A DNA stretch of 32,176 nucleotides. Source: a virus. The notes beneath the pieces were generated by a model that did not search any database, was not told where the DNA came from, and saw only the letters and a list, made by a program, of their open reading frames with translations. Of the stretch, positions 1 to 32,176 are shown one piece after another. A program made the position numbers and the translations under genes. Numbering within the stretch: the stretch's first letter is position 1; each line of letters starts with the position of its first letter. The stretch lies in IMG/VR virus record IMGVR_UViG_3300034167_000132, positions 1 to 32,176 of that record. One strand, written 5' to 3'.

Positions 1-149
1 AAAAGGTGCGCAACTATTTGTACGTGAGAATCCAATTGTTAGATTCTTTGAGGAAGATGGTACAAACGTTCGTGAGAACAAGATTACTGTACGTGTTGAA
101 GGTCGTATTGCTTTACCAATATACTATACTGATGCATTCGTAACTGGTT
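1..149. repeat. Terminal overlap, same sequence as 32028-32176
   Basis: The first 149 bases repeat the last 149 bases of the window with two mismatches, at 127 (t versus c at 32154) and 130 (t versus a at 32157). The repeat lies inside the major capsid gene and the reading frame runs straight across the join. The simplest reading is a circular or circularly permuted genome whose assembly overlaps itself, not a physical terminal repeat. Both mismatches are third-codon-position synonymous changes, so the two ends probably come from two co-existing strains. Confidence 0.9.
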
Positions 150-172
150 CACTTAACGCTAATCCTAGCTAA
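2..172 (+). CDS. Major capsid protein, C-terminal end (partial)
   Basis: This frame starts mid-codon at the window edge and ends with taa at 170-172. It encodes the last part of the HK97-fold major capsid protein whose start is at 30997. Joined across the overlap, the gene would be 1203 nt and 400 residues, a normal length for this family. The visible part is the C-terminal beta-rich portion, with the final residues being LNANPS. A hairpin terminator follows 28 bases downstream, as expected after a highly expressed late gene. Confidence 0.9.
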   Translation, partial: KGAQLFVRENPIVRFFEEDGTNVRENKITVRVEGRIALPIYYTDAFVTGSLNANPS

Positions 173-199
173 TTTTTTTGGTTAATAAGTGTAAGGATG

Positions 200-232
200 A
201 AAAGCCTGTCATTAATTTGGCAGGTTTTTTTT
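200..232 (+). terminator. Rho-independent terminator after the capsid gene
   Basis: The arms gcctgtc (204-210) and ggcaggt (219-225) pair with one G-U, flanked by an a-run on the left and eight t's on the right, around an 8-base loop. The position directly after the capsid stop and before a new promoter fits a transcript end for the protease-capsid unit. Confidence 0.85.
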
Positions 233-256
233 ATTTCATTATGTTATATAAATAAT

Positions 257-264
257 TACCTTTG
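257..264 (+). promoter_or_regulatory. Bacteroidota-type promoter (-7 box TACCTTTG)
   Basis: The box matches the TAnnTTTG consensus of Bacteroidota primary sigma factor promoters. It lies just after the capsid terminator and four bases before the ATG at 269, so the mRNA would be leaderless or nearly so. A clear -33 TTG is not visible, only a t-rich stretch. Confidence 0.65.
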
Positions 265-268
265 CTTT

Positions 269-991
269 ATGAAAAGGGTAATAAATTTCTCAGGTGGTAA
301 AACATCAGCATTAATGACTATTTTATTAAAACCAAAGGATAATGATATTGTTTTATTCACAGATACTGGCAGAGAACATCCATTGACATACAAGTTTATA
401 GATGACTTTGAGCGAAACGAAAATATAAAAGTCACTCGAATAAGCTATAAGGGTAAGTTTGATGGATTTCTACAAGCTAGAGATTATAAAAGAATACCTA
501 ATAGGATGATGAGAACCTGTACGGATGAACTAAAGATTAAAACTTCAAAAAGGTTCTTGCGTAAAAAAGGAATTTTTACTTATGAAAATTACATAGGCTT
601 TAGACATGACGAATCAAAAAGAGTTTTGCAATTTAAAGAGCAATTTAAAAAAGTTAAAACATTATTTCCACTTTATAATCTAGGTATTAATAAAGAAATG
701 GTTAATCAATATTGGATAAATAAATCGTATAATTTAGACATACCATCAATTCTAGGCAACTGCGATTTATGTTTTTTAAAGGGTAAAGATAATATTGTTA
801 AGATACTTCAATTATATCCAGAATTAGCAGATAAATGGATTAAAGATGAAGAAGAAGCAAAAAGACATTTTGGACATACTTATTTCCCAGATGTTACTTA
901 TAAAGGATTGCTGCAAATTGCGCAATCTCAAAAATCATTATTTGATTTACAAGATTCACTACCTGCATACAGTTGCAGTTGCACTAATTAA
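269..991 (+). CDS. PP-loop enzyme, PAPS reductase/DndC-like family
   Basis: This 240-residue protein belongs to the adenine-nucleotide alpha-hydrolase (PP-loop) superfamily that includes PAPS reductase (CysH), ATP sulfurylase and DndC. The PP-loop FSGGKTSA is at residues 7-14, followed by a TDTG motif at 31-34. Cysteines sit in RTCTDELK (C84), CDLC (C165, C168) and CSC (C236, C238), suggesting a metal or iron-sulfur site. I chose the ATG at 269 because it follows the -7 box by four bases and because an upstream in-frame start would place the terminator inside the gene. Phages carry such genes often and their substrate is usually unknown. It may serve sulfur transfer, nucleotide modification or activation of a group used by the downstream glycosyltransferases; this is inference. 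Confidence 0.8.
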   Translation: MKRVINFSGGKTSALMTILLKPKDNDIVLFTDTGREHPLTYKFIDDFERNENIKVTRISYKGKFDGFLQARDYKRIPNRMMRTCTDELKIKTSKRFLRKKGIFTYENYIGFRHDESKRVLQFKEQFKKVKTLFPLYNLGINKEMVNQYWINKSYNLDIPSILGNCDLCFLKGKDNIVKILQLYPELADKWIKDEEEAKRHFGHTYFPDVTYKGLLQIAQSQKSLFDLQDSLPAYSCSCTN

Positions 992-992
992 T

Positions 993-1175
993 ATGTTCAA
1001 AGCCAATTTTATAGGTCAAGAGGGATTATACAAACACAAAGAGTATGAAATCAGAATTGGCGTTATAAATGGTTGGATTCATGTCCGCAGGAAGTGTGGA
1101 GCAGGTCGAATGAATTATCCATCAATTTTAGACTTCCTGAGAGATTGGGATAACATTAGAAAAATCAACCTATAA
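993..1175 (+). CDS. Small protein of unknown function (60 aa)
   Basis: The start at 993 is two bases after the stop of the PP-loop gene, so the two are likely co-translated. An earlier in-frame start at 846 lies deep inside the upstream gene and is unlikely. The product begins MFKANFIGQEG and is basic, with a WIHVRRKCGAGRMNYPS segment and a C-terminal FLRDWDNIRKINL. I do not recognise the family. Its length and spacing suggest a real gene, perhaps a partner of the upstream enzyme. Confidence 0.65.
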   Translation: MFKANFIGQEGLYKHKEYEIRIGVINGWIHVRRKCGAGRMNYPSILDFLRDWDNIRKINL

Positions 1176-1220
1176 CTTAATAAAACAATTTAAAAAGTAA
1201 ACCTATAACTTTAACAATTT
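1167..1220 (+). repeat. Direct repeat with promoter-like TAACTTTA before the glycosyltransferase cassette
   Basis: The 12-mer AACCTATAACTT occurs at 1167-1178, over the stop of the previous gene, and again at 1200-1211, 33 bases later. Each is followed by an ACAATTT-like stretch (1185-1191 and 1214-1220). The second copy contains TAACTTTA (1206-1213), one base off the TAnnTTTG consensus, seven bases before the ATG at 1221. It may be a weak promoter and regulator site. No good -33 element is seen. Confidence 0.4.
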
Positions 1221-2132
1221 ATGAGAATTTTCCATCTAGGTTTATGCGTTGGTCCTCCTCCTTTTGATTCAATGCGCAAAGCGTTTTTAGCTAACTCAAG
1301 CGATTACATAGAGTTAAGCACAGGAGACAAAGAGGTAAATAGAAAAGCTATTGCAATGGCTAAAGCATTTAAGCCTGATATTATATTCATGCAAATTCAA
1401 GCACCTAACATTATCCAAATAGAAACTGTCAAGGAAATGAAAAAGACAGGAGCATGGATTTGTAATTGGAACGGCGATATAAGAGATGCAACTCCAAAAT
1501 GGATGATAGAAATGGCTGAGTATGTTGACCGCACTTTGTTTACTAATCTAAGAGATGCAAATAATATTAAGAATGGAGGCTATTTAGAGATTGGTTATGA
1601 TCCTGAGATATACACTCCAGAGGGCAATGCTTTGAACTTAAAAGAAATTGGTTTTTTTGGCAATAATTACGGACATACTATGTTCCCATTGTCAAATATG
1701 AGAATAGAAATGAATGAGTTATTAAATAGGCATTATAGAGGGCAGTACGGAATCTATGGCAATAACTGGAATAATGCCTCAGGTAATTTCAATCATAGTC
1801 AAGCAGATGAATCAAAAGCATATAGAGGTATTAAGATAGGTATTAATTTAAGCCATTTTGATGAGCCTAAATACTCAAGTGATAGGATATTAAGGATAAT
1901 GGGATCAGGGTGCTTATGCCTAGCTAAAGACTATCAATATATGCCTTTTACAGATGGTGAGCATTTAAGAACGTGGAAAACATTTCCTGAGTTAATTGAA
2001 TTGATAAATTATTATTTGGCAAATGAAGCTGAACGCAAAAGAATAGCTAAACAAGGTCAGGAATATGTAAAACAAAATTTTACTTTTGATAACATGGTAA
2101 AGAATTTAATAGAGATATATGAGCAAGTTTAA
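1221..2132 (+). CDS. Glycosyltransferase, CgeB-like (GT-B fold)
   Basis: This 303-residue protein resembles CgeB/GT group 1 glycosyltransferases. The N-terminal Rossmann half ends around residue 110 (VDRTLFTN). The C-terminal nucleotide-sugar domain has SSDRILRIMGSGCLCLA and the common tail pattern FTFDNMVKNLIEIYEQV. It would transfer a sugar from an NDP-sugar in the host cytoplasm. It is the first of five glycosyltransferase-type genes read as one overlapping unit; the next gene starts 14 bases before its stop. The acceptor cannot be read from sequence: virion proteins, the fibre, host surface glycan or DNA are all possible. Confidence 0.85.
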   Translation: MRIFHLGLCVGPPPFDSMRKAFLANSSDYIELSTGDKEVNRKAIAMAKAFKPDIIFMQIQAPNIIQIETVKEMKKTGAWICNWNGDIRDATPKWMIEMAEYVDRTLFTNLRDANNIKNGGYLEIGYDPEIYTPEGNALNLKEIGFFGNNYGHTMFPLSNMRIEMNELLNRHYRGQYGIYGNNWNNASGNFNHSQADESKAYRGIKIGINLSHFDEPKYSSDRILRIMGSGCLCLAKDYQYMPFTDGEHLRTWKTFPELIELINYYLANEAERKRIAKQGQEYVKQNFTFDNMVKNLIEIYEQV

Positions 2133-2868
2133 AGTATTAGGATTTATGACAATCCATTATGCAGGAGATTACTTAAAAGAGTCTTTGCTATCAGTTGTTG
2201 ACCATTTAGATAAAATGGTAATTGCTTACAGTAAGCAACCATCGCAAGGGCATGGAACGCAAATGGAATGCCCAGATAATGAGCAGTATATTTTTGATAC
2301 TTGTAAAGAGGTTTTAGGTGATAAAATGATTTGGGACAGAGCAGATAGATACGGCGCAGAGAATGAGCATCGCAATGTAAAATACAAATATACTCATGGC
2401 TTTGATTTAGTATTGACAGTAGATTCAGATGAGGTTTACAAATCAGATGAGTTAGAAGCATCCTTTGAGTATGCCTACTGGGGCATTGAGAGATTTTATG
2501 GCATTGAAGGATTTATTAACTTTTGGAGGTCTTTTGACTTTGCTTGTTACGATGGATTCAGACCAATTAGGTTAGAGAATTTACATCGCAAGAATAATAC
2601 CCAAAACCTAAACCTAAAGCAGACTATTTATCATTTCAGCACCTGTCAGCCTGAGCCTATCATGAGATACAAATATTTAGTATTTGGTCATGCTAATGAA
2701 GTTAAAACAAATTGGTTAGATGAGATATTTTATAAATGGACACCAGATAATCAAATAAGCGATTTGCATTGTGTTTCTTATAATTTATGGAATGCAGTAT
2801 CATTTGATAAAAATACTTTGCCTGAGAGTCTTAAAATACACAAGAACTTTAATAAGGAGTTAATATGA
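2119..2868 (+). CDS. Glycosyltransferase, GT-A fold (GT2-like)
   Basis: This is a 249-residue single-domain protein. The N-terminus (FKVLGFMTIHYAGDYLKESL) has the form of family 2 glycosyltransferases, and LVLTVDSDEVY places a DxD metal-binding motif at D102-D104. Downstream is an aromatic-rich acceptor region and HFSTCQPEP. It overlaps the previous gene by 14 bases and the next by 4, indicating coupled translation. As known for GT-A enzymes, the DxD binds a divalent metal and the NDP-sugar. The acceptor is unknown. Confidence 0.8.
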   Translation: MSKFKVLGFMTIHYAGDYLKESLLSVVDHLDKMVIAYSKQPSQGHGTQMECPDNEQYIFDTCKEVLGDKMIWDRADRYGAENEHRNVKYKYTHGFDLVLTVDSDEVYKSDELEASFEYAYWGIERFYGIEGFINFWRSFDFACYDGFRPIRLENLHRKNNTQNLNLKQTIYHFSTCQPEPIMRYKYLVFGHANEVKTNWLDEIFYKWTPDNQISDLHCVSYNLWNAVSFDKNTLPESLKIHKNFNKELI

Positions 2869-3029
2869 GCGATATAGATTATGCAAAGGAAATTAGGAAG
2901 CAAGTAAACATCCTAAACGAGTTAATTAAAGAAGCTGAGGCTAATGATTTAGATATTGTTATATGGCAGTTTGGCAAACAGGCAGAACATACCTTACAAA
3001 TTAAGATTACAAAGACAGTTGAATTATGA
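2865..3029 (+). CDS. Small helical protein of unknown function (54 aa)
   Basis: The start codon overlaps the upstream stop (atga) and its own stop overlaps the next start by 4 bases, which is good evidence of a real coupled gene. The product MSDIDYAKEIRKQVNILNEL begins with an amphipathic helix, then IVIWQFGKQAEHTLQIKIT, likely beta. I do not recognise it. Its place between two glycosyltransferase genes suggests an accessory role or simply filler coding. Confidence 0.6.
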   Translation: MSDIDYAKEIRKQVNILNELIKEAEANDLDIVIWQFGKQAEHTLQIKITKTVEL

Positions 3030-3598
3030 ATGCTGCGATTATTATAGATGATCGGGAAGCAATAGCAAATAAGGCTATCTCAGAGCATAAAAAATATTTA
3101 TCGGATGATTGGGTTGTTTTAAATCTAAAGCCTCCTTACATAGGAGGTATTTATCATATTAAGACTCCTCATGTATATAATAACATATTGACTAATGCTA
3201 ACTTTTGGAGGAGTTGCATTTATGATAGGGTTCTAATATTTCAGCATGATTCAGGATTGTTAAAGACAGGCATTGAGGAGTTTTTAGAATGGGATTTTAT
3301 AGGCGCGTGGATTAGGAACATACCGGGATGCATGAACGGAGGTTTAAGCATACGCAATCCTAAAGTTATGTTTGAGATTTGTGTTAAGCATCCATATAAA
3401 GGCATGGGAGTACATGGCAATGAGGATATTTACTTTTGTAATAAAATGCGTGAATTAGGCTATAAGTTGCCCGATAAGGAAACTTGTAATAAATTTTCCG
3501 TAGAGACAGAGTTTGAGTTAGGCTCAGTAGGCTATCATGCAATAGATAAGTATCATAATAATTACAAAGAAATAATAAAGCAATATGAGAATAGTTAG
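3026..3598 (+). CDS. DUF5672-type glycosyltransferase-like protein
   Basis: The 190 residues carry the pattern of DUF5672: LIFQHDSGLL, FLEWDFIGAW, GGLSIRNPKVMFEIC, EDIYFCNKM, FSVETEF and a late GYHAI. DUF5672 proteins occur in glycan loci and resemble GT-A enzymes, with the HDSG segment in the DxD position. It starts over the stop of the 54-aa gene. The exact sugar and acceptor are unknown. Confidence 0.8.
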   Translation: MNAAIIIDDREAIANKAISEHKKYLSDDWVVLNLKPPYIGGIYHIKTPHVYNNILTNANFWRSCIYDRVLIFQHDSGLLKTGIEEFLEWDFIGAWIRNIPGCMNGGLSIRNPKVMFEICVKHPYKGMGVHGNEDIYFCNKMRELGYKLPDKETCNKFSVETEFELGSVGYHAIDKYHNNYKEIIKQYENS

Positions 3599-3692
3599 GT
3601 TTTTATTTCACATGATTTGTGGAGGCTTTGTTTTATTAGGCTTTAGCTTTATTCTATTAGCAGTAATAGGGTTGATTAAATATATATGGTAA
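3585..3692 (+). CDS. Tiny single-span membrane protein (35 aa)
   Basis: The frame starts 14 bases before the DUF5672 stop and ends 7 bases into the next gene, matching the overlaps used throughout this cassette. The product MRIVRFLFHMICGG then continues with an almost unbroken hydrophobic stretch to KYIW, one transmembrane helix with a basic N-terminus. Function is unknown; it could anchor the glycosyltransferases at the membrane, but nothing shows this. Confidence 0.55.
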   Translation: MRIVRFLFHMICGGFVLLGFSFILLAVIGLIKYIW

Positions 3693-4291
3693 ACCTTTAT
3701 ACATCCTTTTATGAGGATAAGAATCCAAAGAGGCAAAAGGAGTTATTATATTGCCTAAAACAAAATATCGCTAACAATCTAATAGATAACATTTATTTAA
3801 TTGTTGATGGGGATGTTAAACTGCCTGTCTCGGATAAACTTATAATAATTAAAGGCAATAGACCAACATATAGGGATTTCTTTGATTTAGTGAGCAATAC
3901 TGTTACTCATGCTAATCAAATATCAATAATCTGCAATACGGATATTTACTTTAATGCAACTTTGCATCTGTTAGACTTTTATGATAGGCAATGTGTAGCC
4001 TTGAGCAGATGGGATTATAACAGAGGCAGATTAAAATTACATAATGAGCGTTATAGTCAAGATACATGGATATTTAGAGGCAAGATAAGAAACGTTAGAT
4101 TTGCAGACTTTTACATGGGCATTCCTGGTTGTGATAACAGGATAGCTTATGAATTAAACAGAGCAGGTTATAGGTTGTCTAATCCTGCAACAAAAGTGCA
4201 ATCAATACACTATCATGAGAGCGATATTCATAACTATAATCATGAAACGCCAAAAGTGCCTAGACCATATTTATATATAGAGATAACATGA
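3686..4291 (+). CDS. Putative GT-A glycosyltransferase (201 aa)
   Basis: N-terminal VNLYTSFYEDKNPKRQKEL and the segment IICNTDIYFN (around residue 86) look like a GT-A fold with a D-rich metal site. FADFYMGIPGCDNRIAYEL and the ending HYHESDIHNYN resemble phage and Bacteroidota glycosyltransferase-like proteins. It overlaps both neighbours by a few bases. Confidence in the fold is moderate and the donor and acceptor are unknown. Confidence 0.65.
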   Translation: MVNLYTSFYEDKNPKRQKELLYCLKQNIANNLIDNIYLIVDGDVKLPVSDKLIIIKGNRPTYRDFFDLVSNTVTHANQISIICNTDIYFNATLHLLDFYDRQCVALSRWDYNRGRLKLHNERYSQDTWIFRGKIRNVRFADFYMGIPGCDNRIAYELNRAGYRLSNPATKVQSIHYHESDIHNYNHETPKVPRPYLYIEIT

Positions 4292-5235
4292 AAATTTTAC
4301 TAAGTCCTGGCATTTACTTACCGCACCAGAGAGCAGGATCAGAAATATGTTTGCATCGTATCTGCAAGTATTTAATGAGCAAAGGTCATGAGGTAAAAGC
4401 CGTAACTCGTTATCCTGAGAATTATGAATATGAGGGCATAGAGGTTTACTCACAGAAAAAGGATTATAAGGTTTGCCATAATAATTTATGGGATTGGGCA
4501 GATTTAGTTTTCTGTCAGCTATCTGGTACTTACTATGCAATGAATAAGCAAAGGCTAAATGCTAAGAAGGTTATAAACTTTGCTCATAACAATGCGGGTT
4601 ATCCTCAAGTCAATATTAGAAAAAATGTATTTACTGTATATAACTCAGAGCAAACAAAAAAGGAGTTGAACTATTTACAGGAAACATACGTATTGTATCC
4701 TCCTGTTAATTATAGAGACTTTGAGAATGTAGATACAAGCAAAGCTGAATACATTACGCTGATAAACCATAACGAAAACAAAGGAGGGCAGATATTAATT
4801 GAGATTGCAAAGCGTATGCCTCATCATAAATTTATGGCAGTTCAGGGCGGTTATTATCATCAGATAGTAGATGCAAAAGCAAAGAATATTAAATACGTTG
4901 GTATTACGGATGACATTAGGAAATATTTAGCGATGACTAAACTACTTATATCTCCAAGTGATTATGATAGCTACGGCATGGCTCAAATAGAAGCCTTGTG
5001 TTGCAATATTCCTGTGATAGCATCTGATATACCGGGATTTAGAGAAAGTCTTTCAGATAGCGCCATATTCGTTAAGAGGAATGATATTGAGGCATGGGTT
5101 GAGGCAATTAAAAATAGTGAACAATTATTTAAGAATAAAAAGCCTATTGAGAGGGCAAAGGAATTAGATCCTGTCAAGGAGTTGGCAAAGTTTGAAAAAT
5201 GGCTAATAAAAATTAGTAAATTAGCGATGAAATAA
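4288..5235 (+). CDS. Glycosyltransferase family 4 (GT-B fold)
   Basis: The 315 residues show a classic GT4 layout. The N-terminal half begins MKILLSPGIYLPHQRAGSE with the glycine-rich acceptor-side loop, then HRICKYLMSKGHEVKAVT. The C-terminal donor domain has LLISPSDYDSYGMAQIEALC followed by NIPVIASDIPGFRESL. The usual E-x7-E motif is D/S-x-x-x-x-x-x-E here, so one acidic residue is shifted or replaced. It ends the cassette. No terminator follows, so the late structural genes downstream are probably read on the same transcript. Confidence 0.88.
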   Translation: MKILLSPGIYLPHQRAGSEICLHRICKYLMSKGHEVKAVTRYPENYEYEGIEVYSQKKDYKVCHNNLWDWADLVFCQLSGTYYAMNKQRLNAKKVINFAHNNAGYPQVNIRKNVFTVYNSEQTKKELNYLQETYVLYPPVNYRDFENVDTSKAEYITLINHNENKGGQILIEIAKRMPHHKFMAVQGGYYHQIVDAKAKNIKYVGITDDIRKYLAMTKLLISPSDYDSYGMAQIEALCCNIPVIASDIPGFRESLSDSAIFVKRNDIEAWVEAIKNSEQLFKNKKPIERAKELDPVKELAKFEKWLIKISKLAMK

Positions 5236-5283
5236 TGGAAGATAAAATAGCGAAGGATAAGCCTTTTAAAAGTAAAAAAGAAT

Positions 5284-5784
5284 ATGGATCAATTAAACGT
5301 AGTGAGCCTTGCACAAGCGAAGTTGTGGCTGAGGTTAGACGAGGATTACGAATACGAGGATGGATTAATAACTGCATTAATAAAATCTGCGGTCAATCAG
5401 GTTGAGCAATACACCTTGCAAGTATTATATCAAAGAACGTTAACTGAGATAACTGATAGAAAAGGCAGTCTAAGGATTTTCAATTATCCTGTAATATCGG
5501 TTGAGGATGTTGTAGATAGAGATAATGTTGCATTAGATTTTATAACCGAAACTAGTCAATGGTATACTGAGGTTTTGATTGATCAGCCCGGATTCAATAC
5601 TGTTACCTATGTAGCAGGTTATGACTGGGATTATAATGGTGGTTCTGATGTTCCTGATGATATAGAGACTGCGATAAAGGAGTTAATTACTTTTCTTTAC
5701 GAAAATAGAGATAATCCAAAAGAAGAAATGCCAAAGGTGGTTACTTATTTACTAGCACCATATAGGCGTATAACTTTATTTTAA
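5284..5784 (+). CDS. Head-tail connector protein (gp6-like adaptor)
   Basis: This 166-residue protein begins MDQLNVVSLAQAKLWLRLDE and has the family pattern: a helical N-terminus with an acidic D-E-D stretch, LITALIKSAVNQVEQYT, then GYDWDYNGGSDVPDDIETAI before an ILITFLYENR-like helix. Gp6-family proteins form a ring under the portal and join it to the tail. It is followed by head closure and tail completion genes in the usual order. The 48 bases before it could code a short peptide in another frame, which I do not accept as a gene. Confidence 0.85.
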   Translation: MDQLNVVSLAQAKLWLRLDEDYEYEDGLITALIKSAVNQVEQYTLQVLYQRTLTEITDRKGSLRIFNYPVISVEDVVDRDNVALDFITETSQWYTEVLIDQPGFNTVTYVAGYDWDYNGGSDVPDDIETAIKELITFLYENRDNPKEEMPKVVTYLLAPYRRITLF

Positions 5785-5785
5785 T

Positions 5786-6124
5786 ATGAATCCAGGAAAG
5801 TTAGACAGGCGTATTACCTTCGGCACTTTTTTAAGCGTTGAAAATATATATCAGGATTATGTCATTACATTTGTTCCCATTTTGGTAACATGGGCAAATG
5901 TAAAGCCTTTTGATGGCAGTAGACAGTTGGAAGCAGGTGAGCAGGTAATAAATCAGGGTTATAGATTTACTACTCGTTATAGAAGAGATTTTGAGCCTAC
6001 TAAAGACATGAGGATTTTATATGAGGGCAACTATTATACAATCCATTCAGTTAGGGATTTAGATGATCGAAGGAGATTTAATGAGATATTAGCCAGAGTA
6101 ACAGATGAAAACTCCCAAAATTGA
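5786..6124 (+). CDS. Head closure protein (SPP1 gp16-like, Phage_H_T_join)
   Basis: The 112 residues show the family signature: NPGKLDRRITF at the start, TWANVKPFDGSRQLEAGEQ, RFTTRYRRDFEPTKDMRILY and YTIHSVRDLDDRRRFNEIL. This protein closes the portal channel after packaging and docks the tail. It starts two bases after the connector stop and overlaps the next gene by 20 bases. Confidence 0.88.
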   Translation: MNPGKLDRRITFGTFLSVENIYQDYVITFVPILVTWANVKPFDGSRQLEAGEQVINQGYRFTTRYRRDFEPTKDMRILYEGNYYTIHSVRDLDDRRRFNEILARVTDENSQN

Positions 6125-6653
6125 TATTAGTAAACTATTAACTCAAATTAATTCATTTGGTTACGATGCTAAAAGATCGGCAGTATCTATTACTAATGTA
6201 ACTGCTGATGATATTGTTACTGATGCAAAGCAAAATTTAACAAATCATAAAACAGTAAATTATGGTCAATTAAGATTGTCAATAGCTAAAACAGAGGCAA
6301 CAATGCAAGTTAATAGATCTCTAATATTTTCTAATGCTCCTTATTCGGCTTATGTTGAATTTGGTACAGGTACAAAGGTGCAAATTCCTGCAGGGTTTGA
6401 ATCATTAGCTGCTAAATATAGAGGCAAAGGCGGAGGTACTTTTGACCAACTTTTAGAAAATATTAAAGATTGGTGCAGGAGAAAAGGCATTGATGAGAAA
6501 TTAGCTTATCCAATAGCAGTTAGCATTGTTAGAACAGGAATAAAACCGCAACCATATTTTATACCTGCTTATTTGCAAAACATTCCTATCTATGAGAAAA
6601 GATTATTAAAAACATTAGATAGAGAAGCTAAAAAATATAATGCCAAAAAATAA
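6105..6653 (+). CDS. HK97 gp10-like tail completion protein
   Basis: The 182 residues carry the gp10 pattern: NVTADDIVTDAKQNL, then YSAYVEFGTGTKVQIP, and near the end RTGIKPQPYFIPAYLQN. HK97 gp10-family proteins sit at the head-tail interface. A loop of about 40 residues (SLAAKYRGKGGGTFDQLLEN to the KGIDEKLAY stretch) lies between the FGTGT and PQPY motifs. The order after head closure and before the tail terminator supports the call. Confidence 0.85.
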   Translation: MKTPKIDISKLLTQINSFGYDAKRSAVSITNVTADDIVTDAKQNLTNHKTVNYGQLRLSIAKTEATMQVNRSLIFSNAPYSAYVEFGTGTKVQIPAGFESLAAKYRGKGGGTFDQLLENIKDWCRRKGIDEKLAYPIAVSIVRTGIKPQPYFIPAYLQNIPIYEKRLLKTLDREAKKYNAKK

Positions 6654-6654
6654 T

Positions 6655-6662
6655 TATATTTG
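6655..6662 (+). promoter_or_regulatory. Internal promoter candidate (TATATTTG)
   Basis: A perfect TAnnTTTG box fills the only gap among the neck genes, five bases before the ATG at 6668. No clear -33 TTG is present. It may boost tail gene transcription; chance in AT-rich DNA cannot be excluded. Confidence 0.4.
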
Positions 6663-6667
6663 ATGAA

Positions 6668-7090
6668 ATGAAGGATCCTAATCTATCTGTTTTAAACGCT
6701 TATAAAGATGCTTTAGCTAATTTAATAGTTGGAGGCATTGATATACCTGTTTATAGCAAATCTGCTCCTTTAAAAAACGTACCGAAAAAATACGTAATTT
6801 TGTCAAGCCAGACAAAGCAACAAAATAAAACAAAGTGCAACTACTGGTATGAATGCACAATGACTGTCCAGATAGTAACAAAGTATCCAAATGGAACAGG
6901 AGATTTGAGTTTTGCGATGGTTATAGGTGAAGAGATAGCAGAGTTAATACAAGTTGATGGAATTACTTTAATTGATTTCCATAATGTTGAAACAATGCAA
7001 AATTTAAGTACAGAGGTAATTTTAGAAACAGATACGGAAAACGTATTTCAATACATATTAATTTTTAATCATAAACTAAACATCAATTAA
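6668..7090 (+). CDS. Tail terminator-like protein (DUF3168-like)
   Basis: The 140-residue protein lies between the gp10-like gene and the tail tube gene, the standard place of the tail terminator. The sequence has VYSKSAPLKNVPKKYVILSS, a central aromatic strand CNYWYECTMTVQIVTKY and a C-terminal TENVFQYILIFNHKL, matching the alpha/beta layout of DUF3168 proteins. These form a ring that ends tube growth and joins the head. The start at 6668 is preferred over an out-of-frame ATG at 6663. Confidence 0.7.
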   Translation: MKDPNLSVLNAYKDALANLIVGGIDIPVYSKSAPLKNVPKKYVILSSQTKQQNKTKCNYWYECTMTVQIVTKYPNGTGDLSFAMVIGEEIAELIQVDGITLIDFHNVETMQNLSTEVILETDTENVFQYILIFNHKLNIN

Positions 7091-7091
7091 A

Positions 7092-7562
7092 ATGGCAGAC
7101 GAGCAATTTTATTCAGGCAGTTTATTCATGCTATACATCCGTAACTCAGGTACATGGAAACCAGTAGCGTGTTTAACTTCAAACGGAATTTCTGAATCAT
7201 GGGATTTCGCAGAAACAGTAACTAAATGCGATCCAGGTGTAACACGTAGAAAGCCTACAACTTACTCATATGAGATTCCTTTTGAGGGAGTTTTTACAGA
7301 TACAAGCGGTGCAGGTGGCGATACTGCTAAAGCATCATGGGACACTATCAAAAACCTTGCTAGAGCAAAGACTTTGACTGAATACCAGATTGCATTGTTA
7401 AGAGAAAATGGAACAGAAGATCCTAATTTTTCTGCTCAGTTTGGTGCTGCTTATTTTAGCGCATTAGATATAACAGGTGCTGAAGGTGAGTTTATTACTT
7501 TCTCAGGTACTATGTTAGGCGATGGTGATATAACTGAAACTGATCCTTATCCTGGTTACTAA
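7092..7562 (+). CDS. Major tail tube protein
   Basis: This 156-residue protein resembles TP901-1-type major tail proteins and precedes the chaperone genes. Key stretches are SLFMLYIRNSGTWKPVACLT, KPTTYSYEIPFEGVF and the C-terminal EGEFITFSGTMLGDGDI. It should polymerise into the tail tube around the tape measure. The two proteins at 12442 and 12773 share its layout (MLYI, PV-x-C-L, TYS-x-x-FE, ENL/ALDI-TG, F-x-x-FSG), so it has paralogues in this genome. Confidence 0.85.
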   Translation: MADEQFYSGSLFMLYIRNSGTWKPVACLTSNGISESWDFAETVTKCDPGVTRRKPTTYSYEIPFEGVFTDTSGAGGDTAKASWDTIKNLARAKTLTEYQIALLRENGTEDPNFSAQFGAAYFSALDITGAEGEFITFSGTMLGDGDITETDPYPGY

Positions 7563-7565
7563 TAT

Positions 7566-7907
7566 ATGGAAGGTCATTTGATTTATATAATCAATGGTGT
7601 TGAGCGTAAAATGTTTTTTGGCAATTACGCGCTTGAAAAAGTATTGCAACATTTTGATATTTCTATAACTGATTTAGGTAAAATACCATCTTCAAAAGAA
7701 ATGGAGTTTGTCAGAGTTTGGATGTTTCATGCGGCTTGTTACCCAATATTAAAAGATGGAGGTGTTCCTGACTTTACGGAGTTTGATACCTATCAATGGG
7801 TAGATGATTCTAAAAGCGATATTTTAGTAAAGGTTAATGAAGCTATTCATAAAAGTTTAGGATTAGGTGAAATTAGTGAACAAAAAAAAAGCAAGGCGGA
7901 AAGTTAA
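7566..7907 (+). CDS. Tail assembly chaperone, G part
   Basis: This 113-residue protein lies between the tube and tape measure genes, where lambda gpG-type chaperones are found. It starts MEGHLIYIINGVERKMFFGN, continues with helices ALEKVLQHFDISITDLG, and ends EQKKSKAES in a lysine-rich tail. The tail is coded over a run of nine A's (7882-7890) that is a -1 slippery site. Most ribosomes would stop at 7907; a fraction would shift and make the longer G-T protein. The chaperone keeps the tape measure soluble while the tube assembles. Confidence 0.82.
   Translation: MEGHLIYIINGVERKMFFGNYALEKVLQHFDISITDLGKIPSSKEMEFVRVWMFHAACYPILKDGGVPDFTEFDTYQWVDDSKSDILVKVNEAIHKSLGLGEISEQKKSKAES
7882..7890 (+). 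other. Programmed -1 frameshift site (A9)
   Basis: In the G frame the codons are caa aaa aaa agc, so the heptamer A-AAA-AAA at 7883-7889 lets both tRNAs slip back one base. The new frame is open from 7889 with no stop and runs into the frame of the 7922-8215 gene. Genes G and T of lambda-like phages use the same device at the same place. Confidence 0.78.
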
Positions 7908-8215
7908 ATTGGAATAAAGATGTGCTAACATTTGCTTTTGGTGAGCTAGGATTAATGCCTAATGACTTTTACGCCTTGACATGGAATCAGTACTGCCTGA
8001 AATGTCAAGGCTTTTTTAATAGAGAAAAAAAAGAATGGGAAAGGATAGGTTGGGCAACATGGAACGGAATGAGAGTCCATGTAAATAAAGGAATGCCAAC
8101 ATATAAAAAATTTATGTCATTTATTTATGAAGATGATCATATAAAAGACATGGATAAAATCAAAGAACAAATGAATAAGGCGATGCTTAAATATTTGGAA
8201 AATGCAAGGAATTGA
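7889..8215 (+). CDS. Tail assembly chaperone, T part (made by -1 frameshift as G-T fusion)
   Basis: After slipping, reading continues KQGGKLNWNKDVLTFAFGEL and on to the stop at 8215, giving a fusion of about 216 residues with the G part from 7566. The stretch FGELGLMPNDFYALTWNQYC has the shape of T domains of tail chaperones (small helical domain with L-P/S-x-x-F-x-x-(L/M)-T-W). A separate start (GTG at 7922) is possible, but the open frame across the junction favours the fusion. It overlaps the tape measure start by 14 bases. The T domain binds the tape measure and recruits tube subunits. Confidence 0.8.
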   Translation, partial: KQGGKLNWNKDVLTFAFGELGLMPNDFYALTWNQYCLKCQGFFNREKKEWERIGWATWNGMRVHVNKGMPTYKKFMSFIYEDDHIKDMDKIKEQMNKAMLKYLENARN

Positions 8216-10001
8216 GATACCTATTGGAGCGCCATTAGGGCAATTAGATAAAGATTTAAAAGGTGCAAGTGCTAAATTAAACCAATTTGCTGCTCAAGCA
8301 TCAAAAAGCGCAGGAGCATTAGGTGGTTCTGTTACAAGTGGAGCAAAATCAGCTGGGTTTGCCTTACAAAATTTAGGAAGAGTTGCACAGGATGCTCCTT
8401 TTGGGTTTATTGGTATTCAAAACAATATTCAACCATTATTAGAGTCTTTTCAAAGATTAAAGCAAGAATCAGGTTCTACTGGTGGCGCATTAAAAGCATT
8501 GGCATCATCTTTAGTTGGTGGTGGTGGTTTATTACTTGCAGTTTCTTTAGTTACATCTGCCTTAACTGTATTGGCTCAGAATCCTGAAAAGGTTGCAGGT
8601 GCTTTAAATTATTTATCAGGTGTGGTTGATAATGCAACTGCTACTCAAAAGAAATATAATGAAGCGCTTATTGAAACACAAGCAGAGGCGAAATTAGAAA
8701 TATCAACTTTAGAGAGTTTAATAGGTATTGCTAAAAATGAAAATTTATCTAGGAATGCAAGACTTGAGGCATTAAAAGCAGTAAAGGCTGAATACCCAGA
8801 ACAATTAAATTTTTTAACGCTAGAAACTGTTGGAAGTAAAGAAGCAGCAAATGCAATAAATTTATTAAGCGATTCATTATTAAGAAAAGCTAAAATACAG
8901 GCAGCTGAGAAATTACTAGGAGAGGCATTTGTAAAGCAATTACAAGCAACTACAAAAAGCGCAGTTGAACAAGCATCTACATTTAGTAAGGTTGTAGGCG
9001 TTGCATTAGGTGCAGCAGGGATAAAAAACTTTGTTGTTTTACAAGATGGAATAAACAATCAAACTAAAGCATTTAAGGAAGCAGGATCAGAAATAGATAC
9101 CTATACTAAAATATTAAACAATCTTAGAACTGAGGAAGCCAAAACAGGTAATTTATTTGAAGATAAACAAGGTAAAGGCAATAGTTTAAAAGATTTAGCA
9201 AAAGAATTAAAAGATGCTAAATTAGATAACTATTTACAGGGTTTAGACGTAGCTTTTAGATTAGCAGGTCAAGGATTAGAAGCATTTAAAAATTCATTTC
9301 CTAAAGACACTAAAAAGACTTTTGCTAGTTTAACTGATAAGCCTTTAATTGATATAAATAAACTTTTAGATACTAAAACATTTATACCTGATAATTTAGG
9401 TGAGAAACTTTATACTCCATTCCAAATATTACAAGATAATATTAAGTTTGATTTATTGCCTCAATTAGGTACATCATTTAAGACATTCTTTGATGATATA
9501 TTAATGAATGGTAATTTTTCTTTTTCAGCATTAGGTCAAGCAATAAAAAATACTTTTTTATCAGTATTAGCAAGTGAGGCAACTCAGGGCGTTTTAAAAC
9601 TGTTAGGATCAGCAGGAGGTAAAACTGAAAAAGGTGGCGGTTTAATAGCAGGTATTGCAGGTTTGTTTGGCGCAACTAAAAAAGCAGCACCATTAGCAAA
9701 TATTGCTAAATCAACTGGAGGCATATTGGGTTCAGCCGCAACTCTTACTGCACCAGTAGCAGCAACAGGCGGAGCATTGTTACCTATCTTAGCAGGAGTT
9801 ACTGCGATTGCAGGGATTGCATCATTATTTAAAAAGAAACAACAAGCACCTATTCCACAAGCATCATCAACTATCAGCACAAGCGCAGCAGGGTCATCTC
9901 AGGACTTTGGAGGTGGCAGAGTTGTATTTGAGATTTCAGGTACTAACTTAATCGGAGTGTTAAACAGAGCAGGTGCAAAATTACAGAGGTTCGGACCATG
10001 A
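8202..10001 (+). CDS. Tape measure protein
   Basis: At 599 residues this is a short tape measure; at about 1.5 angstrom per residue it would set a tail near 90 nm. It is alanine, lysine and glutamine rich. Hydrophobic segments lie near residues 97-125 (SLVGGGGLLLAVSLVTSALT) and in the C-terminal quarter (LLPILAGVTAIAGIASLF). These are typical of tape measures that insert into the host membrane during DNA entry. It follows the chaperone pair and overlaps the tail-tip gene by 4 bases. Confidence 0.85.
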   Translation: MQGIEIPIGAPLGQLDKDLKGASAKLNQFAAQASKSAGALGGSVTSGAKSAGFALQNLGRVAQDAPFGFIGIQNNIQPLLESFQRLKQESGSTGGALKALASSLVGGGGLLLAVSLVTSALTVLAQNPEKVAGALNYLSGVVDNATATQKKYNEALIETQAEAKLEISTLESLIGIAKNENLSRNARLEALKAVKAEYPEQLNFLTLETVGSKEAANAINLLSDSLLRKAKIQAAEKLLGEAFVKQLQATTKSAVEQASTFSKVVGVALGAAGIKNFVVLQDGINNQTKAFKEAGSEIDTYTKILNNLRTEEAKTGNLFEDKQGKGNSLKDLAKELKDAKLDNYLQGLDVAFRLAGQGLEAFKNSFPKDTKKTFASLTDKPLIDINKLLDTKTFIPDNLGEKLYTPFQILQDNIKFDLLPQLGTSFKTFFDDILMNGNFSFSALGQAIKNTFLSVLASEATQGVLKLLGSAGGKTEKGGGLIAGIAGLFGATKKAAPLANIAKSTGGILGSAATLTAPVAATGGALLPILAGVTAIAGIASLFKKKQQAPIPQASSTISTSAAGSSQDFGGGRVVFEISGTNLIGVLNRAGAKLQRFGP

Positions 10002-12445
10002 GTTATAATCAGAGATATTATTTTACGTTTTATTCAGACAGAGATACAAGGATTGTTAATGGCATACCAGATGAATATCTATGTAGTATATCGCAGTTAG
10101 ATTATGAGGGCGAAGTAATAGAAATTCAGGCTCAACAAAATCCTATTCAGATAAACTATCAGAATACTTCAAGCAATAAGCTAGAGCCTATTATAGGCTC
10201 AGAATGTACCTTAAATTTAATAGCAACTGAGGATTTTCAGCTAGAGGATTTATATACCGAGAATGAAAGGGAGTTCATGGTTCAGATTTATCGCAAAGTT
10301 ACTCCAACTACGTTTAACGTAAATTGGTCTATGAGCGAGGTCGCTGCGGAGATGGACTTAGAAATATTTGTCAATGGCGTTAGCAAAGTTTTACAGTTTA
10401 CTACGGCATCCGGATCCTTTGAGATAAATAATGGCGATACTGTTTTAATAAAGCCTTTTGCAGCAGGACCTTCCGCAGGTGGCATACCGGGTATGAATTT
10501 AGAGATTACAGGATTACCAACTCAAAGAACAACTACCTATCCGTTTTCAATAGATGTAAGTTTAGTTCCTACAAGCGATATAACAATAGAAACCTATACA
10601 ACTTATTCAGCTACTAACTATACTGCAATTCGTTCTGCGGTTTTCGAAACATCTTGCGCATCGGATGAGGGATCTACTAAGGTGTTTACTAAAAACTATA
10701 CAAGCACAGTAAGTCAGGCAGCGGCTCAGGCTTTGGCAGATGCCGATACAGGATTTACGGCTGAAGGTCAGGCGTATGCAAATGCAAATGGTGTTTGTTA
10801 TGCAAGTCCTGGCGAGTTCGATGATTTAATATGGCAAGGATTTATCATTCCAGATGGATGTCAAGAAGCGTTTACATTTGCTCCTTATCCGATTTCAGTG
10901 AACGCAGTTGATGGAATAGGTTTGCTTAAAAATTTATCTTATGTTCAAAACGATGGCAATTTCTATTTAGGTAAACAAAGTTTTATAGAAGTCATACAGG
11001 CTTGTTTAGTTAGGCTAGAAGCACCTGCTTTGGTTTTAAATACTTGTGTTAATATTTATGAAACGAGCATGACACAGGGCGATTCATACGATCCTCTGGA
11101 TATGGCTTATGTAAATAGTGAGCGTTATTTAAAAGATGACCAATTTAATCCTATGAATTGTGAAGAGGTTCTTAGGTCTATTTTAGAGTTATGGACTGCC
11201 GTATTGGTTCAGAGTTCTGGCGAATGGTATATTTATAGACCTACGGAATTAGCAGTAGATGGTAGTTTAACATTTAGAAGGTATTTAGATGGTTACAGAA
11301 TTTATGATCAGCCTACAGTTACAGAAAATTTAGATTTGGTTTTGGGTGGTGAGAGTGAAGGCATAATAGCTGCTCCTTATTTCCATATCAATACAGATCA
11401 AATGAAAATGATTGACAGACCTTATAAAAATGCGTCGATGTCTTTTCTTTATGGTTTTGTAACCTCTTTAATTGTTAATCCAGAATTTGTTGGATGGAAT
11501 GGCATAACCTTTGCAGATTGGGCAAAAAGTAGTGTTTTATTACCACTTACAGAAGATTCAGGCGGTGGCGCTAAATTAGGCAATATAACTGCCTCACCTG
11601 GTCCTTATGAGTATATTGAAAACATTACACCTGCACCAATTACAGAGGGCGATATGGTAGTTTTTAAGATGAGTTATTATAACTATATCTCAGATGGACC
11701 AAGTGCAAGAGTTATGCTAACTGATGGATTAACAACATGGTATTTAGATCAAACTGGTGAATGGGGGGTTAGTGATACCAGAATAAATGGATTAACCTTA
11801 CAATATTACGAGGGCGTTATGAGTATAACTGCACGTAGAGCGCCAATTACAGGAAACCTAACTATCAGACTATACGAAGCGCGTGAGGACTTAATACCTC
11901 CCTCTATTGATTTATTTATTACTTATAGATCAGCAAGTATAATTCCAAACATAGGAACAGAAGATCCTATTGGCGAAATGCATACGGCGACACAAACAGG
12001 CAAGTTTACTTTTGTGCCAGAAACTGTTAATCTATTTAATGGCGATACAACATCAAATTTATATTTAAGTGGAATTTATCAAGATGATCAAACGACGCTA
12101 ACAACTTTATGGAATCGGCGTGGAATATCCGAGAGTATTTTGGCTCAACCTTATGAAGCTAGTAAACAATTTTTACGAATTGCAGTTGAGGAAAAACAGA
12201 GGTTATATGCAGGACCATTTGTTAGGTTTGAGGGTTCTATATTTGGATATTTTAATCCTTTGCAAAGATGGACTATCAATTTGGTAACAGGTTACTTTAT
12301 GAATTTGAGCCTTAACTATGATCTTCAGCAAAATATCTGCAAAGCAGTTATGGGCAGAATAACAGATGATGAAATTGCTTTGGATTATACGCTAACGCCA
12401 GATTATGGTGCGACAACAAAAGTAACAGTAAAAGGAACGCCATGA
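9998..12445 (+). CDS. Large tail-tip/baseplate protein with inserted DUF5977-like domain
   Basis: This 815-residue protein follows the tape measure, where Dit/Tal baseplate proteins lie. Residues 1-100 (YYFTFYSDRDTRIVNGIPDE to MVQIYRK) and the part from about 275 (FDDLIWQGFIIPDGCQE) read as one interrupted tail-tip domain. Between them lie a beta-rich region (about 103-205) and a DUF5977-like module (about 210-267: SAVFETSC, YTSTVSQAAAQALADAD, EGQAYANANGVC). DUF5977 is typical of Bacteroidota surface and phage proteins. The C-terminus is beta-rich. It probably builds the hub and the initial host contact, but the exact family is not certain. Confidence 0.7.
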   Translation: MSYNQRYYFTFYSDRDTRIVNGIPDEYLCSISQLDYEGEVIEIQAQQNPIQINYQNTSSNKLEPIIGSECTLNLIATEDFQLEDLYTENEREFMVQIYRKVTPTTFNVNWSMSEVAAEMDLEIFVNGVSKVLQFTTASGSFEINNGDTVLIKPFAAGPSAGGIPGMNLEITGLPTQRTTTYPFSIDVSLVPTSDITIETYTTYSATNYTAIRSAVFETSCASDEGSTKVFTKNYTSTVSQAAAQALADADTGFTAEGQAYANANGVCYASPGEFDDLIWQGFIIPDGCQEAFTFAPYPISVNAVDGIGLLKNLSYVQNDGNFYLGKQSFIEVIQACLVRLEAPALVLNTCVNIYETSMTQGDSYDPLDMAYVNSERYLKDDQFNPMNCEEVLRSILELWTAVLVQSSGEWYIYRPTELAVDGSLTFRRYLDGYRIYDQPTVTENLDLVLGGESEGIIAAPYFHINTDQMKMIDRPYKNASMSFLYGFVTSLIVNPEFVGWNGITFADWAKSSVLLPLTEDSGGGAKLGNITASPGPYEYIENITPAPITEGDMVVFKMSYYNYISDGPSARVMLTDGLTTWYLDQTGEWGVSDTRINGLTLQYYEGVMSITARRAPITGNLTIRLYEAREDLIPPSIDLFITYRSASIIPNIGTEDPIGEMHTATQTGKFTFVPETVNLFNGDTTSNLYLSGIYQDDQTTLTTLWNRRGISESILAQPYEASKQFLRIAVEEKQRLYAGPFVRFEGSIFGYFNPLQRWTINLVTGYFMNLSLNYDLQQNICKAVMGRITDDEIALDYTLTPDYGATTKVTVKGTP

Positions 12446-12780
12446 TGTTATACATAAATGATATACCGGTAGGGTGTTTAAGTTCTGTAAGTAGATCAGA
12501 GCAGATATCTTTTATCGGTACTTGCAAGACTACACAGTCAGGCGCTCAGGCTCAATTAGGAAGGCTCTACACCTACTCAATTCCTTTTGAGGGTGTTATG
12601 ACTACAGATAACAGTATAATGTCATGGACAGGCTTAAAAGCATTAGAGAGAATTAAGGTAAATTGGGAAATTGTTGGTCCTGATATTGAAGCAGGGCAAG
12701 GATTTATTGAGAATCTTGAGATATTAGGTGAGGTTACAGATTTTATAAAATTTAGTGGGAGTATAACAGGCTATGACTAA
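12442..12780 (+). CDS. Tail-tube-like minor tail protein, copy 1
   Basis: The 112-residue product MMLYINDIPVGCLSSVSRSE shares its whole layout with the next gene and with the major tail protein at 7092: MLYI, PVGCL, FIGTCKTT, TYSIPFEGV, SWTGLKALER, FIENLEILGE, FIKFSGSITGY. It starts 4 bases inside the tail-tip gene. I infer a tube-fold ring at the tail tip or a minor tube subunit. The tandem copies probably came from duplication of a tube gene. Confidence 0.7.
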   Translation: MMLYINDIPVGCLSSVSRSEQISFIGTCKTTQSGAQAQLGRLYTYSIPFEGVMTTDNSIMSWTGLKALERIKVNWEIVGPDIEAGQGFIENLEILGEVTDFIKFSGSITGYD

Positions 12781-13228
12781 TTTAATGCTTTACATCAATG
12801 ACTTGCCAGTTGGTTGCTTATTAAGCAATAGCTTGAGTGAATCTATTAGTTTTATTAAGACTTGCAAAAGCACAGAAGAAATGGGACAGAAGCAGTTAGG
12901 TCAGTTGCATTCTTATTCTGTAAATTTTGAGGCGGTTTATGCCGTAGATCAGGCAATCATAGGATGGAATGATATTAAGGATTTAGGCAGGTCTAGGAAG
13001 ATTATGGATTGGTCTATGGTAAACCTAGATACAAACGAAGGAGATGCAGGAGAGGGATTTTTAGAGAATTTGGAGATAACAGGAACATCAGAGGATTTTA
13101 TTAAATTTGCAGGAACGATAACAGGATATGGAGCAATAATTGATTCTAATCAAATATTCTACGTTTGGGCATCTGATACTGATACCTATGTTGATAATGG
13201 CGGTGATGAATATGTACTTGTAAATTAA
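12773..13228 (+). CDS. Tail-tube-like minor tail protein, copy 2 with C-terminal extension
   Basis: This 151-residue paralogue of the preceding gene shows LMLYINDLPVGCLLSNSLSE, SYSVNFEAVYAVDQAI and GFLENLEITGTSEDFIKF. It carries about 30 extra C-terminal residues (IDSNQIFYVWASDTDTYVDN and on), acidic and beta-like, which may contact the fibre coded next. It overlaps copy 1 by 8 bases. The two copies have diverged clearly at the protein level, so the duplication is not recent. Confidence 0.7.
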   Translation: MTNLMLYINDLPVGCLLSNSLSESISFIKTCKSTEEMGQKQLGQLHSYSVNFEAVYAVDQAIIGWNDIKDLGRSRKIMDWSMVNLDTNEGDAGEGFLENLEITGTSEDFIKFAGTITGYGAIIDSNQIFYVWASDTDTYVDNGGDEYVLVN

Positions 13229-13233
13229 AAGAT

Positions 13234-15573
13234 ATGCCAGTTATAAATGGAGTTTATTTAAAGGATTTTGCTGCTTTACCTAGCGCAGTAGTTGATGCTA
13301 ACATCATACCTATTGCAATCTCAGGCAATCAGATTGCGTATAGGACAACTGTTGGAGGTATTGTTACAGATGCTAGAGTGACAAGCAAGTTACTTACAGG
13401 CTTATCAGTCACAGGAGGAGCGGTGGTTGCTACTGATACAATTCTACAGGCATTCGGCAAAGTACAAAACCAAATTAATAGTAAAGTTAGTTCAGTTGGT
13501 TTAACAATGCCATCGGCTTTCTCAGTTGCTAACTCTCCAATTACAAGCGCAGGGACTTTGGCAGTAACGGCAATAGGTGCAGCATCTCAGTATATTAGAG
13601 GTGACGGCGCTTTAGCTGATTTCCCAACAACTGGGGGCGGTGGCTCATCGGTTGCCTATTATCTAAACGGCTCTGTTAGTCAGGGTACAATAGGTGGGAA
13701 TACGTACTACGAAATGAACAAAACTCCTGTCATTGGTACAGGTACTGATTTTACTATCGGCGCTGATGGATATATTGCGCAATTTATAACCGATGCAAAT
13801 GACCCTGCATCTTTACTAATACCGGCAGGAAATTGGAATGTAGAGATGTACTTTAGTGCATCATCTAGCGGAGGTACTCCATCATTTTACGTAGAGGTGT
13901 ACAAATATAACGGAACTACTTTTACGTTGTTAGGTAGTAGCGCAACTACTCCAGAGGGGATTACAAACGGAACGGCAATAGATATTTATTATACTTCGGT
14001 TGGTATTCCTGAGACTGTTTTAGCAATAACAGACAGACTTGCTATCAGGGTTTATGTTACCCATTCAGGCAGGACGATTACCTTGCATACAGAAGATAAT
14101 CATTTATCAGAGATAATTACAACTTTTTCAAATGGATTAACGGCTTTAAACGGCTTAACCAAACAAGCTCAATACTTTGCAGTTGGAAGTACAGGTACAG
14201 ATTTTAATATTGCGAGTTCAGTTGATACTCATACGTTTAATATTCCGAGTGCAAGTGCAACCGCAAGAGGTGTAATAACAACAGGAGCGCAAACAATAGC
14301 AGGGGAAAAGACATTTACAACTTCAGGTCGTACAACATTTACTAATGCTGATTTTTTTCAATCAGAATTTAGCAACGGTTCGTCTAAATTAAATTTAGGG
14401 TCATCAAGTGGTAAATCGTATATTTATTCAAGCGGAGATTTAAGATTTGGAACAAATTATCCAACAGATAGTCTTTCATCGCCAAAACTTATTATTTCAA
14501 CTTCAGGACTTGTAACAATACCAAATCAATTACGTTTAGACTCCACGATTACCAACGGAACATACACCTATACGCTACCATCAGCTACAGGTACTTTAGC
14601 TTTGACATCTGCTTTGAGTGGTTACTTACCATTGACAGGAGGTACGCTTACAGGTAGTTTAACAATTAATGGAGGTGGCTTATTAACTTTATTAGGTGCA
14701 AAAATAGGAGGTGATGCGGGTGGTACAATAGATTTTAATTATAATACAGGAGGTACTCCTTTGTTTACTTGGTGGGGTGGTACAACTTCATCTAAATTTA
14801 GTGTTACATCCACAGGAGCAGCTACGTTTAGTTCATCGGTTACAGGCGGAGCAGGGGCTGATGGTAGTGGTTATATGTTAAAAGGAACTGATGGGGTAGC
14901 ATTTAGAGCTATAGACCCAACTGCCACAGGTGGGGGAGCTTCAAATGTAAACATCGGTGCTATTGGAACTGCAAGTGGTGATTTCAGAATCCATGCTACA
15001 AATGTTTTGTTTCTATCAAATGGTGGTACTGCTGAAAGGATGCGTATCACATCAGGTGGTAACGTAGGTATAGGAACTACAGATTTAACAAGCGTTAGGC
15101 TTAGAGTAAAGGGAGTTGATACAACTTCTTCAAACTTTGCAGCTTATTTTGAAAATTCAAGTGCAGCTGCTATGCTTGTACTTAGAAATGATGGATTAGT
15201 TGCATTTCCTCAGATAAACAACTTTACAACCGGTAATTCACCAAACACATGGATTAATCCTGCTTCAAGTTATGGAATTTATATAAATACTTCTTCTCGT
15301 AAATATAAAAAAGACATATCTAATTACGACAAAGGTATTGATATTGTTAATCAACTAAGACCTGTATATTATAAAGGTATATCTGAAGTAGATGGAGATA
15401 AACAATTCGTTGGATTAATAGCTGAAGAAATTCATGATTTAGGATTAACTGAATTTGTAAATTATAATGAAGAAGGACTTCCAAACTCATTGTCATATCC
15501 AAATATGATTGCTTTAGCATTCAAAGCCATTCAAGAATTATCAGAAAAAATCAAAACACTAGAAAATAAATAA
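13234..15573 (+). CDS. Tail fibre with C-terminal self-cleaving S74 chaperone domain
   Basis: This is a 779-residue receptor-binding fibre. The N-terminal part (residues 1-90) should attach to the tail tip. The middle is glycine, serine and threonine rich, with repeat-like GVITTGAQTIAGEKTF. The C-terminal 93 residues form a Peptidase_S74 intramolecular chaperone: SSRKYKKDI (S687, K692), QLRPVYY, QFVGLIAEEI and ALAFKAIQEL plus a coiled coil. In known S74 proteins the Ser and the Lys five residues later carry out self-cleavage after trimer folding, so cleavage is expected just before S687. Confidence 0.88.
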   Translation: MPVINGVYLKDFAALPSAVVDANIIPIAISGNQIAYRTTVGGIVTDARVTSKLLTGLSVTGGAVVATDTILQAFGKVQNQINSKVSSVGLTMPSAFSVANSPITSAGTLAVTAIGAASQYIRGDGALADFPTTGGGGSSVAYYLNGSVSQGTIGGNTYYEMNKTPVIGTGTDFTIGADGYIAQFITDANDPASLLIPAGNWNVEMYFSASSSGGTPSFYVEVYKYNGTTFTLLGSSATTPEGITNGTAIDIYYTSVGIPETVLAITDRLAIRVYVTHSGRTITLHTEDNHLSEIITTFSNGLTALNGLTKQAQYFAVGSTGTDFNIASSVDTHTFNIPSASATARGVITTGAQTIAGEKTFTTSGRTTFTNADFFQSEFSNGSSKLNLGSSSGKSYIYSSGDLRFGTNYPTDSLSSPKLIISTSGLVTIPNQLRLDSTITNGTYTYTLPSATGTLALTSALSGYLPLTGGTLTGSLTINGGGLLTLLGAKIGGDAGGTIDFNYNTGGTPLFTWWGGTTSSKFSVTSTGAATFSSSVTGGAGADGSGYMLKGTDGVAFRAIDPTATGGGASNVNIGAIGTASGDFRIHATNVLFLSNGGTAERMRITSGGNVGIGTTDLTSVRLRVKGVDTTSSNFAAYFENSSAAAMLVLRNDGLVAFPQINNFTTGNSPNTWINPASSYGIYINTSSRKYKKDISNYDKGIDIVNQLRPVYYKGISEVDGDKQFVGLIAEEIHDLGLTEFVNYNEEGLPNSLSYPNMIALAFKAIQELSEKIKTLENK

Positions 15574-15575
15574 TT

Positions 15576-15917
15576 ATGAAAAATATCCAACCTATCTCTA
15601 TATGGGATAATGGCACAGTCCAAGAAGCAACAGTATTAAATACCTATGCAGTAAATGTTCAACTAAATAATTCAGCTACTTTTTGGTGGGGATTATATAG
15701 TACAGTTGATGGTCAGGTAGCTAATACACTATCTCAAGGTAATTTAAGTATGTCAGGTGAGGCTTATACTGAATGGCAGGCAGATAGTTATGCGTGGGAT
15801 TGGGTAGCTACTCAACTTAATTTAATCATTACAGGTGATTACGTTCCGCCTGTTGTTGAGCCGATAGCAGAAGTTACGCCTGAGCCGATAATACCGACTG
15901 ATAATAATTTAGAATAA
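15576..15917 (+). CDS. Small fibre-associated protein of unknown function (113 aa)
   Basis: It starts three bases after the fibre stop. The product has KNIQPISIWDNGTVQEATVL, a tryptophan-rich centre (FWWGLYSTVDG, EWQADSYAWDWVATQL), a hydrophobic strand LNLIITGDYV and a proline and glutamate rich tail (PPVVEPIAEVTPEPIIP). Position and make-up fit a fibre chaperone or accessory tail protein. I do not recognise a named family. Confidence 0.6.
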   Translation: MKNIQPISIWDNGTVQEATVLNTYAVNVQLNNSATFWWGLYSTVDGQVANTLSQGNLSMSGEAYTEWQADSYAWDWVATQLNLIITGDYVPPVVEPIAEVTPEPIIPTDNNLE

Positions 15918-15923
15918 AACAAG

Positions 15924-15931
15924 TACATTTG
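15924..15931 (+). promoter_or_regulatory. Promoter candidate for lysis cassette (TACATTTG)
   Basis: A perfect TAnnTTTG box lies in the 31-base gap before the gene at 15949, leaving a short A-rich leader. No strong -33 TTG is seen. It would allow the lysis genes to be timed apart from the tail genes. Confidence 0.5.
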
Positions 15932-15948
15932 ATAAACCAAAAACAAAA

Positions 15949-16143
15949 ATGAAAACCAAAGAAGAAGTACAACCAGAAGTACAAACAGAAGTACAAAAAT
16001 TAAAAGTTGAGTTAACAGTACAAGAATGGGAGGCAGTATTAGCAGTAATAGAGCAGTCAACAAGTCCGCACATTCAAGTTAAATCAGTAGCAGCCGAGTT
16101 AGTTAAACAGTTACAACCGCAAATAAAAGATGACAAACCATAA
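15949..16143 (+). CDS. Small charged helical protein (64 aa)
   Basis: The product begins KTKEEVQPEVQTEVQKLKVE, where EVQ recurs three times, and continues LTVQEWEAVLAVIEQS. It looks fully helical and soluble. The Q-EWEAVLAVIEQSTSPHI pattern resembles small Bacteroidota phage proteins of unknown role found before lysis genes. It overlaps the next gene by 14 bases. Confidence 0.6.
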   Translation: MKTKEEVQPEVQTEVQKLKVELTVQEWEAVLAVIEQSTSPHIQVKSVAAELVKQLQPQIKDDKP

Positions 16144-16300
16144 CGCCGATTTAGCAACCATATTAAGCATTTCAAGTGCAATAGTTAGCATAGGGAACTT
16201 TCAACCATTAGTTACCTTGTTAGCCTCTTTGGTTGCCATTATCAGTGGATTATTTGCGATTAGGTATTACTACCGAGCAACTAAAAATTTAGATGATTAA
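16130..16300 (+). CDS. Small membrane protein, holin-like candidate (56 aa)
   Basis: The product MTNHNADLATILSISSAIVS continues into a long hydrophobic segment (PLVTLLASLVAIISGLFAIR) and a charged end RATKNLDD, giving one certain and perhaps two membrane spans. It overlaps both neighbours, which supports a real coupled gene. It could be a holin, antiholin or simple membrane partner. The two-span protein at 17448 is the better holin candidate. Confidence 0.55.
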   Translation: MTNHNADLATILSISSAIVSIGNFQPLVTLLASLVAIISGLFAIRYYYRATKNLDD

Positions 16301-16823
16301 GAACGGACTGATATTTTTGTTAATATTAATGTCCGTTTTTTTATTTTCTCTTAAACGGAAAAATAAAACCATTACAACAACTACAGTTGATACAGTAACA
16401 GTCACTAAAGGATTTACCAAGTTTACAAAAGGCGATAAAATACCTTACAAGATTTTAGATACTATTTATAAGCAAAATTATGATACTACCTACATTGTTA
16501 AAGATTATAACCAAGCTAAAGAGTTTACTGATAGCATCAGACAAGATAGCAACCTCTTTGTCATCCGAGATACCATCAGCCAAAACAGAATCATCGGCAG
16601 GTCATTCCAAGCCAAAATCCAAGAAAAAACCATAACGATTACTAATAATATACAAGCTAAACCTAAATCAGCTTTGTACATAGGATTTAGAAGCGATTTA
16701 AGGCAAGATATGAGCAGAGTGGAACACAACATTAGCCTATCATTTAAAACTCGGCAGAGAGGCTTATTTAGCGTCGGTTATGGAATGTCTGGTTATTCAA
16801 TCGGTTATTCATTAAAATTATAA
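16293..16823 (+). CDS. Membrane-anchored envelope protein with beta-rich C-terminus
   Basis: The 176-residue protein has an N-terminal membrane helix (LIFLLILMSVFLFSL), a basic patch, a long threonine and charge rich periplasmic stretch, and a C-terminus of alternating strands: ALYIGFRSDL, HNISLSFKTR, LFSVGYGMSGYSIGYSLKL. The end resembles outer-membrane beta hairpins. Lying in the lysis cassette, it could bridge inner and outer membranes, but no spanin family is recognised. Confidence 0.5.
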   Translation: MIKNGLIFLLILMSVFLFSLKRKNKTITTTTVDTVTVTKGFTKFTKGDKIPYKILDTIYKQNYDTTYIVKDYNQAKEFTDSIRQDSNLFVIRDTISQNRIIGRSFQAKIQEKTITITNNIQAKPKSALYIGFRSDLRQDMSRVEHNISLSFKTRQRGLFSVGYGMSGYSIGYSLKL

Positions 16824-16825
16824 AT

Positions 16826-17119
16826 ATGGCAATCAAACAAAATTTAACAAATCCGTTACCTGTATCATTTAAAGATTTTTCTCGTAATCCTGTAGTTGGT
16901 ACAATGTTTTTAGTCATCATTGGCATTAGCGTTTTATACATAGACATTAGAGGTAACTTTAATAGTCAATTAGAGGCTCAGAGTGCTAAGATTGAAAAGC
17001 TAGAAGCCAAGATGGATGCTATGGGGCAATCACTAATTAAGTGCGAGAGCGCAATGAGTGGAGCATCTGCAAAGTTAAGCACATTAGAATCACTAGGTAA
17101 AATACAGAAAATCAAATGA
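16826..17119 (+). CDS. Candidate inner-membrane spanin (97 aa)
   Basis: There is one transmembrane helix (VGTMFLVIIGISVLYIDI) after about 25 cytoplasmic residues. A periplasmic coiled coil follows (QLEAQSAKIEKLEAKMDAMG), ending at KIQKIK. Its stop overlaps the start of a lipoprotein gene by 4 bases, the usual arrangement of i-spanin and o-spanin. Spanin pairs fuse inner and outer membranes at lysis. The assignment rests on layout, not on sequence similarity. Confidence 0.6.
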   Translation: MAIKQNLTNPLPVSFKDFSRNPVVGTMFLVIIGISVLYIDIRGNFNSQLEAQSAKIEKLEAKMDAMGQSLIKCESAMSGASAKLSTLESLGKIQKIK

Positions 17120-17451
17120 GATATTTAGCATTCATACTGCTTTTATCTTCATGTTCTACGGCTGAAGTTGAGCAGGTAAATAAATACGATACTTTATTAT
17201 TAAAAATAGAGCAAAGTCAAAAGGTAATGGATAGCAGTATTGTTGAGGCTACAAAGAAAGAGGCTAAAATAATTAATAAAACTGTTCAAAGCATTATTCA
17301 AGACAAAAAGCAAATAGCAGAATTAGTTACTCAGGTAGCTGAAGCAAAAGCAAACACAAGGGTTGAGATACAAGTGCAGACTATCAGGGATACTGTTTTT
17401 GTTACAGAGAAGAAAAACTTTTGGGGCAAAAGTAAAAAGGATACATTATGA
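17116..17451 (+). CDS. Candidate outer-membrane lipoprotein spanin (111 aa)
   Basis: It has a short signal peptide MRYLAFILLLSSC with a lipobox (L-S-S-C, C13), then helical, charged periplasmic sequence with coiled-coil character, ending QTIRDTVFVTEKKNFWGK. As a lipoprotein it would be anchored in the outer membrane. Overlap with the preceding single-span coiled-coil protein supports an i-/o-spanin pair. Confidence 0.62.
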   Translation: MRYLAFILLLSSCSTAEVEQVNKYDTLLLKIEQSQKVMDSSIVEATKKEAKIINKTVQSIIQDKKQIAELVTQVAEAKANTRVEIQVQTIRDTVFVTEKKNFWGKSKKDTL

Positions 17452-17660
17452 CAGAGTTTTTTAAAGATGAGAACGGAAACCTAAGCATGAAGCGTTTATG
17501 CGGGTTGCTTTGTGTAATTGCCTTATGTGTGACTATGTACCATAACTCGTTTAGTGAGGAACATACTGCACCATCAACTATACTTGTGGAATCAGTAGCT
17601 TTGTTAGCATTCGGTTGCCTTTCATTGACTAGCGCAGATAAAATACTTAAAAAGAAATGA
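17448..17660 (+). CDS. Candidate holin, two membrane spans (70 aa)
   Basis: After MTEFFKDENGNLSMKRLCG come two hydrophobic segments, LLCVIALCVTMYH and ILVESVALLAFGCLSLT, joined by a short polar loop (NSFSEEHTAPST), and a lysine-rich tail KILKKK. Two spans with a basic C-terminus directly before the endolysin gene (4-base overlap) is the classical holin setting. Confidence 0.65.
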   Translation: MTEFFKDENGNLSMKRLCGLLCVIALCVTMYHNSFSEEHTAPSTILVESVALLAFGCLSLTSADKILKKK

Positions 17661-18136
17661 AATTATCTACACATTTAGATTTATCAGAGGTTATACGTAG
17701 CGATTCTGCTAAACGTAACGGCATTAGTAATATGCCAACAGGTGAACATATAGCAAACTTTATGCTATTGGCTGAAAAGATATTCGAGCCTATCAGGGAG
17801 CATTTTGGCGTTCCTATCCGTATATCTTCAGGTTATAGAAGCAAGGAGTTAAACGCTATTACTAAAGGCGCTAGTAAAACATCTGACCATTGTTTTGGTT
17901 TTGCCATAGATATTGACAATGATGGAACATCAGTTACTAACAATGAAATATTTTATTTTATTAAGGATAACCTAAAATATAAACAATTAATATTTGAATT
18001 TCCTGTAAATGGTCAAGCAAGTTGGGTTCATGTATCATACGATCCTAAGAATCTAAAAAATGAAATTCTAGTTGCTAAAAAACTTTATGGTAAAACTGTT
18101 TACATACCATACAAAAGCGATAAGGATTTGATTTGA
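17657..18136 (+). CDS. Endolysin, M15 family L,D-/D,D-peptidase
   Basis: The 159-residue protein has the M15_3 zinc site: SDHCFGFAIDI (H78, D85) and SWVHVSY (H125), preceded by IRISSGYRSKELN, which lies in the substrate cleft in this family. It cuts the peptide stems of peptidoglycan. With no signal peptide, it needs the holin coded immediately upstream. It is complete and typical in size. Confidence 0.92.
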   Translation: MKLSTHLDLSEVIRSDSAKRNGISNMPTGEHIANFMLLAEKIFEPIREHFGVPIRISSGYRSKELNAITKGASKTSDHCFGFAIDIDNDGTSVTNNEIFYFIKDNLKYKQLIFEFPVNGQASWVHVSYDPKNLKNEILVAKKLYGKTVYIPYKSDKDLI

Positions 18137-18158
18137 ACGCAAAAACAAAAATTTCCTT

Positions 18159-19157
18159 ATGCTTAAACACGAAATAATCAGGGAGTATTTAAAACGATTT
18201 CCTGACCATGCTGATTTGACAATGGCTAAAAAGATATATGCTGACCATCCTTTAGTTTGGAAGGGTATTGAAACAGTTAGAAGTTCAATCAGGGCAATAA
18301 AAGGCAAAAAACCTGCAAGCATTTGGCATGGAGAATATAATGATAAATCTTTATACGTCGAAAAAACCTTTAACTACAATCCTTATAAACTTCCAGACTC
18401 AGAAGAAAAGATAAGAGAGCCTTATGTTTTACCTGTAGCTGATAACAACATTCTATTAATCTCTGATTTACATATTCCATATCATAACATTCAGGCGATT
18501 ACTTTAGCTTTAGATTATGGCAAAGAGCAAAAAGTAAATACCATAATTATAAACGGAGATTTGATGGATTTTTACGCCGTATCAAGATTTGAAAAGGATC
18601 CTCGCAAAAGGTCAATTAAATTTGAGTTTGATTCTACAAAGGCATTTTTAGTCATTCTAAGAGAGGCATTTCCAAATGCTCAGATATATTGGCTAAAGGG
18701 AAATCATGATGTTAGGTACGAGCATTGGCTAATGGCTAAAGCGCCAGAGGTGTTCGATGATCCTTACTATCAGTTAGAAGAGAGGCTAAAGCTAAATGAG
18801 CAGAGAATCCATCTGATAGGTGATAAAACTTTAGTAAAGGCAGGTAAGTTGCATATTCATCATGGGCATTTATTCTTTCGTGGGTTTATGGCTCCGGTAA
18901 ACTCTGCTAGAGGGTTATATTTAAAAGCAAAACAATCTACTATTTGCGGTCATGTGCATAAAATCGCAGAGCATACTGAAACTAACCTAGAGGCTGAGGT
19001 AACAACAACATGGACAACTGGTTGCTTATGTGAGTTAAGTCCAGACTATGCTCCATTTGCAAATAACTACTCTCATGGCTTTGCACATATCAAAGTAAAT
19101 CAGGACAGAGATTATTCAGTAAAAAATTATCGTATTTATAAAGGGAAAATATTATAA
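18159..19157 (+). CDS. Metallophosphoesterase (calcineurin-like)
   Basis: The 332 residues carry all the calcineurin-like motifs in order: SDLHIPYH, NGDLMDFYAVS, KGNHDVRYE, HHGHLFF and CGHVHK. About 100 N-terminal residues precede them; the first 50 (LKHEIIREYLKRFPDHADLT) look like a small helical DNA-binding or targeting domain. Such genes are common in Bacteroidota phages near replication genes and may act on nucleic acid or nucleotides. The true substrate is unknown. A new promoter begins 10 bases after its stop. Confidence 0.85.
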   Translation: MLKHEIIREYLKRFPDHADLTMAKKIYADHPLVWKGIETVRSSIRAIKGKKPASIWHGEYNDKSLYVEKTFNYNPYKLPDSEEKIREPYVLPVADNNILLISDLHIPYHNIQAITLALDYGKEQKVNTIIINGDLMDFYAVSRFEKDPRKRSIKFEFDSTKAFLVILREAFPNAQIYWLKGNHDVRYEHWLMAKAPEVFDDPYYQLEERLKLNEQRIHLIGDKTLVKAGKLHIHHGHLFFRGFMAPVNSARGLYLKAKQSTICGHVHKIAEHTETNLEAEVTTTWTTGCLCELSPDYAPFANNYSHGFAHIKVNQDRDYSVKNYRIYKGKIL

Positions 19158-19167
19158 AAATAATTTC

Positions 19168-19175
19168 TATCTTTG
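19168..19175 (+). promoter_or_regulatory. Early promoter (TATCTTTG), leaderless start
   Basis: A perfect TAnnTTTG box lies four bases before the ATG at 19180, the same spacing and nearly the same context (TTTGCnTTATG) as the promoter at 257. It probably starts the early run of small genes. No clear -33 element is seen. Confidence 0.65.
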
Positions 19176-19179
19176 CGTT

Positions 19180-19344
19180 ATGTATAAAGAGGTCTTAAAT
19201 AAGCTAAAGGTTACTGAATCTATTAACGTCAATTCAAACATTCAGGTTTGGAGAAATAATGCTACTCAGCTACGTAAAGAAACAGGCAGAGTATTCCATA
19301 TTCGTGAATTTAACAATCAATGCCTAATCATCCGTATAGTGTAA
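19180..19344 (+). CDS. Small basic early protein (54 aa)
   Basis: The product begins MYKEVLNKLKVTESINVNSN and ends FNNQCLIIRIV, with a central QVWRNNATQLRKETGR. It is basic and could bind nucleic acid. It begins right at a promoter and is the first gene of the early region, a usual place for host-takeover genes. I do not recognise a family. Confidence 0.6.
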   Translation: MYKEVLNKLKVTESINVNSNIQVWRNNATQLRKETGRVFHIREFNNQCLIIRIV

Positions 19345-19379
19345 CAAATCGGTTACAATAAAATATATTTTTTTATTTA

Positions 19380-19410
19380 TTGAATTATTAAAATAACTTT
19401 TTTATATTTG
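19380..19410 (+). promoter_or_regulatory. Promoter: TTG (19380-19382), 20-nt gap, TATATTTG (19403-19410)
   Basis: Both elements of the Bacteroidota promoter are present with the usual gap. The DNA from about 19345 to 19410 is almost pure A+T. The leader runs 40 nt to the ATG at 19451 and contains a small hairpin (ttgca 19431-19435 with tgcaa 19443-19447) and an 11-codon open frame from 19423. Confidence 0.7.
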
Positions 19411-19450
19411 ATCAGCAATTCAATGAAGGGTTGCACAAAACTTGCAAATC

Positions 19451-19693
19451 ATGAATAATCAAGAATTAGTAAACACAAAAAACTTATCTGACACAAACGA
19501 ATTAAAATTTAAAGTGTTTGCAACTCCAATTTCAATTAATTGGATTGATGTTTATTACAAAGGTGAAAGAATTGCTATAATAAACGGGTTTTCATCTGCT
19601 TTACAATGGACTGCAAAAAATGGTTCAAACATTCCATTAACATTAATAAATAAATTAGAAAATTATTGCAAAAAAAATTTAATAACAAGATAA
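19451..19693 (+). CDS. Small early protein of unknown function (80 aa)
   Basis: Start ATG 19451 is preferred over an in-frame TTG nine bases upstream. The product begins MNNQELVNTKNLSDTNELKF and has KVFATPISINWIDVYYKGER, then IAIINGFSSALQWTAKNGS and a helical end. It resembles small beta-alpha phage proteins but no family is recognised. The start is preceded by AAAACTTGCA, which also precedes the gene at 19789. Confidence 0.6.
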   Translation: MNNQELVNTKNLSDTNELKFKVFATPISINWIDVYYKGERIAIINGFSSALQWTAKNGSNIPLTLINKLENYCKKNLITR

Positions 19694-19694
19694 C

Positions 19695-19773
19695 ATTCCT
19701 GTTCCTGCAAGTCAGGAATCTGCGCCTCGCTTGATCAGTCAAGCGGGGATTTGGCAGTACCGGGATGTTCCGG
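19695..19773 (+). ncRNA. GC-rich structured RNA region, three hairpins
   Basis: This gap between two small genes is much richer in G+C than its surroundings. Hairpin 1 pairs 19695-19701 with 19713-19719, and an alternative pairs 19702-19707 with 19713-19718. Hairpin 2 is a 10-bp stem with one G-U (19725-19734 with 19739-19748) on a tcag loop, enclosed by ctgc (19720-19723) with gcag (19754-19757). Hairpin 3 pairs ccgg (19760-19763) with ccgg (19770-19773). No U-run follows, so it is not a simple terminator. It may be a leader control element for the 19789 gene or a processed small RNA. Confidence 0.55.
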
Positions 19774-19788
19774 ATTAAAACTTGCATT

Positions 19789-19944
19789 ATGAAAACTTAC
19801 ACAATTGCATTTATGGATAATGATTATAATGATTTAGTCATTAAAAATAAACAGTTTAACAATTTAAAGGAAGCCAAAGCATACGCTAAAGAAATTTTAG
19901 CTAACCTTTGTGATAATGAAATCGTAACCTTTAGAATTTACTAA
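19789..19944 (+). CDS. Small early protein of unknown function (51 aa)
   Basis: The product begins MKTYTIAFMDNDYNDLVIKN and continues QFNNLKEAKAYAKEILANLC to VTFRIY. The beta-alpha-beta layout is like small phage proteins of the same early regions. The AAAACTTGCA box ends two bases before the start, and the three-hairpin region lies directly upstream. Function unknown. Confidence 0.6.
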   Translation: MKTYTIAFMDNDYNDLVIKNKQFNNLKEAKAYAKEILANLCDNEIVTFRIY

Positions 19945-19945
19945 C

Positions 19946-20035
19946 ATGGAAATTATAATCTTTTTTATTATTATGTCGGCGGTCCTTATTGGATTAGCCG
20001 GAGTATGTGACTATTTAATCCAAAAAATAAAATGA
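19946..20035 (+). CDS. Tiny membrane protein (29 aa)
   Basis: Starts one base after the previous stop and overlaps the next start by 4 bases. The product MEIIIFFIIMSAVLIGLAG continues VCDYLIQKIK, a single membrane helix with a basic end. The coupling is the main evidence that it is translated. Function unknown. Confidence 0.5.
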   Translation: MEIIIFFIIMSAVLIGLAGVCDYLIQKIK

Positions 20036-20289
20036 GTGTACTAAAAGATTTAAAAACAAAGTACCCTAACTGCTATTATGATGCGGACATGGATGCTATT
20101 TATTGGAATGATCAAACAGTAGCTGAGGATGCTAAGTATCTGATTGAAGATCATTATGAGGGTATGAAAACATGGACATCTGGTAAGTCAGGCAATCCAG
20201 AAGATGAGACCATGCAGTCATGCTATGGCGAAGATTACATAATAGCAGAATTTAACCACGATTATCATTACGCATTTGAAAATATATGA
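20032..20289 (+). CDS. Small acidic protein (85 aa)
   Basis: The product has 18 Asp/Glu against 6 Lys and no Arg, so it is strongly acidic. It begins MSVLKDLKTKYPNCYYDADM and ends IIAEFNHDYHYAFENI. The layout (C-x-x-D-x-D near the N-terminus, a hydrophobic strand, and a D-Y-x-x-A end) recurs in the protein at 20634. Function unknown; a DNA-mimic or inhibitor role is only a guess from charge and early position. Confidence 0.6.
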   Translation: MSVLKDLKTKYPNCYYDADMDAIYWNDQTVAEDAKYLIEDHYEGMKTWTSGKSGNPEDETMQSCYGEDYIIAEFNHDYHYAFENI

Positions 20290-20516
20290 ATTTACTAGAA
20301 AGACTAAGTCCAGACCATTTAGAAAGATTAAAGGCTGAAGAGGTTAAGTACCCTGTAACCATGAGAATATTGATGAGAGAATTATCAGATAATGTATCAT
20401 GGGCGGATTTAAAATATGGTACTATTTGCAATTTAATTTTTAATTTAGGTGTAAAGCAATATGATTATTCACCTGAGGCTATTAAAAAAATATTTGATCA
20501 TGAAAAGCATTTGTAG
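20286..20516 (+). CDS. Small helical early protein (76 aa)
   Basis: Starts over the stop of the acidic gene. The product begins MNLLERLSPDHLERLKAEEV and continues with MRILMRELSDNVSWADLKYG and SPEAIKKIFDHEKHL, all predicted helix. I do not recognise it. It overlaps the next small gene by 17 bases. Confidence 0.6.
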   Translation: MNLLERLSPDHLERLKAEEVKYPVTMRILMRELSDNVSWADLKYGTICNLIFNLGVKQYDYSPEAIKKIFDHEKHL

Positions 20517-20637
20517 AACAGTATACCCTGATGGTAGGGTAAATGAGTATGAAAATGGGGCAATCATTAAAATAAATTCAGCGCCAAATACTAAAGAATT
20601 TAATAAATGGATTAACTTTATTCATAAAAAGAAATGA
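20500..20637 (+). CDS. Small basic early protein (45 aa)
   Basis: The product begins MKSICRTVYPDGRVNEYENG and ends FNKWINFIHKKK. A short beta hairpin (TVYPDGRVNEYENGAII) is likely. The stop overlaps the next start by 4 bases, supporting translation. Function unknown. Confidence 0.5.
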   Translation: MKSICRTVYPDGRVNEYENGAIIKINSAPNTKEFNKWINFIHKKK

Positions 20638-20894
20638 AAGCAATACTTCAACTATTCCTAGATTTCGGAAATGACTGTGATCTAGATGTAAACAACCATT
20701 TACTATTCTACGATCAGGATGATAATATCATTCATATTGAGCATTCAGGAGAGTTGATGATTGAGGACTATTTTGATGGAACTATTCAAGGCACTAAGGA
20801 TAACGTTCAGGTGCTAGATGGCAGAGAGACAGTTGCTATATTATTTGATGGAGATTATTCACTGGCTTTAGAAACAATTATAGAAAATGGATAA
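20634..20894 (+). CDS. Small strongly acidic protein (86 aa)
   Basis: The product has 19 Asp/Glu against 3 Lys/Arg. It begins MKAILQLFLDFGNDCDLDVN and has FYDQDDNIIHIEHSG, IEDYFDGTIQGTKD and AILFDGDYSLALETI. Its layout is similar to the acidic protein at 20032, so the two may be distant paralogues. The high negative charge invites comparison with DNA-mimic anti-restriction proteins, but this is not shown by the sequence. Confidence 0.6.
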   Translation: MKAILQLFLDFGNDCDLDVNNHLLFYDQDDNIIHIEHSGELMIEDYFDGTIQGTKDNVQVLDGRETVAILFDGDYSLALETIIENG

Positions 20895-20973
20895 GAAGAA
20901 GGATGATCTGGTCATATTCACGATGTTGTTATGGTCAGCAGTTTTATTAATTATTGCATTTATTTTGATTTAA
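20887..20973 (+). CDS. Tiny membrane protein (28 aa)
   Basis: Overlaps the previous gene by 8 bases. The product MDKKKDDLVIFTMLLWSAVL continues LIIAFILI: a charged N-terminus and one membrane helix. It is one of three such tiny membrane proteins coded here (with 3585 and 19946). Function unknown. Confidence 0.5.
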   Translation: MDKKKDDLVIFTMLLWSAVLLIIAFILI

Positions 20974-20994
20974 AATATTATTTTTATAACTTTA
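20964..20994 (+). promoter_or_regulatory. Promoter: TTTG (20964-20967), 19-nt gap, TAACTTTA (20987-20994)
   Basis: The -33 TTTG and the 19-base gap fit the Bacteroidota consensus. The -7 box differs from TAnnTTTG only in its last base. Transcription would start near 20999, giving an 80-nt leader that is exactly the structured RNA at 21000-21075. Confidence 0.7.
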
Positions 20995-20999
20995 AACAA

Positions 21000-21075
21000 T
21001 GTCCACATTTATTAACCAAAAAAACATAGCGTATAGCCTGATGGGAGTGGACACCTTGAGGGCATACGCTTTTTT
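21000..21075 (+). ncRNA. Pseudoknotted leader RNA, copy A (before ERF gene)
   Basis: The 5' strand tgtccac (21000-21006) is exactly complementary to gtggaca (21047-21053). Between them lie a 21-nt A-rich linker and the left arm of stem P1 (21028-21038). P1 pairs agcgtat with atacgct (21064-21070) plus gcc with ggc, with one bulged A. The core reads GGAGTGGACACCTTGA (21044-21059), 13 of 16 identical to copy B. Six t's at 21070-21075 follow P1, as in a terminator, and the coding ATG comes at 21080. I infer a cis-acting attenuator or riboswitch-like element. Family not recognised. Confidence 0.75.
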
Positions 21076-21079
21076 CATT

Positions 21080-21619
21080 ATGGAAAAATCAGAAACAATT
21101 ACAAGCCTAGCTAAAGCCTTAATAGACTTTCAGGGCAGAGTCCAGAAGATTTCAAAGGATGCTAAAAATCCATTCTTTAAATCAAATTACGCATCGTTAT
21201 CTAACATTCAGGATGCAATTAGCAAACCATTAGCCGAATCTGGTCTAGCTTACTCCCAGATGCCTAGCGGAGTGAATGGATTATGTACTATTTTAATTCA
21301 TGCCGAATCAGGCGAGTATTTAATGGAATCATTTATTATGCCAGTTAGTAAGCAGAATGATCCTCAAGCCGTAGGCTCTGCCATTACCTATGCCAAGCGT
21401 TATGCTTTAGCAGGAGTATTAGGCTTGAACATAGATGATGATGATGACGGAAACAAAGCAGCTGAGGATTCAAGAGCATGGCTTAATCCTAAAACAGATA
21501 AATGGACATCCGTAGTTCAAGCCTTAAAAGATGGATATACAATGGATGTGATATTAAAGAAATACAAGATCAGCACAGATAACCAGGCGTTATTAGAAAA
21601 GGAGGCTGCAAATGTCTAA
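21080..21619 (+). CDS. ERF-family single-strand annealing protein
   Basis: This 179-residue recombinase matches ERF: TSLAKALIDFQGRVQKISKD, PFFKSNYASLSNIQDAI, SGLAYSQMP, then DPQAVGSAITYAKRYALAGV and LGLNIDDDDDG. It anneals complementary single strands in phage recombination. I use the ATG at 21080 since the upstream in-frame ATG at 20999 would run through the structured leader; a 206-residue form starting at 20999 remains possible on a leaderless mRNA. It overlaps the next gene by 8 bases. Confidence 0.88.
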   Translation: MEKSETITSLAKALIDFQGRVQKISKDAKNPFFKSNYASLSNIQDAISKPLAESGLAYSQMPSGVNGLCTILIHAESGEYLMESFIMPVSKQNDPQAVGSAITYAKRYALAGVLGLNIDDDDDGNKAAEDSRAWLNPKTDKWTSVVQALKDGYTMDVILKKYKISTDNQALLEKEAANV

Positions 21620-22046
21620 CGAGTTAGTAGAGTTATCAGGCGTAATGTATGCGCCTGATTTCACAAAGAAAAAAGCCGAGCAGACCGGGATTAATTTAAT
21701 TAACAAACTCTTTGATGATGGCAATCAAACACCTACTCAGTTCTATTCTAACATAGCCCGGTTAAAGGCAGTAATTGATTCAGCAGATAGGACATTTAGA
21801 GATCGTTTAAAACTAAACGCCCCTGATAGTTATAATGGAGTATTGTTTACTCCTAAGAACGGAGCTGAGAGCCTTAATTATGATGAGGATGATATTTATG
21901 TATTGTTAGAGAATAAGCTAAAGCAAAGGCAGGAGTTATTAAAGACTGCGAGTAAATCAGATGAGATTATATTTGACTCAGAGGGTTGCGAAGTGCCAAA
22001 GGTTAGCAAGAAATTTAATAAGCCTTCAATAGTTATAACATTTTAA
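21612..22046 (+). CDS. Recombination-operon protein of unknown function (144 aa)
   Basis: The product begins MSNELVELSGVMYAPDFTKK, has DSADRTFRDRLKLNAPDSYN and DDIYVLLENKLKQRQELLKT, and ends in beta-like KKFNKPSIVITF. It is charged and mostly helical. Overlap with the ERF gene suggests a partner in annealing or replication. No named family is recognised. Confidence 0.6.
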   Translation: MSNELVELSGVMYAPDFTKKKAEQTGINLINKLFDDGNQTPTQFYSNIARLKAVIDSADRTFRDRLKLNAPDSYNGVLFTPKNGAESLNYDEDDIYVLLENKLKQRQELLKTASKSDEIIFDSEGCEVPKVSKKFNKPSIVITF

Positions 22047-22048
22047 TT

Positions 22049-22285
22049 ATGGATTTACCTAAAAGTTTTGACATTACTCCTAGTGGGAAAATTGTTGAAC
22101 GTGCAGAAATTGGACAAAAAGGATATGCAGAAAATATTGAATATGAACTCCAAATTACTATATCAGATTATGGAACTTTAATAATTCAATACTATGGAGA
22201 AGATGGTACATTTTTGCCTCTAGATCAATTAATAAAATTTATAAAATCATATAATAGAGATGAGTTACGTAAAAACAATGTATAA
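22049..22285 (+). CDS. Small protein of unknown function (78 aa)
   Basis: The product begins MDLPKSFDITPSGKIVERAE and has a central beta-rich part YELQITISDYGTLIIQYYGE, then QLIKFIKSYNRDELRKNNV. It lies between recombination and replication genes. Family unknown; confidence in translation comes from close spacing on both sides. Confidence 0.6.
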   Translation: MDLPKSFDITPSGKIVERAEIGQKGYAENIEYELQITISDYGTLIIQYYGEDGTFLPLDQLIKFIKSYNRDELRKNNV

Positions 22286-22487
22286 GCCTAAAAAGTACCT
22301 AAAGATTCCAGATAAGAAACGTATTGCTTTGACTTTGGAAATGATTGTTGGCAGAGGAGTAACTCCTGCTGATGCAAGTAAATATCTAAACCTATCTATG
22401 CCTAGCGTATGTGGATGGATGACTAAGTACTGGTTTTATCAAAAGCCAAATAATCCAATTGTATTAATTTTAAAATCAAACGTATGA
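22260..22487 (+). CDS. Small helix-turn-helix protein (75 aa)
   Basis: LEMIVGRGVTPADASKYLNL followed by SMPSVCGWMTKYWF looks like a homeodomain-like helix-turn-helix with a G/S turn and a recognition helix. The start at 22260 overlaps the previous gene by 26 bases; an in-frame ATG at 22278 is an equal alternative. It could be a local regulator or a replication accessory protein. Confidence 0.6.
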   Translation: MSYVKTMYKPKKYLKIPDKKRIALTLEMIVGRGVTPADASKYLNLSMPSVCGWMTKYWFYQKPNNPIVLILKSNV

Positions 22488-22687
22488 ACATCAAAATTAA
22501 ACAGGTTGAGGAGTTTTTAATAACAGGACAACCGCTGACAGTATTAGATTGTTTTAACTTATTTAAGACTTTTGAATTGCGCAAGATAGTTTGCGTTTTG
22601 AAAACTAGAGGCTTAAACATCAAAGGTGAATGGCAGACTAATTATCAAACAGGATCGAGGTATAAAAAGTATTATTTAATTAATTAA
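22484..22687 (+). CDS. Small winged-helix protein (67 aa)
   Basis: The product begins MNIKIKQVEEFLITGQPLTV. It has the pattern L-T-x-x-D-C-F-x-x-F followed by ELRKIVCVLKTRGLNIKGEW and YKKYYLIN. This fits the short winged-helix (HTH_39-like) proteins common in phages, in which a helix-turn-helix is followed by L-x-x-x-G-x-x-I. It lies just before the replication promoter and may regulate it. Confidence 0.6.
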   Translation: MNIKIKQVEEFLITGQPLTVLDCFNLFKTFELRKIVCVLKTRGLNIKGEWQTNYQTGSRYKKYYLIN

Positions 22688-22693
22688 TTTTTA

Positions 22694-22701
22694 TATCTTT
22701 G
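22694..22701 (+). promoter_or_regulatory. Replication promoter (TATCTTTG)
   Basis: A perfect TAnnTTTG box in the gap after the winged-helix gene. Transcription would start near the ATG at 22704, so the mRNA leader to 22806 would be the structured RNA of 22715-22800. A clear -33 element is not seen. Confidence 0.65.
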
Positions 22702-22714
22702 GAATGGTAGCTGA

Positions 22715-22800
22715 CTTCGACATTAAGCTATTAGAAAACATTTATACCCTTGTGGTGGATAGGAGTCGAAGCCTTGAAACCGCAAGGGTATTTTATTTTA
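22715..22800 (+). ncRNA. Pseudoknotted leader RNA, copy B (before replisome organiser)
   Basis: The 5' strand cttcgac (22715-22721) is exactly complementary to gtcgaag (22765-22771) in the core loop. A 22-nt A-rich linker follows. Stem P1 pairs atacccttg (22744-22752) with caagggtat (22783-22791), extended by a G-U and gg with cc. The core GGAGTCGAAGCCTTGA (22762-22777) aligns with copy A at 21044-21059. A t-rich tract (22791-22800) ends the element and the coding ATG is at 22806. The changed loop and stem bases are all compensated between the copies. Confidence 0.75.
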
Positions 22801-22805
22801 AGCAA

Positions 22806-23471
22806 ATGGATAAATTACAATGGTTTAAGTTTACGATTAGTGACTGGGTTATGGGCAAGATCATGCGATGCCCGGAGGTTACTCAAGCAAGGTTTATCTG
22901 GTTATGCTGCCAGTATTGGAATAAAGAATGTGTAATGAATTATGATGATGCTGAGTTAGAGATTGAAAAAGAGCATTTAACTATTTTATTGCAGAAGAGA
23001 ATTATTTTATTAGATGGTGATCATATAAAAATTAAGTTTTTAGATAGCCAACTGATTGATATTTTAGAAGTTAGTAAAGGCAGAAGTATAGCTGCTAAAG
23101 CTAAATGGGATAAATTCTATGATAAAAAGACCGATGCAAATGCTATGCAAGTCTATGCAAATGCAGAGCAAATGGATGCAAGTGCAATGCAAAACTCTGC
23201 AAGTGCTATGCAAAACGATGCAGATAAGATAAGAGTAGATAAGAAAAGAATATATATACCATCTCTATCTGAGGTTGAGTTGTATTTTAAAGATAATGGC
23301 TATACCAAAGAATCAGCTATAAAGGCTTTTCATTATTACGAAGAAAATAATTGGAAGGATAGCCGTAACAATCAGGTTAAGAATTGGAAGCAGAAGATGC
23401 AAGGCGTATGGTTTAAGGATGAGAATAAAGCTACTACTTTGCAGTACATAGATTTTAGACCGGGCAACTGA
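22806..23471 (+). CDS. Replisome organiser / replication initiation protein
   Basis: The 221-residue protein begins MDKLQWFKFTISDWVMGKIM, with CPEVTQARFIWLCCQYWNKE, a DUF1376/DnaD-like N-terminal domain to about residue 100. A repetitive linker (residues 110-137, four 7-residue units such as DASAMQN) leads to a C-terminal domain: SLSEVELYFKDNGYTKESAI, YYEENNWKDSRNNQVKNWKQ, which is typical of phage replisome organisers and helicase loaders. The start at 22806 is used because the in-frame ATG at 22704 would run through the leader RNA. It overlaps the helicase gene by 1 base. Confidence 0.8.
   Translation: MDKLQWFKFTISDWVMGKIMRCPEVTQARFIWLCCQYWNKECVMNYDDAELEIEKEHLTILLQKRIILLDGDHIKIKFLDSQLIDILEVSKGRSIAAKAKWDKFYDKKTDANAMQVYANAEQMDASAMQNSASAMQNDADKIRVDKKRIYIPSLSEVELYFKDNGYTKESAIKAFHYYEENNWKDSRNNQVKNWKQKMQGVWFKDENKATTLQYIDFRPGN
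23133..23216 (+). repeat. Four 21-bp iterons inside the replisome organiser gene, candidate origin
   Basis: Four tandem units of exactly 21 bp (23133, 23154, 23175, 23196) share the pattern nATGCAAnTGCnATGCAAnnn, and a fifth begins at 23217. They code the linker of the initiator protein. Lambda and several lactococcal phages keep their origin as iterons inside the initiator gene in just this way. A very A+T rich stretch (gaaaagaatatatata, from about 23242) follows and could be the unwinding region. Confidence 0.7.
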
Positions 23472-24358
23472 TGATTAGGAAATTCAAAGATATTCAGGAC
23501 TCTCTAATTGAGATGCGTGAAAAAGGAAATCCTAGAGGCGAAAATACAGGCTTTGCATGTTTAGATGAATTTTATTCCATAAAGGAAGGTTCTTATACGT
23601 TTATTCTTGCGCCTCCACATCAGGGCAAATCAGAGTTTGCTTTTGAGTTAGCATTTACACAGGCTGAGAAATACGGCAAGAAAACATTAATCTATTCACC
23701 AGAGACAGGAAGCACAGAAGACATCTATGCTGAGTTTATTCACAAGTACACAGGTAAACCATTTTATAAATCTATTCCGGGAGCCGTAGAGGATAAACAG
23801 TTTTATAATGCCGTAAATTACATAGATGAGATGTTTTCTATTGTAGATAGCGATGAGAGAGCCTATGGCTTTAATGATTTGATAAAATTAGTAAAGGATG
23901 AGAAAATAATACTGACTGATCCTTACAATGAGTTAAAGCATGACATGAGCGAGTACGGAAATCGCCAGGATTTGTACATAGAGGATTTATGTGGAGACAT
24001 TCGTAGATATTGCAAGAAAAATAAAAAGCATTGGCTCTTAACTTTGCATCCTGCCAACCAACAAGCATTAGTTGACAGATCAGGTTTAAGATATTATCCG
24101 ATGCCTATGGCTAGAGAAGCGGCAGGAGGTCAAGCCTTATTTAGAAAAGCAATGACATGGATAAACTTGTGGAGACCGCCAACTGGTATGCTAGATGAGA
24201 ACGGAATGCCATTTGAGGATAATATAACGTTAGTACATATTGAAAAGGCTAAACCTAAAGGCGTAGCTAAAAAAGGTCAAACTAAACTATTCTTTGACTG
24301 GAAGAAAAACAGATATTATGAATTTCCTAAACTTTACGCATTTGAACATGAAAAGTAA
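23471..24358 (+). CDS. RecA-fold replicative helicase (DnaB/Twinkle-like)
   Basis: The 295-residue protein has a Walker A APPHQGKS (residues 47-54), Walker B in IILTDPYNELK, a sensor HPANQQALVD and a basic end HIEKAKPKGVAKKGQ. It lacks the N-terminal domain of full DnaB, as in phage helicases that consist of the RecA core only. The replisome organiser gene directly before it supports a role in fork unwinding. It could alternatively be a DNA-repair ATPase of the same fold. Confidence 0.82.
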   Translation: MIRKFKDIQDSLIEMREKGNPRGENTGFACLDEFYSIKEGSYTFILAPPHQGKSEFAFELAFTQAEKYGKKTLIYSPETGSTEDIYAEFIHKYTGKPFYKSIPGAVEDKQFYNAVNYIDEMFSIVDSDERAYGFNDLIKLVKDEKIILTDPYNELKHDMSEYGNRQDLYIEDLCGDIRRYCKKNKKHWLLTLHPANQQALVDRSGLRYYPMPMAREAAGGQALFRKAMTWINLWRPPTGMLDENGMPFEDNITLVHIEKAKPKGVAKKGQTKLFFDWKKNRYYEFPKLYAFEHEK

Positions 24359-24692
24359 TTTACAACTAGAGTTAGAGATTGAAGCATTTGCTTTATACTA
24401 CCAAGACAAAATAAAGAGTTCTGAGGCATTATTATCTTTCGCAGGTATAATCTGCCACCTTGATGGTGAAGTGTTCTTATATCGCATTAAAAACGGCTTA
24501 AACGAGAAGATTCAGGATGTTATAGATAGGAATGAAAAATTAAAGGATATTTATGACCATTTTTTTATTTTATCAGAGCAGATAGAGCAAATGAAAAACA
24601 TCGTAAAAAAGAATAATGCTAGAATGCTAGAGATGGAATCAGAGAATGAAAAATTAACGAAATTATTAAGCAATTATAAATCATGGGAATAA
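24348..24692 (+). CDS. Coiled-coil protein of unknown function (114 aa)
   Basis: The start at 24348 is chosen because earlier in-frame ATGs lie deep in the helicase gene. The product begins MKSNLQLELEIEAFALYYQD and ends in a coiled coil: FFILSEQIEQMKNIVKKNNA, RMLEMESENEKLTKLLSN. It overlaps the helicase gene and the RadC-like gene by about 10 bases each. Function unknown. Confidence 0.6.
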   Translation: MKSNLQLELEIEAFALYYQDKIKSSEALLSFAGIICHLDGEVFLYRIKNGLNEKIQDVIDRNEKLKDIYDHFFILSEQIEQMKNIVKKNNARMLEMESENEKLTKLLSNYKSWE

Positions 24693-25123
24693 AAACTATA
24701 AAATTATTTGAATTAAAGAAAATACAGACAGAATTTCCATCTGTTAAAATAACAAGTCCTGATGAAGCAGCTGATTTTATTAGACAATTTTATTTTGATG
24801 ATATAGAAATATTTGAAAGTTTTTTTATTTTATTGCTTAATCAGGGAAATAAAACAATTGGATATGCTAAAATAAGTCAGGGCGGAATAGCGGGTACAGT
24901 TATTGATGTTAGGATAATTGCTAAATATGCGATTGAAAGTTTGGCAGTATCGGTTATATTAGCTCATAATCATCCATCTGGAAACCTAATACCGAGCCAA
25001 TCGGATAAAAATATGACTGAAAAAATAAAATCAGGATTAAAGATTTTAGATATTAACGTTTTTGATCATATTATTTTAACTGCTGATAGTTTTTATTCAT
25101 TTGAGAGCAATAATATTTTATGA
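24683..25123 (+). CDS. RadC-like JAMM-domain protein
   Basis: The 146-residue protein has a complete JAMM metalloprotease motif: H95-x-H97-x7-S105-x2-D108 in AHNHPSGNLIPSQSDKN, after GIAGTVIDVRIIAKYAI. This is the RadC domain without the N-terminal helix-hairpin-helix, as in many phage and mobile-element RadC proteins. The motif is intact. Its role in DNA metabolism is not settled for the family; here it lies among recombination and replication genes. Confidence 0.88.
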   Translation: MGIKTIKLFELKKIQTEFPSVKITSPDEAADFIRQFYFDDIEIFESFFILLLNQGNKTIGYAKISQGGIAGTVIDVRIIAKYAIESLAVSVILAHNHPSGNLIPSQSDKNMTEKIKSGLKILDINVFDHIILTADSFYSFESNNIL

Positions 25124-25359
25124 CAGTTGCAGAGAAAAGTATGGCAATGAGTTACATACTCAGTCAATTATTAATAGAGAATTTAGAAATTGTTTGTCTT
25201 GAGGTAAAAGGAAAGCCAGAGTTTGGAAAACTAAACGATAAGCTAATGAAGTTAAAAGGTGCCTCACGTAATGCCTTCAGGGTATTAGAAAAGAATACAG
25301 AGCAGTTAGAAGAGTTAAAAAGTGAAATAGATGAATTATTAGGGACACTATGGGATTAA
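25120..25359 (+). CDS. Small helical protein of unknown function (79 aa)
   Basis: Overlaps the RadC-like gene by 4 bases and the next by 10. The product begins MTVAEKSMAMSYILSQLLIE and ends NTEQLEELKSEIDELLGTLW. It is wholly helical with an acidic coiled-coil tail. No family recognised. Confidence 0.6.
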   Translation: MTVAEKSMAMSYILSQLLIENLEIVCLEVKGKPEFGKLNDKLMKLKGASRNAFRVLEKNTEQLEELKSEIDELLGTLWD

Positions 25360-25670
25360 AATACAACAACATAAAAACAGTAATTAACGGAATAACCTTT
25401 GATTCTAAAAAGGAAGCAGGATATTATGGCATTCTTAGGCTTAAAGAAAAGGCAAGATTAATAGAACGCTTTGAGATGCAAGTTAGGTATGATCTAGTAG
25501 TTAATGGAGTTAAAATAGGATTTTATAAGGCTGATTTTGTCACCTATAAACATGGCAAGGTTTTAGAGGTTATAGATGTTAAATCGGAAATGACTAAGAA
25601 ATTACCAGTCTATAGATTAAAGAAAAAACTGCTTAAAGCAATTTACAATATTGATATAGTGGAAATTTAA
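25350..25670 (+). CDS. DUF1064 family nuclease-like protein
   Basis: The 106 residues show the DUF1064 pattern: KYNNIKTVINGITFDSKKEA, GYYGILRLKEKARLIERFEM, Q-x-R-YDL, YKADFVTYKHGKVLEVIDVK and then TKKLPVYRLKKKL. E22, D67 and the D-x-K of VIDVK (about residues 81-83) match a PD-(D/E)xK nuclease core. In other phages these sit beside recombination genes and may resolve branched DNA. Activity is inferred. Confidence 0.8.
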   Translation: MGLKYNNIKTVINGITFDSKKEAGYYGILRLKEKARLIERFEMQVRYDLVVNGVKIGFYKADFVTYKHGKVLEVIDVKSEMTKKLPVYRLKKKLLKAIYNIDIVEI

Positions 25671-25678
25671 TACCTTTG
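25651..25678 (+). promoter_or_regulatory. Promoter: TTG (25651-25653), 17-nt gap, TACCTTTG (25671-25678)
   Basis: Both boxes of a Bacteroidota promoter lie at the end of the DUF1064 gene. The leader to the ATG at 25726 is about 45 nt and carries the GCAGGCA repeats and a 4-codon open frame (ATG at 25706, stop tag at 25718-25720). It should drive the ParB-terminase-portal genes. Confidence 0.68.
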
Positions 25679-25687
25679 AATATAATT

Positions 25688-25726
25688 GCAGGCAAGTCGC
25701 AGGCAATGATTTTAGAATAGCAGGCA
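25688..25726 (+). repeat. Three phased GCAGGCA boxes before the ParB-like gene
   Basis: Exact GCAGGCA copies lie at 25688-25694, 25699-25705 and 25720-25726, spaced 11 and 21 bp, that is one and two helical turns. The last copy overlaps the ATG of the ParB-like gene. They lie just downstream of a promoter, so a protein bound here would block transcription; self-regulation by the ParB-like protein is an obvious model. Confidence 0.6.
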
Positions 25727-26223
25727 TGATTATAGAAAAAATAAAAGTTACTGAGTTAAAGCCTGCTCCCTATAATGCAAGGCAAAGTAGTAAAGAACAA
25801 GAGAGGCAATTAAAGGCATCTTTAGAAAAGTTTGGCATTGTTGAGCCTATAATTTTTAATAGACAAACAGGATATATTGTTGGCGGGCACTTTAGGCTTA
25901 GAGAATTAATAAAGTTAGGTTATAAAGAAATTGATTGCGTTATTGTCAATTTGAATGAGGATGATGAAAAAGAACTCAACATAAGACTAAATGCAAATGT
26001 TGGAGGATGGGATTATGATAGACTTGCAAATGAATGGGATGATAATCAATTAATAGAATGGGGTTTAAATATACCAAATTTTGAGCCTAATCAAATACCT
26101 AAAGTAAATGATAATGATTTTATTAAAATATCAATAGAGGCAACAAATGATGCTTTTATAGAAATGAATGAAAAGTTGCAAAATATCTGCGATGAGTATT
26201 CAGCCATAATGAAAGTAAAGTGA
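25726..26223 (+). CDS. ParB-like nuclease-domain protein
   Basis: The 165-residue protein begins MIIEKIKVTELKPAPYNARQ and has the ParB/sulfiredoxin-fold core: LKASLEKFGIVEPIIFNRQ, YIVGGHFRLRELIKLGYKEI, IVNLNEDDEKELNIRLN. GGHFR stands where ParB has its GERR-type phosphate-binding motif. There is no ParA and no obvious helix-turn-helix DNA-binding domain, so it is not a full partition protein. Phages often carry such proteins before terminase genes; roles in packaging, regulation or nicking are suggested. Confidence 0.85.
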   Translation: MIIEKIKVTELKPAPYNARQSSKEQERQLKASLEKFGIVEPIIFNRQTGYIVGGHFRLRELIKLGYKEIDCVIVNLNEDDEKELNIRLNANVGGWDYDRLANEWDDNQLIEWGLNIPNFEPNQIPKVNDNDFIKISIEATNDAFIEMNEKLQNICDEYSAIMKVK

Positions 26224-26465
26224 AAAAGCATACTAAATTATATTTAACTTATTTTGGGTATGATGAATCAGATTTTATACCATGCGAAATATGTAATTAT
26301 AAAGCAGTAGACATACATCATATAGATTGCAGAGGAATGGGAGGTAGTAAAAAAGCAGATGTAATATCTAATATTATGGCACTTTGTAGAGAATGCCATG
26401 TCAAATATGGAGACAAAAAGAACTTTAAAGAATATTTACAAGACATACATAATTCAAAGTTATGA
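26220..26465 (+). CDS. HNH endonuclease
   Basis: It starts at GTG 26220, overlapping the upstream stop by 4 bases. The 81 residues hold an HNH core with zinc cysteines: CEICNYKAVDIHHIDCRGMG, then NIMALCRECHVKYGDK. HNH proteins beside terminase genes (HK97 gp74 type) assist cleavage at cos sites during packaging. This suggests cos-type packaging, though the sequence gives no direct view of the ends. Confidence 0.88.
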   Translation: MKKHTKLYLTYFGYDESDFIPCEICNYKAVDIHHIDCRGMGGSKKADVISNIMALCRECHVKYGDKKNFKEYLQDIHNSKL

Positions 26466-26818
26466 TACATAGTACAGAAGAGGCATTGCGCAGAGGTGCT
26501 AATACTCAATTTAAAAAGGGAGTATCTGGCAATCCTAAAGGAGGCATAAGAAAAATTCCACAGTTAGATGTTTTACTAGCTGATGTATTAGGTGAGGAGA
26601 AGGATGGAATAGAAGCAGCAAAGGCTATCTTAATGGCTCTCAGAGCAAAGGCAGTAAAAGGCGATGTTAGAGCAGCTGAGGTATTACTAGATCGTGCCTA
26701 TGGTAAAGCATCGCAAAGCCTGACATTAGATGGAGATATTAATTTTAGAGTACCTGCTCCAAATGTTTACAATACTGCTCCTCCTTTGTCACATAGCGAG
26801 AACGAGATAGATGTTTGA
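26462..26818 (+). CDS. Terminase small subunit (DUF5681-like)
   Basis: The 118 residues begin with the DUF5681 motif NTQFKKGVSGNPKGG and continue IPQLDVLLADVLGEEKDGIE, AAKAILMALRAKAVKGDVRA and AEVLLDRAYGKASQS. This basic, helical protein lies directly before the large terminase and should recognise phage DNA for packaging. It overlaps the next gene by 8 bases. Confidence 0.82.
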   Translation: MIHSTEEALRRGANTQFKKGVSGNPKGGIRKIPQLDVLLADVLGEEKDGIEAAKAILMALRAKAVKGDVRAAEVLLDRAYGKASQSLTLDGDINFRVPAPNVYNTAPPLSHSENEIDV

Positions 26819-27974
26819 TTGCAGTCCAGTATTCTATGAGAATTATGGGGCTAAAGAAAAAGTCCTAATAAACCAGGGAGGTACTGCGTCAAGTAAAACC
26901 TATTCAATCATGCAACTGCTTTTTTATAACGCAGTTAATGAGACTAGGTCAGTTATAACAGTTGCAGGAGAATCTTTACCTAACTTGCGTAAAGGTGCTT
27001 ACCGGGATGCTGAAAATATATTTGCAGATAACAAATACCTACAATCTCAACTAAAATTTTGGAATAAGACTGAACGGATAATCTATTTTAAGAACGGCTC
27101 ACTTATTGAGTTTGTTTCCTTTGAGAATGAGCAATCAGCAAAGAATGGTAAGCGTGACTATCTTTTTGTGAATGAGGCTAATGGTATAAGCTACCAAATT
27201 TACTGGCAGTTAGCTATAAGAACAAAGAATAAAATATATATAGATTACAATCCAACTAACGAGTTTTGGGCACATACTAAGCTAATCGGTCAGCCAGATA
27301 CAAAGCTAATAATCTCAGACCATAGGCATAATCCATTCCTATCAGAGGAAGATCATCAAAGAATAGAAGCTATAAAGGAATTAGATCAGGAATTATGGAA
27401 CGTATATGCCAGAGGTTTAACAGGCAAGATTGAGGGCGTTATATTTAGGAATTGGGCAATATGTGAGGCAATACCTGAGGATGCTGAATTGATTGCATTT
27501 GCAATTGACTTTGGCTTTACGAATGATCCTACAGGCATTATAGAAGTTTATAAGTCTGAAGGCGAGTTGTGGGTAAATGAGATGTGCTATGAAACTAGGC
27601 TAACAAACATGGATATTTGCCAAAAGCTAAGAGATTTTAAGGTAAGTCCAGAGCAAGAAATAATAGCTGATAGTGCAGAGCCTAAATCAATACAAGAGAT
27701 TTATGCTGAAGGTTTTAACATTCATGGAGCAATCAAAGGACCAGACTCCATTAAGCAAGGCATAGACATCCTTAAAAGATATAAGATAAATGTAACGGCA
27801 AATAGCCATAATCTAAAAAAGGAACTTTATTCATATATTTGGAAAAAAGATAAAACAGGCAAAATGTTAAATGAGCCTATTGATGCATACAATCATCTCA
27901 TAGATCCTTTGAGATACGTGGCATTAAATAAGTTGGCATCTAAATTTGTACAGGAATATTCATTTGAATGGTAA
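26811..27974 (+). CDS. terL: Terminase large subunit (PBSX-like)
   Basis: The 387-residue packaging motor has an ATPase domain with Walker A GGTASSKT (residues 23-30), Walker B and catalytic glutamate in DYLFVNEAN (116-124), and a C-terminal nuclease with AFAIDFGFTNDPTG, IIADSAEP and NHLIDPLRY carrying the acidic metal ligands. All key residues are present. The gene order HNH, TerS, TerL, portal is standard. Confidence 0.94.
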   Translation: MFDCSPVFYENYGAKEKVLINQGGTASSKTYSIMQLLFYNAVNETRSVITVAGESLPNLRKGAYRDAENIFADNKYLQSQLKFWNKTERIIYFKNGSLIEFVSFENEQSAKNGKRDYLFVNEANGISYQIYWQLAIRTKNKIYIDYNPTNEFWAHTKLIGQPDTKLIISDHRHNPFLSEEDHQRIEAIKELDQELWNVYARGLTGKIEGVIFRNWAICEAIPEDAELIAFAIDFGFTNDPTGIIEVYKSEGELWVNEMCYETRLTNMDICQKLRDFKVSPEQEIIADSAEPKSIQEIYAEGFNIHGAIKGPDSIKQGIDILKRYKINVTANSHNLKKELYSYIWKKDKTGKMLNEPIDAYNHLIDPLRYVALNKLASKFVQEYSFEW

Positions 27975-27976
27975 TT

Positions 27977-29419
27977 ATGGGCATACTACAAAAATTCTTT
28001 AAGGCTGATATTGAAAAGGCAGCCCAAAATCAATTACAGTCTTTGATGCCCGGATTGCAGCAAAGCATAACTGCTAACCTTTACAACCAGAACGTATTTG
28101 GATGGATTGGCAATAATCAGGTTATAGTTGATTTTTCAGATAAGATTAAGTTTGTTGAAGAGGGATTCCAAAAGAACGCTGATGTTTACACGTGCATTGA
28201 TATTATTAGTAAAAAGGTTGCGGAATGCGCTTACTGTCTTTATGAAGTCAAAGAGGGCGTAACTAAAAAGGATTTAAAGATTTACGAAAATATGTCAATG
28301 GCTGAGGGTGCATCTGCTAAGATGAGAACATTACAACTTAAAGAGCAGATGTTTAATCAGGTAGAAAACAATCCTATACTTGACTTATTAGCAAAGCCAA
28401 ATCCTTTACAGACTTATGAGGAATGGATGACTGATCTTGCAGGTTTTTACCTATGTACAGGCGATGGTTATATTTTTGGGAATGGTAAGGATGATGTGAT
28501 GACTGAGAAACAAATATGGTCACAACTATACTGCTTACCTAGTCAATGGATTGAGATTATCTCAGGTGGTATGTTTGAGCCTATCAAAGGATATTCGTTA
28601 ACATCTATCTACATTGAGGAAGTGCCTTTACCTGCTAATCAGGTTGTTCACTTCAAATCCTTTAATCCTGACTTTACGCTAACAGGAGCGCAACTATACG
28701 GACAGTCACCTATTAAAGCTATTTACAGGAACGTATTAAAAGAGAATGAAGGCGATAACGAATTATTAAAGCAGATACGTAATGGTGGTGCTATGGGCTT
28801 TATTTCTCCTGATGGGAATGGTGCAAGTTTGACAAAGGATCAAATGAATCTATTGAAGGAGAAGATAGTTGATGCAAAACGTGGTGAGACTTTGATGGAT
28901 CGTATATTCCCATCATCAGGACCGCTAAAATGGACTCAGATTGGATTACCATCTACTGATCTACAATTAATTGAATCTTTAAACATAGATACTCGTAAAA
29001 TATATACTGCATTTCATGTTCCTATACAATTTTCAGGTAGTGAATCAGCATCTACGGATAATAATATGGGATGGGCATCTAAGCAGTTAATTTATAATGC
29101 AACCGCTCCATTATCTCGCAAGATTAGAGATGCTATAAACAAGTTTGTTTGCGAACCTTATGCAAAGGCATACGGCAAGAAATATTACTTTGATTTTGAC
29201 TTTAGTAGCTATCCTGAGATGCAGGAGGATATGGCAAAGCTAACAGATTGGTTAGCTAACTCCTATTGGATTACTCCTGATGAGAAACGTATTGCTCAAG
29301 GTTACGATAAGATAAGCACTCCAGAGATGCAGAACATTTACGTTCCTGCTAACTTAGTACCTATTGAGGAGTTGTCTTTAGATCAGGCGTATAACAATGC
29401 AACCATAAATGGCAAGTAG
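27977..29419 (+). CDS. Portal protein (HK97 family)
   Basis: The product (480 residues from the ATG at 27977) matches HK97-type portals: GWIGNNQVIVDFSDKIKFVE, NADVYTCIDIISKKVAECAY, NPILDLLAKPNPLQTYEEWM, YGQSPIKAIYRNVLKENEGD and NMGWASKQLIYNATAPLSRK. An ATG at 27968 would add three residues and overlap the terminase stop. The dodecameric portal forms the DNA entry vertex. Confidence 0.92.
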   Translation: MGILQKFFKADIEKAAQNQLQSLMPGLQQSITANLYNQNVFGWIGNNQVIVDFSDKIKFVEEGFQKNADVYTCIDIISKKVAECAYCLYEVKEGVTKKDLKIYENMSMAEGASAKMRTLQLKEQMFNQVENNPILDLLAKPNPLQTYEEWMTDLAGFYLCTGDGYIFGNGKDDVMTEKQIWSQLYCLPSQWIEIISGGMFEPIKGYSLTSIYIEEVPLPANQVVHFKSFNPDFTLTGAQLYGQSPIKAIYRNVLKENEGDNELLKQIRNGGAMGFISPDGNGASLTKDQMNLLKEKIVDAKRGETLMDRIFPSSGPLKWTQIGLPSTDLQLIESLNIDTRKIYTAFHVPIQFSGSESASTDNNMGWASKQLIYNATAPLSRKIRDAINKFVCEPYAKAYGKKYYFDFDFSSYPEMQEDMAKLTDWLANSYWITPDEKRIAQGYDKISTPEMQNIYVPANLVPIEELSLDQAYNNATINGK

Positions 29420-30251
29420 TGTTAAATACCACAAAACCTATTTAAAGCTACATAAAGAGTATGAGGCTTATGCTTATCCTATCATTAAGAAGGCATTAGA
29501 TGAGCAGACATCGGCAGTTGCTGATTTTGTGAATGAAGATAACTTTGATAACATAGAATTATACATTCAGTTCTTAATTCAGCAAAAACCTTTATATGAT
29601 GGATTAGAAAAAATCTATACAAAAGTTGGAGTATCAGCTGCGACATTCTCATACGACTGGATACGTAACTCAGTACCTAAAACAAAAAAGGATTTTATTA
29701 CAGATTTCTTTAATCCTCAATGGTATATTGAGATGGTTGAATATTTTAGGCTAATTGGAGGCACTAAAGTTCAAGGTATAGACGAAACAACTGCTGAAAA
29801 GGTAAGAAACTTATTAGCCAATATTTTAGGACAAAATTTGTCCAGAAGAGAACAGGCAAAGTTATTTGAAGAGACACTAAACGATCCTTCATTTAATCGG
29901 GCAAGGTCATTAGTAATTGCCAGGACTGAATCTACAACTGCTGCAAATCATGGCATCAATGAAGGTGCTAAGAGTTCTGATTATGAAGTTGCTAAGTTTT
30001 GGATTAACACAAAAGATAAACGGACAAGGCGAACTCATTTAGCAATGACTACAGAAAGAATACCAATTAATCAGCCTTTTATGGTTGGTTCTAATATGAT
30101 GATGTATCCGGGCGATGTTGGTAATGAGTTAAATGTAATACCTGCTAGTGAGGTTGTAAATTGCCGTTGTGTTATGGCTACAGAAGCAACATTAGACTCA
30201 GATGGTTTGCCTATATTAAAACCTAGAACTGCGCCTTATATTAAAGGATAA
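29409..30251 (+). CDS. Minor head protein (Mu gpF / SPP1 gp7-like)
   Basis: The 280 residues have a helical N-terminal half and a C-terminal Mu-F domain: ARSLVIARTESTTAANHGIN, KFWINTKDKRTRRTHLAM, then VIPASEVVNCRCVMAT. Proteins of this family bind the portal inside the head and may leave with the DNA. It overlaps the portal gene by 11 bases and is the last gene before the protease-capsid promoter. Confidence 0.88.
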   Translation: MASSVKYHKTYLKLHKEYEAYAYPIIKKALDEQTSAVADFVNEDNFDNIELYIQFLIQQKPLYDGLEKIYTKVGVSAATFSYDWIRNSVPKTKKDFITDFFNPQWYIEMVEYFRLIGGTKVQGIDETTAEKVRNLLANILGQNLSRREQAKLFEETLNDPSFNRARSLVIARTESTTAANHGINEGAKSSDYEVAKFWINTKDKRTRRTHLAMTTERIPINQPFMVGSNMMMYPGDVGNELNVIPASEVVNCRCVMATEATLDSDGLPILKPRTAPYIKG

Positions 30252-30252
30252 T

Positions 30253-30280
30253 TTTGATATTTAAAAAATTAATATATTTG
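30253..30280 (+). promoter_or_regulatory. Capsid promoter: TTTG (30253-30256), 16-nt gap, TATATTTG (30273-30280)
   Basis: Both boxes lie in the short gap before the protease gene, whose ATG follows the -7 box by five bases. With the terminator at 200-232 this makes the protease and capsid genes a separate transcript, suitable for very high capsid output. Confidence 0.68.
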
Positions 30281-30285
30281 TAAAG

Positions 30286-30993
30286 ATGAAAGGATTATTA
30301 GAATTTAAGAACTACAATGCCGAGATAAAGGACATGGACTCCGAAAGGATGACAGTTACAGGCTACTTTGCAAGTTTTGGCAATGAGGATTATGATGATG
30401 ATATTATCATGCCCGGTGCCGCAACTAAAACAATCGCAGAGCGTGGTCCTATGGGATCGAATGAGATATTCTTTTTAAATCAGCATAACTATGCTCAACC
30501 GCATGGAAAGCCTATGGTTTTAGAGGCTCAGGAGAGAGGTATATACTTTGAGAGTAAAATAGCACCTACATCATACGGCAGGGATGCAATGATTCTTTAC
30601 GCTGAAGGAATTGTAGTTCAGCATTCTATTGGTTTTTCAACTATTAAATCAGACTATGATCAAAAGACAGGAATGCGAATGATCAAAGAGATTAAATTAT
30701 ACGAAGGATCAAATGTCACTTTGGGTGCTAATCCTATGACTCCATTTACAGGGTTCAAGTCTTTGACAATGGCAGAGATAAATGATCAGGTTGCAAAAAT
30801 GATTAAGCTACTTAAAGATGGTAGCTTAACAGACGAAGGCTTTGGTAGATTGGAAATAGCATTAAAGCAATTCCAACTAGAGGCATTCAATTTAGGTAAA
30901 AATTCACTATTAGATACAGAGCCGACATTAGTCACTCCAGTAAAAGATGAGCCGAATATATTAACAAGTTTAATTAACGTTTTACAAAACTAA
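30286..30993 (+). CDS. Prohead protease (HK97 S78 family)
   Basis: The 235-residue protein has the S78 layout: MTVTGYFASFGNEDYDDDII, FFLNQHNYAQPHGKP (H67), VVQHSIGFS (S114) and EIKLYEGSNVTLGANPMTPF. The His and Ser are the expected catalytic residues. After cleavage of the capsid N-terminal delta domain the protease leaves the head. About 60 C-terminal residues beyond the core are helical and probably mediate packing in the prohead. Confidence 0.9.
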   Translation: MKGLLEFKNYNAEIKDMDSERMTVTGYFASFGNEDYDDDIIMPGAATKTIAERGPMGSNEIFFLNQHNYAQPHGKPMVLEAQERGIYFESKIAPTSYGRDAMILYAEGIVVQHSIGFSTIKSDYDQKTGMRMIKEIKLYEGSNVTLGANPMTPFTGFKSLTMAEINDQVAKMIKLLKDGSLTDEGFGRLEIALKQFQLEAFNLGKNSLLDTEPTLVTPVKDEPNILTSLINVLQN

Positions 30994-30996
30994 AAA

Positions 30997-32176
30997 ATGG
31001 ACAATTTAGAATTAAAGGCTCAGGAGTTGCTAGATGCAAACAAAGCTAAAACACTAGATGAGGCAAAGACCATCATCGCAAACGCAATCAGCGAAGCTAC
31101 TAAAGCAGTTGATGCAAAATTAGAAGATGCAGTAAAATCTGCAAATGTTCGTATTGACGAAATGGACAAAGCATTGCTTGAAGCCAAATCAGAAAACAAC
31201 AGAATCAAAATGGATGCACAAAGCAAAGAGCCAGTATCTTTCAATAAGGCATTTGCTACTGCTATGGATGAGAACTCTGATAATTTGGAGAAATTCCGTA
31301 GAAAAGAAATCAAGCAGTTTGCAATGGAATTAAAGACTGTAGGTGATATGTCACTTGCTAACATTACTGACTTAGCTGCTGCTAACGTTCAGATGTTACC
31401 GGGCATCATTCCTGCTGCACCTAGAAAATTGCACATCAGAGCATTACTTCCAACAGGAGTTATGAACACTTCTGCAATTCACTACTTGCAAGAGACAGGT
31501 TCTGAGGGATCAGTTGCAGCATGGGCAGATAATTCAGGTACAAAATCTCAAATTGATTACGATTTAACTGAAGAGGTAGCACCATCTGAGTTTATTGCAG
31601 GTTACCTTCGCATAACTCGCAAGGCATTAGATGATATTTCAGCAATGAGATCTTATCTTCAAAGCCGTTTGTTAGAGCAATACTTAGATGCTGAAGATAA
31701 TCAATTACTTAACGGATCTGGTGTTTCTCCAAACTTAGGTGGTTTGATTACTAATGCTGAGGCATACACAGGTTTCCGTACCATTCAGGTTGAGAAGTTA
31801 CTAGATTCAGTTGCACAAATTGAAAGCAATAACCACTCTGCAAATGGTATCCTTGTTAGTCCTGAGCAGTTTTATGCTTTGATGCTTACTAGAGGAACAA
31901 CTAATGATTACACTCTTCCGGGTGGAGTTGCAGTTGATCTTGTAAATGGTCAAATGTTTATCTCAGGAGTTCCAATCTTCAAGTCTACTGCAATGAGCGA
32001 TTCTAAGTATTTAGTTGGTGACTGGTCAAAAGGTGCGCAACTATTTGTACGTGAGAATCCAATTGTTAGATTCTTTGAGGAAGATGGTACAAACGTTCGT
32101 GAGAACAAGATTACTGTACGTGTTGAAGGTCGTATTGCTTTACCAATATACTACACAGATGCATTCGTAACTGGTT
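30997..32176 (+). CDS. Major capsid protein, HK97 fold (partial, runs off the end)
   Basis: It starts three bases after the protease stop and has no stop before the window ends; the gene continues at 150-172 after the circle is joined (400 residues in all). Residues 1-95 are helical and charged (MDNLELKAQELLDANKAKTL), the scaffolding delta domain expected to be cut off. The capsid domain follows with VGDMSLANITDLAAANVQML, PSEFIAGYLRITRKALDDIS, LLNGSGVSPNLGGLIT and YLVGDWSKGAQLFVRENP. It builds the icosahedral shell. Confidence 0.93.
   Translation, partial: MDNLELKAQELLDANKAKTLDEAKTIIANAISEATKAVDAKLEDAVKSANVRIDEMDKALLEAKSENNRIKMDAQSKEPVSFNKAFATAMDENSDNLEKFRRKEIKQFAMELKTVGDMSLANITDLAAANVQMLPGIIPAAPRKLHIRALLPTGVMNTSAIHYLQETGSEGSVAAWADNSGTKSQIDYDLTEEVAPSEFIAGYLRITRKALDDISAMRSYLQSRLLEQYLDAEDNQLLNGSGVSPNLGGLITNAEAYTGFRTIQVEKLLDSVAQIESNNHSANGILVSPEQFYALMLTRGTTNDYTLPGGVAVDLVNGQMFISGVPIFKSTAMSDSKYLVGDWSKGAQLFVRENPIVRFFEEDGTNVRENKITVRVEGRIALPIYYTDAFVTG
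32028..32176. repeat. Terminal overlap, same sequence as 1-149
   Basis: Second copy of the 149-base overlap; it differs from bases 1-149 at 32154 and 32157 only. Both differences leave the capsid residues (Tyr, Thr) unchanged. Removing one copy gives a closed circle of about 32,027 bp. Confidence 0.9.

Follow-up and report, generated by a model that had tools for sequence, protein, structure and literature searches.

Analysis of the window, a stretch of viral DNA of 32,176 nucleotides, revealed two copies (A and B) of a leader RNA, which are two members of one RNA family of flavobacterial phages that has no counterpart in Rfam. The leader is about 95 nt long, lies 5' of phage DNA-replication genes and, judging from the comparison of related sequences, is a pair of kissing hairpins. 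Its elements follow one another on the coding strand in the order promoter (TAnnTTTG), hairpin P0, whose loop carries segment S1, a linker rich in A (about 10-23 nt), hairpin P1/P2, whose loop carries segment S1', U-tract and start codon. P0 comprises 5-9 bp, and S1 and S1' are complementary segments of 7-9 nt. P1 comprises 7-14 bp, some of them G-U pairs, and contains a 4x4 internal loop, GGAU/UGAA, which could hold tandem G.A pairs, with the mini-stem P2 (NGG/CCN) on top. The GGAU/UGAA core is missing from some divergent members; the P2 of divergent members reads, by visual inspection, AGCG/CGCT (L120 and L122), AAAAG/CTTTT (L129) or GTGTTG/CAGCGC (L133). About 35 alleles of S1 occur across the family, the kissing helix being free in sequence. 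To our knowledge, few structured regulatory RNAs have been described from phages infecting Bacteroidota.

The features of both copies are listed in Table 1. The initial annotation had described the two copies, each with a 7-bp S1:S1' helix, P1, an RGG/CCT mini-stem and a CCTTGA core and each ahead of a replication or recombination operon, and all of these elements are present in the sequence at those places. The fold stands as described there, except that the P0 hairpin holding S1 was missed. P0 is clear in copy B (8 bp, 22705-22712 with 22726-22733) and weak in copy A; most relatives have it too, and the copy A orthologues L019, L021 and L030 have a P0 of the form AACATT/AATGTT. The minimum-free-energy fold of copy B consists of exactly P0, P1 and P2, with S1' in an 8-nt loop. 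An alternative hairpin in copy B, CCTTG/CAAGG, was rejected as it is not conserved. The distance from the U-tract to the ATG, given as 6-11 nt, is correct for copy B (6 nt, ATG at 22806), while that of copy A is slightly shorter (4 nt, ATG at 21080). Sensing of a ligand, protein or phage state by the pseudoknot and joint control of both operons, as put forward in the initial annotation, are hypothetical; the two copies have a common core, yet the S1 of each is complementary only to the S1' within the same copy. Twenty nucleotides of the linker of copy A, tattaaccaaaaaaacatag (21005-21024, plus strand), recur with 95% identity at positions 173-192 of the minus strand, at a gene end, with no structure seen around it.

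Table 1. Features of leader copies A and B and the first genes of their operons (window coordinates)
Feature	Position	Strand	Remark
Copy A promoter -7-like element TAACTTTA	20987..20994	+	one mismatch to TAnnTTTG; promoter-anchored scan
Copy A S1, TGTCCAC	21000..21006	+	complement of 21047-21053
Copy A P1 5' arm: AGCGTAT, bulged A, GCC	21028..21038	+	also in minimum-free-energy fold
Copy A internal-loop 5' side TGAT, P2 5' side GGG, then A	21039..21046	+	
Copy A S1', GTGGACA	21047..21053	+	in P1/P2 loop
Copy A P2 3' side CCT, internal-loop 3' side TGAG	21054..21060	+	
Copy A P1 3' arm and U-tract	21061..21075	+	terminator-like; U-tract 21070-21075; fold
ERF-family single-strand annealing protein	21080..21619	+	first gene of operon A; Pfam PF04404, E 1.4e-26
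Copy B promoter -7 element TATCTTTG	22694..22701	+	matches TAnnTTTG
Copy B P0 5' arm TGGTAGCT	22705..22712	+	comparison of relatives, fold
Copy B S1, CTTCGAC	22715..22721	+	in P0 loop
Copy B P0 3' arm AGCTATTA	22726..22733	+	comparison of relatives, fold
Copy B linker	22734..22743	+	A-rich, single-stranded
Copy B P1 5' arm ATACCCTTGTGGT	22744..22756	+	also in fold
Copy B conserved GGAT, P2 5' side AGG, A	22757..22764	+	
Copy B S1', GTCGAAG	22765..22771	+	
Copy B P2 3' side CCT, conserved TGAA	22772..22778	+	
Copy B P1 3' arm ACCGCAAGGGTAT and U-rich tail	22779..22799	+	terminator-like; tail from 22792
Replisome-organiser-like protein	22806..23471	+	first gene of operon B; name from initial annotation; no Pfam match

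Orthologous loci were fetched by their ERF and replisome-organiser proteins, not by the RNA, and leaders were then detected in them by a covariance model. This protein-selected set holds 58 leaders (37 B and 21 A, including the two of the window); it counts only the leaders that the model detects, and some of the contigs are near-identical. Loss of the helices in relatives that keep the proteins had been proposed as evidence against the structure, and all 58 detected leaders keep a perfect S1:S1' helix, formed by eight alleles. Six of these are found in B leaders (CTTCGAC, CATCGAC, TATCGAC, CATCCAC, CAACGAC and CATGCAC) and two in A leaders, where TGTCCAC/GTGGACA accounts for 18 of the 21 and CGTCCAC/GTGGACG for the remaining three. 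The compensatory changes reported between copies A and B are confirmed and extend to the relatives. In an alignment of 21 diverse sequences, whose segments were cut by hand and which therefore leans to structure, 96.4% of the cells of 25 pairs are paired (100% in S1), 23 of the 25 pairs have changed on both sides, and covariation reaches 0.892, as compared to 0.213 for shuffled and at most 0.179 for slid controls. When pairing was tallied independently, with shuffled partners as the control, the values were 97% versus 56% for S1, 98% versus 59% for P1 and 84% versus 48% for P0, the members in this tally having been found without use of P0. Since both partners of nearly all base pairs have been replaced in evolution, it is the fold itself that is kept.

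Across 1.94 Mb of loci, a descriptor that specifies structure and no sequence picks out 51 distinct sites, as against four in 0.66 Mb of first-order Markov controls. Five of the 51 sites were dismissed as false, and the other 46 make up the structure-selected leaders; a T-rich tail and a P0 of at least 5 bp were required in this set, so that neither feature is independent there, while the set of 58 orthologues is independent. Some of the structure-only members (e.g. L111, L119 and L128) may be chance matches. In the window, a promoter-anchored structure scan returns copies A and B only, and order-2 Markov controls give 0.0 per genome, which puts the pair well above what chance would produce. 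A covariance model trained on relatives, among them copy B but not copy A, scores copy B at 104 bits and copy A at 44 bits. The next match in the window, 7928-8023 with 23 bits, was taken as chance as it is a hairpin without S1 pairing. This terminator-like hairpin, GCCTTGACAT..ATGTCAAGGC followed by T6, lies inside an ORF (7922-8215) and has no kissing partner. A coding repeat was also considered and rejected: an ATG upstream of each leader does open a frame that runs through it, but A and B have their common core in different reading frames, and the relatives of the ERF protein start at the ATG at 21080, which also counts against this reading.

The promoter consensus of Bacteroidota is TAnnTTTG. 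This element, which was not used to select the 46 structure-selected leaders, precedes 39 of them, its last base lying mostly 12-15 nt before S1, against a background of 2.9% of random windows. With a promoter just upstream of each copy, the leader RNA should represent the 5' end of the transcript, which is predicted to begin a few nt past TATATTTG in phages lillamy9-1 and morran9-1. Kissing loops before replication genes are also the classic design of plasmid copy control, in which an antisense RNA targets the leader of a rep gene. At the phage leaders, promoter elements in antisense orientation show no enrichment (9/46, or 19.6%, versus a background of 18.9%), and we regard an antisense target as highly improbable here. 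Extremely improbable is a function as a structure of single-stranded DNA, such as an origin or strand-transfer site. The sites do lie near replication genes and outside coding sequence; however, in every case the leader lies on the coding strand between the promoter and the first gene, homing endonuclease genes included, and P1 contains G-U pairs.

The genes that follow the leader are diverse. Besides ERF, the first genes include several types of organiser protein (with Lin1244_N in L024 and L165), an SNF2/methylase protein (L207; by visual inspection, both parts are neighbouring genes in L167) and, likewise by visual inspection, a small ORF 5' of a helicase (L220), a RecT-like ORF with a YqaJ-like neighbour (L213) and a pentapeptide protein (L133). 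Free-standing homing endonucleases also occur as the first gene, of the HNH or HNH/NUMOD4 type (L046, L120, L163, L186 and, by visual inspection, L201) or of the GIY-YIG/NUMOD3 type (L170). Nearly the same leader precedes five different first genes in the window, L003, L005, L006 and L012. Conversely, the gene whose product begins MKLFITNKSVF has a leader of the GGAU type in L220 and quite a different one in phage mumin6-1 (L418), the DNA of the two being identical from the U-tract through the gene start while the leaders are unrelated in sequence. Because one leader serves different first genes and one gene has two unrelated leaders, the leader together with its promoter behaves like a cis module that can be exchanged between early genes. 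A structure conserved in the 5' UTR, on one strand and upstream of differing genes, is what characterises cis-regulatory leader RNAs, and the phage leader shows all of these features. An autoregulatory site bound by a protein of its own operon, as in the leaders of T4 gene 32 or of ribosomal protein genes, would be in line with the nucleic acid binding of the ERF and replication protein families. It is nevertheless very improbable, since the leader stays while the first gene is swapped among ERF, organisers with unrelated N-termini, SNF2/methylase, HNH and GIY-YIG endonucleases, and the exchangeability of the module argues against autoregulation by one protein.

The organiser proteins behind the leader in the window (22806-23468), L006, L024, L003 and L028 have a common C-terminal domain (...NNQVKNWKQKMQGVW) and unrelated N-terminal domains that are exchanged, as if by domain shuffling. 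The phage replication region of the window also encodes a RadC-family JAB-domain protein (24683-25120; PF04002, E 3e-36).

We favour, with moderate confidence, a cis-acting 5' leader that gates the replication and recombination operons, in which P1 and the U-tract would act as a terminator controlled by the kissing loop; on the sequence evidence, the leader probably serves as an on/off gate for phage replication. The leader would be the first part transcribed from the promoter of each operon, and P0 would fold first, presenting S1 in its loop. On emerging, S1' would kiss S1 over 7-9 bp, and the 3' arm of P1, which ends about 20 nt past S1', would emerge only after the kiss, with RNA polymerase by then at the U-tract before the start codon. 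In the 46 structure-selected leaders S1' lies 16-22 nt from the base of P1, and with about 20 nt between its end and the U-tract there is room for the kiss to form shortly before the polymerase meets the stop. P1 and the U-tract are predicted to constitute an intrinsic terminator, and the terminator-like shape that the initial annotation had seen in them is borne out. A T-rich tail adjoins P1 in 46/46 structure-selected leaders, T-richness having been in part required for their selection. The kiss would then decide whether P1 closes fully, which would stop transcription, or incompletely, which would allow read-through into the replication genes. A signal, which might be a small molecule, a host or phage protein, or the speed of elongation, would shift this balance, and the likeliest point of contact for it would be the conserved GGAU/UGAA internal loop. 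Some divergent members have lost this core, which speaks against a single strict ligand pocket throughout the family. Moreover, an H-type pseudoknot accommodates both the kiss and a complete P1, and the kiss could therefore stabilise the stop as well as prevent it. The length of the linker is borderline for the geometry of a coaxial stack and favours neither outcome, and no alternative anti-terminator helix is conserved. The weak P0 of copy A also counts against the model. The broader proposal, that phages carry a new class of kissing-loop switch which senses a signal in the cell via the tandem G-A loop of the terminator hairpin and decides whether the replication operon is read, and which would thus be a riboswitch or riboregulator devoted to this decision, is possible, though we hold it as doubtful.

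The nearest known relative in design is the guanidine-IV riboswitch, an ON switch with two hairpins joined by a pseudoknot, of which the 3' one is the terminator (PMC9788692, PMC7736828, PMC11611296). There, the kissing loop helps the terminator to dissociate, whereas a longer terminator stem leaves a shorter linker and so impedes kissing (PMC11611296). Like guanidine-IV (GGAM-1, mepA; variant Gd4v), the phage leader has two hairpins, a loop-loop pseudoknot, a terminator-form 3' hairpin with a U-tract and a coding region directly behind. However, highly conserved bases in and around the pseudoknot form the pocket of guanidine-IV, whereas in the phage leader the pseudoknot is free in sequence and the conserved GGAU/UGAA lies in P1; the downstream genes also differ, being those of guanidine export and metabolism (sugE, mepA) in the one and of replication, recombination and homing endonucleases in the other. 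The loop bases that define the class in its published description are not seen in the leader, which is therefore not filed as guanidine-IV. Should the terminator control proposed here hold, the leader would be a second and independent family with the unusual mechanism of guanidine-IV, and would offer a way into the control of phage replication.

The initial annotation had recognised no known riboswitch class, in agreement with the search of Rfam 15 at the gathering threshold, in which neither the window nor 16 other member-bearing loci (126 kb) yielded a match, apart from one tRNA in L177; none of the weaker matches was relevant. Pedo-repair and radC are RNA motifs associated with repair-type genes. 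Both had been suggested for comparison as Bacteroidota motifs, but neither (RF01715 and RF01754, respectively) matches in the window or the 16 relative-bearing loci, and radC is listed for Proteobacteria (PMC2864571). The STAXI motif (RF01728) comprises pseudoknots near DNA-handling genes (PMC2864571); unlike the leader, it consists of tandem repeats in Enterobacteriales, with UUCG loops and no terminator, and the leader has no match to it in Rfam. In the corrinoid (cobalamin) riboswitch, the L5-L13 kissing loop controls formation of the expression-platform hairpin, acting on the RBS or a terminator (PMC10653944). Control by a kissing loop would be common to both, but the corrinoid riboswitch has a large separate aptamer, and its kissing partner is not the terminator itself.

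The putL and putR RNAs of phage HK022, about 70 nt each with two stem-loops, are located downstream of PL and PR (PMC9378689). The leader resembles them in being a two-hairpin RNA just past the early promoters of phages, in one or two copies per phage and ahead of long operons, and could in principle be a persistent anti-terminator RNA acting on RNA polymerase, as does put, which contacts the polymerase and suppresses both pausing and termination. We consider this quite improbable: neither a kissing loop nor an own terminal U-tract has been described for put, contact with the polymerase is expected to keep bases whereas the loops and stems of the leader are free in sequence, and no host or phage partner is known.

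Bacteroidota rely little on Shine-Dalgarno pairing. The leader might instead be an element of translation or stability, whose kissing structure at the 5' end shields the mRNA, governs how ribosomes reach the start codon, or both, the U-rich stretch being a ribosome-binding region at which no termination takes place. The start codon follows closely after P1 (8-54 nt in the 46 structure-selected leaders), the RNA should start at +1 or close to it, and the genes behind it are diverse, all of which would suit such an element. This reading is nonetheless unlikely, as the ATG of several members lies 40-54 nt away, too distant for direct occlusion, and the U-tract that every member has directly at the foot of P1, even if partly selected for, suits a terminator and is not needed by a translational hairpin.

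The leader is also present in isolated Flavobacterium and Cellulophaga phages, 5' of the operon for the replication protein and primase, in virus groups that comprise Lillamyvirus, Muminvirus, Elemovirus and the Cellulophaga phages of Assiduviridae and Pachyviridae. The S1/S1' pairs are GTGAGAAG/CTTCTCAC in morran9-1, GTGAGACG/CGTCTCAC in lillamy9-1 and tooticki6-1, GTGGAACG/CGTTCCAC in mumin6-1 and snusmum6-1, TGAGAGC/GCTCTCA in elemoA_1-9B, GTGAGATG/CATCTCAC in elemoA_2-5C, GTGGAGG/CCTCCAC in elemoF_6-3D, and GTACGAC/GTCGTAC and CTTCTGAC/GTCAGAAG in Cellulophaga phages phi19:1 and phi18:3, respectively. A single site, which heads the operon for the replication protein and primase/helicase, was found in lillamy9-1 (whole genome) and in elemoA_1-9B and phi19:1 (50 kb searched in each), and two in the window, at control rates of 0 to 0.15 per genome. 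Phages carry one or two copies before early genes, usually a single one that heads the replication operon, counts in metagenomic contigs being lower bounds as these are fragments. The cultured hosts, all environmental, are Flavobacterium sp. LMO6, LMO9 and BAL314 and Cellulophaga baltica. As the leader occurs in isolated phages with cultured hosts, its mechanism is directly testable, and the sequence freedom of the S1 pairing makes compensatory mutants simple to design.

Copy B has no DNA match among annotated phages, which were reached via the replication protein. The relatives of the organiser protein in annotated phages are all found in Flavobacterium or Leeuwenhoekiella phages, which suggests that the host of the window is probably a flavobacterium; those in Flavobacterium phages are annotated as 'replication protein' and adjoin primase/helicase genes. 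A model search of 396 Bacteroidota genomes with strict filters, in which 10 candidates per genome were scored, gave no match, which is weak evidence, and the core pattern occurs in the same genomes at a low rate (19 sites, counted by pattern and not by pairing at each site). In 41 Flavobacterium genomes, three weak model matches resemble ordinary terminators without a convincing kissing loop, and a pattern scan of genome contigs gave chance matches only among the matches listed. No convincing model match was found in the Bacteroidota phages 11b, 6H, P2559S, P2559Y, P12024S, P12002L, RAP44, B124-14 and crAss001. Covariance model R1 contains no pseudoknot. It performs poorly on divergent members, and the miss in these nine phages therefore does not show absence.

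A second conserved element, AGTTATnGGTwATCTnTAAACCnTT..ATG, with a short hairpin of the GGTT/AACC type, is located between the U-tract and a small first ORF in divergent Flavobacterium and Cellulophaga phages (L388:4763, L424:14228, L425:10471, L122:4748, L129:3285, L105:210 and L005:2799).
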